In this document: positions 1-64,000 of the stretch, piece after piece
Layout of the letters: each line of letters starts with the position of its first letter
How positions within the stretch are numbered: position 1 is the stretch's first letter
From: Thalassospira profundimaris
GTDB taxonomy: Bacteria; Pseudomonadota; Alphaproteobacteria; Rhodospirillales; Thalassospiraceae
Length of the DNA: 64,000 nucleotides
Direction of reading: 5' to 3'
NCBI RefSeq assembly: GCF_003326795.1
Contig: NZ_JPWI01000012.1
Location: 1 to 64,000, forward strand
The notes under the pieces: generated by a model
The model's database searches: none
Told to the model about the DNA's origin: nothing
Seen by the model: the letters and a program-made list of their open reading frames with translations, nothing else
Made by a program: the position numbers and the translations under genes

Positions 1-1073
1 CGGTCCTTGAAAAAGGGTATCTCGGATCGGGCAATATCGGGCGCAATACCACAATTATCCGGTCGAACTACCTGCTTGAAGGCAACAACCCGTTTTACGA
101 ATTCTCGATGAAGCTGTGGGAAGGGCTGGAACAGGATTTCAATTTCAACGCCATGGTGTCCCAGCGCGGGGTGATCAATCTGTATCATTCCGACGCGCAG
201 CGAGATGCCTATACCCGGCGCGGCAATGCCATGCGCCTGCACGGGGTCGATGCTGAGCTTCTTAACCGTGACCAGCTGCGTGAAAAGCTGCCATTTCTGG
301 ATTATGAAAATGCGCGCTTTCCGATCATGGGCGGGCTGATGCAGGCCCGTGGTGGCACGGTGCGCCATGATGCGGTGGCATGGGGTTTTGCGCGCGGCGC
401 CGATCAGAACGGTGTCGATATCATCCAGAATTGCGAAGTTACCGCGATTGACCGCGATGGCGATCAGATCACCGGTGTTCAGACCACGCGCGGGGCGATC
501 AAATGCAACAAGCTCGCCATGGCGGTGGCAGGCAGTTCAAGTCATGTGGCGCGGATGGTCGATATGCGCCTTCCCATTGAAAGTCACGCGCTTCAGGCCT
601 TTGTGTCCGAGGGGCTGAAGCCGTTTATCGATACGGTCGTCACATTCGGGGCCGGGCATTTTTATGTGTCGCAGTCTGATAAGGGCGGGCTGGTATTTGG
701 CGGCGATATCGAAGGCTATAATTCCTATGCCCAGCGCGGGAACCTTGCCTGTGTCGAACATGTGGCCGAGGCCGGAATGGCGATGATCCCGGCCCTGTCG
801 CGGGTGCGCATCCTGCGCAGCTGGGGCGGGATCATGGATATGAGCATGGATGGATCCCCGATCATGGATCGTACCCATCTTTCCAATCTCTATTTCAATG
901 GTGGCTGGTGCTATGGCGGGTTCAAGGCAACCCCGGCATCGGGATATTGCTATGCCCATTTGCTGGCAACGGACACGCCGCATGAAACCGCAACCGCATT
1001 CCGCATGGACCGGTTTGCGCGCGGATATCTGCTTGATGAAAAGGGCGTCGGTGCCCAGGCCAACCTGCACTGA
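1..1073 (+). CDS. soxB: Sarcosine oxidase beta subunit (5' truncated by window)
   Basis: Oxidises sarcosine to glycine, formaldehyde (passed to tetrahydrofolate) and H2O2 in the cytoplasmic SoxABDG heterotetramer. The frame is open from base 3 and reads a typical SoxB stretch (GSGNIGRNTTIIRSNYL) before the first internal ATG at 108, so the N-terminal part with the dinucleotide-binding fold lies outside the window. The segment GGTVRHDAVAWGFAR near codon 120 matches the family region carrying the histidine that holds covalent FMN (family knowledge). The C-terminus has the DAO-family motif GGWCYGGFKATPASG. It is the first visible gene of the soxBDAG operon, with soxD 22 bases downstream. Confidence 0.96.
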   Translation, partial: VLEKGYLGSGNIGRNTTIIRSNYLLEGNNPFYEFSMKLWEGLEQDFNFNAMVSQRGVINLYHSDAQRDAYTRRGNAMRLHGVDAELLNRDQLREKLPFLDYENARFPIMGGLMQARGGTVRHDAVAWGFARGADQNGVDIIQNCEVTAIDRDGDQITGVQTTRGAIKCNKLAMAVAGSSSHVARMVDMRLPIESHALQAFVSEGLKPFIDTVVTFGAGHFYVSQSDKGGLVFGGDIEGYNSYAQRGNLACVEHVAEAGMAMIPALSRVRILRSWGGIMDMSMDGSPIMDRTHLSNLYFNGGWCYGGFKATPASGYCYAHLLATDTPHETATAFRMDRFARGYLLDEKGVGAQANLH

Positions 1074-1095
1074 TTGTCGCAAAAGGAATTTGGAA

Positions 1096-1374
1096 ATGAG
1101 CAGTCTTGTCAAATGTCCCCATTGCGGCCTTCGCCCCCGTGAGGAATTTACCATCCGTGGTGAGGTCGCAACCCCGCGACCACATGCCGGTGCAGATGAA
1201 GGCACCTGGTTTGATCATGTCTATCTGCGCGACAATCCGCGCGGCCAGCATCGGGAATACTGGCACCATTCCGGCGGATGCCGTCGCTGGCTGGTTCTGG
1301 ATCGAAACACTGTGACCCATGAAACCGGCGACGTGGTTGATGCCAGTACCCTGAAGACGGAGGGGCAGGCATGA
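1096..1374 (+). CDS. soxD: Sarcosine oxidase delta subunit
   Basis: Small zinc-binding subunit of heterotetrameric sarcosine oxidase, 92 residues, the usual length. The N-terminal CPHCG and the later H-H-x3-C cluster (YWHHSGGC) are the expected zinc ligands. The start ATG at 1096 follows AAAAGGAATTTGG, which holds a Shine-Dalgarno-like AAGGA. The stop overlaps the start of soxA in ATGA, so translation is probably coupled. Sitting between soxB and soxA is the standard gene order. Confidence 0.95.
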   Translation: MSSLVKCPHCGLRPREEFTIRGEVATPRPHAGADEGTWFDHVYLRDNPRGQHREYWHHSGGCRRWLVLDRNTVTHETGDVVDASTLKTEGQA

Positions 1375-4346
1375 CCAGTTTCCGGATTGATAGCGGCACC
1401 CTGATTGACCGTGATGATGTGCGCAGTTTTACCTTTAATGGTGAAAAGCTTGCTGGCTTTGGCGGCGATACGGTTGCGTCCGCGCTGCTTGCCAATGGCA
1501 AACAACTGGTCGGGCGCAGTTTCAAATATCATCGTCCGCGCGGCATCCTGACCGCCGGGGCGGCGGAACCCAATGCGCTTTTGACCATCGGGCGTGACGG
1601 GCGGCGTGATCCCAATACGCGTGCGACCATGGCCGAACTGTTTGACGGGCTGGAAGCCAGATCACAGAATTGCTGGCCGAATGTGAATTTTGATATCGGC
1701 GCGATGAATGGTCTGTTGGGGCCGCTTTTGGGGGCGGGGTTCTATTACAAGACATTCATGTGGCCTGCGGCATTTTGGGAAAAGGTTTATGAACCCCTGA
1801 TCCGCAAGGCCGCCGGTCTTGGTCGGGCAAGCTATGATCCCGATCCCGGCTATTACGAGAAATGCTGGGCGCATTGCGATGTGCTGGTCATCGGTGCCGG
1901 GCCAGCCGGACTTGCCGCCGCCCTTACGGCCGGTCGGGCCGGGGCACGTGTGATCATTGCCGATGAAGGGGCTCAGCTTGGCGGCGGGATGCTGGCCGAG
2001 GGCGGTTTGATCGGGGATAAAGCAGCCGACGCGGTTCTGGCCGATATTGTTGGCGAGCTTCATGCCCTGCCCAATGTCGAGATCAGGAAACGCACCACCG
2101 TTTTCGGTGCCTATGATGATCAGGTCTTTGCCGCGGTCGAACGCGTGCAAAAGCATCTGCCAGAACAGGCGATCAATCCGGATCGGGCGATGGAACGGCT
2201 TTGGCGTATTGTCGCCGGGCATGTCATTCTGGCGACCGGGGCAGAAGAACGCCCGATTGTGTTTGGCGGTAATGATCGCCCCGGCGTGATGACGGCAGGT
2301 GCGATGCGCACATACCTTAATGCCTTTGGTGTTGCACCGGGCAAACGGGTGGCACTGTTTGCCAATAACAATCAGGCCTATCAGACCGCGATTGATCTTG
2401 AAGCGCGCGGGATCGAGGTTGCCGCGATCATTGATCCGCGCAGTTGCCCGGATATTGATTTTAACGGCAAGGCGCGGCTGATTGCCGGGGCCATGGTTCG
2501 TGATACTGCCGGACGCCGTGCGATCAAGGCCGTCACGGTCCGTCATGATGATGGTCGCGACGAGGTGATTGCGGTGGATGCGCTCGCAGTTTCGGGAGGC
2601 TATAGCCCGATTGTTCATCTGGCCTGTCATCGCGGGGCAAAGCCGGTCTGGTCGGATGAGTATGCCGGTTTCATGCCGCCGGAACAGTGCGACGGCATGG
2701 TGCCCGCCGGTGCGGTGGCAGGGTGTGAAGGCGTTGTTGCCTGTTTCGATGCCGGGGCAAAGGCCGTGCTGCCGGTTCTGGACGGTCTTGGATTTGGTGC
2801 GGAACCAGTCCGTCTTGCCGGGGTGGAAGGTGTCACTGCCAGTGCGCCCAACACGATGGCGATCTGGTCCGTACCATCAAGCAAGGGTAAGGCATTTGTC
2901 GATTACCAGAACGATGTGACGGCGGGTGATATCAATCTTGCGATGCGCGAGGGATATGATCATGTCGAGCTTGCCAAGCGTTATACGACAAACGGTATGG
3001 CGACCGATCAGGGCAAGACATCGAATGTGAATGCGATTGGTATTCTTGCGCAAAACAAGGGGGTTACGCCCGGCGACATCGGCACCACCACATTCCGCCC
3101 GTTCTATACGCCGGTGTCGTTCGGTGCGCTTGTTGGTGCGTCCAAGGGGTTTGAATTCCAGCCTGTACGCAAATCGCCGCTGCATGGTTGGGCTGCGCGC
3201 AACGGGGCAAAGTTTGTTGAAACCGGGCTTTGGTACAGATCAAGCTGGTTCCCGAAAGACGGCGAGACATTCTGGCGCGACAGTGTGGATCGTGAAGTCC
3301 TTAATGTGCGCGAAAATGTCGGTATTTGTGATGTTTCGACCCTTGGCAAGATCGAGATTTTTGGCGCAGATGCGGCAGAGTTCCTTAACCGGGTTTATTG
3401 CAATGCGTTCCTGAAATTACCGGTCGGCAAGGCGCGCTATGGCATCATGCTGCGCGAGGACGGCTTTGTGTATGATGACGGCACGACGAGTTGTTTGGCC
3501 GAAAATCATTACTTCATGACCACCACAACCGCCCTTGCCGCCGGTGTTCTGACCCATCTTGAGTTTTGTGCGCAAGTTTTGTGGCCCGACCTTGATGTGC
3601 GTTTGGCTTCTGCCACCGATCAGTGGGCGCAGATGGCGGTTGCCGGACCAAAGGCGCGTGATGTTCTGGCGCAAATCATTGATGACGACATTTCCAACGA
3701 GGCGTTCCCGTTCCTTGCGGCGCGTGAAGTGTCGATGTTTGGTGGGCGGCTTAGGGGCCGGTTGTTCCGTATTTCGTTCTCGGGCGAGCTTGCCTATGAA
3801 ATCGCGGTTCCGGCCGGATTTGGCGAAAGCGTTGCCGATGCCATCATGGTGGCGGGCGAGGCATTCGGTATCGCGCCTTATGGTACCGAGGCACTTGGCG
3901 TGATGCGGATTGAAAAGGGCCATGTCACCCATGCCGAAATCAACGGCACGGTGACGCCTGCCGATCTGGGCATGGGGCGGATGGTTTCAGCCAAGAAGGA
4001 TGATTTCATCGGCCGGGTGATGAACCTGCGCGAAGGTCTTGTTGATCCGATGCGCCCGGCACTGGTCGGGGTCAAGCCGAAATCACCAAGTGATAAATTC
4101 GCGACCGGATCGCATATCCTGAAAATCGGGGATGCGGTCAGCCTTGCCAATGATCAGGGCTATGTGACGTCGATGTGTTATTCGCCAAGCCTTGGTCATG
4201 CCATTGGTCTTGCCCTGGTAAAGGGCGGGCCTGAACGATATGGCGAGGAAGTCGTGATCTGGAACGGGCTTGCCGGGGCCAGCATCACCGGTGTCATTTG
4301 CAATCCGGCCTTTGTCGATCCAGAGAATGAGAAGCTCCATGCGTGA
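1371..4346 (+). CDS. soxA: Sarcosine oxidase alpha subunit
   Basis: Large subunit, 991 residues, normal for the family. Order seen: an N-terminal 2Fe-2S-like fold without the cluster (residues about 1-110), an NAD-binding Rossmann region with VIGAGPAGLAAAL near residue 170, an FAD/NAD oxidoreductase core, then a C-terminal GcvT/aminomethyltransferase domain from about residue 590, where tetrahydrofolate accepts the one-carbon unit. It starts inside the soxD stop codon (ATGA) and overlaps the start of soxG. The frame is intact throughout. Confidence 0.96.
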   Translation: MTSFRIDSGTLIDRDDVRSFTFNGEKLAGFGGDTVASALLANGKQLVGRSFKYHRPRGILTAGAAEPNALLTIGRDGRRDPNTRATMAELFDGLEARSQNCWPNVNFDIGAMNGLLGPLLGAGFYYKTFMWPAAFWEKVYEPLIRKAAGLGRASYDPDPGYYEKCWAHCDVLVIGAGPAGLAAALTAGRAGARVIIADEGAQLGGGMLAEGGLIGDKAADAVLADIVGELHALPNVEIRKRTTVFGAYDDQVFAAVERVQKHLPEQAINPDRAMERLWRIVAGHVILATGAEERPIVFGGNDRPGVMTAGAMRTYLNAFGVAPGKRVALFANNNQAYQTAIDLEARGIEVAAIIDPRSCPDIDFNGKARLIAGAMVRDTAGRRAIKAVTVRHDDGRDEVIAVDALAVSGGYSPIVHLACHRGAKPVWSDEYAGFMPPEQCDGMVPAGAVAGCEGVVACFDAGAKAVLPVLDGLGFGAEPVRLAGVEGVTASAPNTMAIWSVPSSKGKAFVDYQNDVTAGDINLAMREGYDHVELAKRYTTNGMATDQGKTSNVNAIGILAQNKGVTPGDIGTTTFRPFYTPVSFGALVGASKGFEFQPVRKSPLHGWAARNGAKFVETGLWYRSSWFPKDGETFWRDSVDREVLNVRENVGICDVSTLGKIEIFGADAAEFLNRVYCNAFLKLPVGKARYGIMLREDGFVYDDGTTSCLAENHYFMTTTTALAAGVLTHLEFCAQVLWPDLDVRLASATDQWAQMAVAGPKARDVLAQIIDDDISNEAFPFLAAREVSMFGGRLRGRLFRISFSGELAYEIAVPAGFGESVADAIMVAGEAFGIAPYGTEALGVMRIEKGHVTHAEINGTVTPADLGMGRMVSAKKDDFIGRVMNLREGLVDPMRPALVGVKPKSPSDKFATGSHILKIGDAVSLANDQGYVTSMCYSPSLGHAIGLALVKGGPERYGEEVVIWNGLAGASITGVICNPAFVDPENEKLHA

Positions 4347-4902
4347 TTTCCTGCTTAATAATGTCTCGCCGTTCCCGGCCAAGGCCGATGCCAACGGCCA
4401 TGCAGCGGTGCATATCGCACCGATTGCCACGGGATTTGTCACTCATGTTCTGGGTAAGGGCAATGCCAAGGCAGATGCGGCGCATCTGACCAAGCTGATT
4501 TCAGATATTGCACCGGAACTTGGCGCGACACTTCGGTCGCCATCGCCAGGGCAATGGTTCTGGGTCGGGGATTGTGATGTATCCCAGGGCCGCTTTGCCG
4601 AAATAAGCGGCCAGATACCCGGTGAATATGCGATTTCGGATCAGACCCACGGGCGGGTGCGGATCATGATTTCCGGCCCGCAGGTGCGCGATGTTCTGGC
4701 AAAGGGCGCGATGATTGATCTTGCTGATGGTGTCTTTGTGGTCGGCGCATCGGCGATGACCCAGATCGGGCATATCGGGGCGATGATCACGCGGACCGAT
4801 GATGATTGCTTTGAAATCATGGTGCTGCGAAGCTTTGCGGTCAGCCTGTGGCATGAGCTTCATCAGATGGCCGCCGAGTTCAACGGACCGCATGCAGGCT
4901 AG
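4339..4902 (+). CDS. soxG: Sarcosine oxidase gamma subunit
   Basis: Gamma subunit of the sarcosine oxidase complex, about 187 residues, with a GcvT-like fold (core around SPGQWFWVGD and GRVRIMISGPQVRDVLAKG). Two close starts exist: ATG 4327 and ATG 4339. I chose 4339, preceded by GAGAAG, but cannot decide firmly. Either overlaps the soxA stop at 4346. Last gene of the operon; no strong hairpin terminator is visible in the 115 bases that follow. Confidence 0.9.
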   Translation: MRDFLLNNVSPFPAKADANGHAAVHIAPIATGFVTHVLGKGNAKADAAHLTKLISDIAPELGATLRSPSPGQWFWVGDCDVSQGRFAEISGQIPGEYAISDQTHGRVRIMISGPQVRDVLAKGAMIDLADGVFVVGASAMTQIGHIGAMITRTDDDCFEIMVLRSFAVSLWHELHQMAAEFNGPHAG

Positions 4903-5017
4903 GGAGAGTGGTCTTGTCGTGATGGGTGGTTACGTTTTTTGACCATGAACCCTTGTGATGTCGTATTCAGGGCATAACTGATTGGACATAAAGATCAAAA
5001 CAAGGAGGACGATTGCG

Positions 5018-5710
5018 ATGACAAAGCTGAATGTGACCACACCGGACGGTTCGTTTGAGGCCTATGTGGCCATGCCTGCCACGCTTCCGGCACCGGTTGT
5101 TGTGGTTATTCAGGAAATCTTTGGTGTGAATGCGGTGATGCGCGGCATTGCTGATGATTATGCCAAGCAGGGCTATATAGCGGTTTGTCCGGATCTGTTC
5201 TGGCGGATCGAGCCGGGCATCGATATTACCGACAAGTCCGAGGCCGAATGGAAGCAGGCCTTTGGCTATTATCAGGCATTCAATGTCGATAAGGGTGTTG
5301 AAGATATTGCGGCAACCATGAAAGCCGCACGCGGTATTGAGGGGGCCAATGGCAAGGTCGGGGTTGTTGGCTTCTGCCTTGGCGGGTTGCTGACCTTCCT
5401 GTCGGCAACGCGGACCGATGGTGATGCCTTTGCGGCCTATTACGGGGGCGGCATGAATAATTACATGGCTGAAGCCGATAACATCAAAAAGCCGCTGATC
5501 GTGCATCTGGCAGGCAATGATGAATATATCCCGGCCGAGGCACAGGAGGTCATCAAGGAAGCGCTTGGTGATCATCCATTGACCGAGCTTCATATCTATC
5601 CGGGCCGTGATCATGCCTTTGCCCGCAAGGGCGGGGCGCATTATGACGCGGCCGATGCCGAAACCGCCAATGGCCGCACGGCGGAATTCTTTGAGGCCAA
5701 TCTGGTCTGA
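5018..5710 (+). CDS. Dienelactone hydrolase family protein
   Basis: Alpha/beta hydrolase of the DLH family, 230 residues. The nucleophile is the Cys of GFCLGG near residue 114, as in carboxymethylenebutenolidase. An Asp in GNDEYIP and the His of GRDHAF complete the likely triad. An in-frame upstream start at 4982 exists, but ATG 5018 has a strong AAGGAGG at good spacing, so it is preferred. No ring-cleavage genes lie nearby, so the true substrate is unknown. It is monocistronic and closed by a terminator. Confidence 0.88.
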   Translation: MTKLNVTTPDGSFEAYVAMPATLPAPVVVVIQEIFGVNAVMRGIADDYAKQGYIAVCPDLFWRIEPGIDITDKSEAEWKQAFGYYQAFNVDKGVEDIAATMKAARGIEGANGKVGVVGFCLGGLLTFLSATRTDGDAFAAYYGGGMNNYMAEADNIKKPLIVHLAGNDEYIPAEAQEVIKEALGDHPLTELHIYPGRDHAFARKGGAHYDAADAETANGRTAEFFEANLV

Positions 5711-5736
5711 TCGCAAGACCAACGGGCCGAAACGAC

Positions 5737-5765
5737 AAAGGGCTGCGATATTCGCAGCCCTTTTT
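5737..5765 (+). terminator. Rho-independent terminator
   Basis: Stem AAAGGGCTGCGA / TCGCAGCCCTTT with a 3-base loop, followed by TTT. It ends the dienelactone hydrolase gene and, because of the A-run on the other side, may also stop argE read from the minus strand. Confidence 0.88.
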
Positions 5766-5787
5766 ATATGCGCAAGGTCTGTGCCGG

Positions 5788-6966
5788 TTACTTGACGAGA
5801 ACGGCAAGCAATTTATCAAGAAACACTTCGCAGCGCCCCAGCTGATCAAGTTCGATGAACTCGTCGGGCTTGTGCGCCTGTTCGATATTACCCGGACCGC
5901 AAACCACGGTCGGAATATCGCCCATCGCGGAGAAGACCCCGGCTTCGGTGCCAAAGCTGACCTTGCCGGTGGTGTTGGCGCCGGTAAGCGCCATGACCAG
6001 TTTGGTGACTTCCTCGTCATCGCCGGTGGCAAGGCCTGGCATATCGGAAACCACTTCGATCTCGACCCCGACATCGTCATAGGTCTCGCGCATTTCCGGG
6101 ATCAGGACCGTGTCGAGATAGTCAAAAATCTGCGCCTTAAGCGCATCGCGGTCATCATTGGGCAGATTGCGGAACTCGAAATCGACAAAGCAATTCTGCG
6201 GAATGATGTTCAGCTGCGTGCCGCCCTTGATCACGCCGGTATGGAAGGTGGTGTGATTGGGGACAAACTCGTCATCATGCGGGCCTTCGTCGCGGCATTT
6301 GCGGCCAAGCTTGCGCAGGAAGACCACAAATTCCGAGGCGAATTCAACAGCGTTAACACCTTCGCCCGGAAGCGATGAATGCCCGGACCGACCGGTGAAA
6401 TGCGCGCGGGCGGAATATTTGCCCTTATGCTGGGTGATGACCTTCATCTCGGTCGGTTCACCTACAATGCACATGGCGGGTTTGCGGGGCAGGTTATTGA
6501 TTGCCTCAACCAGACTTGGCACGCCCAGACAGCCGACTTCCTCATCATAGGTGAAGGCCAGATGGATCGGTACGCGCAGATCGGCATTCTTGAAGGTCTC
6601 GGCCTTGGCCAGAAGGCAGGCGAGGAAGCCCTTCATATCGCAGGATCCGCGGCCATAGAGCTTGCCATCGCGAATGTCGATCACATAGGGATCAGATGCC
6701 CAGTTCTGTCCCTCGGTCGGGACAACGTCGCTGTGCCCGGACAGGATCACGCCGCCACTCACTTCTGGCCCGATGGTGGCATAGAGATTGGCCTTGCTGT
6801 TGCTTTCGTCACGCACAACAAGGGTTTCATAGCCAAGCCCGTCGAGAAAGGCTTTGACCTCTTCGATCAGGGCCATGTTCGGGGTCATGCTGACAGACGG
6901 GTGGGCAATCAGTTTGCGGCACCAGTCGATGGTGTCTTGTGACGGTGCAAGTGCGGCGGTGGTCAT
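5788..6966 (-). CDS. argE: Acetylornithine deacetylase
   Basis: Zinc-dependent M20 peptidase-family enzyme, 392 residues, removing the acetyl group from N-acetylornithine in arginine synthesis. Visible motifs: [14 protein letters not shown] (metal His and Asp), [20 protein letters not shown] (catalytic Glu pair), GEPTEM, and a dimerisation domain with [15 protein letters not shown]. It starts inside the nadK stop (ATGA), so it is translated with nadK. ArgE is favoured over DapE by length and by the CDMKGF and GEPTEM motifs; substrate is inferred. Confidence 0.9.
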
Positions 6967-7730
6967 TCGACGAATTGTTCCTTAAGGATACGCTCTTCAA
7001 GATTATGTTCGGGATCAAACAGAAGCTTGATCTTCATGTTGCGATCTTCGCGGATCTTGACATGGGAAACATCGCGAACCTCGGTATAGTCGGCGACGGC
7101 CGATACCGGGCGCTTTTCCGGGTTTTCGATGGTAAACACAACTTCGGCCCCGTGCGGCAGCAACGCACCACGCCAGCGACGCGGGCGAAACGGGCTGATC
7201 GGGGTTAAGGCCAGCAATCCACTTCCCATCGGCAGGATCGGGCCATGGGCCGACAGGTTATAGGCCGTACTGCCCGCAGGTGTGCAAACAAGCGCGCCAT
7301 CGCAAACCAGTTCGGCCAGACGTTCCACCCCGTCGACCTTGATGCGAAGCTTGGCAGCCTGACGGGTTTCGCGCAGAAGCGAAACCTCGTTAATGGCAAG
7401 CGCACACAGGCTTTCGCCAGAAACGGTGTGGGCTTCCATCTGAAGGGGGTGAAGTTCGACAGTCTGGGCCTCGGCAATGCGATCGGTCAGGTCCATCTCG
7501 CGGAATTCATTCATCAGGAACCCGACCGTGCCGCGGTTCATGCCATAGATCGGCACCTTGCGGCCCATATAGCGGTGCAGGGTTTCAAGCATGAAACCAT
7601 CGCCACCAAGGGCGACAATCACATCGGCCTTGTCGGGCGCAATGTGGCCATATCGATGTTTCAGCCGATACATCGCATCCTGTGCGATTTTGGTTTCGGC
7701 CGCGACGAAGGCGATGGAATCAAGCTGCAT
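6963..7730 (-). CDS. nadK: NAD kinase
   Basis: Phosphorylates NAD to NADP. 255 residues, typical for the short proteobacterial form. Has the GGDGFML catalytic motif (GGDG) near residue 42, a conserved [13 protein letters not shown], and the second NAD-binding signature [17 protein letters not shown]. Upstream gene of a two-gene minus-strand operon with argE (overlap of 4 bases). The pairing is not metabolically obvious beyond the NADPH demand of arginine synthesis. Confidence 0.95.
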
Positions 7731-7937
7731 CTGCTATCCGACGTGTCATTGGGGCGCGCCCGCGTTCGGGCATTTCCAACAATAGAGTATGCTTTGCATT
7801 GAATTGCAAGGGGCTGCGTCATCGATATGATCACACAAAGCATTCAATATACTGGCAATATACAGGCAGTCAGGTTGACCTTGGCCGGAAAAGAGAGGAA
7901 CCTGAAACATAACAGCATTTCACATCAGATCGGCGCA

Positions 7938-8678
7938 ATGTCCAAAGAACCTTTCAGTATCTCTGCTGCCCTTTCGCGGATCACCCGCCCGGATGATCAT
8001 TATGATGAGGGCACGCTTGAAGTCGATGAAAGCATGGAGCTTGAAGAGCTGGCAAACGGCGCGCTTGTGCCCAAGCGGGTCCGCGATCCCGATCTGACGC
8101 GGCAGAAGCTTCTGGATGCCGCCTTTGGCGAGGTCCGCCGGGCCGGATTTGGCGGCGCATCGATTGCCAATATCCTTGATGTCAGTGGCTGTACCAAGGG
8201 CGCGCTTTATCACCATTTCGCGGGAAAGGCCAAGCTGGTCAATGCCGTGATCGAGGAATGCCTGCCCGGTTATGTCGACGCGGTCTGGCTTGCCGAACTT
8301 GAAGATGTCGACGATATCCTGCCTGTCATGATGGCGCAGGTTGACCGGCTGGGCCGCGAAGATGCCCCCGAACTGCTTGAAGGTGGCTGTCCGCTGGCGC
8401 GGCTGGCATCAGGGGCGGGGGAGCTTGATGAAGGGCTGCGCAAACGCATTGACGGGGTTTACCGGTACTGGCGGCGCGGTTTGGCGTCCCATCTTGGCAA
8501 GGCGCAATTTAACAAGACTGTCCGCACCGATGTCGAGCCCTCGGCGGTGGCGGAATTCATGATCGCATCCCTGCACGGTTTCCTGACCCGCCCGCCTGCC
8601 TTGCGCAATCGCGAAACCCAGGATGCCTTTGCCCGCGAATTTGCCCGTTATCTGAATAATTTGCGTCCGGTTGCCTAG
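7938..8678 (+). CDS. TetR/AcrR family transcriptional regulator with N-terminal extension
   Basis: HTH at residues about 55-100: LLDAAFGEVRRAGFGGASIANILDVSGCTKGALYHHF, a classic TetR signature. The preceding 50 or so residues are an acidic, probably flexible extension (EGTLEVDESMELEELANG) unusual for the family. ATG 7938 was chosen over the upstream in-frame ATG 7827 because the longer version adds only non-conserved sequence, but the ribosome site (CGGCGC) is weak. C-terminal domain resembles the TetR_C group found in AcuR/NemR-like proteins. Target unknown; it lies between nadK (divergent) and the sulfur locus. Confidence 0.8.
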   Translation: MSKEPFSISAALSRITRPDDHYDEGTLEVDESMELEELANGALVPKRVRDPDLTRQKLLDAAFGEVRRAGFGGASIANILDVSGCTKGALYHHFAGKAKLVNAVIEECLPGYVDAVWLAELEDVDDILPVMMAQVDRLGREDAPELLEGGCPLARLASGAGELDEGLRKRIDGVYRYWRRGLASHLGKAQFNKTVRTDVEPSAVAEFMIASLHGFLTRPPALRNRETQDAFAREFARYLNNLRPVA

Positions 8679-8756
8679 GGCGCGTAGTGGGCGTTCACAT
8701 TGGTAAATATTTTGAGATATCCTCATTAAACAAATTAATTGTGTTGTAAAAGAATT

Positions 8757-8816
8757 ATTGACATTTTTCTGGGGGTGATTACATCTGTTTCACAGTTATT
8801 CGAATATAGTGAATTA
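8757..8816 (+). promoter_or_regulatory. Promoter and possible operator of the sulfur locus
   Basis: The AT-rich 140 bases before the sulfurtransferase gene contain TTGACA (8757-8762) followed after 16 bases by TACATC, a plausible sigma-70 promoter. Downstream, TTATTC (8796-8801) and GAATTA (8811-8816) form an imperfect inverted pair, ATTC-N9-GAAT. Persulfide-sensing ArsR-family regulators (SqrR/BigR) are reported to use ATTC-N8-GAAT, so this is similar but one base longer. No such regulator gene is in the window. Confidence 0.4.
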
Positions 8817-8830
8817 TGGAGACAGGCCCC

Positions 8831-9754
8831 ATGCGCTCTCTTATCGTTTCTGCAGTTGCGGTTGTGGCATTTGCCTTTGCTGGCAGCGCAGCCCAGGCTG
8901 AACGCCTGACGGAAAAGCCCCTGGTTGATGCCAACTGGGTTGAGGCAAATCTTGATAACCCGTCACTGGTTGTTGTCGATATCCGTTCGCTGACCAAAGA
9001 AGGCAGCCCTTATGATGCCGGTCATATTCCGGGGTCGGTCTATGCGCCTTATGGCAAGTTCGGCTGGCGTGCAAAGGTCGACAATGTTGTCGGCATGTTG
9101 CCGCCGCTTGATGTGATCTCAAACCGGATCGGATCGCTTGGTATCGATAATGACAAACAGGTTGTTGTGGTCCCGGCCGGTGAGAACAGCTCGGATTTCG
9201 GTGCGGCGACCCGTGTCTACTGGACATTCAAGGTTCTGGGGCATGACGCCGTGACCATTCTTGATGGTGGCCAGCGTGCATGGCTTGCCGCAGGCAAGGC
9301 TGTTTCGACCGATGCGGTTGCACCGGCAATTGTGGCCTTTAATGCCAATTTCCGCCCGGAACTTCTGGCGACCGCTGATGATGTGGCCAAGGCGCGCGAT
9401 AATGGTGTTGCCCTGATCGATGCGCGCCCGGTATCGCAGTATAAAGGTGAAACCAAAAGCGGTGTGGTTGCCCGTGCCGGTGCGGTTCCCGGTGCCAAGA
9501 ATATCGCGCAGTCGGAATTCTATAGCGATAAGGACGGTGCCTTTGTCGCGTCTGACGTGATTGAAGAGCTGGTTGCTGATGCCGGTGTCGCCAAGGATGC
9601 CAAGGAAATCACCTATTGCAATACCGGTCACTGGGCATCGGTCGCGTGGTTTGGCCTGTCCGAAGTGATGGGCAACAAAAACACTGCGATGTATGATGGT
9701 TCCATGACCGAATGGGCCGCTGATCCGAGCCGCGAGATGGTCATTCCGCAGTAA
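8831..9754 (+). CDS. Periplasmic double-rhodanese sulfurtransferase
   Basis: Exported thiosulfate/3-mercaptopyruvate-type sulfurtransferase, 307 residues. Signal peptide at residues 1-22 ending AAQAE. Two rhodanese domains: the first (about 25-150; VVVDIRSLTKEGSPYDAGHIPGS) lacks a catalytic Cys, the second (about 180-300) has the active Cys in YCNTGHWAS. ATG 8831 has GGAGACAGG upstream; the in-frame ATG 8816 is itself part of that ribosome site. It precedes a YeeE/YedE transporter and a Cys-rich repeat protein, so a role in moving sulfane sulfur at the membrane is inferred. Confidence 0.9.
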   Translation: MRSLIVSAVAVVAFAFAGSAAQAERLTEKPLVDANWVEANLDNPSLVVVDIRSLTKEGSPYDAGHIPGSVYAPYGKFGWRAKVDNVVGMLPPLDVISNRIGSLGIDNDKQVVVVPAGENSSDFGAATRVYWTFKVLGHDAVTILDGGQRAWLAAGKAVSTDAVAPAIVAFNANFRPELLATADDVAKARDNGVALIDARPVSQYKGETKSGVVARAGAVPGAKNIAQSEFYSDKDGAFVASDVIEELVADAGVAKDAKEITYCNTGHWASVAWFGLSEVMGNKNTAMYDGSMTEWAADPSREMVIPQ

Positions 9755-9793
9755 GCCCGGACGTCTATCGGCCTTTCAGGCAATATCATTCGG

Positions 9794-9820
9794 ACGGAAC
9801 CGGGGTGATCCCGGTTCCGT
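9794..9820 (+). terminator. Intergenic hairpin, weak terminator or attenuator
   Basis: Perfect 11-base arms ACGGAACCGGG / CCCGGTTCCGT with a 5-base loop, followed by TCGTGTTT rather than a clean T-run. Between the sulfurtransferase and the transporter gene, so it more likely tunes relative expression or protects an mRNA end than fully separates the genes. Confidence 0.6.
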
Positions 9821-9860
9821 TCGTGTTTGAAGATTTCATTTAACGTTACTGAGCGTCACC

Positions 9861-11072
9861 ATGTCAGAAACGACACTTAAAGTTCGCCCGGATGCTTCGG
9901 GTTTTGACTTTGACAAGGGACCGGCCGCGATTACGGCGGTCTTGTTTGTCATTGTCGGCATCGCAATTGCGCAGGCCGTGGATCTGCATCAGGCCGTTCT
10001 TTATGGCCTTGGCGGATTGCTGGGCATTTCCCTTTATCATGCATCATTCGGTTTCACCGGTGGCTGGCGGCGTTTCTCGGTCGAGAAGCGTGGACGCGCC
10101 ATGCGCGCGCAGCTTTTGATGATCGCGGTCGCGGCGGCGGCCTTTATTCCGATGCTCGCCCTTGGCAGTCCGCTGGGCAATCCGATTGTCGGGGCGGTGG
10201 CGCCGGTCGGGACATCGGTTCTGGTGGGGGCCTTTTTGTTTGGCCTTGGCATGCAGCTTGGCGGCGGATGCGGGTCCGGCACGCTGTTTACCGTTGGTGG
10301 TGGCAGTACGCGCATGTTGCTGACCCTTGTGTTCTTCATCATCGGGGCGGTGATCGGTACGGCGCATTTGCCGATGTGGCTTGAATTGCCAGCCCTGCCG
10401 CCGATGAGCTTGGGACGTGAATTTGGTGTTGGCGGCGGACTTGCCGTGACCTTTGGTGGTCTGGCATTGGTAGCGCTGATTACGGTGATTGTTGAAAAGC
10501 GTGCGCATGGATCACTTGAAGCAACGCCCAAGGCGCCGCGTGCCGGTTTGGCGCGCCTGTTCCATGGCCCCTGGCCGCTGGTCTGGACCGGTTTGCTGTT
10601 GGCGGGGCTTAATATCGCGACACTTCTGATCGCCGGTCATCCATGGTCGATTACGTTCGGTTTTGGTCTTTGGGGCGCGAAAATCGCCCAGGGCATCGGC
10701 ATTCCGGTCGAGACCTGGGAGTTCTGGAACTGGGCCGGTCCGGCCAAGGCGCTTGGCAATTCGGTTCTTGAAGACAATACGTCGGTGATGAATTTCGGCA
10801 TTGTGATTGGTGCGGCCTTTGCTGCTGCCCTTGCCGGTAAATTCGCGCCCAAGGTTTCCGTGCCGATGGCATCGCTTGTGGCGGCGGCAATCGGCGGGAT
10901 TTTGATGGGCTATGGCGCGCGTCTGGCGTTTGGCTGCAATATCGGTGCGTTCTTTAGCGGCATCGCATCGGGCAGCGTGCATGGCTGGCTGTGGTTTGTG
11001 CTGGCCTTCGCTGGCAGTTGGATCGGTATCGCCCTGCGTCCGGTCTTTGGGATGGATGGGTTCCGGAAATGA
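9861..11072 (+). CDS. YeeE/YedE family thiosulfate (sulfur) transporter
   Basis: Integral inner-membrane protein of 403 residues with about ten hydrophobic helices in two internally similar halves. The two hallmark Gly/Cys motifs are present: GGGCGSGTLFTVGGGS near residue 133 and GYGARLAFGCNIGAFFSGIASGS near residue 350. In TsuA-type proteins the cysteines of these motifs handle thiosulfate (family knowledge). Its stop overlaps the start of the NPC-repeat gene in ATGA. With the upstream rhodanese it forms a sulfur uptake or transfer unit; thiosulfate as substrate is inferred. Confidence 0.88.
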   Translation: MSETTLKVRPDASGFDFDKGPAAITAVLFVIVGIAIAQAVDLHQAVLYGLGGLLGISLYHASFGFTGGWRRFSVEKRGRAMRAQLLMIAVAAAAFIPMLALGSPLGNPIVGAVAPVGTSVLVGAFLFGLGMQLGGGCGSGTLFTVGGGSTRMLLTLVFFIIGAVIGTAHLPMWLELPALPPMSLGREFGVGGGLAVTFGGLALVALITVIVEKRAHGSLEATPKAPRAGLARLFHGPWPLVWTGLLLAGLNIATLLIAGHPWSITFGFGLWGAKIAQGIGIPVETWEFWNWAGPAKALGNSVLEDNTSVMNFGIVIGAAFAAALAGKFAPKVSVPMASLVAAAIGGILMGYGARLAFGCNIGAFFSGIASGSVHGWLWFVLAFAGSWIGIALRPVFGMDGFRK

Positions 11073-11698
11073 GCGAGAAAAACACATTTCTGTTTGGTGC
11101 GGTATTCCTGGCTGCGACCGGTGGTGTCGCGCTTGATCACTACAGCCATACCGCCAATATCCCGGCAATCTCCAACCCGGCAATCTCTAACCCGGCACCG
11201 GCAAGGCTTCCGGCAGCAGGCGCAAATCCGTGCGCAGCCAATCCTTGTTCTGCGAACCCGTGTGGCGCAAATCCGTGTGCCGCCAATCCATGCGGCGCGG
11301 GTTACAACCCCTGTGCGGCGGGATATAATCCCTGTGCTGCCAACCCGTGTGCGGCCTATAACCCGTGCGGGGCGGCAAATCCCTGTGCGGCGCGCCTCAA
11401 TCCGCGCAATCTCGGGAATCCTTGCGCGGCCGCCAATCCCTGCGCTGCGTACAACCCGTGCAGTCTATGTAGTCCGTGCAGTGCTGGCAATCCATGCGGG
11501 GCAGGGGCAATGAACCCGTGCTCGGCAAACCCCTGTGCCGCCTATAATCCTTGTGGTGCTGCCAATCCGTGTGCGGCTCATAACCCGTGCGCCGCATCGC
11601 CTTGTGCGCCAGCACCGGCTGCTAATCCATGTGCCGCTTCAAACCCTTGTGCAGCCTATAATCCGTGCGGGGCAGCGAACCCCTGTTCGGCGAACTGA
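11069..11698 (+). CDS. Membrane-anchored NPC-repeat cysteine-rich protein
   Basis: 209 residues. One hydrophobic segment at residues 8-22 (FLFGAVFLAATGGVAL) is a likely membrane anchor or uncleaved signal. After a short linker with degenerate NPA repeats, residues 53-209 are almost only Asn-Pro-Cys repeats spaced by Ala, Gly, Ser and Tyr: I count 23 NPC triplets and 26 cysteines. There is no globular domain. It overlaps the transporter stop codon (ATGA), so it is co-translated with it. I do not recognise a characterised family. A Cys-rich chain beside a rhodanese and a sulfur transporter suggests sulfane sulfur carriage or thiophilic metal binding; this is inference. Confidence 0.85.
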   Translation: MSEKNTFLFGAVFLAATGGVALDHYSHTANIPAISNPAISNPAPARLPAAGANPCAANPCSANPCGANPCAANPCGAGYNPCAAGYNPCAANPCAAYNPCGAANPCAARLNPRNLGNPCAAANPCAAYNPCSLCSPCSAGNPCGAGAMNPCSANPCAAYNPCGAANPCAAHNPCAASPCAPAPAANPCAASNPCAAYNPCGAANPCSAN

Positions 11699-11711
11699 TA
11701 TTTTCTATTTT

Positions 11712-11750
11712 CTAACCCTCTGGAAAGATCTATCGTTTCCAGAGGGTTAG
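11712..11750. promoter_or_regulatory. Perfect 15-base inverted repeat abutting the HNH gene
   Basis: Arms CTAACCCTCTGGAAA (11712-11726) and TTTCCAGAGGGTTAG (11736-11750) with a 9-base loop. No T-run follows on either strand, so it is not a standard terminator. The second arm runs into the AGGAG ribosome site (11749-11753) of the HNH gene that starts at 11756, so folding could limit translation, or the site could be an operator. Confidence 0.7.
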
Positions 11751-11755
11751 GAGAA

Positions 11756-12586
11756 ATGCTGTTGGCGAATAAAAAGTGGACTGATGACGAGCGATATGCT
11801 GCGCTGAAGCTTTATTTTGAGCTTGAGTTTGGTCAGTTCCATGCCCGGAACAAGAATGTCATTCAGCTTGCAGAGATATTAGGTCGGACGCCAGGCTCAA
11901 TCGCCATGAAGCTTGGGAATTTTGCGAGCCTAGATCCTACTCTTGATCGCGGAGGATTGAAAAATGTCAGTGCCGCAGATCGAGAGTTAATGGCGCGCTT
12001 TCATAATCAGCCCGCGCGTGTGATTGACGATATTGAAAGAGCTGTTGACCGGGTCGAATATCAAATCAGTTCAGATCCCACGTCGTTTCAGGCGGATAAA
12101 AATCAAGTCGGATTCAGAGACCAAGAAATCGGATTCGATGTATCCGGTAGGGCGACGACGGTTATGCGTGTCCGGGAAGAGCGTTTAAACCAAGGATTCT
12201 TTAGGCGCGCGGTTCTATCTGGATATCATTTCCAGTGTTGTGTCTGTCGCATGAAGTTTGTGCGTCTATTAGAGGCGGCGCACATCAAGCCTCACCATCA
12301 AGATGAAACGTATCGATTGCGACCGGACAATGGTTTGTCGCTATGTCGTAACCATCACAAGGCGTTTGATGAGGGGTACTGGACGCTTGGGAGTGGCTTT
12401 TCTATTGAGCTTGATCCAAGGCTGCACAAGTTAGGAAGGCATGATCAGGCTATAAATGACCTACTGATCGTGCATGAGGGGCGGCAAATTGAACAACCCT
12501 TTCGCTACCTCCCTTCAGCGGAAGTAATTGACTGGCATCGAGAAAATACATTTGCGAAAAACGAGCCGGTGTTAGGGAAGGAGTGA
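11756..12586 (+). CDS. HNH endonuclease
   Basis: 276 residues. C-terminal HNH domain at residues about 155-210: zinc-type Cys cluster (C161, C162, C164), AAHI (175-177), N192, then LCRNHHKAFD with H200 and H201. This arrangement is typical of HNH nucleases related to modification-dependent or stand-alone restriction enzymes. The N-terminal region (KKWTDDERYAALKLYF and ILGRTPGSIAMKLGNF) is the predicted DNA-binding part seen in such proteins. No methyltransferase is adjacent. Composition is less GC-rich and uses rarer codons (AGA, ATA) than its neighbours, suggesting horizontal acquisition. ATG 11756 has AGGAG three bases upstream, rather close. Confidence 0.86.
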   Translation: MLLANKKWTDDERYAALKLYFELEFGQFHARNKNVIQLAEILGRTPGSIAMKLGNFASLDPTLDRGGLKNVSAADRELMARFHNQPARVIDDIERAVDRVEYQISSDPTSFQADKNQVGFRDQEIGFDVSGRATTVMRVREERLNQGFFRRAVLSGYHFQCCVCRMKFVRLLEAAHIKPHHQDETYRLRPDNGLSLCRNHHKAFDEGYWTLGSGFSIELDPRLHKLGRHDQAINDLLIVHEGRQIEQPFRYLPSAEVIDWHRENTFAKNEPVLGKE

Positions 12587-12908
12587 GGGAAGATTGCGCC
12601 TAATATGTCGTGACCTTTATAGGTCAGCGCGCAAATCTGCCGGGCCTGTTTGCGTAAAACGCGGGGCTGTAACAAATATGGCGTTTGACAAGCTGGTAAA
12701 ACTCTGCGCATGGTGTCGCAGATATTTGATCGCTCCAGAAGCGTAGAGGGGATGAAAGTCCCCCACTGTTGAGTGATTGACCTAAGAACGCATTGAAGTG
12801 TCCAGCTACGCGGGTACTTCCAGAACTGCAAGGCGCAGACCTGATTACTAAATTTCACCGGGCATTGTCCCAGCTGTCTGCAGCCTCCAATTTACGAGTT
12901 ACCCTTAT
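12587..12908. other. 322-base non-coding region upstream of the DEAD-box gene
   Basis: No convincing ORF. It holds a small palindrome TGACCT-TTAT-AGGTCA (12610-12625) and a GC-rich stretch, and probably contains the promoter and a long 5' leader of the helicase gene. Long leaders are common for cold-shock helicases, but no conserved cold-box could be identified by eye. Confidence 0.4.
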
Positions 12909-14720
12909 TTGACCCAGTTTTCCGAACTCGGCCTGGCCGAGCCGGTCCTTCGCGCATTAGCGCAAGAAGGCTATGACGCGCCGACCCCTATTCAGGCGCA
13001 GTCCATTCCGTCCCTACTTCAAGGTAAGGACCTGCTTGGTATCGCTCAGACCGGTACCGGCAAGACGGCAGCTTTCGCGTTGCCGATTCTTGATCGTCTT
13101 TCCAAAACCGAAGGTCGTACACCCAAAGGTGCTTGCCGTGTGCTCGTGCTGGCCCCGACGCGCGAACTTGCTGCGCAGATCGGTGACAGTTTCCGTGCCT
13201 ATGGCCGTTTCCTCAATGTCCGCGTTGCCGTGGTCGTTGGTGGTGTTGCGCATGGCCCGCAGATCAAGGCCATTACGCCCGGCGTGGAAGTGCTTGTGGC
13301 GACGCCTGGTCGTTTGCTTGACCATGTCGATAGCGGCAAGCTCAGCCTAAAACATGTTGATGTCGTCGTGCTTGATGAAGCCGACCATATGCTTGATCTT
13401 GGCTTCTTGCCGCCGATCAAGCGCATCATCAAGATGTTGCCGCGTGAGCGTCAGAACCTGTTCTTCTCGGCCACCATGCCGACCCAGATCGGTCAGCTTG
13501 CCGGTGATATGCTTTCAGATCCGGTCAAGGTTTCCGTGACCCCGGTTGCGACCACGCAGGAACGCGTTGAGCAGTCTGTTTATCTGATCGAGCGTACCCG
13601 CAAGCGTCAGCTTCTGGCAGAGCTTCTTGATAATCCGGCTTTCAAGCGTACCCTGGTCTTTACCCGCACCAAGCGCGGGGCTGATCGTGTGGCGCGTCAT
13701 CTTGAAGCCAACAAAATCAGTGCTGCAGCCATTCATGGCAATAAAAGCCAGAACCAGCGTGAGCGTGCCCTGAATGCTTTCAAGGACGGTCAGATTGGTG
13801 TGCTTGTCGCAACTGATATCGCCGCACGCGGTATTGATGTTGATGGCGTGACCCATGTCGTGAACTTCGAACTCCCAAATGTGCCGGAAAGCTATGTTCA
13901 CCGTATCGGCCGTACGGCCCGTGGTGGTGCAAGCGGAACCGCAATTGCGTTCTGTGATGCCGAAGAGCGCGGTTTGCTGCGCGATATCGAAAAAACCACG
14001 CGTCAGTCGATCCCTGTGATTGATCGCCGTGATGCCAAGGCTGCTGCCGAGATGGAAGCAGAATCCGAAGAAGCGCGCGAAAGCAACCGTGGCCGTCGTG
14101 GTAACGGGGGCAATGGTGGCGGTCAGTCGCGTGGAAACGGTGGTCGCCCCGCCAATGGTCGTGGTGGTCGCCCCGCCAATGGTCGTGGCGGTCGCAATGA
14201 TCGTGAGGGCGCGCGCGCAGCAGCACCGCGTCGTGATCGTGACGATGCCCAGAAATCTGCCCAGCGTCGTGATGCTGAAGGCAACAGAAATACCAATGCC
14301 GGTCCGGCCGGGGGGGCTGAAAAGGCCCCGGTAAATCCGGCACTGGAAAAATCCAAAAGCCGTTACAAGGGCGGGCTCAAGTCCAAACCTGCAAACGGTC
14401 GTGGCAACAGCGCAGAAAATGCAGCTGGCCAGAATGACGGTCGCAAGCGCCCGGTCAAACGTGTGGATTCCAATGGGAACCGTCGTGACCGTGCGCAGGG
14501 TGACAATTCAATTTCTTCCGGTCTGTCCTTTATGGGCAGCACCGAGGAACGCCGCGCGAATGGCAACGGGGGCAATGGCGCCCGGAACGCCAGACCGCAA
14601 GGCAAGCGCGGCGGTGAAAACCGCAACCGCAATCAACGTGGCCCACAGTCTGGCGGGCAGCCGGGCGGTGCAGGTCGCGCCAACTCTTCTGGAAAACAGT
14701 TGCGGCGTGAACGCGCCTGA
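12909..14720 (+). CDS. DEAD-box ATP-dependent RNA helicase with RG-rich tail
   Basis: 603 residues. Q-motif (FSELGLAEPVLRAL...PTPIQ), motif I AQTGTGKT, Ia PTRELAAQI, II DEAD in VLDEADHMLD, III SAT, V and VI (ARGID, HRIGRTARGG) are all intact in residues 1-370. Residues about 380-603 are a basic, Gly/Arg/Asn-rich, disordered tail, as in RhlE/CsdA-type helicases that unwind structured RNA in ribosome assembly or cold shock. The start is TTG 12909, placing the protein start directly before the Q-motif. Followed after 78 bases by a cspA gene, consistent with a cold-adaptation pair. Confidence 0.93.
   Translation: MTQFSELGLAEPVLRALAQEGYDAPTPIQAQSIPSLLQGKDLLGIAQTGTGKTAAFALPILDRLSKTEGRTPKGACRVLVLAPTRELAAQIGDSFRAYGRFLNVRVAVVVGGVAHGPQIKAITPGVEVLVATPGRLLDHVDSGKLSLKHVDVVVLDEADHMLDLGFLPPIKRIIKMLPRERQNLFFSATMPTQIGQLAGDMLSDPVKVSVTPVATTQERVEQSVYLIERTRKRQLLAELLDNPAFKRTLVFTRTKRGADRVARHLEANKISAAAIHGNKSQNQRERALNAFKDGQIGVLVATDIAARGIDVDGVTHVVNFELPNVPESYVHRIGRTARGGASGTAIAFCDAEERGLLRDIEKTTRQSIPVIDRRDAKAAAEMEAESEEARESNRGRRGNGGNGGGQSRGNGGRPANGRGGRPANGRGGRNDREGARAAAPRRDRDDAQKSAQRRDAEGNRNTNAGPAGGAEKAPVNPALEKSKSRYKGGLKSKPANGRGNSAENAAGQNDGRKRPVKRVDSNGNRRDRAQGDNSISSGLSFMGSTEERRANGNGGNGARNARPQGKRGGENRNRNQRGPQSGGQPGGAGRANSSGKQLRRERA
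14139..14186 (+). repeat. Exact tandem 24-base duplication within the helicase tail
   Basis: Positions 14139-14162 and 14163-14186 are identical and encode repeated Gly/Arg/Pro/Ala/Asn residues. It is in frame and adds one copy of GRPANGRG to the disordered tail, indicating recent slippage expansion. Confidence 0.9.
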
Positions 14721-14798
14721 TTGTTTTCCGAACTCTTATAGGCGCACCCACGCGGGGTGTGTCGTAACGCCAATCAATACTCGATAGGAGATTTAAAG

Positions 14799-15008
14799 AT
14801 GGCAACTGGTACCGTTAAATGGTTCAACGCAACTAAAGGTTTTGGTTTCATTCAGCCGGACGAAGGCGGAAATGACGTATTCCTGCACATCAGCGCTGTT
14901 GAACGCGCTGGCATGGGTCACCCGCAGGAAGGCGACAAAATCAACTACGAACTGCGCACCGATTCCCGTTCGGGTCGCGTTTCGGCTGATGATCTGACCG
15001 CTGCCTAA
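14799..15008 (+). CDS. Cold-shock protein, CspA family
   Basis: 69-residue single cold-shock domain. RNP1 KGFGFI and RNP2 VFLHI are both intact, so it binds single-stranded nucleic acid as an RNA chaperone. ATG 14799 has a good ATAGGAG upstream; the in-frame upstream ATG at 14757 would add residues never seen in the family. A strong terminator follows. Codon use is that of a highly expressed gene. Confidence 0.96.
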   Translation: MATGTVKWFNATKGFGFIQPDEGGNDVFLHISAVERAGMGHPQEGDKINYELRTDSRSGRVSADDLTAA

Positions 15009-15050
15009 TTCGGCTTGCCATTCCTTGTGATTGGCACCGTATTAACGAAG

Positions 15051-15085
15051 CCCCCATCTGCGCAAGCAGGTGGGGGTTTTGTTTT
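15051..15085 (+). terminator. Rho-independent terminator after cspA
   Basis: CCCCCATCTG / CAGGTGGGGG (one G-T pair) with a 6-base loop, followed by TTTTGTTTT. Confidence 0.93.
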
Positions 15086-15111
15086 GGCCAGATGGCAGAA
15101 TGTCCGGCAAT

Positions 15112-15789
15112 TTACGGGCGCAAAAAGGCGATCTTGGCGCGGGTCGCGGCACTTAGAACATGGAAATGCATGGCGTCGCGCGCGCCTGACGGGTTGTGTT
15201 CGCGCACATAGCGCAAAACCTGTTCATGTTCGGCAAGCGGGGCGGCAATGGCCTTTGCATTGGCAAAGGGCAGCATCTGGTTTTCATGGATGATCTGGGC
15301 TGCGGGGTGCATGGCCCTGGCGAACATCGGATTGCCTGACGCCACAAGCAGGATTTCATGAAATTCCGTATCGGCAGTGGCCGCAGCAATCAGGTCATCC
15401 GCCGAAAGGGCAGTGCGCATATCGGCAATGCTGGCCTCGAGCGCGTTCAGGTGGTCCTTGCTGCGCATCTGGGCGGCGAGGCCCGCGACATAGGGTTCGA
15501 TCGCCAGTCGGAACTGATAGACCTGCCCGGCCTGACGGTTGCGGTCCTGTCCCATCGGCGGCTGGTTCTGGCGGTCGGTGATGTATACGCCCTTGCCAGC
15601 ATGAATATGGATCATGCCCAGCGCTTCGAGGGTTGCAAGGGCTTCGCGCAGGCTGGTGCGGCTGATGCCGAGCTCGGATGCGAGGCTGCGCTGGGCCGGG
15701 AGCGAGTCACCTGCTTTTAGGCCCTTGTTTTTAATCAGATTTCGAATGTCTCGCGCCGCGCGTTCCGGGGCTGTTTCGCTGCGTGCCAT
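15112..15789 (-). CDS. GntR family regulator, FadR/FCD subgroup
   Basis: 225 residues. Winged HTH at about 8-75 (PAQRSLASELGISRTSLREALATLEALGMI) and C-terminal FCD domain. The FCD metal or ligand residues are visible: Asp and His of DTEFHEILL, then later His residues in LAEHEQV and MHFHV. It is divergent from an amino acid ABC importer operon and carries a consensus GntR palindrome just upstream of its start, so it probably autoregulates and controls the importer. Ligand unknown, probably an organic or amino acid. Confidence 0.9.
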   Translation of the reverse strand: MARSETAPERAARDIRNLIKNKGLKAGDSLPAQRSLASELGISRTSLREALATLEALGMIHIHAGKGVYITDRQNQPPMGQDRNRQAGQVYQFRLAIEPYVAGLAAQMRSKDHLNALEASIADMRTALSADDLIAAATADTEFHEILLVASGNPMFARAMHPAAQIIHENQMLPFANAKAIAAPLAEHEQVLRYVREHNPSGARDAMHFHVLSAATRAKIAFLRP

Positions 15790-15803
15790 GAATTTCCCTG
15801 TCT

Positions 15804-15816
15804 CTGGTCAGACCAG
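15804..15816. promoter_or_regulatory. GntR/FadR-type operator
   Basis: Perfect 13-base palindrome CTGGTCAGACCAG. It fits the TGGTNNNACCA operator consensus known for FadR-subfamily regulators (PdhR, LldR and relatives). It is 15 bases upstream of the regulator start. Confidence 0.72.
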
Positions 15817-16000
15817 TTTAACTGATTCTTATATTCAAAAAGTGCGGATTTTTAGCGGGTTTTCGTTGTCCTTCAGCTGAGGTTACGCTGAGGAAAAAAA
15901 TATTCATAGACAAAAGTTCAAAAAATGTGCAGCTTCAAATTCAGGTTAAAAATCGTGCATTAAAAATTCAGAAAACTCTCAGACAGACGGGTAGAGGCTC

Positions 16001-16783
16001 ATGAAACAATTCTTCAAAACGGCGATTGCGGCCGTCGCTATGCTTGCCGCACCGCTTGGTGCAGCATCGGCTGGTGCACTTGATACCATTGCCGAGGCGG
16101 GTGTTCTCAAGGTTGCTGTTCCGCAGGACTTCCCGCCATTTGGTTCGGTCGGCACCGATATGCAGCCAAAGGGTTATGACATCGATATGGCGGCCCTGAT
16201 TGCCGAGGAGCTTGGTGTGAAGCTCGAACTGGTTCCGGTGACCTCTGCCAACCGTATTCCGTATCTGACCACCGGCAAGGTTGATCTTGTGATTTCAAGT
16301 CTGGGCAAAAACCCGGACCGTGAAAAGGTGATTGATTTCAGTGCGCCTTATGCCCCGTTCTATAACGGCGTTTTCGGTCCGGCGGATTTCTCGGTCGAGA
16401 AGGCTGCGGATCTTGCGGGCATGTCGGTTGGCGTGACCCGTGGTGCGATTGAAGATCTTGAACTGACCAAGATTGCGCCGGCAGATGTCGATATCAAACG
16501 CTATGAAGACAATAACGGCACGATTTCGGCGTTTCTGTCCGGTCAGGTTGACCTGATTGCGACCGGTAACGTCACGGCAGCAGCGATCATTGAACGCAAC
16601 CCGCCGCGCAAGCCGGAGCCGAAATTCCTGATCAAGAATTCGCCATGCTATGTCGGCCTGAACAAGGAAGAACCGGAATTCATGGCCAAGGTCAACGAGA
16701 TCATTGCTGCGTCCATGACCGATGGCCGTCTGAATGCGATTGCCGAAAAGTGGCTTGGCATTCCGCTTCCGGAAAAGCTCTGA
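16001..16783 (+). CDS. Polar amino acid ABC transporter, substrate-binding protein
   Basis: Periplasmic solute-binding protein of the SBP_bac_3 family, 260 residues, signal peptide 1-24 (LAAPLGAASA). Family signatures: LKVAVPQDFPPFG, GYDIDMAALIAEELGVKLELVPV, and DLVISSLGKNPDREKVIDFS with the ligand carboxylate-binding Arg. Usual length for HisJ/FliY-type receptors. First gene of a four-gene importer operon. The likely substrate is a polar amino acid or derivative; specificity cannot be read from sequence. Confidence 0.93.
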   Translation: MKQFFKTAIAAVAMLAAPLGAASAGALDTIAEAGVLKVAVPQDFPPFGSVGTDMQPKGYDIDMAALIAEELGVKLELVPVTSANRIPYLTTGKVDLVISSLGKNPDREKVIDFSAPYAPFYNGVFGPADFSVEKAADLAGMSVGVTRGAIEDLELTKIAPADVDIKRYEDNNGTISAFLSGQVDLIATGNVTAAAIIERNPPRKPEPKFLIKNSPCYVGLNKEEPEFMAKVNEIIAASMTDGRLNAIAEKWLGIPLPEKL

Positions 16784-16834
16784 GCTTCCGGTTCGGAATT
16801 CGGTTGGCTAACCTGACGGGATCGTTGCAGATCA

Positions 16835-17506
16835 ATGGCTTATAAATTCGACTTCGGCGCCATCGTGCCGCATTGGGAACTTCTGGTGGACGGGGTCATC
16901 CTGACCACGGAACTGACTGTGATCGGGGCGGTGATCGGGGTTGGACTGGGGATCATGGGGGCGTGGGCGCGTGCGTCGCGCGCCCCGGTGATCAGCCAGA
17001 TTGTCGGCATCTATGTCGAGCTGATCCGTAACACACCGTTTCTGGTGCAGCTGTTTTTCATCTTTTTCGGGCTTCCCGCCCTTGGCGTGAAGCTTTCAGA
17101 ATTTCAGGCCGCAGTCCTGGCGATGATCGTCAATCTTGGGGCCTATTCGACTGAAATCGTCCGGGCGGGTATTCTGGCCATTCCGCAAGGGCAGATTGAA
17201 GCTGCCCAAAGTCTTGCGATGAACCGGGTGCAGATTTTCCGTTATGTCGTGTTGTTACCGGCACTCAAGAAAATCTGGCCAGCCCTTTCGAGTCAGATCG
17301 TGATTGTGATGCTGGGATCGTCGGTCTGTTCACAGATTGCCGCCGAGGAGCTGACATTTGGCGCGAACTATATCCAGGCGATCAATTTCCGGGCCTTTGA
17401 AGTCTATTTCGTGGTGACAGGTTTGTATCTTGTGATGTCGATCCTGCTTCGGATGGGGTTGAAGGTTTTGGGCAACTTCCTGTTTGAACGGCGGCGTCAT
17501 GTCTGA
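16835..17506 (+). CDS. Polar amino acid ABC transporter permease 1
   Basis: HisM/HisQ-type inner-membrane permease, 223 residues with about five helices. EAA loop present (YSTEIVRAGILAIPQGQIEAAQSLAMNRVQIFRYVVLLPALKKIWP), which contacts the ATPase. The next permease begins inside its 3' end (8-base overlap). ATG 16835 lacks a strong ribosome site but matches family N-termini. Confidence 0.92.
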   Translation: MAYKFDFGAIVPHWELLVDGVILTTELTVIGAVIGVGLGIMGAWARASRAPVISQIVGIYVELIRNTPFLVQLFFIFFGLPALGVKLSEFQAAVLAMIVNLGAYSTEIVRAGILAIPQGQIEAAQSLAMNRVQIFRYVVLLPALKKIWPALSSQIVIVMLGSSVCSQIAAEELTFGANYIQAINFRAFEVYFVVTGLYLVMSILLRMGLKVLGNFLFERRRHV

Positions 17507-18152
17507 ATTTACCCTGTGGGATATTGTTTATAACCTGCTGCTTGCGGCGCGCTGGACGGTGTTGCTGTCATTGACGGCATTCGTTCTGGGCGGGCTTGTC
17601 GGGTTGCTGCTTTTGATGGTTCGGACGGCGGGCAATCCGTGGGTGGTGCGACTGGTGCGCGCTTATGTCGAGCTGTTTCAGGGCACCCCGCTTTTGATGC
17701 AGCTTTTTATCGTGTTTTTTGGCTTGCCGCTGATCGGGCTTGATGTATCGCCCTGGGTTGCTGCGACACTCGGATTAACGCTGTTTACCAGTGCGTTTCT
17801 GACCGAAATCTGGCGCGGATGCGTTGAATCGGTTGGCAAGGGCCAGTGGGAAGCATCCGCCAGCCTTGGCATGAATTTCACCCAGCAGATGCGCTATATC
17901 GTGTTGCCACAGGCCTTGCGCATTGCCATTCCGCCAACGGTCGGTTTCTCGGTACAGGTCGTCAAAGGGACGGCTGTGGCGTCGATTATCGGGTTTGTCG
18001 AACTGACCAAGGCCGGGACCATGATCACCAATGCGACCTATGCGCCGTTCACGGTCTATGGCTGTGTCGCGGTGATGTATTTCCTGATTTGTTATCCGCT
18101 TTCGCTGTTTGCCCGTCATCTGGAAGGAAAGTTCCGCAATGTCGCTCGTTGA
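17499..18152 (+). CDS. Polar amino acid ABC transporter permease 2
   Basis: Second HisM/HisQ-type permease, 217 residues. EAA loop: LTEIWRGCVESVGKGQWEASASLGMNFTQQMRYIVLPQALRIAIPP. ATG 17499 was chosen over the in-frame 17484 because it gives the standard N-terminus MSEFTLWDI. It overlaps both neighbours, as expected for subunits made in fixed ratio. Confidence 0.92.
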   Translation: MSEFTLWDIVYNLLLAARWTVLLSLTAFVLGGLVGLLLLMVRTAGNPWVVRLVRAYVELFQGTPLLMQLFIVFFGLPLIGLDVSPWVAATLGLTLFTSAFLTEIWRGCVESVGKGQWEASASLGMNFTQQMRYIVLPQALRIAIPPTVGFSVQVVKGTAVASIIGFVELTKAGTMITNATYAPFTVYGCVAVMYFLICYPLSLFARHLEGKFRNVAR

Positions 18153-18867
18153 ATTGCATGCCATCCATAAAAGCTTTGGCGCGCTTGAAGTCCTTAAGGG
18201 CATTGATCTTGCGATTGATGAGGGGCAGGTCATCGCCCTGATTGGCAAAAGCGGATCGGGAAAGAGCACGCTTTTGCGTACGATCAACGGGCTTGAGGTA
18301 ATTGATGACGGTGTCATCATGGTAGATGGCAAGAAGATCAGTGAACGCGACACAGACCTTTTGGCGCTTCGGCTTCAGGTCGGCATGGTGTTTCAGCAGT
18401 TCAATCTGTTCCCGCATTACACCGCCCTTGAAAATGTGATGTTGTCCCCGCAGGTTGTCAAAAAGCAGTCAAAGGCCGAGGCGAGGGCCATTGCCGAGGA
18501 AATGCTGACCAAGGTCGGGCTTGCCGACAAGATGATGCATTACCCCGATCAGCTTTCCGGCGGGCAGCAACAGCGCGTGGCGATTGCGCGTGCGCTTGCC
18601 ATGAAGCCCAAGGTTCTTTTGTGTGACGAGGTGACATCGGCCCTTGATCCGGAACTGGTCAATGAAGTACTGGCGGTTGTCCGCCAATTGGCCGAAGAAG
18701 GCATGACCCTTGTCATGGTGACCCATGAGATGCGGTTCGCGCGCGAGGTCTGTGACAAGCTGGTCTTTATGCATCAGGGACGCATTCATGAAACCGGCGA
18801 TCCCGAAGAAGTCTTTTCCAATCCCAAAACACCCGAACTTTCGAGCTTTGTCGGCGGGCTGGCCTGA
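18139..18867 (+). CDS. Polar amino acid ABC transporter ATPase
   Basis: 242 residues. Walker A GKSGSGKST, Q-loop MVFQQFNLFPH, signature LSGGQQQR, Walker B VLLCDEVTSALDPE, and H-loop VMVTHEM are complete. ATG 18139 lies inside the 3' end of the second permease; the in-frame 18109 would add a non-conserved leader. Energises import through the two preceding permeases. Confidence 0.95.
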   Translation: MSLVELHAIHKSFGALEVLKGIDLAIDEGQVIALIGKSGSGKSTLLRTINGLEVIDDGVIMVDGKKISERDTDLLALRLQVGMVFQQFNLFPHYTALENVMLSPQVVKKQSKAEARAIAEEMLTKVGLADKMMHYPDQLSGGQQQRVAIARALAMKPKVLLCDEVTSALDPELVNEVLAVVRQLAEEGMTLVMVTHEMRFAREVCDKLVFMHQGRIHETGDPEEVFSNPKTPELSSFVGGLA

Positions 18868-19046
18868 TCAGGGAAATTGCATTCCTGTGATGGTTTTGTG
18901 ACATCTTTGGCGCAATGCGCAGAAAGATTTCGCTATTTTTGGTTGAATCGCTAGAACGGTCCCTTGATATCGCCACCGATGACAAGGACGTGACTGTGAT
19001 GCGCGACGGGATCGCAAGCCCTGAAGATAATGGAGACAAGCCGGTG

Positions 19047-20243
19047 ATGAGCGCAATGCTTGCCCGGCTGGATCGTTATCCTTTTCTGGTGTTGGGATTG
19101 TTGCTGATCGGGGCGTTTTCCACCAGCTGTGTCGCCCCGCTGACCGGGCTTTATGTGGTTGAGGGGCTTGGCGAGCCGCCCTGGAAAACCAGCCTTGTCG
19201 CCATTGTTCAGGTCTGTGTGACCCTGTTGACCAATCGGGCCTATGGGCGGGCGATTGATCGCGGTGTGCCGGTCAGGTTTCTGGTGATGCCCAGCATCAT
19301 CTGTTTTGCCATCGGGATGGTGATGCTGGGCACGTTTCAGGTTTACTGGGTGTATCTCGCGATTGTGTCGGTGTTGCTTGGCATCGGGGCTGGTGTGCTG
19401 TCGGTAATGTATTCGTTTGGTCGGCTGTTTGCCGAACAGACCGGGCGCAATATCGCAAAGTTTAACGGTCTTTTGCGGATCCAGACGTCGCTGGGCTGGA
19501 TGGTCGGGCCTGCTGTGTCGCTGACGGTTTTCGGGGCTTATGGCTTTACGGTGACCTATTACGCGATTGCCGCAATCGCGGTGATCTGGTTTGCGATCTG
19601 TCTTTTGGTGGTGCCGGCAAGTTTCAAGACGCATCATCCCGGAAGCCGTGATCCCAATGTCAAAATACCGTTCAATCCGGGGCTTTTGATTGCCTGTATT
19701 CCGGTGTTTTTCATTGGTGCTGCCAATGTTGTCTTTATCTCGGCCATGCCGCTTTATTTCTCGACCGAGCTTGAATTGTCGCCGTCCGCAGCCGGGTTTG
19801 AATTCACCGTGAAATGCCTTGTTGAGGTGGTGGTGATTTATTTCTGTGCGTCGCTGATCCGCAAGGTGGGGGAGCGCAGGGGAATGCAGATTGCCGCAGT
19901 GCTGGGAGTTGTCTTTTTTGCTGCGATCTACAATGCGACCAGTCTGGCCGATGTGCTGGTTCTGGCCGCACTTGACGGGCTTTATTACGGGATATTTGCC
20001 GGGATCAGCATGACATTTGTTCAGAACTTCGCCCCGGAACAGCCCGGCGTTGCCACCAGCTATTATATGAGTTCGCTGTTTGTCGGCGGGCTGATCGGCA
20101 ATCTGATGACCGGGCTTGTTGCCAGTGCCTTCGATTTTCAGACGACAACGCTTTTTGCCTGTGGCTTTGCCGCGATCGGGTGTCTGGTTCTGTCGGTGAT
20201 GAGAGATGCCAGCCATTCCGAAAAGGCAAAGACAGCATCATGA
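19047..20243 (+). CDS. MFS transporter, sugar-efflux (SetA)-like
   Basis: About 398 residues with twelve predicted membrane helices. Resembles SetA/SotB-type sugar efflux proteins in the N-terminal half (VAPLTGLYVVEGLGEPPW, then NRAYGRAIDRG). Start chosen at ATG 19047 because GGAGACAAG lies upstream; the frame stays open to ATG 18915 but the extra 44 residues are charged and unlike a transporter N-terminus. Substrate unknown. Confidence 0.82.
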   Translation: MSAMLARLDRYPFLVLGLLLIGAFSTSCVAPLTGLYVVEGLGEPPWKTSLVAIVQVCVTLLTNRAYGRAIDRGVPVRFLVMPSIICFAIGMVMLGTFQVYWVYLAIVSVLLGIGAGVLSVMYSFGRLFAEQTGRNIAKFNGLLRIQTSLGWMVGPAVSLTVFGAYGFTVTYYAIAAIAVIWFAICLLVVPASFKTHHPGSRDPNVKIPFNPGLLIACIPVFFIGAANVVFISAMPLYFSTELELSPSAAGFEFTVKCLVEVVVIYFCASLIRKVGERRGMQIAAVLGVVFFAAIYNATSLADVLVLAALDGLYYGIFAGISMTFVQNFAPEQPGVATSYYMSSLFVGGLIGNLMTGLVASAFDFQTTTLFACGFAAIGCLVLSVMRDASHSEKAKTAS

Positions 20244-20284
20244 AGATGGCTTGACTTTCATCGCGTCCCGGCGATGATCGCGCC

Positions 20285-20758
20285 ATGTCAGAACAAAGCC
20301 AAAATATACGCCCGCGTTTGTTTGTGGATGCCGATGCCTGTCCGGTAAAGGCGGAGTGCGAACGTGTGGCTGAACGTCACCGGATCGAGATGATCCTGGT
20401 GTCAAACGGTGGCATACGCCCGTCGCGCAATCCGTTGATCAAAATCGTGATTGTCCCGCCCGAGCCCGATGCTGCTGATGACTGGATCGCCGAAAATGCA
20501 CGCGCGCGCGATGTGATCGTCACCAATGATATTCCGTTGGCGTCACGCGGGCTTGAGATCGGGGCGCGGGTTCTTAAGGCCAATGGTCAGGAATTCACCG
20601 AAGCCAATATCGGCAATGCACTGGCCGGGCGCGAAATAGCCGCCCATATGCGCGAAGTCACCGGTGAACAGGGGCGCAATGCGTCCTTTACCCAGAAAGA
20701 CCGGTCGAAATTTTCAAGCGCGCTTGAAGTTCTGGTGCAGGCCGTGCTGCGCGGCTGA
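20285..20758 (+). CDS. yaiI: YaiI/YqxD family protein (DUF188)
   Basis: 157 residues with the family signature FVDADACPVKAE at the N-terminus and VTNDIPLASRGLEIGARVL in the middle, which resemble PIN-like nuclease acidic motifs. Also conserved: KDRSKFSSALEVL at the C-terminus. Function is not established in the family. It starts 41 bases after the MFS stop and may be co-transcribed. Confidence 0.92.
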   Translation: MSEQSQNIRPRLFVDADACPVKAECERVAERHRIEMILVSNGGIRPSRNPLIKIVIVPPEPDAADDWIAENARARDVIVTNDIPLASRGLEIGARVLKANGQEFTEANIGNALAGREIAAHMREVTGEQGRNASFTQKDRSKFSSALEVLVQAVLRG

Positions 20759-20790
20759 GCTGCTGCCATATTCCACCATCATCCCGAAAT

Positions 20791-20826
20791 AAAAGCAGGC
20801 CGCCGAACATGTGTCCGGCGGCCTGC
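20791..20826 (-). terminator. Rho-independent terminator of the aldehyde dehydrogenase/Liv operon
   Basis: Arms GCAGGCCGCCG (20795-20805) and CGGCGGCCTGC (20816-20826). On the minus strand the stem is followed by TTTTATTTC, so it ends the operon whose last gene stops at 20933. Confidence 0.88.
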
Positions 20827-20932
20827 ACACAGGTCCTGATTTGTCAGGGAACGCACGACAAATCAGGCTTCCCCCCTGCGTAACTCGAAATCAACCGGGC
20901 AGCTTGCGGCCCGGTTGATCGTGCCTGGCGGC

Positions 20933-22390
20933 TTAGAACGGGTAGTGACGTTTGCCGCTCTGGATGGTGATCCAGCGCATTTCGGTGAATTCGTCGATCG
21001 ACGCCTGGGATCCGAAACGGCCATAACCCGATGATTTCACACCGCCAAACGGCATTTGTGCTTCGTCCTGAACGGTCGGGCTGTTGATGTGGCAGATGCC
21101 GCTTTCGATGCGCTTGGCGACTTCCATCGCACGCGGAATGTTGGTCGAGAAGACCGCAGACGACAGGCCATATTCGCTGTCATTGGCGATGCGAACGGCT
21201 TCGTCTTCGTTACCTGCACGAATAACAACACAGATCGGGCCAAAGCTTTCCTCGGAATAGATCTTCATCGCCGGGGTAACATGGTCAAGAAGGGTTGCGT
21301 CCATCAGAACGCCGTCCTTGGCCTTGCCTGTCCCCGCAACCAGTTTTGCACCCTTGGAAACGGCGTCTTCGACCAGTTCCTCGATGCGGTTGATTGCTTC
21401 AACGCTTACAACGCCACCAAGAATGTGCTCGGCCTTGGCCGGGTCACCTGCGGTCAGCGTTTTGGCCTTGGCGGCCAGTTTGGCCACAAATTCATCGGCA
21501 ACGGCATTGTCAACGATCAGACGTTCGGTCGACATGCAAATCTGGCCCTGGTTCATATAGGCACCAAAGGCTGCACCATTGACGGCTTCTTCAAGGTCGG
21601 CATCGTCAAGAACGAGGAACGGAGCCTTGCCACCCAGTTCCAGAAGAACCGGTTTAAGATGCTCTGCACCCAGTTTCGCAATGATGCGACCAACACGGGT
21701 TGAGCCGGTGAAGTTGATGCGACGAACTGCCGGGTGGGCAATCAGGGCTTCAACGATTTCCGGAGCATCTTCGGGCGCGTTGGTGACAACGTTGACGACA
21801 CCTTCGGGTGCACCTGCCTCGACAAGGCATTCCCCGATCAGGCGATGGAGGGCCGGGCAAAGTTCGGACGCCTTGAGAACGACGGTGTTGCCACATGCAA
21901 GCGGCATGGCAATCGCGCGCGTGCCCAGAATGACCGGTGCGTTCCACGGTGCAATACCCAGAACAACCCCAACCGGCTGACGGACACCCATCGCCATCAG
22001 GCCCGGATGATCAGACGGAATGATGTCGCCGGTGATCTGGGTGGTCATGGCACCGGCTTCGCGGAGCATGTTGGCTGCAAGATGGGCGTTAAAACCACCC
22101 CACATGCGCGTGCTTCCGGTTTCATCAAGAACAAGCTGACCGAACTGGTCACCCTTGGATTCCATGATGTCGGCAGCCTTCAGCAGGATCTTGCGGCGTG
22201 CGCCCGGGCCCATCTTGGACCATTCCGGGAAAGCGGCAGCGGCGGCATCGGCAGCCTTGCGAGCATCGGCGGCGTTGGCGGCAGCGGCAATGGTTGCAGT
22301 TTCGCCGGTGACAGGGTTTTTGCGCTCAAACGTGCGGTTGTTCGAGGCGCTTACATCCTGGTTTCCGATCAAAAGTTTTGCATTATTCAT
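20933..22390 (-). CDS. NAD(P)-dependent aromatic aldehyde dehydrogenase (salicylaldehyde/vanillin type)
   Basis: 485 residues, ALDH superfamily. Cofactor motif FTGSTRVGR, catalytic Glu in LELGGKAP, catalytic Cys in NQGQICMSTERLIV. That cysteine context is the one typical of salicylaldehyde, benzaldehyde and vanillin dehydrogenases. ATG 22390 has AGGAG six bases upstream; the frame runs open upstream but that part is in the intergenic and livF region. It is the last gene of the Liv-type importer operon, suggesting that an imported aromatic compound is oxidised to the acid. Substrate is inferred. Confidence 0.87.
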   Translation of the reverse strand: MNNAKLLIGNQDVSASNNRTFERKNPVTGETATIAAAANAADARKAADAAAAAFPEWSKMGPGARRKILLKAADIMESKGDQFGQLVLDETGSTRMWGGFNAHLAANMLREAGAMTTQITGDIIPSDHPGLMAMGVRQPVGVVLGIAPWNAPVILGTRAIAMPLACGNTVVLKASELCPALHRLIGECLVEAGAPEGVVNVVTNAPEDAPEIVEALIAHPAVRRINFTGSTRVGRIIAKLGAEHLKPVLLELGGKAPFLVLDDADLEEAVNGAAFGAYMNQGQICMSTERLIVDNAVADEFVAKLAAKAKTLTAGDPAKAEHILGGVVSVEAINRIEELVEDAVSKGAKLVAGTGKAKDGVLMDATLLDHVTPAMKIYSEESFGPICVVIRAGNEDEAVRIANDSEYGLSSAVFSTNIPRAMEVAKRIESGICHINSPTVQDEAQMPFGGVKSSGYGRFGSQASIDEFTEMRWITIQSGKRHYPF

Positions 22391-22442
22391 GGCGTTTCTC
22401 CTGACTTTCTCAATATCTGCTGTGAGGTGGCGAAAGACTGCT

Positions 22443-23159
22443 TTACGCAGCCCCAAGGCCGAGAAATGCTTTTTGCACAGCAGGGTCGGACTGCAGAGCC
22501 CGGGCAGTGTCCTGCCCGGTGATGGCTCCATTTTCAATCAGATATCCCCGATCTGATATGGCGAGGGACTGGTGCGCATTCTGTTCGACCAGAAGAACAC
22601 CAACCCCGGTTGTACGAATGGCGGCAAGCGCCTTGAACAAATCTCCGGTCATAATGGGGGAAAGACCAAGGGATGGCTCATCAAGTAACAAGATATCGGG
22701 GTTCGACATCAGCGCACGGCCAATGGCGACCATTTGCTGTTCGCCGCCGCTCATGGTGCGGGCGGCCTGACCCAGACGTTCGGCCAGTTTGGGGAACAGG
22801 CCGATCACCCGATCAAGATTTTGCTTTTCCGATGCACGGGCGCGCTTGGCAAAGGCACCCAGTTCAAGATTTTCTCGTACCGTGAGTTCACCGAAAATAC
22901 CGCGACCTTCGGGGACGAGTGCCAATCCGGCCTCGACGATTTTATGGGCGGAAAGATCGGTAAGTTCGGCACCGGAAAGATTGATGCTGGTATCGTCATG
23001 GGCGGTAACCAGACCAGCGCAGGCCTTGAGCAGGCTGCTTTTACCCGCGCCATTGGCACCGAGCATCACAACGATCTCGCCGCGATCAACGGTCAGCGAT
23101 ACGTCGCGCAGGGCTGCGTGCTTGCCATAGGATACAGACAGGTTTTTGATATCAAGCAT
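22443..23159 (-). CDS. Branched-chain-type ABC transporter ATPase (LivF-like)
   Basis: 238 residues. Walker A GANGAGKSS, signature MSGGEQQMVAIGRALMS, Walker B LLLDEPSLGL. The short LivF pattern VPEGRGIFGELTVRENLELG is present. Start ATG 23159 (MLDIKNLSVSYGK) was chosen over longer readings; it overlaps the livG-like stop by 8 bases. In this operon the family probably serves aromatic uptake rather than leucine. Confidence 0.94.
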   Translation of the reverse strand: MLDIKNLSVSYGKHAALRDVSLTVDRGEIVVMLGANGAGKSSLLKACAGLVTAHDDTSINLSGAELTDLSAHKIVEAGLALVPEGRGIFGELTVRENLELGAFAKRARASEKQNLDRVIGLFPKLAERLGQAARTMSGGEQQMVAIGRALMSNPDILLLDEPSLGLSPIMTGDLFKALAAIRTTGVGVLLVEQNAHQSLAISDRGYLIENGAITGQDTARALQSDPAVQKAFLGLGAA

Positions 23160-23886
23160 GGCTGTCTCCGAGATAGGCACGAATGACTTCAGGATCGGAA
23201 AGGACTTCGTCAGGCGTGCCATCAGCAATCTTGGTTCCGGCATTCATGACGACGCACCGGTCACACAGACTGCGAATGGCATCCATCACATGTTCAACCA
23301 TGATGATGGTAAGCCCTTCGTCCTTGAGTTGTCGAACAAGGGCAATGCCATCCTGAAGTTCGGACGGGTTCAGGCCCGCAAGCCATTCATCAAGCAAAAG
23401 CAGCTTGGGCTGAAGGGCAAGGGCGCGCCCGAGTTCCAGACGTTTCTGATCGATATAGGTCAGATCACCCGCAGGCGTATGAGCCTGTTTGGCAAGACCG
23501 ATCCGGTCAAGAAGTTCGAGTGCGGCCGCATGGGCAGCATCGCCCCAAAGCGGCTTGGTACGATAGGCAAGACCCGCTTCGATGTTTTCGATGCAATCAA
23601 GATCAGGCAGGACGCGCACGAGCTGGAAGGTGCGTGCAATGCCAGAATGGCTGATCTTGTGTGCGGGCAGGTTCGTGATGTCCTTGCCACTGATCACGAC
23701 CTTGCCTTCATTGGCCTGAAGCGCGCCAGAGATCAGGTTCATCACCGTGGTCTTGCCCGATCCGTTCGGGCCGAGCAGACCAACAATTTCACCCGCATGG
23801 ACATCAAACTGCATCTGGTTGACGGCAATCAGTCCGCCAAAGGCCTTGTGCAGCCCGGAAATCGACAGAAGAACTTCTGTGGTCAT
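23152..23886 (-). CDS. Branched-chain-type ABC transporter ATPase (LivG-like)
   Basis: 244 residues. Walker A GPNGSGKTT, LivG-type RTFQLVRVLPDLDCIENI, Walker B LLLDEWLAGL. The ABC signature region reads LTYIDQKRLELGRALAL, with the unusual YIDQK in place of YGQQR. It starts within the permease stop codon (ATGA). Functions as the second ATPase of the importer. Confidence 0.93.
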   Translation of the reverse strand: MTTEVLLSISGLHKAFGGLIAVNQMQFDVHAGEIVGLLGPNGSGKTTVMNLISGALQANEGKVVISGKDITNLPAHKISHSGIARTFQLVRVLPDLDCIENIEAGLAYRTKPLWGDAAHAAALELLDRIGLAKQAHTPAGDLTYIDQKRLELGRALALQPKLLLLDEWLAGLNPSELQDGIALVRQLKDEGLTIIMVEHVMDAIRSLCDRCVVMNAGTKIADGTPDEVLSDPEVIRAYLGDSHA

Positions 23887-24863
23887 GCTGTTTTCTCCTC
23901 TGACTTGCGGGTGGTTTCGGGGCTGGATGAAAGAGTGCGCTTTTTGGGCGCACGGTATTTTTCATACAGACCAACCACACCACCGGGCAGAAGATAGACA
24001 ATCACCATGAACACGCAGCCAAGCAGGATGCTGAAATGGTTCGGGAAGCTTGCCGTCAGGACTTCAAACAAAAGGGTCAGTGGAATGACGCCCAGAAGCG
24101 GACCCAGCAAGCGACGCGGACCGCCCAGAAGTGCCATGATGACAACCTGGAAAGACAGCATCGGGTTAAAGGCAATCACTGGATCAATATAGGTCCAGCG
24201 CGGCGCGATGATTGCGCCGGTCAGTGTCATGAATAGGGCAGACAGAACAAACAGGGCCACTTTGACGCGGGTAACGTCAATGCCGCAATGTTTGGCGACG
24301 GTTTCGTCTTCGCCAATGATGCGCAGAGCAAAGCCAAGGCGCGACCGGCCCAGAACAAAGCCGGTCAGAAGCAAGACGGCAAACAGCGCAAGCAACTGCC
24401 AGTAAATGTCGTTCTGGGTGATATCAAGGAAGACATAACGGCCCATTTCGCGGGTAACGTTGACTTCGTACCAGCTGACCACCTGACGGACCAGTTCGGT
24501 CAGGCCGAAAGTGAAGATCACGAAATAGACACCCGCCAGCCGCAAGGTCGAAAAACCGACCAGAAGGGCAACAACCGTTCCGGCAAGACCGGCACAGACA
24601 AGCACCAGCGGGAAAGCCATGATTTCGCCAAGTACGGCCACGGTATAGGCGCCGATGCCAAAGAATACGACAGTGGCAAGCGAGATATAGCGCGTCGGGC
24701 CAGAAAACATCGACCATGCGGTCGCAAGCACGGCAAAGCTGACAACACTGATGGCCAGAGACATATAATAGCTGTCGGCGAAGCTTGGCAGGAAGGCCAG
24801 AGCGGCAAAGATCACGGCACCGATGGCAACCGGTTTGATGAAATCGGGTTTCAGGATGCTCAT
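23883..24863 (-). CDS. Branched-chain-type ABC transporter permease (LivM-like)
   Basis: 326 residues, about nine to ten helices, with the LivM coupling segment GRSRLGFALRIIGEDETVAKHCGIDVTRVKVALFVLSA. Overlaps both neighbours by 4 bases (ATGA). The C-terminus has a hydrophilic tail (KYRAPKKRTLSSSPETTRKSEEKTA) not needed for transport. Confidence 0.93.
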   Translation of the reverse strand: MSILKPDFIKPVAIGAVIFAALAFLPSFADSYYMSLAISVVSFAVLATAWSMFSGPTRYISLATVVFFGIGAYTVAVLGEIMAFPLVLVCAGLAGTVVALLVGFSTLRLAGVYFVIFTFGLTELVRQVVSWYEVNVTREMGRYVFLDITQNDIYWQLLALFAVLLLTGFVLGRSRLGFALRIIGEDETVAKHCGIDVTRVKVALFVLSALFMTLTGAIIAPRWTYIDPVIAFNPMLSFQVVIMALLGGPRRLLGPLLGVIPLTLLFEVLTASFPNHFSILLGCVFMVIVYLLPGGVVGLYEKYRAPKKRTLSSSPETTRKSEEKTA

Positions 24864-25732
24864 GATGTGGCCCTCCCGAACAGGCCGGACGGTTTGACCA
24901 GCAAGACCAGCAGGAAGATCACATAGGTTACCGCAATGGTCAGGCCCGGATCGATATAGGTTGCAACCAGACTTTCAGCGACGCCAAGGATCAGGCCCGC
25001 AACCAGCGCGCCGAGAAGGTTGCCAACACCGCCCATGATCACGACGATCAGGGCCTTCATGGTAAAGACAACCCCCATCGAGGTCGAAAAGGTCAGGAAC
25101 ATGCTGACCAGAACACCACCGACGGCTGCAACAGCACCGCCAAGAGCAAAGGCAAAGCAGGATGCAAAATTGACATCAATGGCAACAAGGCGGGCCGATG
25201 TCGGATCAACAGCGACGGCACGCAGTGCCGTACCAATACGCGTACGGGTCAGGATCAGATAGAAGCCAAGGCCAATGACAACCGCAAAGCCAAGGGCAAC
25301 AAGACGGTTGGCCGCGATGACGGCACCAAAGACGTCAACGGCATTATTCATAAAGTCATAGCTGTAATAATTGCCGCCAAACCAGACAAGGAGCACACCC
25401 TGAACGATGAACAGCAGGCCGAATGTTGCCAGAATGCTGTCAACTTCAAGCATTCCGCGGTTTTTGGCGCGGGCGACCAGCGGGGTCAGCAAAATGCGAT
25501 AAATGGCCCAGTTCAGCACAAAGCTCAGCGGGATAATGATCAAAAGACCAAGGATCGGGTTAATCCCGAAAGAGGTCATGAAAACAAAGGCAATAAAGGA
25601 CGCGACAATGACCAGCTCGCCATAGGCGAGGTTCATGATGCGCGATACACCGTATTGCAGGGTCAGACCCATGGCGACGAGAGCATACATGCCGCCAAGA
25701 GTAATCCCGGAAAAGATTGCGTAGCTTAACAT
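24860..25732 (-). CDS. Branched-chain-type ABC transporter permease (LivH-like)
   Basis: 290 residues, about eight helices. LivH signatures: GITLGGMYALVAMGLTLQYGVSRIMNLAYGELV at the N-terminus and TRTRIGTALRAVAVDPTSARLVAIDV (ATPase-coupling loop) in the middle. Separated by about 110 bases from the upstream binding-protein gene, a gap that may let the receptor be made in excess. Confidence 0.93.
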   Translation of the reverse strand: MLSYAIFSGITLGGMYALVAMGLTLQYGVSRIMNLAYGELVIVASFIAFVFMTSFGINPILGLLIIIPLSFVLNWAIYRILLTPLVARAKNRGMLEVDSILATFGLLFIVQGVLLVWFGGNYYSYDFMNNAVDVFGAVIAANRLVALGFAVVIGLGFYLILTRTRIGTALRAVAVDPTSARLVAIDVNFASCFAFALGGAVAAVGGVLVSMFLTFSTSMGVVFTMKALIVVIMGGVGNLLGALVAGLILGVAESLVATYIDPGLTIAVTYVIFLLVLLVKPSGLFGRATS

Positions 25733-25841
25733 TCACTTTTTCCCAGAAAGGGCATTTCTTCCCAAAGGGCAAGGATAGGGTGCCGGGGATTCTGTGCCGT
25801 TGTGCGTGCACGGAACCCCCGGTCGTCCTTATAGGTCGCGA

Positions 25842-27059
25842 TCAGTTCGCGGCCTTCCATGCGGGTTTCGGGAAGACAAGTTCATGTGCGCCTTCCATGC
25901 TGGTCGGGGCAACACCGACAAATTTGCCGTCCTGCCACTGACCGACCTGCCAGAAATTCTGGTCGCCGGGCTTGTAGGTGCCAAGGATGGTATCAAAGCC
26001 GCCTTTGGCGAGTTCGGCATTCACAGCTTCGCGGTCGGTGGAACCGGCGCGCTCGATTGCCTGATGCAGGGACTGAAGCGATGCCCAGTTGACGATGGAC
26101 GCCCAACGGTCCGGCTCGCGACCGGCAAACGCAATGTGGCGTTTGATGTAATCGGCGATTTTCGGATCATTCTCGCTCGCGCCACCGAGGCTTACGACAC
26201 CTTCGGCATCGGCGCCAAAGCGATCTTTATAAAGCGGGAAGGCAGTACCAACGCCGGCATAGAAGACCTTGGGGTTAAAACCGAGAACGCGGGATTGTTC
26301 GGTCAGGCCAAGGGTACCCGGCGGGTAGGAGAAAGCCACAAAGGTGTCGGCACCAAGGGATTTGATGTCATTGACGATGGTTGCAAGATCCTGGGAACCC
26401 AGCGGATAGGTCTTGTCATAGACCAGATCGAAATCGCGATCTTCAAGGGCTGCACGGCCCGCTTTGGAAAGTTCGATGCCAAAGCCGTCAGCAACGGCGA
26501 TCATTGCGACCTTGTCATTGATCTTGCCTGCGTCTTTCAGGCCTTTGAGGAACTCGGCCATTTCAACAGCATATTGTTCACCCGTGCCCAGCAGCCAGTA
26601 GGAGTTTTTCCAGCGTTTTGCCAGTTGCGGTGCCTTGTCCGTGACGGCGGTACCCGCCAGATGAGCGTAGCCCGCGCGATCAAGGATCGGCGCAACGGCA
26701 AGGTTGATACCCGTGCCCCACGGCGAAAGAATGAAATCAACCTTGTCCTGGTTGATCAGGCGTTCAACCGCCCGAACAGCTTCTTCGGAGCTGGAGCGAT
26801 CATCATACTCAACGACTTCGATCGGCAGTTGTTTGTCGCCAACCTTCAGGCCACCGGCATCGTTGACTTCCTTGACCCACATTTCGTAGTTGGGAATGGT
26901 GCTTGTGGCAGCCCCCGGTGCGCCCGGGCCGGTTTTTGAAACCGCGTAACCAATGCGGTAGGTTTCCTGTGCGTTTGCACCAAACAGCGTCGCGGAGCTC
27001 ATCAGTGCGGTGGTTGCCGCAGCAATGGTCGCGAAGCGCAGTTTTGCTGAAATTTCCAT
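25842..27059 (-). CDS. ABC transporter substrate-binding protein (Peripla_BP_6, HAAT type)
   Basis: 405 residues, signal peptide 1-30 ending ANAQ. Mature start ETYRIGYAVSKTGPGAPGA is typical of LivK/AmiC-like receptors, and the region FILSPWGTGINLAVAPILDRAGY fits subfamily members that bind aromatic acids or amides. First gene of the operon, preceded by AGGAGG. Together with the linked aldehyde dehydrogenase this supports an aromatic ligand, but binding residues were not matched. Confidence 0.92.
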   Translation of the reverse strand: MEISAKLRFATIAAATTALMSSATLFGANAQETYRIGYAVSKTGPGAPGAATSTIPNYEMWVKEVNDAGGLKVGDKQLPIEVVEYDDRSSSEEAVRAVERLINQDKVDFILSPWGTGINLAVAPILDRAGYAHLAGTAVTDKAPQLAKRWKNSYWLLGTGEQYAVEMAEFLKGLKDAGKINDKVAMIAVADGFGIELSKAGRAALEDRDFDLVYDKTYPLGSQDLATIVNDIKSLGADTFVAFSYPPGTLGLTEQSRVLGFNPKVFYAGVGTAFPLYKDRFGADAEGVVSLGGASENDPKIADYIKRHIAFAGREPDRWASIVNWASLQSLHQAIERAGSTDREAVNAELAKGGFDTILGTYKPGDQNFWQVGQWQDGKFVGVAPTSMEGAHELVFPKPAWKAAN

Positions 27060-27375
27060 GCTTTTCCTCCTGATCTCTATGCAGAGACGGTTTTCCCGTT
27101 TGCGCGTTATTTCAGGAGTTTAGGCAAAGAGATTCTATTATTTACTTTGGGTTTCAAAGTAAATCTCCGGCGTATCCTCCCGCCCATTAGTTCGCAAACG
27201 CAAAATAACGGGAACGCATTTTTTATCTGTATTGTTATTTTTGCGGTTCCATTGACCGTCACTCTAGTAAGCGATGGAATTGTTCCAATGTAAAGATGAC
27301 GAAATTGACATTTTAAGACGAAAAATTGTACTTTTATACATATAACGATTTGGAATAGATGGAGTATAAAAAGGC
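27060..27375. promoter_or_regulatory. Divergent promoter region of the aromatic uptake operon and its AraC regulator
   Basis: 316 bases, AT-rich, no ORF of note. It contains a perfect inverted repeat ATTTACTTTG (27140-27149) / CAAAGTAAAT (27155-27164), with a 5-base spacer, about 80 bases upstream of the binding-protein start. This is a good candidate operator for the divergent AraC protein or another regulator. Confidence 0.55.
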
Positions 27376-28350
27376 ATGCCTGCGCATTCCACGCGCTATA
27401 TCCCGGTTTCAAGTCCTGCCCGGTTAACAGATAATCCGTTTGAAGATCTGTTGCCGGTAACTGCCCAGGCGATGATTGACCGGTTTGACCATCCATTATC
27501 CTCGCAGAGCTGGGCGATGAACGATCCGGGGCGGCGCGACCGGTGCTATGCGGTGCTTATGCTTTCGGGGCATGCGCAAATCGGGTTGCGGCAGGGGGTG
27601 ATTGAGTGCAAGGCACCGGCACTTGTGTGGTTGCCACTTGGTGAAACGCAACGTTTTACGGTTACGGCGGGCAGCGAAGGATATCTGTTGTCTGTTGCCG
27701 ACGACCTTGTCGCGCGTCATTGCGGCGATGGGGGTATGGCTGGTGGCAGTCCGGCGAGCGGTGGGCTGCCGCTCAGACTTGCGGCTGATACAGTACATAA
27801 TGTCAGCCCGTCAGAAGGCAGCGAGAACCTGTCGCTTTTAACCCGAAGCTTTGAAGCGATCCGGGCCGAGCTTATGCAAAATGCCCTTGGTGCCAGTCTT
27901 GTGGTCGGTGCGCATTTGCAGATTATTCTGACGATGGTCTTGCGACTGGCCGAGAGCGTCATGGAGCAGCGCGACAAACATCGACCGGGCTCTATCACGT
28001 TCCAGCGGTTTTTGCAGATATTGGAGCTGCATTTTCGCGAACACTGGAATGTTGCCGATTACGCAACGGCTCTTGGGGTGAGCGAGCGTCGCCTTGGATC
28101 TGCGGTATTGCGGGCGACGGGCAAGCCGCCCCTGACCGTGATCCATGAACGTGTTCTTCGCGAAGCCTGTATGCGACTGGAACAAAGTCCGCTTGGGGTC
28201 GCGCAGATTGCCTATGGTCTGGGGTTCCGTGATCCGGCCTATTTCAGCCGGTTTTTCAAACGCTATATGGGTGAGGCACCGGGTGGATACCGGCGGCTGC
28301 GCCGCGCAGCCGAGCGCGTCCGCGATGATACCTTTGCCGCATGGCCATAG
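27376..28350 (+). CDS. AraC family transcriptional regulator
   Basis: 324 residues. C-terminal double HTH (about 215-310): VADYATALGVSERRLGSAVLRATGKPP and IAYGLGFRDPAYFSRFFKRYMGEAPGGYRR. The N-terminal part is a cupin-like sensory region (CYAVLMLSGHAQIGLRQG...APALVWLPLGETQRFTV). Divergent from the aldehyde dehydrogenase/importer operon, which it probably activates in response to the imported compound. Confidence 0.9.
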   Translation: MPAHSTRYIPVSSPARLTDNPFEDLLPVTAQAMIDRFDHPLSSQSWAMNDPGRRDRCYAVLMLSGHAQIGLRQGVIECKAPALVWLPLGETQRFTVTAGSEGYLLSVADDLVARHCGDGGMAGGSPASGGLPLRLAADTVHNVSPSEGSENLSLLTRSFEAIRAELMQNALGASLVVGAHLQIILTMVLRLAESVMEQRDKHRPGSITFQRFLQILELHFREHWNVADYATALGVSERRLGSAVLRATGKPPLTVIHERVLREACMRLEQSPLGVAQIAYGLGFRDPAYFSRFFKRYMGEAPGGYRRLRRAAERVRDDTFAAWP

Positions 28351-28516
28351 GTGAAATTGCAGGAAATCTCGGAAAATGGCAGGAAATGTCGCGAAAATGT
28401 ATCAGCGTCTCACAGCTTGTTGATTGTGACGCTGTGTTGCATTGCCTTTTTTTGATCTTACTTCTCCGCTTTGATCGTAATGTTACTGCAACGCAAAATC
28501 AGAACGGATTGAAAAC

Positions 28517-29359
28517 TTGGGTAAAGGCAAAACTCTGTTTCTTGGACTTATGGCGGTTCTTGTCCTGCCATTTGGCATCAGTCTTGCGGAAGATCCGCCA
28601 AGTCAGAAGAAAAAAGACAGCTATACCTGGCGCACAGCGCCGCGCCATTCATCCGGGGTTGCTCCGGATGCTGCGGCACACGCCAATCAGGCGATTGTCA
28701 TGGTGATGGCCGCCGACACGTTTGGCTGGCGGGGGTATTTTGCCGTTCATCCGTGGATCATCTACAAGCGTGCCGGTGAAACCAGCTATACCCGCTATGA
28801 CGTGGTTGGCTGGGGCGGTGGCAGTGTGGTGCGCAAGAATTACGCGATCCCTGACGGGTTATGGTTCGGTTCCAAACCAGAGATCCTTGCCGACAAGCGA
28901 GGCGAAGTTGCAGAAGCCCTGATTGATCAGGTTGAGGCCGCGGTGGCGAGTTATCCGTACCCGCGTGAATATCGCAGCTATCCCGGCCCGAACAGCAATA
29001 CCTTTATCGCCCATATCGGTCGCGAAGTGCCGGGGCTTCAACTTGATATGCCTGCCAATGCGATTGGCAAGGATTACCGGGCACTCACCAATCCGGTCGG
29101 CATGTCGCCCACCGGGCAGGGAGTTCAGGCAAATATTTTGGGGGTTCTCGGGTTCTCTGTCGGGATTGAAGAAGGGATCGAGCTTAATCTTCTGGGGCTT
29201 AATTTCGGGATCGACTTCAATCGCCCGGCCCTGCGTTTGCCATCCATCGGGCGGCTTGGCATGGATGATGTCGATCAGGACGTTGCGAATGTGAATGACG
29301 TTAATGACGGTTCGACGACCGAAACGGGAATGGATGTCCGCGCAGAGCCAAGCGGCTAG
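28517..29359 (+). CDS. DUF3750 domain protein, secreted or periplasmic
   Basis: 280 residues starting at TTG 28517 (no ATG gives a suitable N-terminus). Signal peptide in residues 1-25 (LFLGLMAVLVLPFGISLA). Conserved features of the DUF3750 family: AADTFGWRGYFAVHPWIIYKRAG, YDVVGWGGGSVV, and SNTFIAHIGREVPGL, a Cys-free pattern of unknown activity. Residues 190-250 are Gly-rich and hydrophobic. Function unknown. Confidence 0.78.
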   Translation: MGKGKTLFLGLMAVLVLPFGISLAEDPPSQKKKDSYTWRTAPRHSSGVAPDAAAHANQAIVMVMAADTFGWRGYFAVHPWIIYKRAGETSYTRYDVVGWGGGSVVRKNYAIPDGLWFGSKPEILADKRGEVAEALIDQVEAAVASYPYPREYRSYPGPNSNTFIAHIGREVPGLQLDMPANAIGKDYRALTNPVGMSPTGQGVQANILGVLGFSVGIEEGIELNLLGLNFGIDFNRPALRLPSIGRLGMDDVDQDVANVNDVNDGSTTETGMDVRAEPSG

Positions 29360-29371
29360 AGTTTCTTCGTT

Positions 29372-29887
29372 CTAGCTGTTCAAGTGCCAGATCGCACCGT
29401 TAAGCAAGGTTGCAAAGCCCACCCACAGCGCATAGGGCACAAGAAGCATCCCGGCAAGTCGGTCAATTTTCATGAACATCGCGCAATTGATGATGATCAG
29501 GACCAGCAGGATCACAATATCGATCAGGCCCAAAAATGGTGCCTGTGCGCCGAAAAACAGGAACGACCATGCAAGATTAAGGGTGAGCTGCGTGGCATAA
29601 AGGGTGAAAGGCACCTTGGCATTGGCAATGCCGCGTTTGAGCCAGACCCGCCAGCCGCTCAGGGCGATCAGGAAATAGATAACCGTCCAGACCGGACCAA
29701 ACAGCCAGTTTGGTGGATTGAATGCAGGTTTCTGCAAGGTCGCGTACCAGTCATTGACACTGGTTGCGGTTACCGCCCCGCCAAATGCCGATATGATCAG
29801 GCACAACACCATGAAGGCAATCAGCGCAAAAACGCGGGTGCGATGATTGGGACGCGGGTTCATCGTTTCCTGTTCGCTGCTGGTCAT
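29372..29887 (-). CDS. tspO: TspO/MBR family tryptophan-rich sensory protein
   Basis: 171 residues with five membrane helices. Diagnostic motifs: LQKPAFNPPNWLFGPVWTVIYFLIALSGWRVW and LNLAWSFLFFGAQ. Bacterial TspO binds porphyrins and takes part in tetrapyrrole and stress signalling. A second ATG at 29863 (MNPRPN) has a closer AGGA and may be the true start; the extra eight residues are not conserved. Confidence 0.93.
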   Translation of the reverse strand: MTSSEQETMNPRPNHRTRVFALIAFMVLCLIISAFGGAVTATSVNDWYATLQKPAFNPPNWLFGPVWTVIYFLIALSGWRVWLKRGIANAKVPFTLYATQLTLNLAWSFLFFGAQAPFLGLIDIVILLVLIIINCAMFMKIDRLAGMLLVPYALWVGFATLLNGAIWHLNS

Positions 29888-29908
29888 GGTGCTGACTGGT
29901 CCTTTGGC

Positions 29909-31129
29909 TTAGTTGGTGACATCGTCGATTGTGCCGATCAACGCGTCGAAATAGGGATTCCAGGTCAGGCGGCCATGATATTTGCCGGGCTCTGTATAAC
30001 CCCAACTGCTGCGCCAGATCGTTGACAGGTCTTCGGGCAGGGCGATGTTTTCCTGACCATTTTCAACAAAGATAAAACTGCCCTTCACACCATAATACGG
30101 ATTGCTTGGCGCAAACAGCACGCTCAGATGCGAAAATGTACTGATCTGCTGATCGGGCAGCTTGCTGTTAAGGGTTTCAACCCTTTTGTCACGGGTCGGT
30201 GCAGGCGTGTCATCATACCAGACAAAACGCGATTTGGGATGGGTGAAGCGTTTCTCAAATGTACGAAGTGTCTCGATCGGGGCCAGCACACTGTCATCGG
30301 CACTCATCACCAGAACCACCGGACGATCAAACGGCTCTGCAGCCAGATGTTCCTGCGCATCCAGAACGCTTCGGTAATAAAGCTCTGATGCCCTTGATGA
30401 AAGCGACTGGTAATTGATGGCATTGACTTCAGAGTCAACGTCGATCCAGTCCCAAAGATACTTGATGACAGGGGTCAGGAAAAGGAAGCCGTTATCGGGA
30501 TAAATGCCCGGTGAAAACAGCAACAAGCCGGCAATTTCGGAATGTTCTGCGGCATAACTGGTCACAAGATTGCCGCCGGTGGAAAACCCGCCAAGCCAGA
30601 CTTCATCGACCTTGCCTTCGAGCAAGGCAACCTGATGGGCAACGGCCTCTGTCCAGTCCGCATAGTCCGGAATGCCCAGATCTGCCGGACGGGTTCCGTG
30701 GCCGGGTAACAGCATGGAGCGCGCCAGCCATCCGTTCTTTGCCATCCGGGTGGCAATGTCGTGGAAGTACCATGGGCTTGCCCCCAAACCATGCACAAAC
30801 AGAACGCCGCGCTTTGGTGTTCTGTCGTCCGGTGACGTCGGGCCTTTTTCAAACGGAATGTTGCGCGCCAGTTCGGTGTCACGGTCCTGCGTGATAAAGA
30901 CGCGATGTTCGGCGACCCAGTCACGGGTTTGGGTAACATATTCCTTGAAGCTGTCCTGTTTGTAGGGCGGGATGTCGGGGGATTGCTGATAAAGCTCGTT
31001 ATCGGGGGGAAAGGCACAGGATGCGATGGCGGCTGCCGGAATTACGACAGCAAGGAGCATGCGTGTCTTCCGGGTGATCCGGTGCAGGCAATCTTTCAAT
31101 ATGGGCGAACCGGCTTTGAGTCGACGCAT
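29909..31129 (-). CDS. Alpha/beta hydrolase, predicted lipoprotein
   Basis: About 406 residues. The N-terminus carries a basic stretch, a hydrophobic core and a lipobox ending IASC (LLAVVIPAAAIASC), so it is probably lipid-anchored. Hydrolase motifs: LFVHGLGASPWYFHDIA (oxyanion hole), nucleophile Ser in LGGFSTGGN, Asp in VMSADDSVL, and a C-terminal His (TFSHLS). This resembles carboxylesterase or monoglyceride lipase-like enzymes. ATG 31129 is preceded by GGGGAT; ATG 31060, just before the hydrophobic core, is also possible. Confidence 0.82.
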   Translation of the reverse strand: MRRLKAGSPILKDCLHRITRKTRMLLAVVIPAAAIASCAFPPDNELYQQSPDIPPYKQDSFKEYVTQTRDWVAEHRVFITQDRDTELARNIPFEKGPTSPDDRTPKRGVLFVHGLGASPWYFHDIATRMAKNGWLARSMLLPGHGTRPADLGIPDYADWTEAVAHQVALLEGKVDEVWLGGFSTGGNLVTSYAAEHSEIAGLLLFSPGIYPDNGFLFLTPVIKYLWDWIDVDSEVNAINYQSLSSRASELYYRSVLDAQEHLAAEPFDRPVVLVMSADDSVLAPIETLRTFEKRFTHPKSRFVWYDDTPAPTRDKRVETLNSKLPDQQISTFSHLSVLFAPSNPYYGVKGSFIFVENGQENIALPEDLSTIWRSSWGYTEPGKYHGRLTWNPYFDALIGTIDDVTN

Positions 31130-31278
31130 ACCATCCCCGTTGCGTTGTTGGTCGTCCTGCAGTGGCGACATTATCTTCGCGCAAATGGTTGAAAAATCTA
31201 GGCCGAATTTGGTCCAGACGGATCACTTCTTTGGGCTTGTTTTGATTGATCGGGTCAAAAGCCTTTGACAGACGGGGT

Positions 31279-32490
31279 TCAGTTCCGCGACCAGCGCGGG
31301 AACGGATCGGGCAGGTTGGCATAGTGTGCCGCATCAAAGGATGATGTCAGGGCATCGTCGTTATCATCGACAAGGCATTCCGACAGACGTTGGCGCAGGG
31401 CGGCTTCGTTCATGTTCTGACCGATAAAGACGATTTCCTGACGACGGTCGGCAAAGACCGGATCCCATTTTGAAAAGACAAGATCGCGCCATACCGGATT
31501 GTCCGGCCATTGATCACGTGGCACCGCGCACCACCATGTGCCAAGGGCTTCGGTCTTGACCGCGGCTCCGGCCTGACTGATTTCACCGACCCAGTCAGGG
31601 CGGGTCGCCAGCCAGAAATGACCCTTGGCCCGCAGGACGCCGGGCCATTCGCTGTTGATAAAGGCGTGAAAACGTTCAGGGTGAAAGGGCAGAGAGGTGC
31701 GGAAGGTAAAGCTTTTGATCCCGTATTCCTCGGTCTCCGGGATGTGGTCGGCAAAACCATAGAGTTCCTTGGCCCACAGCGGATGGTTTTGCGCCCGTTC
31801 GAAGTCAAAACGTCCGGTATTCAGGATGCGTTCGGGGGTGACGATGCTTTGTGTGGTCTCGATGATTTCGGCATCGGCATTCAGTGCCTTGATGATCCCC
31901 AGCACGGATTTGCGTTCTTCGTCATTGATAAGATCAAGCTTGTTCAAAACGATGACGTCGGAAAATTCGATCTGATCAACCAAAAGATCGACGATGGACC
32001 GGTCATCACCGTCACCAAGGCTTTCGCCGCGATCCGACAGCAGTTCGGTAGAGCTGTAATCGGCGATCATGCGTGCACCATCGACCACCGTGACCATGGT
32101 ATCAAGTTTGGCAATGTCGCCAAGCGACTGACCATTTTCATCGCGGAAATCGAAGGTGGCAGCAACCGGAAGGGGTTCGGAAATGCCAGTTGATTCGATC
32201 AGCAAATAATCAAAACGCCCCTGTTCGGCGAGACGGCGGACTTCGGCCAGCAAGTCATCGCGCAATGTGCAGCAAATGCAGCCATTGGTCATTTCGACCA
32301 GTTTTTCATCGGTCTGGGAAAGCTCGGACCCGCCGTTGCGGATCAGGTCGGCATCAATATTAACCTCGGACATATCATTGACGATGACCGCAACCCGCAA
32401 GCCACGGCGGTTATTAAGAACATGATTGAGGAGGGTGGTTTTGCCCGCGCCAAGAAAGCCGGACAGAACAGTTACGGGAAGGCGTTTCAT
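31279..32490 (-). CDS. COG0523 family GTPase, zinc metallochaperone-like
   Basis: 403 residues. Walker [10 protein letters not shown], the metal-binding CXCC motif in [11 protein letters not shown], Walker B-type ESTGISEP, and NKLD guanine specificity are all intact, followed by a CobW C-terminal domain. ATG 32490 gives the standard [19 protein letters not shown] start. A palindrome resembling a Zur box sits 20-36 bases upstream, so this is most likely a zinc-starvation chaperone (ZigA/YeiR type) rather than a cobalamin enzyme. Confidence 0.92.
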
Positions 32491-32509
32491 CAGGGGACCT
32501 ATAAATGCT

Positions 32510-32526
32510 ATGTTATAACGTAACAT
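32510..32526 (-). promoter_or_regulatory. Candidate Zur box
   Basis: ATGTTATAACGTAACAT, a 17-base near-palindrome with arms ATGTTA / TAACAT, matching the general ATGTTATANNATAACAT pattern of proteobacterial Zur sites. Position just upstream of a COG0523 gene is the expected regulon context. Confidence 0.7.
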
Positions 32527-32555
32527 TTAATTGGATCGGAAAGGCGGGGCAACCA

Positions 32556-32587
32556 AAAAAACAAGCCCGGCGATCCGGCCGGGCTTG
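32556..32587 (-). terminator. Rho-independent terminator of the GST gene
   Basis: Arms CAAGCCCGGC (32562-32571) and GCCGGGCTTG (32578-32587); the A-run 32556-32561 gives T-tail on the minus strand. Confidence 0.9.
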
Positions 32588-32612
32588 TCGGGATGGATTG
32601 AGCAACGCGTGA

Positions 32613-33314
32613 TCAGGCGTTTTGGGTCGATTTTGCGGTTTGACCAAACAGGACTTTTTTGTCCTCGTCGCTCATGATGGGTTCGCGCATGCCTTCACCA
32701 ACCTTGTAGGCTGCAATGGTTGCCGGACGGGCTTCGATGGCCTTGAACCAGCGTTTCAGGTTCGGGAATTCATTCAGATCCTGTTGTTGTTTTTCATGGC
32801 TGACAACCCATGGATAGGACGCCATATCGGCAATGCTGTAGTCATCACCAGCAATGAATTTACGCCCTTCGAGACGTTTGTTGAGCACGCCATAGAGGCG
32901 GTTGGTCTCATTGACATAGCGCGTGATGGCATAGGGGATTTTTTCCGGCGCATAGGTGCCGAAATGGTGGTTCTGACCGGCCATCGGGCCAAGGCCACCC
33001 ATCTGCCAGAACAGCCATTCCATCACGGTCTTGCGGCCGCGGACGTCAGTCGGAAGGAACTTGCCGGTTTTCTCGGCCAGATATTGCAAGATTGCACCGG
33101 ATTCAAACACCGTGATCGGCTCGCCCCCATCGGCCGGGTCACGGTCAATGATTGCCGGCATGCGATTATTGGGCGAAAAGGCCAGGAATTCCGGTTTGAA
33201 CTGATCGCCTGCACCGATATTGATCGGGAAAATCTTGTAATCCAGCCCGGCCTCTTCGAGGAACAGGGTGATCTTGTGACCGTTCGGGGTTGGCCAGTAA
33301 TAAAGTTCAATCAT
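32613..33314 (-). CDS. Glutathione S-transferase, Nu class (YghU/YfcG-like)
   Basis: 233 residues. N-terminal thioredoxin fold (IELYYWPTPNGHKITLFLEEAGLDY, then NNRMPAIID and VFESGAILQYLAEKTG), C-terminal helical domain with MAGQNHHFGTYAPEKIPYAITRY and the N-capping SIADMASYPW. The TPNG motif, with Thr and Asn in place of a catalytic Cys or Ser, is typical of disulfide-bond-reducing Nu-class GSTs. Divergent from a second member of the same class. Confidence 0.9.
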   Translation of the reverse strand: MIELYYWPTPNGHKITLFLEEAGLDYKIFPINIGAGDQFKPEFLAFSPNNRMPAIIDRDPADGGEPITVFESGAILQYLAEKTGKFLPTDVRGRKTVMEWLFWQMGGLGPMAGQNHHFGTYAPEKIPYAITRYVNETNRLYGVLNKRLEGRKFIAGDDYSIADMASYPWVVSHEKQQQDLNEFPNLKRWFKAIEARPATIAAYKVGEGMREPIMSDEDKKVLFGQTAKSTQNA

Positions 33315-33469
33315 GGGGTTGGGGCTCCTTAAGGATAATTTCTGGTGACAGCTTCAATAATCCAAGCTTGCCAACTGAGACATAATGGGTCAATTTAAAA
33401 CGAACGTTCCAAAATGCAATGCCGGGTCACGGCTTCGTGTAAACCGACCGACCCGCAAGGAGACTCTTG

Positions 33470-34162
33470 ATGATCCGCTTCTATTTTCATCCGACCCCGA
33501 ACCCGCAGAAAATCTCGATGATGCTTGAAGCGACCGGTCTTGCCTATGAGGTGCTGCCGGTTGATACCCGTAAGGGTCAGCAACATGATCCGGCCTTTCG
33601 GGCGATCAACCCGAATGGCAAGGTCCCGGCGATTGTCGATACCGAAGGGGCGGGCGGCAAGGATGTTCGCGTTTTCGATTCAAATGCCATTTTGCTGTAT
33701 CTGGCGGAAAAATCGGGCAAGTTTCTGGGCAAGCCGGAAGATCGTGGTGAATTGCTGTCCTGGTTGATGTTCATTGCCACGGGCATCGGTCCGTTTTCCG
33801 GTCAGGCGGTGCATTTCCATCATGTTGCACCGGCCGGGAGCGACTATGGTGTGAACCGTTACCGCAACGAGATTGCCCGCCATTATCAGGTGCTTGAAGA
33901 TCATATGAAGGGCCGCGACTTTATCGTCGGTGATGAAATGACGATTGTCGATATTTCGGCCTGGGGCTGGATCGACAAGGCCCCCTATGTGCACAAGAAC
34001 CCGGATGTGATGAATAACTATCCGAACCTGAAACGCTGGTTCGATGCGATGAACAGTCACCCCGCCGCGATTGCTGCGCGCAATGTTGGCAAGGATCACA
34101 CCTTCAAAACCGAAATGGACGAAGACGCCAAACGCGCCATGTTCCCGTCAAACTACGTTTAA
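33470..34162 (+). CDS. Glutathione S-transferase, Nu class (paralogue)
   Basis: 230 residues, clearly related to the divergent gene (FYFHPTPNPQKISMMLEATGLAYEVLPVDT; NGKVPAIVD; VFDSNAILLYLAEKSGKFLG; SGQAVHFHHVAP). TPNP replaces TPNG. ATG 33470 with AAGGAG seven bases upstream is preferred over the in-frame TTG 33467. Likely a reductase acting on glutathionylated or disulfide substrates. Confidence 0.9.
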   Translation: MIRFYFHPTPNPQKISMMLEATGLAYEVLPVDTRKGQQHDPAFRAINPNGKVPAIVDTEGAGGKDVRVFDSNAILLYLAEKSGKFLGKPEDRGELLSWLMFIATGIGPFSGQAVHFHHVAPAGSDYGVNRYRNEIARHYQVLEDHMKGRDFIVGDEMTIVDISAWGWIDKAPYVHKNPDVMNNYPNLKRWFDAMNSHPAAIAARNVGKDHTFKTEMDEDAKRAMFPSNYV

Positions 34163-34179
34163 CGGGAACGGCGCCCTCA

Positions 34180-34270
34180 TCGGGGAGTTTGGCGATATCG
34201 CAGGCGCGGTTTGATCGCGCGACCGGTTGAGGGGGAGACAACCGGTCATGCCAAGGCCAAACTCCCCGAC
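34180..34270 (+). ncRNA. Structured RNA candidate downstream of the GST gene
   Basis: An outer stem pairs TCGGGGAGTTTGGC (34180-34193) with GCCAAAACTCCCCGA (34256-34270, one bulged A). Inside it is a perfect GACCGGTTG (34221-34229) / CAACCGGTC (34239-34247) stem with a purine-rich loop AGGGGGAGA. A rho-independent terminator follows at 34301. It could be a 3'-UTR-derived small RNA or a processed mRNA end. No known family was recognised. Confidence 0.45.
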
Positions 34271-34300
34271 TGAGACTGCATTAATCTGATCGCTTGCGAA

Positions 34301-34334
34301 AACACCCCGGCACTGTCGCCGGGGTGTTTTTTTG
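34301..34334 (+). terminator. Rho-independent terminator, probably bidirectional
   Basis: Arms AAACACCCCGGC (34301-34312) and GCCGGGGTGTTT (34319-34330) followed by TTTT. The same two arms recur at 36638-36665. Confidence 0.93.
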
Positions 34335-34362
34335 TTCGGGCACTGCAAAGGCTGGGCGGGGG

Positions 34363-35586
34363 TCAGGACTGTGCGGCCTTGCGATCGGCAAGCAGTCTGA
34401 TGGTCAGGCTGATGATACCGGCGATGACGCCAACCGCCATGACCGACGGATAACCGCCATGGGCAAAGAGCTGCGTGCCAAGAACCGACCCCGACGCCAT
34501 GCCGATGAACATGACGGTAAAGAAAACTGAGTTCAGGCGGCTGCGGGCTTCGGGCGCGATCTGATAGACAATGGTCTGGTGCGAGACCAAGGATGCCTGA
34601 ACCCCCATGTCAAAGCCGATGGTTCCGATTGCCAGTATGGCAAGCTGCATGCTGGTCGTGGAAAATGCCGGAACAAGACACATCAGCGCAAAGGACAGGA
34701 TCAGCGTGACCGATCCCAGCTTGGTCACAAGCGCCGGGCCGTGACGGTCAGAAAGACTTCCGGCATAGCGCGCCATCAAAGCGCCAACCGCGCCCAACAA
34801 GCCAAAGGCCCCGGCAATGTCACTGCCCAGCTGATAGCGTTGATGCAGGATCAGCGAAAGAGATGACCAGAACGCGCTAAACGCAATGGCAAGGAATGCC
34901 TGTGCAATCGCCGCATAGCGCAGGGACGGGTGGGCAGCCCAGAGATGGGCAAGGGATTGCAGAAGTTTCGGATAGCTCATCGTTGCGTGGGTCTGAAACG
35001 GTGGCAAAATCTTCCACAGGGCAAAGCCGATGATCAGGATTTCAATGGCGGCAAGTTGCAGGACAACGCGCCATCCGAAATATTCGGCAATCACGCCGCT
35101 GACGGTGCGCGACAACAGGATACCGATCAGAAGCCCGGTCATGACCGTGCCGATGGTTTTGCCATGCAAATGCTTTGGCGAAAGAATGGCCGCAGCAGGA
35201 ACAATATCCTGGGCCATGGTGGCGGTGATGCCGATCAGCAGGCTGGTAAACAGGATGGTGTTCAGTCCGGGCGAGATGCTGCCGGTCAGCAGCATCGCGG
35301 CAAGCAGAACACTTTTAAGGACAATCAGGGTCCGGCGGTCATAGCGATCACCCAGTGGTAACAGGAACAGAATGCCCAGGGCATATCCGGCCTGTGTAAT
35401 GGTCGGGATCAGTCCGGTTGTGCCAACGCCAAGTCCAAGCTCGGTCCCGATCATATTCAGGACAGGCTGGGTATAATAGATCGAGGCGACAGCCGACCCT
35501 GCGCCAAGGGCAAGCGCAAAGACGATATTGCGGGACGGTGCCGCCGTGATCTGCTGCGGATGAGCAGTAGGTTGCGCAATGGTCAT
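34363..35586 (-). CDS. MFS transporter
   Basis: 407 residues, twelve predicted helices. Drug or metabolite exporter-like features: YYTQPVLNMIGTELG, the loop 2-3 motif GDRYDRRTLIVLK (motif A), and a GILLSRTVSGVIAEYFGWRVVLQ stretch (motif C region). The YnfM/Nepl-like subgroup fits best. Start ATG 35586 was chosen; the frame runs upstream through the intergenic region into the divergent gene. Divergent from a LysR regulator, its likely controller. Confidence 0.88.
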   Translation of the reverse strand: MTIAQPTAHPQQITAAPSRNIVFALALGAGSAVASIYYTQPVLNMIGTELGLGVGTTGLIPTITQAGYALGILFLLPLGDRYDRRTLIVLKSVLLAAMLLTGSISPGLNTILFTSLLIGITATMAQDIVPAAAILSPKHLHGKTIGTVMTGLLIGILLSRTVSGVIAEYFGWRVVLQLAAIEILIIGFALWKILPPFQTHATMSYPKLLQSLAHLWAAHPSLRYAAIAQAFLAIAFSAFWSSLSLILHQRYQLGSDIAGAFGLLGAVGALMARYAGSLSDRHGPALVTKLGSVTLILSFALMCLVPAFSTTSMQLAILAIGTIGFDMGVQASLVSHQTIVYQIAPEARSRLNSVFFTVMFIGMASGSVLGTQLFAHGGYPSVMAVGVIAGIISLTIRLLADRKAAQS

Positions 35587-35698
35587 TGAAAGCTCCGTAA
35601 AGCTGAATTGAATTTGCGCCAGAATATCGACGATGCACTGGTTTGGTAGAGGGTTGTGGAGTAAGATGCTTATACGTAAAGCGTATGATAGGTGAAAA

Positions 35699-36637
35699 AT
35701 GTCTTCCGTTGATCGTATGGAATTGATGCAAACATTCGTGCGCATCGTTGATGGGGGAAGCCTGTCGGCGGCGGCGATCCTGCTTAAGACAACGCAACCG
35801 ACGATCAGCAGGCGTCTTCGCACACTTGAAGATATGCTGGGTGTCGAGCTGATCCTGCGCAATACGCATGCAATCAAACTGACCGACGATGGCGAACGAT
35901 GCTATGCCCATGCCCGCAAATTGATGGAAGGCTGGGATCAGCTTGAAGAAGAACTTGCTGGCGCGCGGGGGGCGCCGGTCGGTCGACTGGCGGTCAAGGT
36001 GCCGCATGCCTTCGGGCAGGATCAATTGGTGCGTCCGCTGGTCGAGTATCTGAAAAATTATGATCAGGTCAGTGTTGACTGGGTTCTGAGCGACCGTCCA
36101 CCAGACTTCATATCCGAGAATATTGATTGTGCCATTCATGTCGGGCCAGTATCGGACCCGTCGCATGTCGCCGTTTTGCTTGCCGAAATCCCAAGGATTG
36201 TGGTGGCGGCCCCGGAACTTCTGGAAAACAGATCGATTGACCGGGTCGAGGCGCTGGAAGGGGTGCCGTGGGTGTCGCTTACGACTTTTTATGGATCCGA
36301 GATCGTTCTGCAAAACACCAGAAATCGCAAGACAGTGCGGTTCCCGATTGCGCCGCGTTTTAGCACAGACAGTTTGTTTGCCACCCGTCACGCCGTTCTG
36401 AACGGGTTGGGGGTCGGGATCGTGTCGCGGTGGATTGTGGTTGATGATCTCAGGGAAGGCAGGCTGGTTAACCTGTTTCCGGACTGGCAGGCATCGGCAT
36501 TGCCGGTTTATCTGGTTTATCCCTATGCCAGTTACTATCCGGCAAGGATGCGGAAATTCTTTGATATCTTGCGCGATTTCATGCCGAAACTGGCCGAGGT
36601 TGAGGTGCCTTCGCGCCAAAGACAGATCAACAAATGA
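35699..36637 (+). CDS. LysR family transcriptional regulator
   Basis: 312 residues. N-terminal HTH: MELMQTFVRIVDGGSLSAAAILLKTTQPTISRRLRTLEDMLGVELILR, with substrate-binding domain following (GRLAVKVPHAFGQDQLVRPLV). Divergent from the MFS gene across 112 bases, the usual LysR target arrangement. Effector unknown. Confidence 0.93.
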   Translation: MSSVDRMELMQTFVRIVDGGSLSAAAILLKTTQPTISRRLRTLEDMLGVELILRNTHAIKLTDDGERCYAHARKLMEGWDQLEEELAGARGAPVGRLAVKVPHAFGQDQLVRPLVEYLKNYDQVSVDWVLSDRPPDFISENIDCAIHVGPVSDPSHVAVLLAEIPRIVVAAPELLENRSIDRVEALEGVPWVSLTTFYGSEIVLQNTRNRKTVRFPIAPRFSTDSLFATRHAVLNGLGVGIVSRWIVVDDLREGRLVNLFPDWQASALPVYLVYPYASYYPARMRKFFDILRDFMPKLAEVEVPSRQRQINK

Positions 36638-36665
36638 AAACACCCCGGCGAAGGCCGGGGTGTTT
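36638..36665. terminator. Rho-independent terminator, bidirectional
   Basis: AAACACCCCGGC (36638-36649) / GCCGGGGTGTTT (36654-36665), 4-base loop, overlapping the LysR stop region. Serves LysR and the convergent MHS transporter gene. Confidence 0.9.
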
Positions 36666-36687
36666 GTGTTCAGTGACTGGTGCGCAA

Positions 36688-38028
36688 TCAGGCCGGGTTT
36701 CGCGAACCGAACTGTTTGTTGAAATGCAGAACCAGCAAGGTCACAACCGCCCCTGAAAGCAGATAGGCCCCAACACCGGGCAGGCCGAACTTGTCACACA
36801 GATACAGTGCGATCAGCGGCGCAAAACCGGCCCCGAGCAGCCATGCCAGATCTGAGGTCAAAGCCGAACCGGTATAGCGATACTCACGCTTGAAGTTGGA
36901 TGCCAGCGTTCCGGCGGCCTGACCAAAGCACAGGCCAAGAACCGCAAAGCCGCCCAGAACAATCATGCCTTCATTGATGACATTATAATTGTAGAGAAGC
37001 GGGGTAAGGATCGCTCCCAGAAGGATGATGCCGGCACTGTAACCGAGCAGGCGACGACGGCCCAGCTGATCGGCAATGAAGCCCGATGCAATGATGCCAA
37101 AGGCACAAAGCACCGCACCAACTCCCTGTGTCAGCAGGAACTGACCCGGATTGCCGTTGGCATACAGATAGACCCAGCTCAGTGCAAACACCGTCACCAG
37201 ATGGAACAGCGCGTAGCTGACCATTGGCACCAGAGCGCCAAGCAGAACGGTCCGTCCGTTATGTTTGAGCGTGTCCATGACAGGGGCGGCTTCAAGTTCG
37301 TTCTTTTCGAGCAGATGTCCGAATTCCGAAGTTGCTACCAGTCGCAGCCGGGCGAACAGGGCAACCACGTTAATTGCAAATGCAACGAAGAACACAAAGC
37401 GCCAGCCAAATGCCAGGAAGTCATCTGGATGAAGGGTCAGAAGCAGATAGGCAAACAGCGATGAGGCCAGCATGAAGCCAAGTGGAGCGCCCAGCTGCGG
37501 GATCATCGCATACCAGCCCTTGCGGTTATCTGGCGCGTTCAGTGCAAGAAGGGAGGCCAGACCATCCCACGCACCACCCCATGCAAGCCCCTGCAGGAAG
37601 CGGAAGACACACAGAAGATAGATTGCAACGATACCGGCCGAGGCATAGCTGGGCAGGAAGGCCATCGCAGCCGTGGAGCCGCCAAGCATGAACATGGCAA
37701 TGGTCAGCTTTACCCCGCGACCATAGCGACGGTCGACCGTCATGAAGACAAGCGATCCGACGGGGCGCGCGATAAAGGCCAGCGAGAAGATGGCAAACGA
37801 ATACATTGTGCCGACCAATGCTGTTTCACCGGGAAACAGCAGTTGCGGGAACACCAGTACCGATGCGATGCAATAAACGAAGAAGTCGAAGAATTCCGAT
37901 GTACGGCCAATGATTACGCCAAGCGCAATCTGACCAGGATCATGTGCATCGCCGGCATATTGCTGGCGTGCGTCGCGTTCCAAACCTGACGAGGTGGCGG
38001 TCGCGTAGTTTTCGGTTGTTTGGTTCAC
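36688..38028 (-). CDS. MFS transporter, metabolite:proton symporter (MHS) family
   Basis: 446 residues from GTG 38028, which follows AGGGAGAACGGC; upstream in-frame ATG would extend into the promoter region. MHS features: IIGRTSEFFDFFVYCIASVLVFPQLLFP (usual TIEWYDFFLYG replaced), ARPVGSLVFMTVDRRYGRGVKLTIAM (motif A), and RFLQGLAWGGAWDGLASLLA. The family imports small organic acids, osmolytes or shikimate. Substrate unknown; no partner enzyme is adjacent. Confidence 0.87.
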   Translation of the reverse strand: MNQTTENYATATSSGLERDARQQYAGDAHDPGQIALGVIIGRTSEFFDFFVYCIASVLVFPQLLFPGETALVGTMYSFAIFSLAFIARPVGSLVFMTVDRRYGRGVKLTIAMFMLGGSTAAMAFLPSYASAGIVAIYLLCVFRFLQGLAWGGAWDGLASLLALNAPDNRKGWYAMIPQLGAPLGFMLASSLFAYLLLTLHPDDFLAFGWRFVFFVAFAINVVALFARLRLVATSEFGHLLEKNELEAAPVMDTLKHNGRTVLLGALVPMVSYALFHLVTVFALSWVYLYANGNPGQFLLTQGVGAVLCAFGIIASGFIADQLGRRRLLGYSAGIILLGAILTPLLYNYNVINEGMIVLGGFAVLGLCFGQAAGTLASNFKREYRYTGSALTSDLAWLLGAGFAPLIALYLCDKFGLPGVGAYLLSGAVVTLLVLHFNKQFGSRNPA

Positions 38029-38469
38029 GCCGTTCTCCCTATTCACTGGTCGGGCCTTTGGGGCCCTAACTGCTTTTGATTGGATCACAAATCCGGCTCG
38101 AAAGGCGATACGACTTTGGATCGAGTCTAAGTATAGACATGTGAATTGCAAACGTCAGTGTCAATTATTGTTCTGCAACGCACAACGCACGGTTTACATT
38201 GGGATGATAATTGTCATTAAGACCCTGCTATGCATGGCGCGTACCTTGACATTGCTGCGATGCAGCTATAGCAATTGCCGCGACTTTCCACCTTGGCAGG
38301 TTTTTGAAAAAAAATTTGCTGTTTTTGTGCCCTTTTCGTGGATGTTTAGGATGACACTTCCTATATGCCGTTGCGGTAGGGTACGACGTGTGGCGATCTT
38401 CGATGGGTCGTTGTGCGGCTTGCAGGTATATGGTTACCTGTGAGAACATCTTCCAGAAACTGACAAAGT
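38029..38469. promoter_or_regulatory. Divergent promoter region of cyo operon and MHS gene
   Basis: 441 bases without a plausible gene. Contains a near-palindrome ATGATAATTGTCAT (38204-38217) and TTGACA (38246-38251) with TATAGC 15 bases later (38267-38272). GCTGC/GCAGC inverted halves lie in the spacer. An A-run at 38308-38316 precedes a further 150 bases of leader. The actual start site of cyoABCD cannot be fixed by eye. Confidence 0.4.
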
Positions 38470-39612
38470 ATGAAGCGCATGCTTTCAAAACTTGTACGCG
38501 GCGTCACTGTAACCTCGATGTTTTCGCTTCTGGCCGGTTGCAACCTGGTTGTGATCGACCCGTCGGGTGATATTGCGTCCCAGCAGTCCGATCTTATTAT
38601 CGTGTCCACGATCCTGATGCTGTTGATCATCGTTCCGGTGATGGCATTGACGGTTTTCTTTGCCTGGAAATACCGTCAGGGCAACAAGGACGCGGAATAC
38701 GATCCTGAATGGCACCATTCCACGAAGCTGGAAGTTGTCATCTGGTCGGCCCCGCTGGTGATCATTATCGCCCTTGGTGCAATTACCTGGGTTACGACGC
38801 ATACGCTTGACCCGTATCGTCCGCTGGACCGTATTGATGCCGAACGGCCGCTTGCCAAAGACCACAAACCAATGGTGGTTGAAGTTGTTTCCCTTGATTG
38901 GAAATGGCTGTTCTTCTATCCGGAACAGGGCATTGCGACCATTAACGAGCTCGCGGCGCCAATCGACACACCGATCCAGTTCAAGATTACCTCTTCGGGG
39001 ATCATGAACTCCTTCTTCATTCCTGCACTCGCAGGTCAGATTTATTCGATGGCCGGCATGGAAACCAAACTTCATGCCGTGATCAACGAAGAAGGCATTT
39101 ATGACGGCTTCTCTGGGAATTACAGCGGTGAGGGTTTCTCCCACATGCGCTTTAAATTCCACGGTCTGAGCGAAGAAGGGTTTGAAGATTGGGTTTCGAA
39201 AGTGAAATCCGACGAGAACTTCCTTGGTCGTTCCGAGTATCTTGAGCTTGAAAAGCCGAGTATCGATGAGCCGATCCACTATTTCAGTTCGGTTGATCCG
39301 GAACTTTATGGTGCGATCCTCAACATGTGCGTCGATCAGTCGAAAATGTGCATGAACGAGATGATGGCCATTGACGAGAACGGTGGTGGTGGTCTGGCCG
39401 GTATTTATAACGTCATGTCCTTGACCTATGACGTGCCGCGCATGCGCGGAAGCCAGCCATTGCCCGAGAGCAAATCCTATGTGGCGACCTTGTGCACGAC
39501 CCCGGAAGGCGGTTTTGCCGGTGATTTGAATGCTTTGCCGCTGTTTGATCGCGTGCAGGCATCTGATCGTGCCATGAGCTTTGCGCCGTCAGGCGTTTCG
39601 ACAGGGTTCTGA
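38470..39612 (+). CDS. cyoA: Cytochrome bo3 ubiquinol oxidase subunit II
   Basis: 380 residues. Lipoprotein signal with lipobox LLAGC, two membrane helices (about 38-60 and 83-105), then a periplasmic cupredoxin domain lacking the CuA-binding Cys/His set, as expected for a quinol rather than cytochrome c oxidase. Motif VSLDWKWLFFYPEQGIATINELAAP is CyoA-typical. First gene of cyoABCD-SURF1; long C-terminal tail after residue 290 is slightly longer than in E. coli. Confidence 0.96.
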   Translation: MKRMLSKLVRGVTVTSMFSLLAGCNLVVIDPSGDIASQQSDLIIVSTILMLLIIVPVMALTVFFAWKYRQGNKDAEYDPEWHHSTKLEVVIWSAPLVIIIALGAITWVTTHTLDPYRPLDRIDAERPLAKDHKPMVVEVVSLDWKWLFFYPEQGIATINELAAPIDTPIQFKITSSGIMNSFFIPALAGQIYSMAGMETKLHAVINEEGIYDGFSGNYSGEGFSHMRFKFHGLSEEGFEDWVSKVKSDENFLGRSEYLELEKPSIDEPIHYFSSVDPELYGAILNMCVDQSKMCMNEMMAIDENGGGGLAGIYNVMSLTYDVPRMRGSQPLPESKSYVATLCTTPEGGFAGDLNALPLFDRVQASDRAMSFAPSGVSTGF

Positions 39613-39703
39613 AGCAGTGCCGGTTGGGGGATCCCAACCGGCCCTTCGCGGTTTTAGCACCGGACAGCCGGTGTATTGCTGCATTTGAAAGAAGAGTAAT
39701 TCG

Positions 39704-41713
39704 ATGTTCTCCAATCCGGACCTTTTGCATTTTATATTTGGCCGGCTGTCGCTTGATTCACTCCCGTTCCATGAACCGATCCTTGTGGTGACGTTCGCGG
39801 CCGTGGTTCTGGGTGGTATCGCCGTTCTGGGCGGTATTACTTATTTCCGCCTCTGGGGATATCTCTGGAACGAGTGGATCACGTCGATTGACCATAAAAA
39901 AATCGGCATTATGTACATCATATTGGCGCTTGTCATGCTTTTGCGTGGTTTCTCCGATGCGCTTATGATGCGTGCCCAGCAAGCGATGGCTTTTGGCGGC
40001 TCGGAAGGTTTCCTTCCCCCTGATCATTACGATCAGATATTCACCGCCCACGGCGTAATCATGATCTTCTTCGTGGCCATGCCGCTGGTGACGGGGCTTA
40101 TGAACTTTGTCGTGCCGCTACAAATCGGCGCGCGTGACGTTGCGTTCCCGTTCCTGAATAATTTCAGCTTCTGGATGACCACCAGCGGTGCCGTGCTGAT
40201 CATGGTGTCGCTGTTTGTCGGTGAGTTCGCGAAAACCGGCTGGCTGGCATATCCGCCGCTGTCAGACATTGTCTACAGTCCGGGGGTCGGGGTCGATTAT
40301 TACATCTGGGCCCTTCAGATTGCCGGTGTCGGGACGTTGCTTTCGGGGGTCAATCTGGTTGTGACCATCGTCAAAATGCGCGCACCGGGCATGTCCATGA
40401 TGAAAATGCCGGTCTTTACCTGGACGGCACTTTGCACCAACGTTCTGATCGTGGCTGCGTTCCCGGTTCTGACCGCTGTTCTGGTTCTGCTTGGGCTTGA
40501 CCGTTACGCAGACACCAACTTCTTCACCAACGATCTTGGCGGTAACGCCATGATGTATATCAACCTGATCTGGATTTGGGGGCACCCGGAAGTTTACATC
40601 CTGATCCTGCCGGCGTTTGGTGTGTTTTCCGAAGTTGTGTCGACATTCTCGCGCAAGCGTCTGTTTGGGTATAGCTCGATGGTGTATGCCACCGTGGTTA
40701 TCACCATCCTGTCCTATATCGTCTGGTTGCATCACTTCTTCACCATGGGCTCGGGTGCCAGCGTGAACGCCTTCTTTGGTATCGCGACCATGATCATCTC
40801 GATCCCGACCGGTGCGAAGATCTTCAACTGGATGTTCACGATGTATAAGGGCCGCATCAGTTTTGATGTTCCGATGCTGTGGACCATCGGCTTTATGCTG
40901 ACCTTTGTGATCGGGGGCATGACGGGTGTTATGCTTGCGGTTCCGCCGGCTGACTTTGTGTTGCATAACAGCCTGTTCCTGATTGCGCACTTCCATAACG
41001 TGATTATCGGTGGTGTGGTGTTCGGGATGTTTGCCGGTATCGTTTACTGGTTCCCCAAGGCATTTGGCTTCAAGCTTGATCCGTTCTGGGGCAAAATGTC
41101 CTTCTGGCTCTGGCTTGTCGGGTTCTATTTCGCCTTCATGCCGCTTTATGTTCTTGGTCTGATGGGGATTACCCGCCGCATGAGCCAATTTGACGATCCG
41201 TCGCTTCAGATCTGGTTCGTGATTGCCGCCTTTGGTGCGCTTCTGATTGCCGGGGGGATCGGTTCGTTCATTCTGTCGATCGTTGTTGCGGTGATCAAAC
41301 GTGACAAGCTTCGTGATGAAACCGGTGACCCATGGGGGGATGGTCGTACGCTGGAATGGTCGACTTCGTCGCCGCCCCCAGCCTACAACTTTGCCTTTAC
41401 CCCGGTTGTCCATGATCTTGATGCATGGGCCGACATGAAGAAACGTGGTTATGTCCGTCCGACGGAAGGCTTCCTGGATATCCATATGCCGAAAAATACC
41501 GGCGCTGGCTTTATCCTTGCCGCTCTGTCGCTTGTTCTTGGTTTCGCGCTGGTCTGGCATATCTGGTGGCTGGTGATTGCAAGCTTCATTGCCCTGGTTG
41601 TCGGTGCAATTGCCCACACCTTCAACTATGACCGCGATTATCACATCCCGGCATCTGAAGTCGTGGAAACCGAAGACGAACGTACTGCCCTTCTGGCAAA
41701 ACAGCAGGCGTAA
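39704..41713 (+). CDS. cyoB: Cytochrome bo3 ubiquinol oxidase subunit I
   Basis: 669 residues, about fifteen helices. Carries the quinol-site residues in [15 protein letters not shown], the low-spin heme His in [10 protein letters not shown], CuB ligands in [17 protein letters not shown] (His and cross-linked Tyr) and WLHHFF, and the heme His pair in [12 protein letters not shown]. The D-channel and K-channel regions are present, so it is a proton-pumping heme-copper oxidase of type A. Confidence 0.98.
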
Positions 41714-41723
41714 GGGAATGACA

Positions 41724-42344
41724 ATGGCGAATAACACTGCCGCACAGACCGAAATGCCGGTCTTCTATCTGAAGGAAGAGCATCACCCGGAAACCGGGAC
41801 GATGCTTGGCTTCTGGATCTATCTGATGAGCGATAGCCTCATCTTTGGGATTCTGTTTGCAACCTATGCCGTTATTGGCCAGAATTATGCCGCAGGTCCG
41901 GCACCGACTGATTTGTTCGATCTGGAATTGGTGGCGATCAATACATCGATGCTGCTGTTTTCGTCGATTACCTATGGCTTCGCCATGCTGCAAATGGAAA
42001 AAGGCAGTATTGCGGGCACACAGCTTTGGCTGGCGATTACCGGTTTGTTCGGTGCCGCGTTTGTCGGGCTGGAGCTATATGAGTTCCATGAACTTTGGAG
42101 CCTTGGTGCGACGCCGATGCGAAGCGGGTTCCTGTCGGCATTCTATACGCTGGTTGCGACCCACGGTCTTCACGTGACGTTCGGGATCATCTGGCTGGTG
42201 ACCCTGATGATTCAGGTAGCCAAACATGGTCTGATCCCGGCCAATAAACGTCGTCTGATGTGCCTGTCGATGTTCTGGCACTTCCTTGACGTCATCTGGA
42301 TCGGTGTTTTCTCCGTTGTTTATCTGCTGGGAGTTCTGGGATGA
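41724..42344 (+). CDS. cyoC: Cytochrome bo3 ubiquinol oxidase subunit III
   Basis: 206 residues, five membrane helices (LGFWIYLMSDSLIFGILFATYAV; LVATHGLHVTFGIIWLVTLM). ATG 41724 is preferred because AAGGGA then lies about seven bases upstream; ATG 41718 is too close to it. The stop overlaps the cyoD start (ATGA). Confidence 0.96.
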   Translation: MANNTAAQTEMPVFYLKEEHHPETGTMLGFWIYLMSDSLIFGILFATYAVIGQNYAAGPAPTDLFDLELVAINTSMLLFSSITYGFAMLQMEKGSIAGTQLWLAITGLFGAAFVGLELYEFHELWSLGATPMRSGFLSAFYTLVATHGLHVTFGIIWLVTLMIQVAKHGLIPANKRRLMCLSMFWHFLDVIWIGVFSVVYLLGVLG

Positions 42345-42724
42345 GTGCACATTCACACGCACATGATGACCATCACGGCGATGGCGGTGCCGGCCACGGT
42401 ACCTTCAACAGCTATATGATCGGGTTTATCCTGTCGGTTATTCTGACGGCCATTCCGTTCTGGCTGGTGATGGATGGTGTTCTTGACAGCAAGATCGCAA
42501 CCGCACTTTGGATCATGGGTCTTGGTGTGGTTCAGATCATTGTTCACATGGTCTATTTCCTGCACATGAACACCAAATCCGAAGGTGGCTGGAACATGTT
42601 GGCGCTGATCTTTACCCTTGTGATCGTTGCGATTGCCATCGCCGGTTCCATGTGGGTGATGTATCACCTTAACACCAACATGATGCCCGATATGGATCAT
42701 GACATGATCAAAAGCTTTGGCTAG
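42341..42724 (+). CDS. cyoD: Cytochrome bo3 ubiquinol oxidase subunit IV
   Basis: 127 residues, three helices (TFNSYMIGFILSVILTAIPFWLVM; VVQIIVHMVYFLHM). The N-terminus is His-rich (HSHAHDDHHGDGGAGHG), possibly binding copper or zinc. Translation is coupled to cyoC. No cyoE is found in the operon. Confidence 0.95.
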   Translation: MSAHSHAHDDHHGDGGAGHGTFNSYMIGFILSVILTAIPFWLVMDGVLDSKIATALWIMGLGVVQIIVHMVYFLHMNTKSEGGWNMLALIFTLVIVAIAIAGSMWVMYHLNTNMMPDMDHDMIKSFG

Positions 42725-42746
42725 GCCAATGCTTGATATCTAAAGG

Positions 42747-42782
42747 GGGCGCGATACCTTTACCGGTATCGCGCCCTTTTTG
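42747..42782 (+). terminator. Rho-independent terminator within the cyo-SURF1 region
   Basis: Perfect 12-base arms GGGCGCGATACC (42747-42758) and GGTATCGCGCCC (42765-42776), followed by TTTTTG. It separates cyoD from the SURF1 gene, so SURF1 is made by readthrough or from its own promoter. Confidence 0.93.
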
Positions 42783-42819
42783 TTTCAGAAACGACTGACG
42801 TGTTTTGAAAGAAAGCGAG

Positions 42820-43608
42820 ATGACGGAAAACCGCATTTCACAGACCGAACCGGTTCGAACAGGGCCTTCGATCGCCACCCGTATTGTTGTGCTGGTGCTG
42901 GCAGCGATCCTGTTTTCGGGGTTCTGCGGCCTTGGATACTGGCAGGTGGAACGCCGGGCATGGAAACTTGATCTGATTGAACGGGTTGACGCGCGCGTAC
43001 ATGGCGATGCGGTGGCCGCGCCGACCCGTAAGGACTGGGGCACTGTCAGCCGGGAAGGCGATGAATATCGCAAGGTCAGCGTCACAGGCACCTATCGCAA
43101 CGATCTTGAAAGCCATGTCTATGCCGCGACCGATTATGGTGCGGGATACTGGGTGATGACGCCACTTGCGCGTGATGATGGTACAATCGTCATGATCAAT
43201 CGCGGTTTCGTGCCGACAGACCGACGTGATCCCGCAAGCCGGGCAGAGGGCATGGTCGAGGGCAAGGTTACTGTGACCGGCCTTCTGAGAATTGACGAGC
43301 CGGTTGGCACCTTTATGCGCGACAATGTGCCCGATGATGATCGCTGGTATTCGCGTGATGTCCGGGCAATGGCGACCAAGCGTGGCCTTAAGGCCGCCGA
43401 TGTCGCGCCCTATTTCATAGATGCGGATGGCAAGGGGAGCCCGGCGAAGCTTCCGGTCGGGGGCCTGACCAGAATCAGCTTCCCGAATAATCACCTGTCC
43501 TATGCGCTGACATGGTTCGGGATGGCGATCCTGACACTTGTTGCGGCCTGGATTGTTCTGCGTCCGCGCAAGCGCCGCGAAGGGGATACGGACCCGGACG
43601 AGGATTGA
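42820..43608 (+). CDS. SURF1 family cytochrome oxidase assembly protein
   Basis: 262 residues. N-terminal helix (VVLVLAAILFSGFCGLGYWQVERRAWK) and C-terminal helix (LTWFGMAILTLVAAWIVL) flank the periplasmic domain with the family motif INRGFVP and the C-terminal NNHLSYALTWF. SURF1 helps insert heme into heme-copper oxidase subunit I; here it is linked to the quinol oxidase. ATG 42820 is preferred over TTG 42805 for the GAAAGCGAG before it. Confidence 0.93.
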   Translation: MTENRISQTEPVRTGPSIATRIVVLVLAAILFSGFCGLGYWQVERRAWKLDLIERVDARVHGDAVAAPTRKDWGTVSREGDEYRKVSVTGTYRNDLESHVYAATDYGAGYWVMTPLARDDGTIVMINRGFVPTDRRDPASRAEGMVEGKVTVTGLLRIDEPVGTFMRDNVPDDDRWYSRDVRAMATKRGLKAADVAPYFIDADGKGSPAKLPVGGLTRISFPNNHLSYALTWFGMAILTLVAAWIVLRPRKRREGDTDPDED

Positions 43609-43627
43609 TCCCTTGGCACTGAAAAAG

Positions 43628-43660
43628 AAAAGCCCGGCATTCGAATGATGTCGGGCTTTT
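43628..43660. terminator. Rho-independent terminator, bidirectional
   Basis: AAAAGCCCGGCAT (43628-43640) / ATGTCGGGCTTTT (43648-43660), one G-T pair. Serves SURF1 and the convergent peroxiredoxin gene. Confidence 0.9.
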
Positions 43661-43672
43661 TGCTTGTGTGAC

Positions 43673-43698
43673 GGACGGTTGAGGGGGGGGAACCGACC
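43673..43698. repeat. Hairpin with G/C-homopolymer loop
   Basis: GGACGGTT (43673-43680) and AACCGACC (43691-43698) flank a loop GAGGGGGGGG. The stem and first loop bases match the hairpin at 34221-34247 (CGGTTGAGGGGG then AACCG). On the minus strand it lies in the 3' UTR of the peroxiredoxin gene with a C-rich loop. Confidence 0.5.
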
Positions 43699-43708
43699 TT
43701 AAAGCTTG

Positions 43709-44266
43709 TTACGGGTTGGTATGATCAATCACTTCGCCGCGCGCCGGATAGCCCTTGGCGATCACGAAATCAAGGGCCCCAAGGATCTGGTCAAAGGCCG
43801 GACGGGCGAATGGCATGGTCTGAACGGTGCCGAAATAGAGGGTGCCGTCGGCACGGACCAGAAACAGGCCGGGTTCGGAGAAGATGGCCGGTTCTTCATA
43901 GCCGCTTGAGGTCACGCCGTTTGAGGTCGAGATATAAAGACCCCATTCGCGGGCTTTCTCAAGGCTGAGGCCATAACCAAGATCAAGGTTCTCAAGTTCC
44001 CATTTTGCCTTGGCTTCGATCGCACGTTCTTCGACGTCCGATGACAGAACAACAACATTCACGCCACGTTTGGCAAAATCAGCGAGCTTGTTATCAAGGT
44101 CCTTGAGGTATTTGCCGCAGATAGGGCAATGCAGACCGCGATAGAAAACCACCATGGTGAAGTTTTCCGGTTTCTGATCGGCCAGCGACCAGGTGCCGCC
44201 ACCGACAAGCGGTACGTTCAGAGCCGGGACCGGCTGGCGGGGGATAAGCGGGGTAATAGCAGACAT
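43709..44266 (-). CDS. Peroxiredoxin-like AhpC/TSA family protein
   Basis: 185 residues with a thioredoxin fold. The active region reads FYRGLHCPICGKYLKDL, a CPxC thioredoxin-type pair in the position of the peroxidatic Cys, as in the AhpC/TSA or redoxin subgroup rather than classical 2-Cys enzymes. ATG 44266 (MSAITPL) with GAGGA upstream is preferred over 44287. Likely reduces peroxide or a disulfide; physiological substrate unknown. Confidence 0.86.
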   Translation of the reverse strand: MSAITPLIPRQPVPALNVPLVGGGTWSLADQKPENFTMVVFYRGLHCPICGKYLKDLDNKLADFAKRGVNVVVLSSDVEERAIEAKAKWELENLDLGYGLSLEKAREWGLYISTSNGVTSSGYEEPAIFSEPGLFLVRADGTLYFGTVQTMPFARPAFDQILGALDFVIAKGYPARGEVIDHTNP

Positions 44267-44391
44267 TTCATTCCTCATGACGTGCAATATGGATGTTGAT
44301 ACTCATTATGGAATGATCGTTCTAAATGACAAGCTGTTAAATCCGGGATCACTGAACTGTGATCCGGCTTAACAGAAGATATTGAGGGAAT

Positions 44392-45027
44392 TCAGGCTTG
44401 GCGACGTTTGGCGATGATCAGGCGCGATCTGGTCTTTGCCGGGTAGATGCCGCTTGCAATGATATCAAATCCGGCATCCCGGATCATGTCATCAAGGGTG
44501 ACATAGTTGATGTAATGGACCAAAGGGGCCTTGCCCAGCTTCTGCATGCCCCAGACAAGCGGGCGCAATAGCTTTGTCATTTCACCAAGGCACGGGGTCT
44601 TTGAAATGAAAAGCCCGTCTGACTTCAAAAGCATTCGCAGACTGCGCACGGTCTTTGCCGGATCGTCGAGCAGATGAAGCACGTTGAACGCCATCACAAC
44701 GTCAAAGCTTTGGGCCCCCTGTTGCGCGATGAATGTGTCATGCGGGCTATGCGCAAAGGTAACGTTCTGAATGCCCTGATCCGATGCCTTGTTCCGGGCA
44801 ATTTCGATCATGCGTTCGGAAATATCGATACCCGTGATGTGGGCAACATGCGGGGCCAGCTTAAGCGCGGTTGTTCCGGTGCCACATCCGATTTCAAGAG
44901 CATGCTGATCAGGCGAGAGATGCTGCACTGTGCGTTCAAGTGTCTTGGCATAGGCAGCTTCATCACCCACGGACTTTCGCGCGTATTTGTCCGCCGCTTT
45001 GTCCCAGAAACTGTCGCTTGCTATCAT
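44392..45027 (-). CDS. Class I SAM-dependent methyltransferase
   Basis: 211 residues. SAM-binding motif I ALEIGCGTGTTALKLAPHVAHITGIDIS, then FDVVMAFNVLHLLDDPAKTV (motif post-II) and LLKSDGLFISKTPCLG. ATG 45027 follows AGGTGG and gives the usual N-terminus (MIASDSFWDKAADKYARK); 45090 is a longer in-frame start. Resembles ubiquinone/menaquinone-type methyltransferases (Methyltransf_11), substrate unknown. Confidence 0.88.
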   Translation of the reverse strand: MIASDSFWDKAADKYARKSVGDEAAYAKTLERTVQHLSPDQHALEIGCGTGTTALKLAPHVAHITGIDISERMIEIARNKASDQGIQNVTFAHSPHDTFIAQQGAQSFDVVMAFNVLHLLDDPAKTVRSLRMLLKSDGLFISKTPCLGEMTKLLRPLVWGMQKLGKAPLVHYINYVTLDDMIRDAGFDIIASGIYPAKTRSRLIIAKRRQA

Positions 45028-45174
45028 GATATATCCACCTGTTGGGGCCGATCCCGCAGGATCGATTTTCAGGTGCAGACTATCGGGCAAGGCATGCCTG
45101 ATCGCAACCCGAAATCACGATATGGGCTTTGTCGTCAGACAGATTAATCAATGGCTTGATAGCACCGGGAAGAC

Positions 45175-45756
45175 TTAATCAAGGGTGCTTAAGATGGTGT
45201 TGGTATAATCTTCAAGCGTTTCGCGATCCGCACCACGACGCGACATCAACTGAACACCCTGGATCGATCCGGCAAGGAAGCGTGACAATGCACGAACGTT
45301 CTTTTCCTTTGAAACCGTACCGTGCTTGATGCCACGGGTTAGTGCCGCTGCAAACATGTCTTCGACCCGGCGAAATGCCTGATGGGAGATCGCCGCAATT
45401 TCCGGATCGTGCGGAGCCAGTTCCATGCCGGAATTCACAATCAGGCAACCCTTGTGTTTGCCGTCTGTGCAGCCGTTTCTTGCCGTGTCGCGGAAGGTTG
45501 CCTCGATCGCTTTGCGGCCGTTTTCGATTTCGCGCAATTTTGCGAAACGCTCGGTACTGATTTTCTGGCTGTAATGATCCAGAACACGCAGGAACAGGGC
45601 CTTCTTGTCGCCGAAACTTGCATACATGGACGCACGGTTAAGCCCGGTCTCATCCACCAGATCCTGAACGGAGGTGGATTCAAACCCTTTGCTCCAGAAG
45701 ATGTTCATTGCGTTATCAAGAACGCTTTCTTCATCAAATCCGCGCGGCCGAGCCAT
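45175..45756 (-). CDS. TetR/AcrR family transcriptional regulator
   Basis: 193 residues. HTH: NAMNIFWSKGFESTSVQDLVDETGLNRASMYASFGDKKALFLRVLD. The C-terminal region with DGKHKGCLIVNSGMEL and two cysteines is typical of the TetR_C subgroup related to NemR/AcuR, some of which sense electrophiles through Cys. A perfect inverted repeat lies 23-44 bases upstream of the start, so it likely autoregulates. Unlinked on its own strand from a clear target, though the methyltransferase lies downstream. Confidence 0.9.
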   Translation of the reverse strand: MARPRGFDEESVLDNAMNIFWSKGFESTSVQDLVDETGLNRASMYASFGDKKALFLRVLDHYSQKISTERFAKLREIENGRKAIEATFRDTARNGCTDGKHKGCLIVNSGMELAPHDPEIAAISHQAFRRVEDMFAAALTRGIKHGTVSKEKNVRALSRFLAGSIQGVQLMSRRGADRETLEDYTNTILSTLD

Positions 45757-45778
45757 AACATGTCCTTGGATACTGACC

Positions 45779-45800
45779 AGAACACTGGAACGAGTGTTCT
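45779..45800. promoter_or_regulatory. Candidate TetR operator
   Basis: Perfect arms AGAACACT (45779-45786) and AGTGTTCT (45793-45800) separated by 6 bases, just upstream of the TetR start at 45756. Size and symmetry fit a TetR dimer site. Confidence 0.68.
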
Positions 45801-45886
45801 ATAACGACCTTAAAGATGGACCGAATTGTCAGGAAAATCAACCTTGGTGGCTTCACGTCAACGTGTAAGACCGGCGGTTGACGGTT

Positions 45887-46414
45887 TTACACCCGATCCA
45901 GTGTGACAAAGCTGTAATCCGGGCCATCATCATTGACGATTTTCTGACGGGCGGTTTCGTGCCACTGATCCCTTGGCAACGGATCAAGGAAGGTATCGCC
46001 ATCAATGTCGGCATGCACCTCGGTCAGTTCATAGCGGGTCGTAAAGGGCAGGGCGAGGTGATAGATCTGCGCACCACCGGCAATGATCACTTCATTCGCA
46101 CCGGTGCTGGCGGCAATCTGGTCGCCAAGCCGGATCGCACTTTCGATGTCATGGCAAACCCGGACATTTTCATGATCATATGACCAGTCCTTGTCGCGGG
46201 TGACGATGATGGTGGTGCGTTTGGGCAATGGCTTGCCAATGGCCTCGAACGTTACCCGGCCCATGATCATCGGTTTGCCAAGGGTCAGGGCCTTGAACCG
46301 TTTAAGGTCTTCGGGCAGTTCCCATGGCATCCAGCCATCCTTGCCGATTGCGCCGTTTTTGGCGGCGGCAACCACGGCGACCCGTTCGATCCGGTCGTTA
46401 TTGTTGGCGGGCAT
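45887..46414 (-). CDS. folA: Dihydrofolate reductase
   Basis: 175 residues. Motifs: VAVVAAAKNGAIGKDGWMPWELPEDLKRFKALTLGKPMIMGRVTFEAIGKPLPKRTTIIVTR with the catalytic Asp in LPEDL, and IIAGGAQIY near residue 120. Reduces dihydrofolate produced by thymidylate synthase. Its ATG shares one base with the thyA stop (TGATG), so the two are coupled. Confidence 0.96.
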   Translation of the reverse strand: MPANNNDRIERVAVVAAAKNGAIGKDGWMPWELPEDLKRFKALTLGKPMIMGRVTFEAIGKPLPKRTTIIVTRDKDWSYDHENVRVCHDIESAIRLGDQIAASTGANEVIIAGGAQIYHLALPFTTRYELTEVHADIDGDTFLDPLPRDQWHETARQKIVNDDGPDYSFVTLDRV

Positions 46415-47208
46415 CAGACGGCAACCTTGCCGGCAATATGCGGATGCGGGTCATAGCCGAGCAGTTCGAAATCCTCGAACTTGAAATCAAAGATCGACTT
46501 GACGTCGGGATTGATTTTCATGGTCGGAAGCGGGCGGGTTTCACGCGACAGCTGCAATTCGACCTGTTCAAGATGGTTGGTATAAAGATGTGCATCGCCA
46601 AGCGTATGGACAAAATCACCAACCCCAAGATCACAGACCTGCGCGATCATCATGGTCAAAAGCGCATAGGATGCGATGTTGAACGGCACGCCAAGGAAGA
46701 TATCGGCACTGCGCTGATAGAGTTGGCAGGACAATTTGCCATCCGCGACATAGAACTGGAACAGGCAATGGCAGGGCGGCAATGCCATGTTGGGCACATC
46801 AGCAACGTTCCATGCCGAAACAATCAGGCGACGGGAATCGGGATTGTTTTTGATCTGGTCGATCAGGCCGGTGATCTGGTCAATCGTTTCACCATTAGCC
46901 CCGCGCCATGACCGCCACTGACCGCCATAAACCGGGCCCAGATCGCCATTTTCATCGGCCCATTCGTTCCAGATGCGTACACCGTTATCCTGCAGATATT
47001 TGACATTGGTATCGCCATCAAGGAACCACAGCAATTCGTGGATGATCGATTTCAGATGCAGCTTCTTGGTGGTGACCAGCGGAAAGCCCTCGGAAAGGTC
47101 AAAGCGCATCTGATGGCCGAAAATCGATACGGTGCCTGTGCCGGTGCGGTCTTCCTTGTGTGTGCCGGTGTCGCGCACAAGGCGCATCAGATCAAGATAT
47201 TGCTGCAT
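46414..47208 (-). CDS. thyA: Thymidylate synthase
   Basis: 264 residues, the length of the E. coli enzyme. Catalytic Cys in [12 protein letters not shown], substrate motifs [23 protein letters not shown] and the C-terminal [11 protein letters not shown]. Converts dUMP to dTMP using methylene-tetrahydrofolate. First gene of a thyA-folA operon. Confidence 0.98.
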
Positions 47209-47342
47209 GCTCGTTCCTGCATTTCTGGAATCGTGTTTGAGGCAGCATAGTCAGGTCAGAACGCGTGGGCAAGCAGAGGCGCACAGCATCTGAACCATGG
47301 ACCGTTTTCATCGGTTTGGTAAAAAGTTTTTCCCGATTCCCC

Positions 47343-47372
47343 TTGTGAAACCGGTGTTAGTTGACCTATATA
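47343..47372 (+). promoter_or_regulatory. Predicted promoter of the tmRNA gene
   Basis: TTGTGA (47343-47348), 18-base spacer, TATATA (47367-47372), giving initiation near the 5' end of the acceptor piece. Confidence 0.55.
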
Positions 47373-47377
47373 GGGCC

Positions 47378-47705
47378 TGTCGGGGCAACCCGACTACGGC
47401 GCTAAACTGCGTGACAGAATAGGCTTTACGGACCCGGGGGCGGTACCCGGCGGCTCCACCAAATTTACGGTTGCCCGACTCAGGCAATCTTCGTGGGGCC
47501 GAAACAGGATCGACGTGAGCAGTAAAAGTCAATGTGGGCGCTCGGCATGGTACCACCGCATCGGGCCAATGTTTGTAAATGCAAACGACAACAATGCTCC
47601 GGTTGCTGTTGCTGCGTAAGCGGTACTAGCACCAAAGCGAAATTCCGGTTGCCGGGAGCGGTAATTTGGTGGGGGACGGGGCACCTAGCAACAGAACGCC
47701 CCACT
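47378..47705 (+). ncRNA. ssrA: tmRNA, circularly permuted two-piece form
   Basis: Rescues stalled ribosomes and tags the nascent protein for degradation. The acceptor piece comes first and ends in GGCTCCACCA at 47461. The coding piece begins GGGGCCGAAACAGGATCGAC at 47495, and GGGGCCG pairs fully with CGGCTCC of the acceptor stem. The intervening 47462-47494 segment would be removed. The tag frame 47581-47619 encodes ANDNNAPVAVAA then stop. The T-stem CCGGG/CCCGG closes a loop GGCGGTA, not the usual TTCRANY, a feature I believe is shared by alphaproteobacterial two-piece tmRNAs. The 5' and 3' outer ends are estimated. Confidence 0.93.
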
Positions 47706-47842
47706 CTTGTATTTATTCCCCGCTTCGTTATGAATAGAGTCCATAAAGGCACACCAAGATGTAATTGGTGGGCAAAGATGCTATATGACAATGACGGGGT
47801 TTGCCGGGACGTGCCGGTATCCCGCCAGATACAGGATTACTG

Positions 47843-48382
47843 ATGCAGAAACCGGAAGAATTCCGTTACGATCTTATGGTCGACCAGGCGCTGCGCGGCG
47901 TAGTGAAAGATATTCTTGCGCGTGTGGCGGAAGAAGGCCTTTTCGGCGAGCATCACTATTACATCACCTTCCAGACCAATCATCCCGGCGTTGCATTGCC
48001 TGAAAACCAGCGCAAGGCGCACCCGGACAACATCACGGTTGTCCTGCAGCACCGATTCTGGGATCTGAAATCGGAAGATGATCACTTTTCGGTCGGCATG
48101 AGCTTTGATGGCATGCCCACAACGGTGGTCGTGCCCTTTGATGCGATGCTGGCCTTTGTCGATCCGTCTGCCAACTTCATGCTGACCTTCAGCGTCGAAG
48201 AAGAAATGGATGACGAAGATTTCGACTATGACGAAGATGACGATCTGGATGCGGACCTGATGGATGACGAGGAACCGGCACCGACACTGGTTGCCGAACC
48301 GTCAAAATCCCGTAAGAAATCCAAACCGGATGCGGGTGAAACCGGCGAAGTCATCGCCCTGGATGCCTTCCGCAAGAAATAA
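47843..48382 (+). CDS. sspB: ClpXP adaptor SspB, alphaproteobacterial type
   Basis: 179 residues. N-terminal fold (FRYDLMVDQALRGVVKDILARVAEEGLFGEHHYYITFQTNHPGVALP) matches SspB; the acidic linker (DEEDFDYDEDDDLDADLMDDEEP) and conserved C-terminal tail (VIALDAFRKK) that contacts ClpX are present. Binds tmRNA-tagged proteins and delivers them to ClpXP. ATG 47843 gives the standard start; the frame extends upstream. It lies directly after the tmRNA gene, coupling tag production and tag recognition. Confidence 0.94.
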   Translation: MQKPEEFRYDLMVDQALRGVVKDILARVAEEGLFGEHHYYITFQTNHPGVALPENQRKAHPDNITVVLQHRFWDLKSEDDHFSVGMSFDGMPTTVVVPFDAMLAFVDPSANFMLTFSVEEEMDDEDFDYDEDDDLDADLMDDEEPAPTLVAEPSKSRKKSKPDAGETGEVIALDAFRKK

Positions 48383-48420
48383 CGCAGGCTGCGTTTAGGC
48401 GCACCGCCCATGCATGAATT

Positions 48421-48456
48421 ACAGGCCCGACATCAATGTGTCGGGCCTGTTTTTTG
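48421..48456. terminator. Rho-independent terminator
   Basis: Perfect ACAGGCCCGACA (48421-48432) / TGTCGGGCCTGT (48439-48450), 6-base loop, then TTTTT. Ends sspB and may also act for the convergent AEC transporter gene. Confidence 0.93.
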
Positions 48457-48463
48457 TTTGGGT

Positions 48464-49399
48464 TCAGGCAAGTGCCAGATAGGCCGAAAGGGTTGCGACC
48501 GAAAGGATTGTCGTAATCAGAATCATCCGCCCGGTCAGAACGCTTTCGCGGTCATAAAATTCGGCAAGCATAAAGGGACCGGTGCCGGTCGGAAGGGCGG
48601 CAAGCAGGATCGCCAGATGGGCCTGTGGTCCGGGCAAGCCCAGAACGGGCACGGCCATCACCCAGGTCAGTGCCGGTTGAGCAATCAGCTTGAGGAACAC
48701 GAAAATCCCCGTGGTGCTCCATTTTTCGTGTTTCTGACTGGCCGTGCGATCAGCCAGAAACAGTCCAAGGGCGATCAGCGCACAAGGGGCAGCTGCGCCA
48801 CCGACAAGTTTCAGATAGACATCAACCGGCTCTGGCAATTCCAACGGCGAGAACATGACAATCGTGCCAAGGGTCGGTGCAATCAGCAGCGGGTTTTTAA
48901 TCAGTGCCTTTAGCGTCTTGATGACAATATGAAACCGGTTTGCTTCCTGTTGCAGGCCGAACTCGATCAGGATGATGGCAATCGCAAACAGCACACAGGC
49001 CGTCAGGATCGTCGCGATCAGGGTGGCCGCCAGACCGCTTTCACCAATCAGGGCAAGCACAAGCGGGAAGCCGAGAAAACCGGCATTGGCGTAACTGGTT
49101 GTCAGCCCGTCAATCACCGCATCGACCAGATGATGGCCACTGGCCATACGCATCACGATGGTCAGGATGAAAACAACGCCGCACCCGAACCCGAAGGCCA
49201 GAATGAAGTCAGGTTGCCAGATTTCATGTGGCTCGGCCTTGGCCATGATGTCAAACAACAGGGCCGGAAGGGCGAAATAAACAACAAGCCGGTTGATTTC
49301 ACGCGTCGCAGTCGGGCCAAGTGCGCCGCTTTTGCGCGCAACCCATCCTGTGAGGATCAGCGCGAAAATCGGCAGGATAATCAAAATCTGGGACAGCAT
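48464..49399 (-). CDS. AEC family transporter
   Basis: 311 residues, about ten helices in two five-helix repeats. Family motifs: INRLVVYFALPALLFDIMAKAE, SYANAGFLGFPLVLALIGE and ALGLFLADR. AEC (auxin efflux carrier-like) proteins export small carboxylates, for example malonate-type. ATG 49399 was preferred because AGGA is then at the right spacing; ATG 49402 is one codon earlier. Substrate unknown. Confidence 0.89.
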   Translation of the reverse strand: MLSQILIILPIFALILTGWVARKSGALGPTATREINRLVVYFALPALLFDIMAKAEPHEIWQPDFILAFGFGCGVVFILTIVMRMASGHHLVDAVIDGLTTSYANAGFLGFPLVLALIGESGLAATLIATILTACVLFAIAIILIEFGLQQEANRFHIVIKTLKALIKNPLLIAPTLGTIVMFSPLELPEPVDVYLKLVGGAAAPCALIALGLFLADRTASQKHEKWSTTGIFVFLKLIAQPALTWVMAVPVLGLPGPQAHLAILLAALPTGTGPFMLAEFYDRESVLTGRMILITTILSVATLSAYLALA

Positions 49400-49694
49400 C
49401 ATTGATCCTGAGAAGTGAGGTGCCGGACCATCGGGTGGGCAAGCGTGTCCCTTGATGCACTGTCTGTTTGGTGAATGTCCACTGCAAATCAATCATAAGG
49501 GTAGTCCGACGTGGTTCGTGCCGAGATGGGTGGGGCAAAGGGGCGTTCAGATATCGGCAGAACTGCGTAAATCGGGACAAAAAAAGCATGAAGGGGCAAA
49601 GAACATGGAAATTTCTGTGCCGAGGCGCTATGTTCCGCGTCAATTATTGAGAAAAACAATCCCACCTTGTTTTTGAGAGAGACGAGAGCCTTCC

Positions 49695-51311
49695 ATGAGT
49701 GATTTTGTCTATAAACCCATGTTCGAACAGGGGAAGGACACCACCCCGTATCGCAAGATCGGTGATGAGGGTGTTTCCACCGTTGACGTCAATGGCGAGA
49801 CCTATTTGAAGGTCGAACCCGAAGCGATTGAACAGCTGACCCTTCAGGCATTCTTTGATTGTTCGCACCTGTTGCGTCCGGGGCACCTTGAACAGCTTCG
49901 CAAGATCCTTGATGACGAAGAAGCGACCCCCAACGACAAGTTCGTGGCGATGGATCTTTTGAAAAACGCATCCATCGCATCGGGCGGTGTGTTGCCGATG
50001 TGTCAGGATACCGGAACGGCAATCGTCATGGGCAAACGTGGTGGCAAGGTCATCACCGATGGTTCAGATGAAGAAGCGCTGTCCAAAGGCATCTGGCAGG
50101 CCTATCAGAAGCATAACCTTCGATTCTCGCAGGTTTCCCCGATCAATATGTTCGAAGAAAAGAACACCGGTTCGAACCTTCCTGCTCAGATTGATCTGTA
50201 TGCGACCAAGGGCGATGAATACAAATTCATGTTCATGGCAAAGGGTGGCGGGTCTGCCAACAAAACCTTCCTGTTCCAGCAGACCAAGGCACTTCTGAAC
50301 CCGGAAAGCCTGCGCAAGTTTCTTGATGAGAAAATCCGTACCCTTGGCACTTCGGCTTGCCCGCCCTATCACCTTGCCATCGTCATTGGTGGTACGTCGG
50401 CGGAAGCCTGCCTCAAGACCGTGAAAATGGCGTCTGCGCGTTATTACGACAACCTTCCGACCGAAGGTGGCGATCATGGTCAGGCCTATCGCGACCTTGA
50501 ATGGGAACAGAAGGTTCTTGAGATGACCCGCGAAATGGGCATCGGCGCACAGTTCGGCGGCAAGTATTTCTGCCATGATGTACGTGTGATCCGTCTGCCG
50601 CGTCATGGTGCAAGCTGCCCGGTTGGTCTTGGGGTTTCGTGCTCTGCCGACCGTCAGATTCTTGGCAAGATCACCAAGGACGGTATCTTCATCGAGGATC
50701 TCGAACATGATCCGGCGAAATACCTTCCGCAAGTGACCGACGAGCATCTTGAAGACGAAGTGGTCAAGGTTGACCTGAACCGTCCGATGGATGAAATCCG
50801 CAAACAGCTGTCGCAATATGCGGTGAAAACCCGTCTGTCGCTGACCGGTACGGTGATTGTGGCCCGTGACATCGCGCACGCCAAAATCAAGGAACGCCTT
50901 GATGCCGGCGAAGAGATGCCCGAATACCTGAAAAACCATCCGGTCTATTATGCAGGCCCGGCCAAGACCCCGGAAGGTATGCCTTCAGGTTCGTTCGGCC
51001 CGACCACAGCAGGCCGTATGGATGCCTATGTCGAGCAGTTCCAGGCCGCTGGCGGTTCGTTCGTGATGCTGGCAAAGGGCAACCGTTCGAAGGCCGTCAA
51101 GGATGCTTGTAACAAGTATGGCGGTTTCTATCTTGGTTCCATCGGTGGCCCGGCTGCACGTCTGGCACAGGATTGCATCAAGAAGGTCGAAGTTCACGAA
51201 TATCCGGAACTTGGCATGGAAGCCGTTTGGAAGATCGAAGTTGAAGACTTCCCGGCCTTTATCGTCATTGATGATAAGGGCAATGATTTCTTTGCCGAAT
51301 TCGGCATCTGA
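49695..51311 (+). CDS. Fumarate hydratase class I (4Fe-4S)
   Basis: 538 residues. Iron-sulfur cluster cysteines are visible in [22 protein letters not shown], in [18 protein letters not shown] and in the beta half. Alpha and beta regions are fused as in FumA/FumB. Catalyses reversible hydration of fumarate to malate in the TCA cycle. A good GAGAGACGAGAG precedes the ATG. Flanked by terminators, so monocistronic. Confidence 0.96.
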
Positions 51312-51339
51312 TTTCAGTCTGATCGTACTGAAAGAATAC

Positions 51340-51372
51340 AAACGGCGCAGGGAAAACCTTGCGCCGTTTTTC
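51340..51372 (+). terminator. Rho-independent terminator after fumarase
   Basis: AAACGGCGCA (51340-51349) / TGCGCCGTTT (51360-51369) with a T-run. Confidence 0.9.
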
Positions 51373-51476
51373 TATTGTGCCGCAACGCATGGCTGACCTC
51401 CGGTCAAAGGGGTTGCCCGCTGGCAGTGAAAATGGTCTGATTCCGGCAAAATCAACCCTTTGTCGGATAACTTGTT

Positions 51477-52397
51477 ATGTCTGAAACTTCCGCGCTTCGT
51501 GCCACCAGCGCGACGGAAAGCCGACTTGTCGGTGTGACATCTGCCCTTGCTACGGTCTTCATCTGGGCCGGTTGGCTGATTGCAACCCGCTATGCCATGA
51601 CATCGAACTTTACGGCGGTGGATATCGGTCTTTTGCGCTTTGTGGTGCCGTTTGTGTTGCTTGCCCCGATCTGGCTTAAAAAAGGCATCTGGCCCAAGGG
51701 GCTTTCGATTGCCAACGGACTTTTGATGCTGATTGGATCCGGGGCGTTTTATACCCTGATGGTTGCCAGTGCCCTTCAATTTGTTCCAGCCAGCCATGTT
51801 GGCATTCTGTTGCCCGGCGTGATGGCTGTCTGGGCGGTCTTGATAGCTGTCGTGATGTTTGGCGAACGTCCGGGCAAGGTGCGTCTGGGCGGATATGCCG
51901 CGGTGATTGTCGGTGTGCTGTCACTGGTTGCGCTCAAACCGGCCGGTGCGATCAGCAGTGAGATGTTGCTTGGCTACGGCCTTGTTTCGGCCGGGGCGTT
52001 TATGTGGGCGTGTTACACCCATGCCATGCGCCAAAGCGGCCTTGGCGCGCTTGAAGCGGCGGCTTTTGTCGGGTTCTGGTCCTTTGTGATCATGGCGGTT
52101 ATTGCGCTGTTTACCGGGACAACGCTTGCTGATGCGCCGGTGGGTGATGTCATGATGCTTCTGACCGCACAGGGGCTTTTGGCCGGGTGTGTTGCCGTCA
52201 TTACCTATGGTCTTGCCGTGCGTCATATCGGCTCGACCGGTGCGTCGGCCTTTGGCGCAATGACCCCGGCACTGACCGCACTTGGCGGTGTGGTGCTGCT
52301 GGGTGAGCAGGGCAACCTTGCGCTGGTTCTTGCCGTGGTTCTTGTGATCCTTGGCGTGATGGTCGCGTCCGGTGTGTTTCGCAAGATGAAGATCTGA
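51477..52397 (+). CDS. DMT superfamily transporter (EamA domains)
   Basis: 306 residues, ten helices, two EamA repeats (VFIWAGWLIATRYAMTSNFTAVDIGLLRFVVPFVLLAPIWL; GLVSAGAFMWACYTHAMRQSGLGALEAAAFVGFW). Typical of RhaT/YdcZ-type exporters of amino acids or other metabolites. Followed by a striking hairpin that is not a standard terminator. Substrate unknown. Confidence 0.9.
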   Translation: MSETSALRATSATESRLVGVTSALATVFIWAGWLIATRYAMTSNFTAVDIGLLRFVVPFVLLAPIWLKKGIWPKGLSIANGLLMLIGSGAFYTLMVASALQFVPASHVGILLPGVMAVWAVLIAVVMFGERPGKVRLGGYAAVIVGVLSLVALKPAGAISSEMLLGYGLVSAGAFMWACYTHAMRQSGLGALEAAAFVGFWSFVIMAVIALFTGTTLADAPVGDVMMLLTAQGLLAGCVAVITYGLAVRHIGSTGASAFGAMTPALTALGGVVLLGEQGNLALVLAVVLVILGVMVASGVFRKMKI

Positions 52398-52462
52398 CCA
52401 CTGGGTCCGGGCAGTTTCACAATGGAAATCAATGTGACGAAGTCCTGAAGCCGGTAAATTGT

Positions 52463-52498
52463 ATTGCACACGCGAAATGTTCTTTTCGCGTGTGCAAT
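52463..52498. promoter_or_regulatory. Perfect 15-base inverted repeat
   Basis: ATTGCACACGCGAAA (52463-52477) / TTTCGCGTGTGCAAT (52484-52498) with a 6-base loop TGTTCT. Followed by ATTACG, not a T-run, and preceded by TGT on the other strand, so it is not a typical terminator. It lies about 130 bases upstream of the chemoreceptor-like gene and 65 bases after the DMT stop. Confidence 0.68.
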
Positions 52499-52629
52499 AT
52501 TACGCTAATGTAACAGCAGCTAAAGGCAACGGCGCCTTGGCATTTCCAAAATCGGCAGGCAACGAGGCTTGCGCAACCTGTTCGGGGCCCTTTGGGGATC
52601 ACGGACCGTTTCAGCCTCGGAGTTATCAG

Positions 52630-54063
52630 ATGTTTGCCGGTTTCATTCGTTCCGTATCCCCCGAAAATGATCGTGATTTCCAGCGTGTGCCAAATGGTAC
52701 GGCACTGGTTGATATTTTGCGTCTGTTGCGCAGGGTAAGTTCTGTCGCTGATGAAGCCTCCGCACGCAATGAAGCCATTGCCGACATTCTGCGTGCCGTT
52801 TGTGAATATTGTAACTGGCCGGTCGGGCATGCCTATGTGCGGAACGGAGATCAGTTGTCGTCTGCGGGAATCTGGTCGGTTAGCGCGTCGATTTCCGCGT
52901 CAGATATCGCGGACTTTCGCGCTCAGTCCGAACAGACTGTTTTCGCACTGGGACAGGGATTGATTGGGTCTGTTGCGGCAAACGGTGATGCTGTCTGTAT
53001 TCCGGACGTGACACAAAAGGACGGTTTTCTTCGCGCATCGTCTGCGGCACGCAACGGGTTGCGCGGTTGCTTCGCCTTGCCGGTCAAGCTGGCTGGCCGG
53101 ACGGAAGGTGTGATTGAATTCTTTAGCCCCGATGTTGCGCAACTTGATGACGAGATTCTCGAACTACTGGGTTTCGTCGGCGGACAGGTTGCCCGTATTT
53201 TTGAACGCGAACAGGTTCTTAAATCACGGGAACAACTGGCTTCTGACTTCGAAAGCCAGGTTCAGGGGACGGTTGGGATGCTGGGGGCTGCGGTCAGCCA
53301 GATGCGCAGTGCGCTTGATATTCTGGGCGATAGTTCGGATCGAACCCGCGTATGCAGTCAGGGAATTGACCAGGCTGCCGAGCGGGCACTTTCGCGCATT
53401 GAAAATGTCGCCCAACAGATGGAGACCCTGAAAGATCAGCTGGTTCTGGTTGGAGCTGATGCCGCTGATACCGTCAGGACCACCCATGAAATCGGACGGC
53501 AGGCCCGTGATATGCGCGATACGTTTGCGTCCCTTAAGGAACGTGCTGCTGATGCTGAAAAGATGTTGGCATCAATCTCGGCGATTGCAGCACAGACAAA
53601 GATGCTGGGACTGAATGCCTCGATCGAGGCAGCACGTGTTGGCGAAGCGGGCAAAGGCTTTGCAATTGTCGCCAAGGAGGTCAAGGCACTCGCCGGGCAA
53701 TCGGCCAGCGCGACGGACGAAATTTCGCGCTGGATGAGTGCGATGCTTGACGCAATTGCCAAGGCCGGTGGCGATATAGATCAGATCGCAGTGGCCATGG
53801 ATGATCTTGAGGCGCGCTCTGAAACCACAGCATCGCAAACCGAACAGCAGGCTGGCATCTGTATCTCGGTTGCATCAGATGCCAGTGTTGCAGTCGGTGA
53901 GGCACGCTCTGTCGGAGACAGCGTTGTTGAAATCACCAATGCGATCAAACACACCGATACGGTTTCATCCGAATTGGGGGATGCCGCCAGAAACCTTGAA
54001 ACACAGGGGGCCGAGCTCAGCGCCCGGGTTGAAGGTTTTGTCGGCAAAATTCTTGCGCTTTAG
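52630..54063 (+). CDS. Soluble GAF-domain methyl-accepting chemotaxis-like protein
   Basis: 477 residues and no membrane helix. A GAF-like sensory domain (about 45-205; ILRAVCEYCNWPVGHAYV, GLIGSVAANGDAVCIPDV, LRGCFALPVKLAGRTEGVIEFFSPD) is followed by an MCP signalling domain whose tip SIAAQTKMLGLNASIEAARVGEAGKGFAIVAKEVKALAGQSASATDEI is well conserved. The helical arms are short. Likely a cytoplasmic chemoreceptor sensing a small ligand or metabolic state. ATG 52630 has CGGAG upstream; longer readings pass through the palindrome region. Confidence 0.88.
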   Translation: MFAGFIRSVSPENDRDFQRVPNGTALVDILRLLRRVSSVADEASARNEAIADILRAVCEYCNWPVGHAYVRNGDQLSSAGIWSVSASISASDIADFRAQSEQTVFALGQGLIGSVAANGDAVCIPDVTQKDGFLRASSAARNGLRGCFALPVKLAGRTEGVIEFFSPDVAQLDDEILELLGFVGGQVARIFEREQVLKSREQLASDFESQVQGTVGMLGAAVSQMRSALDILGDSSDRTRVCSQGIDQAAERALSRIENVAQQMETLKDQLVLVGADAADTVRTTHEIGRQARDMRDTFASLKERAADAEKMLASISAIAAQTKMLGLNASIEAARVGEAGKGFAIVAKEVKALAGQSASATDEISRWMSAMLDAIAKAGGDIDQIAVAMDDLEARSETTASQTEQQAGICISVASDASVAVGEARSVGDSVVEITNAIKHTDTVSSELGDAARNLETQGAELSARVEGFVGKILAL

Positions 54064-54068
54064 GCGAG

Positions 54069-55199
54069 CTAGATAATTTCGCCATCCGGCTTGCTCAGAT
54101 GTGCTGTGCGCCTTGCCACCAGGCGTGCCAAGGGTGGCCCAAAAGCCAGAACCATAAAGAACCGGGTTGCCTGCAAGACCAGAATGAAGGACAGGTCTAC
54201 ATTGGTGCTGGCCGCAATGATGGCAACGGAGTCAAGGCCGCCCGGGCTTGTGGCCAGATAGGCGGTCAGTGGATCGACATCCATGAAGATAACCAAAAGG
54301 GCCGAAATCCCGGCACAAAAGCCGATCAGCATCACGATCGATAACAGAACCTTGGGAAAGGCGTGCGCTGCGTGGCGCAAAACCGATGGCGTGAATTTAA
54401 GCCCGATGACCCAGCCGATCATTGCATAGGTCAGGCCCAGAAACCATTCGGGCAATACCACATCAAGATAACCGCTGACATGGAGGATCATCGTAAGGAT
54501 GATCGGCACCAGAAGCGGGCCCGACGGCAAACGAGATTTCGCACCAAGCACACAGCAAACAGTAGCAAGCACCAGCGTCATGGCAAAACCTGTCGCATCA
54601 AGGGGCGGAAACCATTGATGGGCTTCTGCGGCTGCGGCGGCGACCGCCGGGTCGACCCAGAAATTGGCGACACTTGAGGCCACGGCCACGACGATCACCA
54701 CACGCACATATTGCATGAAGGCAACCAAACGGGCATCTGCCCCGAAGGCCTCGGCCATGATGACCATTGCCGAGGCCGCACCGGGCGATGATCCCCAGAT
54801 GCCTGCTGTTCCGGGTAAAACCTGTTTGACGCAAAGGATCCAGCCCAAAAAGCTGCTGGCAAGAAGGGTCATGGTTGTTACCCCAATGATCAGCGGCCAG
54901 TCCTGCACAAAGGAAGTCAGGATGCCAATCGTCATTGATCCACCGATCATGACCCCGAGCACCGATTGCGCGCCAAGATAAAGCGACTTGGGCGGGGTGA
55001 TAGTTGCGCCATTGGTGCCCATCAGAATGCCGATCATCATCGGACCAACCAGAAGGGCCGCGGGTACATGCCATTGATGCAGAACGACGGAAACTGCCAG
55101 GGATACGGCTATCATCAATAGCCATTGAACCGGTTTTGGCAGCCGTCCTATACGTTCTCTGGGCGGGGCGGCTGGTGTTTCAGGGCGTTCTGAGGACAC
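54069..55199 (-). CDS. AbrB-family membrane protein (ammonia monooxygenase-like annotation)
   Basis: 376 residues, eight to ten helices in two repeats, each containing a GILMGTN/ILTMILH-like segment and the motif WGSSPGAASAMVIMAEAFGADARLVAFMQYVRV, repeated as AYLATSPGGLDSVAIIAASTNVDLSFILVLQATRFFMV. This duplicated TSPGG pattern defines the AbrB/PF05145 family. Often labelled ammonia monooxygenase, but it is not that enzyme. Function, possibly transport, is unknown. Confidence 0.87.
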   Translation of the reverse strand: MSSERPETPAAPPRERIGRLPKPVQWLLMIAVSLAVSVVLHQWHVPAALLVGPMMIGILMGTNGATITPPKSLYLGAQSVLGVMIGGSMTIGILTSFVQDWPLIIGVTTMTLLASSFLGWILCVKQVLPGTAGIWGSSPGAASAMVIMAEAFGADARLVAFMQYVRVVIVVAVASSVANFWVDPAVAAAAAEAHQWFPPLDATGFAMTLVLATVCCVLGAKSRLPSGPLLVPIILTMILHVSGYLDVVLPEWFLGLTYAMIGWVIGLKFTPSVLRHAAHAFPKVLLSIVMLIGFCAGISALLVIFMDVDPLTAYLATSPGGLDSVAIIAASTNVDLSFILVLQATRFFMVLAFGPPLARLVARRTAHLSKPDGEII

Positions 55200-55440
55200 G
55201 ATTATGGCCTTTGCATTGTGAAGGACAAATCATCGCGGGTGGCGCGACGCGGCACGGTTCGACAATTGGGGCGTGTCGAGGGGGCGGGTTTGGCAATTAT
55301 AACCTTATAATCATTTGAGAATAGAGTCTTTGCGCGGTGAATATCGCGGGCCAGTCGGTCAGACCATGATTGCGCTTGGACAGGGCGTGCCCGTTGCGTA
55401 TGACTTAAAGCTATTGTTCGATTTATCAAAGGGATCATCA

Positions 55441-56073
55441 ATGAGCACCGATCCGATCAGCTTTCTGTTTGATGGCGACGCGAATGCCAAGCTGACCATC
55501 GTGCTGGCGCATGGGGCCGGGGCACCGATGGACAGTCCGTTCATGAATGAAATGGCGGTGGCACTGACCAAAGGCGGTTTGCGGGTTGCGCGGTTTGAGT
55601 TTCCCTATATGGCCAAGCGCAGGCTGGATGGCAAAAAGCGCGGGCCGGATCGGGCGCCGGTTTTGATCCCGTTTCTGGGCGAGGTCGTTTCACAGCTTGG
55701 CGGGCCGGAAATGCTGATCCTTGGGGGTAAATCCATGGGCGGGCGGATGGCCAGCATGGTCGCCGATGATCTTGGTGTGGCGGGGCTTGTATGCCTTGGA
55801 TATCCGTTCCATCCGCCGGGAAAACCTGACAACCTGCGCACCGAGCATTTGGCAAAACTTGTGACACCGACCCTGATTTGTCATGGCACGCGCGACCCGT
55901 TCGGCTCGCCTGACGAGGTGGCGGGCTATGAGCTTTCAGATGCTATCAGGCTGCATTGGGTCGAAGATGGCGAACATGATTTCAAGCCGCGCAAAAGTTC
56001 CGGGCGAACCCAAAGCCAGAATATTTCCGATGCGGCCAGCGCAATATCGGACTTTGCCATAACGCTGATCTGA
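55441..56073 (+). CDS. KANL3/Tex30-type alpha/beta hydrolase
   Basis: 210 residues. Motifs: LTIVLAHGAGAPMDSPFM, nucleophile Ser in LGGKSMGGRMAS, Asp in GTRDPFGSPDE and His in VEDGEHDFKPRK make a full triad. This compact hydrolase family is common in proteobacteria and has no settled substrate. ATG 55441 gives the standard N-terminus; the frame runs upstream to 55315 without conserved sequence. Confidence 0.88.
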   Translation: MSTDPISFLFDGDANAKLTIVLAHGAGAPMDSPFMNEMAVALTKGGLRVARFEFPYMAKRRLDGKKRGPDRAPVLIPFLGEVVSQLGGPEMLILGGKSMGGRMASMVADDLGVAGLVCLGYPFHPPGKPDNLRTEHLAKLVTPTLICHGTRDPFGSPDEVAGYELSDAIRLHWVEDGEHDFKPRKSSGRTQSQNISDAASAISDFAITLI

Positions 56074-56075
56074 TG

Positions 56076-56102
56076 AAAACAGCCCGCCAGATGGCGGGCT
56101 GT
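56076..56102 (-). terminator. Terminator of the VOC gene
   Basis: ACAGCCCGCC (56079-56088) / GGCGGGCTGT (56093-56102). The A-run on its left gives T-tail on the minus strand, so it serves the VOC gene that stops at 56149. Confidence 0.8.
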
Positions 56103-56148
56103 CGCTTTCATGCAGGGGTGATTGGGTTTGATATCCGGCGCGAGGAGG

Positions 56149-56586
56149 TCAGGCGATAACAGCCTGTGCATCATCAAGGAAATGCTGGGCATATTCCGGG
56201 GCAATCTGACCGGTTTGGCTTGCGACATCGATGCGCACGCCATTCGGGTCAAGCAGGGCAAAATGGCGCTGTCCCCACGGTTCATCACGGACTTCAAGGG
56301 CGAAGTCGAAACCGGCATCGCGTAATTCGTCTGCCGCCAGCCCGGCATCCTCAACCTCAAGGCAAAGAACGCTGCCTTCGCCAAGGGTGGCGGCGTGGAA
56401 AATGGCGGGCTGGGTTTCGTGACCCGGTTTCATCAAGCCAAGCTGGACGGATGGGAAATCTGCCCAGACAAGCTGGCAATACCAGTCACCATCAAAGACG
56501 GGGGTAAAGCCGAGCTTCTTATAGAAGGCGCGGCTTTGAGTGAATTTGTCGGTGATGATGATTGGATAGGAATTGGTGACTTTCAT
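56149..56586 (-). CDS. VOC (glyoxalase/bleomycin resistance) superfamily protein
   Basis: 145 residues, one pair of beta-alpha-beta-beta-beta units: SYPIIITDKFTQSRAFYKKLGFTPVFDGDWYCQL, then GSVLCLEVEDAGLAADELRDAGFDF and ALLDPNGVRIDVASQTG. Clear AGGAG precedes the ATG. Divergent from a YafY-type regulator with a perfect palindrome between them. Specific activity unknown. Confidence 0.9.
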   Translation of the reverse strand: MKVTNSYPIIITDKFTQSRAFYKKLGFTPVFDGDWYCQLVWADFPSVQLGLMKPGHETQPAIFHAATLGEGSVLCLEVEDAGLAADELRDAGFDFALEVRDEPWGQRHFALLDPNGVRIDVASQTGQIAPEYAQHFLDDAQAVIA

Positions 56587-56646
56587 TGTCTTTCTCCTGA
56601 CATTGGCGTTTGGGTCCTGTCCCGATTTCGCAATAATTACACATCC

Positions 56647-56670
56647 CTCCTGACAGGAGCCTGTCAGGAG
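56647..56670. promoter_or_regulatory. Candidate operator between VOC gene and YafY-type regulator
   Basis: Perfect 11-base arms CTCCTGACAGG (56647-56657) and CCTGTCAGGAG (56660-56670) separated by AG. Located 42 bases upstream of the regulator ATG and 61 upstream of the VOC ATG. Confidence 0.75.
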
Positions 56671-56711
56671 CGGTATGATAATTTTCAGGGCAGGATGACG
56701 AAGGAGTGATC

Positions 56712-57416
56712 ATGAGAAGGGCCGACAGACTATTTCGCCTTGTCCAAATCTTGCGCCGCCGGAAACTGTGCCGGGCATGTGACTTGGCCGAGGAACTGGA
56801 AGTTTCCGAACGTACCATTTACCGCGATATCCGCGACCTTGCTGCGTCAGGTGTTCCTGTCGAGGGCGAGGCGGGCGTTGGTTACATCCTGCGTGATGGA
56901 TATGACCTGCCACCCCTGATGTTTGATGCCGACGAGATCGAGGCACTGGTCGTGGCCGCACGCATGGTACAAAGCTGGACCGATCCGCAAATGGCACGGG
57001 CCGCTGGCGATGCGCTGACCAAGATCGAGGCCGTCTTGCCCGAGAAAATGCGCGGGTTGATTGGCGGTGTGCCGATTGCGGTGGCGGAAATTGCGCAGGA
57101 ACCAATCGCGATTTCGATGCCAGACCTCAGACGTGCCATTCGGGAACGTAACCTGATTGATATCGACTATACCGATGCCAAGGGCGATGAAACCAGACGA
57201 CGTGTCTGGCCTTTGGGAATGCTGTTTTTCGGTAGCACATGGTTGCTGGCGTGCTGGTGCGAGTTGCGCGAGGCCTTTCGGGTTTTCCGTGCCGATCGTA
57301 TTCGCGGTATGGAAATTTCCACCAACAAATACCGACCCGTGCCGGGGCGTTCATTGCGGGACTATCTGATTTCCGAGGGCGTCGAGGGGGAGATACTCAA
57401 TGGCATCGGTCGATAA
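56712..57416 (+). CDS. YafY-type HTH/WYL domain transcriptional regulator
   Basis: 234 residues. N-terminal HTH_11 (RRADRLFRLVQILRRRKLCRACDLAEELEVSERTIYRDIRDLAASG) and a WYL domain (LIDIDYTDAKGDETRRRVWPLGMLFFGSTWLLACWCELREAFRVFRADRI) that usually senses a ligand such as single-stranded DNA or nucleotide. ATG 56712 follows AAGGAG at seven bases. It overlaps the TfoX-like gene by 17 bases. Likely controls the divergent VOC gene and itself. Confidence 0.92.
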   Translation: MRRADRLFRLVQILRRRKLCRACDLAEELEVSERTIYRDIRDLAASGVPVEGEAGVGYILRDGYDLPPLMFDADEIEALVVAARMVQSWTDPQMARAAGDALTKIEAVLPEKMRGLIGGVPIAVAEIAQEPIAISMPDLRRAIRERNLIDIDYTDAKGDETRRRVWPLGMLFFGSTWLLACWCELREAFRVFRADRIRGMEISTNKYRPVPGRSLRDYLISEGVEGEILNGIGR

Positions 57417-57789
57417 CGAGTTTGTTCTGACCTTCGCGGAACTTCTGTCCCCGCTGGGAAACATTCGGGCGAAGCGGATGTTTGGCGGCTTCGGGCTTTA
57501 TTGCAACGGCTTGTTCTTTGCGATCATTTTCGATGATGTGGCCTATTTCAAAGGCGATGCGCAAACCAGCGAAACCTATGAAGCCATGGGAATGGAGCCG
57601 TTTCTTGTGCCGTCGGGACGCGCGCACCTGTCCTATTTCGAAGTGCCGGGCGAATGGTTCGATGCCACCGATCAACTCATGAAGTTTGCCCATATGGCTC
57701 TCGGCGCTGCACACAGGGCAGAGGCAGCAAAAGGTGCCAAGACCCGCAACAGGAACCCCGTCAGGCAAAAACAAAAAACCACGGAATAG
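57400..57789 (+). CDS. TfoX N-terminal domain protein
   Basis: 129 residues. TfoX_N signature: LSPLGNIRAKRMFGGFGLYCNGLFFAIIFDDVAYFKGD, followed by SYFEVPGEWF. Full-length TfoX activates competence, but these stand-alone N-terminal proteins have no settled role. Overlaps and follows the YafY regulator, so translated with it. The basic tail (KTRNRNPVRQKQKTTE) may bind nucleic acid. Confidence 0.87.
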   Translation: MASVDNEFVLTFAELLSPLGNIRAKRMFGGFGLYCNGLFFAIIFDDVAYFKGDAQTSETYEAMGMEPFLVPSGRAHLSYFEVPGEWFDATDQLMKFAHMALGAAHRAEAAKGAKTRNRNPVRQKQKTTE

Positions 57790-57955
57790 AAAGGCTGCGC
57801 GAATTTTCCAATTCTGTGCCGGGGCCGGATGTGTCATCGCCAATATGCGTTGAAATTTGTGCGTTTGCAGCGCATGGGCAGATCAGGGTATGTTGTCTAA
57901 TATAAATTGTGTGTAGTATTTCGCTATGACAATGAATGTATTGGGTTCCTGATTC

Positions 57956-59908
57956 GTGGCAGTCGGCAAGTTCTGGCAACATGTTGCCGATATCTTCAAG
58001 ATCCAAACTGAAAAACCGGAGCTGATCCGTGCGCAGGTCCAGGCATTGTCACGCCAAATTCCTGTACTTTACATGCTGTTGCTCGCCAATGCGGTGGCAC
58101 TGGCTTATACGCATTATGGTGATGCACCGGACTGGCTGACGGTCTACGCAGTGATCGTTCTGGGGACTGTGTGCATCGCCCGCGCAATAGCCTGGAGCCG
58201 GGCAAGAGTCGACATTGATGATATCAGTGTATGTCTGGGTCATTTGCGCCGGATAAGGGTGCTTGCTGCGACGGTTTCGGTTCTGTTTACCGCTTGGGCG
58301 ATTACAATGTTCGATTATGGCGATGCCTATCAACAGGGGCATGTCGCCTATTTCATCTCGATCACGGTTGTTGGTTGTATCTTCTGTCTGGTGAACTTTC
58401 CGCCTGCTGCAATGCTTGTCGTGGTGATTGTGCTTGGCACCTTTGTGATGTTCTTCGGATTGAGCGGCAACGAGGTCTATGTCGCGATCGCGGTCAATAT
58501 GGCGCTGGTTTCGGTGATGATCATCCAGATCATTCGAAGCTTCTATGCCAATTTTGCCGGACTCATTGATACCCAGCTTGATCTTGAAGAACAGCATCAG
58601 ACAACAATCGAGCTTTCCCGCCAAAACGAAGCTCTTGCCCTGATTGATCCGTTGACCGGTCTTTCAAACCGACGGGCGTTTTTCACTCATCTTGATGAAA
58701 TGGTCAAAAGGTCGGAGCCAGAGAAGACATTTGCTGTTGCGATGATCGATCTCGACGGGTTCAAGCCGGTCAATGACGTCCATGGACATCCGGCCGGGGA
58801 CGAGCTTTTGATGCAGGCCGGTGAAAGATTGCGGCGGATACTTGGTGAGGATACGCTTCTTGCCAGACTGGGCGGGGACGAGTTTGGTGCCGTTTTGACC
58901 AAACAGGGGGATGCAATCGAGCTGATCGAGCTTGGTCATCATCTTTGTAAGGCACTTAATCAGCCTTTTACGCTGAGTACGATTACAGTTCAGGTCTCTG
59001 CATCCTTGGGTTTTGCGACTTACCCCAATGTTGCACGCAGTTCGAATGGATTGTTCGAGCGCGCCGATTTCGCCCTGTATCACGCCAAGAAGAACTGCCC
59101 GGGTGAACCGGTGTTATTTGCGGCCCATCATGAAACATTGATCCGGCATGATTCCCAGATTGAGCAGGCTTTGCGCAAAGCCGACCTTTCAAAAGAACTT
59201 ACCCTTCATTATCAACCGGTCTTTGATGTGAAGTCGGGTAACGTTGTTTCGGTCGAAGCACTGGCACGTTGGGACAGTGTCCTGATGGGACGGGTGTCGC
59301 CGGGGACATTTTTCCCGGTGGCAGAGAAAACCGGTCAGGTGAACCTTCTGACCAGAGTTCTGTTTGAAAAACTTTTGGCCGATATGATGCACTGGCCGAA
59401 TTCGGTTGCGGTATCTTTTAACCTGTCAGCTCGTGACATTGTTTTGTCTGACACGGTTGAATGGCTGATCGAACAGATCAGAAACCGCAAACTTGACCCG
59501 GCCAGACTGACATTTGAAGTCACCGAAACGGCCTTTCTGCGTGATTTTGCCGCTGCACGGACCAGCATTAGATATTTGCGTGAACATGGTGCGCGTATTG
59601 CCCTTGATGATTTTGGGATCGGCTATTCCAGTTTGCGTTACGTCCATGAGCTGGAATTTGATGTGCTTAAGGTTGATCGCAGCTTTATCACGCCGCTTCC
59701 CGGCAATGAACGCAGCCGCCGGATTGTCAAAACCGTGATCGACATGTGTGCAAATCTTGGGATCGATTGTGTCCTTGAAGGTATCGAAACCGAACATCAA
59801 CGCGACGAGATCACCGTACTTGGTGGCTGTTTGATGCAGGGTTATTTCTTTGCCAGGCCCGCGCCCGAACCATACCTGATGCCTTTATCTGACAGCCTTA
59901 AATCCTGA
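57956..59908 (+). CDS. Membrane GGDEF-EAL cyclic-di-GMP protein
   Basis: 650 residues from a GTG start. Five to six predicted membrane helices (about 36-195), short coiled coil, GGDEF domain with intact GGDEF at 306-310, and EAL domain with EAL at 434-436, then FEVTETAF and ALDDFGIGYSSL with the metal and loop-6 residues intact. The inhibitory I-site RxxD is LGED, so feedback control of diguanylate cyclase is probably lost. Could make or break c-di-GMP; net activity is unknown. Confidence 0.92.
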   Translation: MAVGKFWQHVADIFKIQTEKPELIRAQVQALSRQIPVLYMLLLANAVALAYTHYGDAPDWLTVYAVIVLGTVCIARAIAWSRARVDIDDISVCLGHLRRIRVLAATVSVLFTAWAITMFDYGDAYQQGHVAYFISITVVGCIFCLVNFPPAAMLVVVIVLGTFVMFFGLSGNEVYVAIAVNMALVSVMIIQIIRSFYANFAGLIDTQLDLEEQHQTTIELSRQNEALALIDPLTGLSNRRAFFTHLDEMVKRSEPEKTFAVAMIDLDGFKPVNDVHGHPAGDELLMQAGERLRRILGEDTLLARLGGDEFGAVLTKQGDAIELIELGHHLCKALNQPFTLSTITVQVSASLGFATYPNVARSSNGLFERADFALYHAKKNCPGEPVLFAAHHETLIRHDSQIEQALRKADLSKELTLHYQPVFDVKSGNVVSVEALARWDSVLMGRVSPGTFFPVAEKTGQVNLLTRVLFEKLLADMMHWPNSVAVSFNLSARDIVLSDTVEWLIEQIRNRKLDPARLTFEVTETAFLRDFAAARTSIRYLREHGARIALDDFGIGYSSLRYVHELEFDVLKVDRSFITPLPGNERSRRIVKTVIDMCANLGIDCVLEGIETEHQRDEITVLGGCLMQGYFFARPAPEPYLMPLSDSLKS

Positions 59909-60071
59909 CGGCGCCGATACCGGGCATTTATAAAGATGCCAAACGACTTTTGAGACGACCCGGTTAATCTTCCCGCAACCAGATGGCGTTAATCTGTTTC
60001 ACGCGGGATCTCAAATTTCAGTCAAAACTGACTGCCGATCCCGATTTTTGGCGGGAACGGGGCATCTGGCA

Positions 60072-60683
60072 ATGTCGTCGCAGACACAGGTTTCGCAGTC
60101 ACAGCATATCGCATTTGTAGGCGAGATTGATCTTGCGCCGGAAATTCGTGCGCGATTACGTGACCTGATTGATGGTCTGCCAAGTCAGCCAGCCCGGCTT
60201 CGGGTTCTTGGGCATGTATTGCTTGACCTCGGTCTGGGGGATTTGGCCCTGAATGCGTTTGGGCGGGCTTTGCTGCTTGATGATCTTGACGCATCTACAC
60301 ATCTGGGCCTGACGCGGGTTTATCTTCAAACCGGTCGCCGGGAAACCGGACTGGAACATCTTGAAATTGCGATCAGCCTGCGACCCGATGCGCGAGAATT
60401 GCGGGTTCTTGCCGCCGATCTTCTCGGGTGCCGTGACAAGATGCGGGCACTTGATCAATTGGGGGCGGTTCTTGCAGCGGAACCTGATCATGCCGGTGCG
60501 CGCAAGGGACTGGCAAATCTGGTGCGGACCGTGATTGCCGGGCGTCTGCAATCCAAACGTGACATCGTGATCCGTGAACGTCCCGAGCCAACAGTTGATC
60601 GCACCCAGTTTGTCTGGGGTGAGGCTGAACCGTTTGGCGATCTGATCCAGTCAAGCGTCGGACGGGCGCGCTATCATTCCTGA
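60072..60683 (+). CDS. TPR-containing protein
   Basis: 203 residues. Contains three to four degenerate tetratricopeptide repeats (LRVLGHVLLDLGLGDLALNAFGRALLLDD; LTRVYLQTGRRETGLEHLEIAISLRPD; LDQLGAVLAAEPDHAGARKGLANLV). The C-terminal 50 residues (RLQSKRDIVIRERPEPTVDRTQFVWGE) are not repeats. No signal peptide; probably a cytoplasmic scaffold. ATG 60072 was chosen; an in-frame TTG 60048 adds eight residues. Confidence 0.78.
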   Translation: MSSQTQVSQSQHIAFVGEIDLAPEIRARLRDLIDGLPSQPARLRVLGHVLLDLGLGDLALNAFGRALLLDDLDASTHLGLTRVYLQTGRRETGLEHLEIAISLRPDARELRVLAADLLGCRDKMRALDQLGAVLAAEPDHAGARKGLANLVRTVIAGRLQSKRDIVIRERPEPTVDRTQFVWGEAEPFGDLIQSSVGRARYHS

Positions 60684-60700
60684 AGACCGGTTCGACCTGG

Positions 60701-62764
60701 CTAGATTGCGCAGGGGATCGGTGTTGATTGCAGGGACACAATCGTAAAATCATCTGAAAGTTTGGCCGGGGCGCGATCCATGAACTGATCGGCAATCTGG
60801 GCTGCCAGATCAATTTCCTTGCGGTTTTCGATGATGGTTTCACGCAGCATTGTAAGCAACTTGTCCTCGCTAAGGAACTGCCCATCATCAAGTGTGGTTT
60901 CAATCAGCGCATCGCTATAAAGCAGCAGGAAGCTGGCGGCCGTAAAGCTGACTTCTCGCGTTTCATAGCGTGCATCACGAATGACACCCAGTGGAACACC
61001 CGACCCGTCAAGATAGCGCGCTTGCCCTGTGAGGCTGTTGCCAAGGATCGGTGACGTACAGGCAGCACTGGCATAGGTGAACTTGCCCCGAACCCGGTCA
61101 ATGACCCCGTATAGCATGGTGGCATATTGCCCGACGGGCAAAAGGCCCTTGAGATGGCGGTTAAGGTTTTCAAGATAGTCACCGGGTTCACGGTCGCGAA
61201 GCTGATCGGACCAGATCAGGGAGTGCAGACGGAAAGTGTTCAATGCTGCACCCAGGCCATGACCGGCAAAGTCAACAATGTAAACACCGAGCCGATGTTC
61301 ATCAATTGGCACCAGTCCCCACATGTCACCGCCCAGCTCGGATGACATCTGGAAGGTGGCGCTGATCCGTAATCCGTAATCAAGTCCGGTGCCGCGATAG
61401 TTTTCAGGCGCCGGGTTGAGGTTTTCCTGCATGTCGCGGGCAAGGGTCAGTTCGGACCGGGTTCTTTCCTGATATGCCTGAAGCTGTTTGACCAGCAGGC
61501 GGTTTTCAAGGTGAATGCGGGTACGTGCAATCAGTTCCGCCTTGTTGAGCGGTTTAAGGATCAGGTCGGTCGCGCCATCATCGAAAATCCGTGTGCGGCC
61601 CTCATTTTCCTCAAGCGCTGTCTGGGCGATGATCGGGGTTTCGGCAAAATCCGGATTGGCACGCAGCGCCTTGCAGACACCATAACCATCGAGTTTCGGC
61701 ATGATGATGTCGAGAATGATCAGATCGGGATTGTGTTTCCGGACCTGTGCGATGGCATCCTCACCGTCCTTGGCAAATGCAAGGTTGGTAAAGCCTTCTG
61801 CACGCAGGTAGGACGCGATGATTTCGCGTGACAGCAATGTGTCATCGGCAATCAGAATGATCGCGTTCTGAGGATTGCGAATATCGACATCGGTTTCGTG
61901 AACCGGCTGGCTTGTCAGTCGGGCATTTGTAGGCGTCGATGAGGACGGGAATTCAGTGCCTTCCTGATCAAATTCAAGTTCTATGCTTCGTCCGTCACGG
62001 GAGAAATTCACCGCATGGCAAAGGCTTCTGATTAATGGTAGTCCTCGTCCGAAGGTCGTTTTGCGCCCTGCCACATTGGTTGGGCAGGAGTCGGCAGGTG
62101 GTGTGAAGCCATTTCCCTGATCGTTGATTGAAATAACGATATGGCCGTTTTTACGCTTGCGTGCGGTCAGCAGTATGGCCCGTCCGCCATGTTTGCCAGA
62201 TGCAAGGCGACGTTTGGTTTCTTCCCCCAGTTCGGTAAAGCTGTCCATCGACAGATGGCCGCTGGTGTCGAGTTCCAGATTGCCGTGAACAAGAGAGTTG
62301 GCAAAGGCTTCCTGCACAGCCATCTCGACTGTCGGGGCGATCTTTTCGCCAATGAGTTCCCGATGGCGTAGTGCGGTTACAAATTTCCGGGCGACGGGCA
62401 GGTAATAGGCGCTTCGCGTCGACAGGCATATGGACAGGGTGTTCTTGTTGCCACCCTGTTGCTTGATCAAAGGGGCAATATCGGCAAGATCTATCTCGCG
62501 GGAACATTCGACAAAGACGTCGCAATTCAGTCTGGTCAGTGCGCCAAGCCATTCGCGGCTGGCGTCAGGGGGGACCAGACAGGCAGAGAAATGATTGCTG
62601 TGGGAAAAATCCTCAGGTGTCTGACCAAATGTATATCTGACAGAGCGGTTTTCGGGCATTTCCCAAATAGCACCGCTGGCGATAAACGCATCCACATCAT
62701 CAAGGGCAAGCGATTGGGCAACGGCGATGGACGGGTTCATGCGGCTTTCTCTGCCAGCGGTCAT
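60701..62764 (-). CDS. HATPase-REC-PP2C partner-switching protein (RsbW/RsbU fusion)
   Basis: 687 residues, three joined modules. About 125-265: anti-sigma-factor-type HATPase with N-box EAFANSLVHGN (N156), G1 NDQGNGF and G2 FGRGLPLI. About 300-420: receiver domain with acidic IADD near 307 and phosphoacceptor D352 in LDIIMPKLDG. About 440-687: SpoIIE PP2C phosphatase with metal aspartates in GGDMWG (D480) and VDFAGHGLGAA (D498). The first 120 residues are unrecognised. It probably phosphorylates and dephosphorylates the STAS protein encoded just upstream, under control of a sensor kinase. Second ATG at 62740 is also possible. Confidence 0.9.
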   Translation of the reverse strand: MTAGRESRMNPSIAVAQSLALDDVDAFIASGAIWEMPENRSVRYTFGQTPEDFSHSNHFSACLVPPDASREWLGALTRLNCDVFVECSREIDLADIAPLIKQQGGNKNTLSICLSTRSAYYLPVARKFVTALRHRELIGEKIAPTVEMAVQEAFANSLVHGNLELDTSGHLSMDSFTELGEETKRRLASGKHGGRAILLTARKRKNGHIVISINDQGNGFTPPADSCPTNVAGRKTTFGRGLPLIRSLCHAVNFSRDGRSIELEFDQEGTEFPSSSTPTNARLTSQPVHETDVDIRNPQNAIILIADDTLLSREIIASYLRAEGFTNLAFAKDGEDAIAQVRKHNPDLIILDIIMPKLDGYGVCKALRANPDFAETPIIAQTALEENEGRTRIFDDGATDLILKPLNKAELIARTRIHLENRLLVKQLQAYQERTRSELTLARDMQENLNPAPENYRGTGLDYGLRISATFQMSSELGGDMWGLVPIDEHRLGVYIVDFAGHGLGAALNTFRLHSLIWSDQLRDREPGDYLENLNRHLKGLLPVGQYATMLYGVIDRVRGKFTYASAACTSPILGNSLTGQARYLDGSGVPLGVIRDARYETREVSFTAASFLLLYSDALIETTLDDGQFLSEDKLLTMLRETIIENRKEIDLAAQIADQFMDRAPAKLSDDFTIVSLQSTPIPCAI

Positions 62765-62767
62765 GGA

Positions 62768-63073
62768 TTAGTTCTCAAGCTTGAACAAGGTATCAAACCG
62801 GGCGACTTCAAGCATGCGTTTGACCTGTCCCTGTGCGCCACGAATGATGACTGTGGTATTGGTCTTTTCGCCTTCGTCTCGGGCGAGAAGCAACATCCCC
62901 AGGCCAGCCGAATCAATGAATTCCACCGCAGCGACATCCAGAACATAGGTGCTTGATCCGTGGGTCCGGATTTCTTCAATCAGTTTGCGAAAACTGGAAT
63001 GGTCACCAAATGTAAAGCGTCCACCAAGTTCGACTGTCGTGGTCCCATTGGCGCATTCTGTCTTGTAGTTCAA
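62768..63073 (-). CDS. STAS-domain anti-sigma-factor antagonist
   Basis: 101 residues, single STAS domain. The phosphorylatable Ser lies in FIDSAGLGMLLLARDEG, the standard pattern of SpoIIAA/RsbV-like antagonists. It starts the minus-strand pair; its stop is three bases before the start of the HATPase-REC-PP2C gene, so the two act together as a partner switch. Divergent from a sigma-54 response regulator. Confidence 0.93.
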   Translation of the reverse strand: MNYKTECANGTTTVELGGRFTFGDHSSFRKLIEEIRTHGSSTYVLDVAAVEFIDSAGLGMLLLARDEGEKTNTTVIIRGAQGQVKRMLEVARFDTLFKLEN

Positions 63074-63229
63074 AATTGATACTCCTGGCAGCGGGTAACG
63101 TCGTAAAAACTATACCTTTTTTAACCTAAGTCTGATTGTGTATGCTTTAGGATGCCACTGCAAGAATGTTAGACGTTGTGACGGGCACGGCGCTATCAGT
63201 ATGCTGGGCTATAGTGGCTATATCGGGAC

Positions 63230-64000
63230 ATGAACCAGAAAATGCCAGAGCAGGCACGCATTGTAATTGTTGAGGATACATTATCGCTTGCGCGGGTGTA
63301 TCAGGACTACCTGCGTGCGGATGGTCATCTGGTTGATCATGTCGTGACGGGCGCAGATGCCATAGAACGTATGAACCAAAATCCGCCTGATGCCATGGTT
63401 CTTGACCTTGTTTTGCCCGATATGGACGGTCGCGAGGTGTTGCGCGCCGCCGCACAGATTAGTCCTGATTGCAAAGTTGTGGTGATTACGGCCCACGGGT
63501 CGGTCAATGTCGCGGTCGAGGCCATGCGTGAAGGAGCCTGGGATTTTCTGCTTAAACCGTTCACAGCAGATAAATTGCGCGAAACCGTGACCAAGGCACT
63601 GGCTGGAATGCCATCAATTTCCAACAGCCCGAACACAGATTTGGTCGAAACAGAAACCGACAAGATGTATTTCGACATCATTGGCGGTTCGGAAAACATG
63701 CGCGACATCTATCGCATTATCGAAAATGCCGCGCCAAGCCGAGCGACCGTCTTTATCACCGGAGAGTCCGGGACGGGCAAGGAGCTGGCAGCCGAAGCCA
63801 TTCACCGCCGATCCGAACGTGCAAAGGCGCCGTTCATTCCTCTTAACTGTGGTGCCATTCCCAAAGACCTTATGGAAAGCGAGATTTTCGGTCACGTCAA
63901 AGGGGCGTTTACCGGTGCCGTTTCTGATCGCGAGGGTGCGGCCCATCGGGCCGAGGGTGGAACGCTGTTTCTTGATGAAATCTGCGAGATGGATCTGGAT
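63230..64000 (+). CDS. Sigma-54-dependent response regulator, LuxO/NtrC type (3' truncated by window)
   Basis: 257 codons to the window edge with no stop. Receiver domain 1-125 (IVIVEDTLSLARVYQDYL, phosphoacceptor D59 in LDLVLPDMDG, T in TAHGS, K in LLKPF), then AAA+ sigma-54 domain with Walker A GESGTGKE, the sigma-54-contacting GAFTGA and Walker B GTLFLDEI. The C-terminal Fis-type HTH is outside. The N-terminus most resembles LuxO-like quorum regulators. Divergent from the STAS/PP2C pair, with 156 bases between them. Confidence 0.93.
   Translation, partial: MNQKMPEQARIVIVEDTLSLARVYQDYLRADGHLVDHVVTGADAIERMNQNPPDAMVLDLVLPDMDGREVLRAAAQISPDCKVVVITAHGSVNVAVEAMREGAWDFLLKPFTADKLRETVTKALAGMPSISNSPNTDLVETETDKMYFDIIGGSENMRDIYRIIENAAPSRATVFITGESGTGKELAAEAIHRRSERAKAPFIPLNCGAIPKDLMESEIFGHVKGAFTGAVSDREGAAHRAEGGTLFLDEICEMDLD

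Follow-up and report, generated by a model that had tools for sequence, protein, structure and literature searches.

A small membrane-tethered protein built largely of repeated cysteine motifs, considered together with the protein family DUF6969 (PF22308), suggests an undescribed means of keeping sulfur or a thiophilic metal outside the cell membrane. Genes for such proteins lie next to a rhodanese and a sulfur importer in several bacterial groups. The protein is encoded in the window (the whole 64,000-nucleotide stretch of Thalassospira profundimaris DNA analysed here), downstream of an exported rhodanese and a YeeE/YedE-family sulfur transporter. The question addressed is how sulfur is held and passed to the periplasmic side of YeeE-type importers; we know of no periplasmic sulfur carrier to these importers in bacteria without SoxYZ, and an anchored cysteine chain whose gene is translationally coupled to that of the importer would be an immediate candidate for that role. 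With a probability of roughly 0.4, we propose that the tethered poly-cysteine chain takes up or buffers sulfane sulfur between the rhodanese and YeeE, with DUF6969 preparing it or cooperating with it. The main rival reading is that the cargo is a thiophilic metal or metalloid. The features of the locus are:

7827..8678, + strand, TetR-family regulator (PF00440/PF16925), likely the local regulator
8834..9754, + strand, exported double-domain rhodanese (PF00581 in two stretches; PDB 3aax, E 6e-35; signal peptide recognised by eye)
9861..11072, + strand, YeeE/YedE-family sulfur transporter, 403 aa (PF04143)
11069..11698, + strand, NPC-repeat, cysteine-rich, membrane-anchored protein (209-aa ORF)
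11069..11152, + strand, conserved anchor of the NPC protein, residues 1-28 (alignment of 8 sequences; AlphaFold helix 3-28)
11225..11686, + strand, NPC repeat array, residues 53-206 (triplet count)

The rhodanese, YeeE and NPC genes follow one another 5′ to 3′ on the + strand, and the YeeE stop overlaps the NPC start in an ATGA sequence. Both this overlap and the exported double rhodanese upstream of YeeE, recovered here as two PF00581 stretches, had been described correctly in the earlier note. The second rhodanese domain carries a YCNTGHWAS loop. The transporter reaches 252 bits versus the PF04143 (Sulf_transp) gathering score of 27, and its GGGCGSGT (GGCxSG motif) and GCNIG cysteine motifs align with TsuA in TsuA-TsuB (8j4c); its scores lie below the NCBIfam equivalog and exception cut-offs for TsuA, at 76 of 400 and 56 of 645 bits. 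A promoter and terminator scan returned 5 and 7 sites, respectively, versus 1.9 and 4.8 in shuffled sequences, with nothing convincing among them.

By count, the NPC protein contains 23 NPC triplets, 25 PC pairs and 26 cysteines, with proline preceding 25 of the 26; in 10,000 shuffles of residues 51-209, the maximum was 5 NPC triplets. The earlier figure of one cysteine every 4-7 residues was nearly right, as 20 of the 25 spacings are 5-7 (18 of them 5 or 6), but spacings of 3, 3, 8, 9 and 13 fall outside it. The AlphaFold model, ordered in helix 3-28 alone (mean pLDDT 43.6), is in line with a single anchor and no globular domain, and the counts and the model together confirm the previously noted anatomy of 209 residues, one anchor, 23 NPC triplets and 26 cysteines. 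An ordered solenoid of repeats was rejected based on pLDDT values of 31-45 in the blocks beyond residue 30. Membership of a known family was likewise rejected, with zero matches each in Pfam (including the bufferin 1 family DUF2282, PF10048), NCBIfam and PDB at E<=1. Across eight sequences (Thalassospira, two further genomes and Sinorhizobium meliloti), the anchor residues M1, N5, L8, G10, A16, T17, A21, D23 and H24 are invariant.

Twelve different 9-mers encode the 23 NPC triplets, indicating that the repeat is maintained at the protein level and not by fresh tandem duplication of DNA; the tandem repeat (TRF) units within the array match at 70-85%. The 18 Thalassospira orthologues range from 125 to 233 aa with 12-24 NPC triplets, a steady cysteine fraction of 0.11-0.14 and an open frame in 18 of 18. 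A shadow ORF or assembly artefact was rejected on account of the open frame, the synonymous variation and the constant cysteine fraction in all 18. That the array is a low-complexity passenger, an expanding repeat with no biochemical role of its own, is highly improbable and was already disfavoured: the varying triplet number and the lack of a predicted fold in the repeats would suit it, but the constant cysteine fraction, the intact frames, the 12 synonymous forms, the invariance of the anchor across genera and the recurrence of the partner genes all oppose it.

The rhodanese-YeeE-NPC order is found in 18 of 19 Thalassospira-type loci, the 19th being interrupted by a contig end, and the ATGA coupling of YeeE and NPC is present in all 18 readable relatives. 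A TetR relative lies upstream in 17 of the 19 loci (L001-L019; L010 ends at a contig end, L012 has none and in L011 it is displaced). DUF6969 is present in all 29 Thalassospira genomes; in the window's genome (G000), it lies on a different contig from the NPC operon (C6, 6054-6665), alongside an FGE-like gene and divergent from a second NPC gene. The window's genome gave no match to SoxY (PF13501), a search that works in the genus since it was positive in 9 of the 29 genomes, and the locus as part of a Sox system was therefore rejected. The SoxA/TsdA-type domain PF21342 also gave no match in this genome, a weak negative because the search matched no control genome either. Both nil results count against the sulfur reading, the second weakly.

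Outside the genus, each locus was read for approximately 6 kb on each side or to the contig end. Homologues near YeeE or rhodanese genes in other genomes, whose absence the earlier note had set against its reading, were found: YeeE lies near NPC relatives in 5 of 56 loci and in 8 of 40 further genomes of Alphaproteobacteria that were searched, and a rhodanese is also present in three clusters. YeeE occurs no more than 3 kb from NPC in 10 of the 42 genomes searched, above the chance expectation of about 0.18 pairs in all, but within the stretches read YeeE is absent from 51 of the 56 loci, which counts against sulfur buffering, and rhodanese from 54, and DUF6969, not visible to the earlier note from the window, is the commoner neighbour. 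The distance count used 61 of 71 YeeE rows, omitting the ten weakest, and treated multiple fragments of a single NPC gene as one; its DUF6969 rows come mainly from NPC-positive genomes. Of the 46 NPC genomes, 42 entered the YeeE search; G059, G201, G223 and G259 were omitted for in-frame stops or poor NPC matches. In a YeeE tree built from 33 rows, comprising the window's sequence, those of four Thalassospira loci and 28 more (fragments L125, L126 and L127 omitted), the NPC label needs four changes, at least two of them forced by starred branches, L143 being labelled there as lacking NPC.

The three clusters are those of the alphaproteobacteria L120 (G409), L143 (G043) and L181 (S. meliloti pSymB), in which rhodanese and YeeE are followed by a small gene whose product has a comparable anchor and a lower number of [N/A/S]PC repeats; DUF6969 belongs to each cluster. 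In L120, which was chosen with the rest of L120-L139 for NPC near YeeE or DUF6969 (examples, not a sample), the rhodanese-YeeE-NPC order is followed by DUF6969, and the NPC ATG lies 11 bases past the YeeE stop, with an overlapping TTG also available. S. meliloti 2011 pSymB has the same gene order, and there YeeE overlaps the small gene in an ATGA. In L143, an ORF of 128 residues that carries a comparable anchor and four SPC motifs lies 110 bases beyond rhodanese-YeeE, and DUF6969 is divergent from the rhodanese. A further locus at a contig end, L125, reads YeeE-NPC-DUF6969. With four cysteines each, the orthologues of S. meliloti and L143 have few for a buffer, an observation against sulfur buffering. 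A tblastn search of the window's NPC protein against 72,556 plasmid records gave no match; a plasmid-borne NPC gene exists in Skermanella (L183), so this result reflects low sensitivity for such repeats and not absence.

On the sulfur reading, the exported rhodanese would make or move persulfide sulfur, and the NPC protein, a membrane-tethered and probably disordered chain with approximately 26 periplasmic thiols, would handle sulfane sulfur jointly with its operon partners by accepting or buffering it as cysteine persulfide beside the transporter. YeeE would then import sulfane sulfur or thiosulfate. DUF6969 would most likely prepare the cysteine-repeat proteins (by metal loading, thiol protection or modification before export) or receive sulfur inside the cell. 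The anatomy of the sequence, the recurring operon order, the association with DUF6969 and the fusions to haem domains are observations; we infer the topology, the persulfide loading, the direction of flow and any activity of DUF6969. A passage of PMC11582611 states that YeeE-like SoxT imports sulfur, with the periplasmic carrier SoxYZ as the proposed donor, and a passage of PMC7315123 that a yeeE-yedE-pdo2 operon in another bacterium responds to a persulfide sensor.

DUF6969 is the commonest partner of NPC-repeat proteins, occurring in 30 of the 56 loci, and is found in 40 of 46 NPC genomes versus 90 of 385 overall (Fisher p 6e-23, uncorrected for kinship). At most 12 candidates per genome were scored in the NPC search, so that NPC genomes number at least 46. 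The 20 sampled loci L140-L159 come from the genomes listed first among those positive for DUF6969 and negative for NPC; 5 of these genomes have an ORF with at least four NPC triplets near DUF6969, indicating that the NPC search misses genes. Elsewhere beside DUF6969 (L141, L147, L158, L182), the repeat changes its flanking residues and retains the cysteine, with variants such as KCGACGAK, AEGCC and GGSHAGDCGG. By eye, no cysteine-rich or PC-repeat neighbour was seen at 10 of the 20 sampled loci or at the Azospirillum DUF6969 loci L180 and L184, which counts against the sulfur reading.

Judged by its sequence, DUF6969 is a cytoplasmic protein with a conserved His/Glu cluster, in which H53, H71, H73, E77, H80, H82 and H114 (numbering of the L023 protein) are invariant across 23 sequences. 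Its AlphaFold model is confident (pLDDT 94). A known fold was rejected: Foldseek found no PDB match at E<=0.001 (best E 0.43), and the best hit of a profile search (E 0.037) was an unrelated tRNA ligase. The family is named in no paper found among the open-licence PMC literature, and its link to NPC proteins provides a lead to its function. The cysteine-repeat gene overlaps the DUF6969 start in L120, L125 and L181, by its 3′ end in S. meliloti. This overlap, the invariant residues, the confident but unmatched model and the repeat that varies around a constant cysteine would fit a cytoplasmic enzyme that alters the repeat cysteines ahead of export, in the manner of MNIO enzymes acting on bufferins and oxazolins, EGKCG-repeat oxazolins being a precedent in the portion of PMC12452194 consulted. 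The product would bind metal or sulfur, which is compatible with either cargo. The DUF6969 loci with no visible cysteine-rich neighbour weigh against such a modified polymer, which we regard as unlikely. The wider proposal that DUF6969 is a maturation enzyme of unmatched fold acting on exported cysteine repeats, and that the matured, tethered sulfur or metal reservoir hands its cargo to YeeE in a Sox-independent system widespread in Proteobacteria and present in S. meliloti, is doubtful as a whole. The operon in S. meliloti, the alfalfa symbiont, would make the system testable in a standard bacterium.

NPC-repeat proteins are widespread in Proteobacteria, and many carry a fused haem domain of SoxA/TsdA or P460-like type. 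A SoxA-type domain was found by phmmer in 26 of the 56 loci; PF21342 exceeded its cut-off in 6 of 10 proteins scanned, and the invariant cysteine of the fused domain aligns with a cysteine of SoxA 1h31. Other neighbourhoods favour a metal or metalloid. In L030, a protein of the copper-linked bufferin family DUF2282 ends in the NPC array, and the genes after it encode another DUF2282 protein, an MNIO enzyme (PF05114) and DUF2063, a cluster that counts against the sulfur reading, and in L142, DUF2282 and MNIO/DUF2063-like genes lie a few kb from DUF6969. Arsenosugar-type glycosyltransferases, a pointer to metalloid, occur near NPC in L053 and L076 (above cut-offs) and L051 (slightly below) and adjoin DUF6969 in B. 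glumae. FGE-like neighbours occur in 7 of the 56 loci (weak in L069), and formylglycine-generating enzymes are termed cuproenzymes in a passage of PMC12452194. Neighbours in 7 of the 56 loci were called cupredoxin-like, a guess given that Cupredoxin_1 matched weakly in 8 of 11 (best E 0.011) and that the best PDB match was an unrelated synthase (E 0.21).

From these neighbourhoods, the periplasmic chains could be bufferin-like buffers of Cu(I), As(III), Zn or similar ions, loaded or matured by DUF6969, with the YeeE link secondary through coupled copper and sulfur stress. We consider this somewhat unlikely: sulfur proteins are the conserved partners both here and in the nearest relatives, the four neighbours scanned (TetR, rhodanese, YeeE, HNH) include no metal pump or metal sensor, the NPC protein matches neither DUF2282 nor any other Pfam family, and the SoxA-type haem fusions would be unexpected. 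The interpretation of the earlier note, sulfur or metal on the NPC chain, is partly supported.

TlpA/redoxin-type neighbours in 3 of the 56 loci (L020, L029, L035) would accord with a chain that forms an oxidised disulfide mesh on the membrane surface or serves as a thiol redox buffer, by analogy with the disulfide-dependent lamellae of Clostridioides difficile CdeC, whose redox-sensitive self-assembly is described in a passage of PMC7677010. Such a scaffold is improbable, as it leaves the YeeE/rhodanese operon unexplained, and a coat would be oddly placed on one transmembrane anchor next to a transporter. No description of the NPC-repeat family was found in open-licence PMC papers, where the motif matched CdeC and an unrelated radiology paper only. 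CdeC is cysteine-rich with a 6-NPC repeat (same passage), but it is a spore exosporium protein of an unrelated phylum, and the likeness is of motif only, with no alignment.

Among known systems, the YeeE/YedE importers TsuA and SoxT belong to the same transporter family as the window's YeeE and share its cysteine motifs. They differ in that the partner here is a tethered poly-cysteine chain with DUF6969, and not SoxYZ or TsuB; the TsuA equivalog cut-offs and the SoxY search set the window apart as well. The c cytochromes of the SoxA/TsdA type provide the haem domain joined to many NPC repeats, a domain absent from the window's protein. Bufferins (DUF2282) and EGKCG oxazolins, with their MNIO enzymes, are likewise exported and rich in cysteine, in some cases repetitive, and have a cytoplasmic partner of their own; cytochrome and FGE domain fusions of bufferins are reported in a passage of PMC12452194, and one NPC array is itself carried on a DUF2282 protein. 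In contrast, the window's NPC protein has neither a DUF2282 match nor an EGKCG motif, no MNIO enzyme (PF05114) is among the four neighbours scanned, and its partner is DUF6969 instead of MNIO.

A cysteine-rich reading frame, which the earlier note had described as overlapping a YeeE/YedE sulfur transporter gene downstream of a double rhodanese gene, is real in all these respects, including its 209 residues, 23 Asn-Pro-Cys (NPC) triplets and 26 cysteines.

Genes of the cluster in the window
7827-8678, TetR regulator, upstream of the rhodanese, YeeE and NPC genes
8834-9754, exported double rhodanese; YCNTGHWAS loop in domain 2; top PDB hit 3aax, E 6e-35
9861-11072, YeeE/YedE protein, 403 residues; PF04143, 252 bits
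11069-11698 (+), NPC-repeat cysteine-rich protein

The YeeE stop and the NPC start share the sequence ATGA. The cysteine motifs of the YeeE protein align with those of TsuA; its scores lie far below the NCBIfam TsuA cut-offs, and thus it is a family member whose identity as TsuA is not established. An NPC match was present in 29/29 Thalassospira genomes. In the 19 Thalassospira-type loci of the genome_contigs collection (L001-L019; one is a Rhodospirillales MAG by title), rhodanese and YeeE are in place at 18, the 19th being truncated by the contig end. The ATGA junction is retained in 18/18 orthologues; these range from 125 to 233 residues, yet their cysteine fraction is constant at 0.11-0.14. 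Directly 3′ of the NPC gene lies an HNH_2 endonuclease gene (11756-12586, +), whose product weakly resembles phosphorothioate-DNA-binding restriction enzymes (68 bits vs a cut-off of 180); since a relative occurs in just 3/19 of these loci, it may be a recent arrival. An inverted repeat of two perfectly matching 15-base arms around a 9-base loop (11712-11726/11736-11750), seen by eye between the two genes, has no T-run 3′ and is therefore not a standard terminator. Elsewhere in the window, ARAGORN called a tmRNA at 47369-47710 (+), flagged tmRNA*, which we take to denote a permuted two-piece gene; it adjoins thymidylate synthase-like and DHFR-like ORFs, named by eye.

In the window NPC protein, proline precedes 25/26 cysteines, and 18 of the 25 Cys-Cys spacings are 5 or 6 residues. 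More than five NPC triplets occurred in 0/10,000 shuffles of residues 51-209, and 12 distinct 9-mers encode the 23 triplets, and hence selection on the protein maintains the pattern. The main predicted ordered element of the AlphaFold model is the anchor, residues 1-28 (helix 3-28); beyond residue 30, pLDDT is 31-45 in ten-residue blocks. Searches of Pfam, NCBIfam and PDB gave no match at E<=1, and no description of an NPC-repeat family was found in the literature searched.

The proposed tie to sulfur import holds more widely than the window alone could reveal, in loci L181, L120, L125 and L143.

Sulfur genes of S. meliloti 2011 pSymB (L181)
3197-4306, rhodanese
4387-5628, YeeE

A 124-residue ORF follows this YeeE gene with an ATGA overlap as in the window, and its 3′ end overlaps the start of a gene for DUF6969 (PF22308). 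It starts MTTRNTLLFGAALAAATAAVAVDHHNH, carries [A/M]PC motifs and four cysteines, and shares 15/27 identities with the window anchor (BLASTP, E 4e-4 for a single comparison). A second S. meliloti record annotates the genes on either side as sulfurtransferase, YeeE/YedE family protein and hypothetical protein; the small ORF is unlisted in its gene table, which describes itself as incomplete. The gene order in L120 (genome G409) is rhodanese, YeeE, NPC (8 Cys) and DUF6969, with the NPC ATG 11 bases past the YeeE stop and the NPC stop overlapping the DUF6969 start, while L125 (G244) shows YeeE-NPC-DUF6969 up to the contig end. In L143 (G043), rhodanese-YeeE is followed after 110 bases by a 128-residue ORF with four SPC motifs and a similar anchor (ATGAVATDHLAHT), and DUF6969 is divergent from the rhodanese. 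On a YeeE tree, the proteins of L120, L143 and Thalassospira form one group (support 100/99). Eight aligned anchors, L143 left out, share invariant M1, N5, L8, G10, A16, T17, A21, D23 and H24.

The window NPC protein has sulfur proteins as its partners and is translationally coupled to the importer; by the inferred topology, its anchor would keep a long thiol chain on the external side of the membrane, next to that importer. In the simplest reading, this tethered chain would accept or buffer sulfane sulfur between rhodanese and YeeE. The YeeE-like SoxT imports sulfur whose proposed source is a periplasmic carrier (PMC11582611), and an Acinetobacter yeeE-yedE-pdo2 operon is controlled by a persulfide sensor (PMC7315123). 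SoxY was not found in the window's genome and 19 others of the 29 Thalassospira genomes; thus, the putative carrier would be Sox-independent. Against this reading, most NPC proteins elsewhere are not adjacent to YeeE, the S. meliloti protein has four cysteines only, and no cysteine-rich neighbour is seen at 10 of the 20 additional DUF6969 loci sampled. The NPC protein is real and conserved and shows a link to sulfur import; its sulfur function is putative.

The genome_contigs scan found 213 NPC-encoding stretches, with 79 loci retained, whose titles name alpha-, beta-, gamma- and deltaproteobacteria, Mariprofundaceae and Rokuibacteriota. Among the 56 loci outside Thalassospira, a DUF6969 relative occurs at 30, YeeE at five (L020, L025, L035, L038, L059), rhodanese at two (including a contig-end fragment), a cupredoxin-like protein of 160 residues, a multihaem cytochrome and an FGE-like protein at seven each (one FGE-like match weak), DUF3179 at six and YHS at three. 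By phmmer, a SoxA-like haem domain is joined to the repeats in 26/56 and a P460-like domain in 17/56; among 10 proteins checked in Pfam, PF21342 was above cut-off for six, and PF16694 was above it in L027 and below it in L061. A profile of eight NPC-fused haem domains matches SoxA 1h31 (E 8e-10), and an invariant cysteine of these domains aligns with a SoxA cysteine that is presumably a haem ligand. In L127 (4697-5488, -), beside YeeE, the fusion partner is phosphatase-like (PTP-NADK, E 8e-16; BLH_phosphatase, 3e-9). A conserved exported protein of ~160 residues (L020:8736-9212, +; YSCPLNPTPDY ending, weak cupredoxin match, no PDB match) recurs near YeeE and NPC genes; it occurs in 7/29 Thalassospira genomes and was not found in the window's own.

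DUF6969 occurred in 90 of the 385 alphaproteobacterial genomes sampled, an NPC match in 46 and both in 40 (Fisher p 6e-23, uncorrected for kinship). DUF6969 lay <=3 kb from NPC in 20/46 genomes (~0.14 pairs expected by chance) and YeeE in 10/42 searched (~0.18 expected), two of these ten being Thalassospira. In the first 20 DUF6969-positive, NPC-negative genomes, a cysteine-rich exported-looking neighbour was seen by eye in nine (L141, L142, L147, L149, L150, L152, L153, L156, L158) and none in 10; L143, with its four-SPC ORF, is also one of the 20. A fixed rule placed a cysteine-rich exported-type ORF <=2 kb from DUF6969 in 6/20, and farther away in none. In place of NPC, the motif is KCGACGAK (L147), AEGCC (L158) or GGSHAGDCGG (L141); a CGAKC-type protein stands ahead of DUF6969 on a B. 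glumae plasmid (L182), and an NPC gene downstream of it on a Skermanella plasmid (L183). Thus, the constant feature is cysteine, usually Pro-Cys. In two Azospirillum plasmid records, no cysteine-rich neighbour of DUF6969 was seen.

Binding of a metal or metalloid by the cysteine chains fits as well, given the FGE-like and cupredoxin-like neighbours, a DUF2282 fusion of the NPC array (L030), and arsenosugar-type glycosyltransferases near NPC/DUF6969 genes.

Arsenosugar-type glycosyltransferases (TIGR04282/TIGR04283) in Stutzerimonas and Halomonas (first three) and B. glumae
L051:3317-4772, cut-off narrowly missed
L053:7402-8274, cut-off exceeded
L076:7573-8244, cut-off exceeded
L182:6667-8033, annotated adjoining DUF6969 on the plasmid

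A metalloid link of these loci is thus possible.

Under the sulfane-sulfur reading, DUF6969 would prepare the cysteines ahead of export, a role proposed because it is the commonest companion and seems to be cytoplasmic, with no obvious signal peptide by eye. Its residues H53, H71, H73, E77, H80, H82 and H114 and an NRWVT block are invariant in 23 sequences, the block being altered in more distant plasmid copies. The AlphaFold model (pLDDT 94.2, pTM 0.92) had no PDB match at E<=0.001 in Foldseek. DUF6969 matched in 29/29 Thalassospira genomes and 0/14 controls. The window's genome carries it on a different contig, together with an FGE-like gene (CGVC motif); it is divergent there from a second NPC gene, which encodes 102 residues. 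An exported FGE-like protein with C-terminal CGVC recurs by DUF6969 and NPC (L106:6914-7786, -; L023:4761-5648, -); in NCBIfam, the L023 copy comes closest to the EgtB and SenA models, with scores far under cut-off.

This putative role of DUF6969 is drawn by analogy with MNIO enzymes, which act on bufferins (PMC12452194). In Leucothrix arctica (L030:5683-8487), an NPC array forms the tail of a DUF2282 (bufferin) protein in an MNIO cluster, and next downstream come another DUF2282 protein, an MNIO enzyme and DUF2063; here, the NPC repeats are borne by a known copper-buffer precursor.
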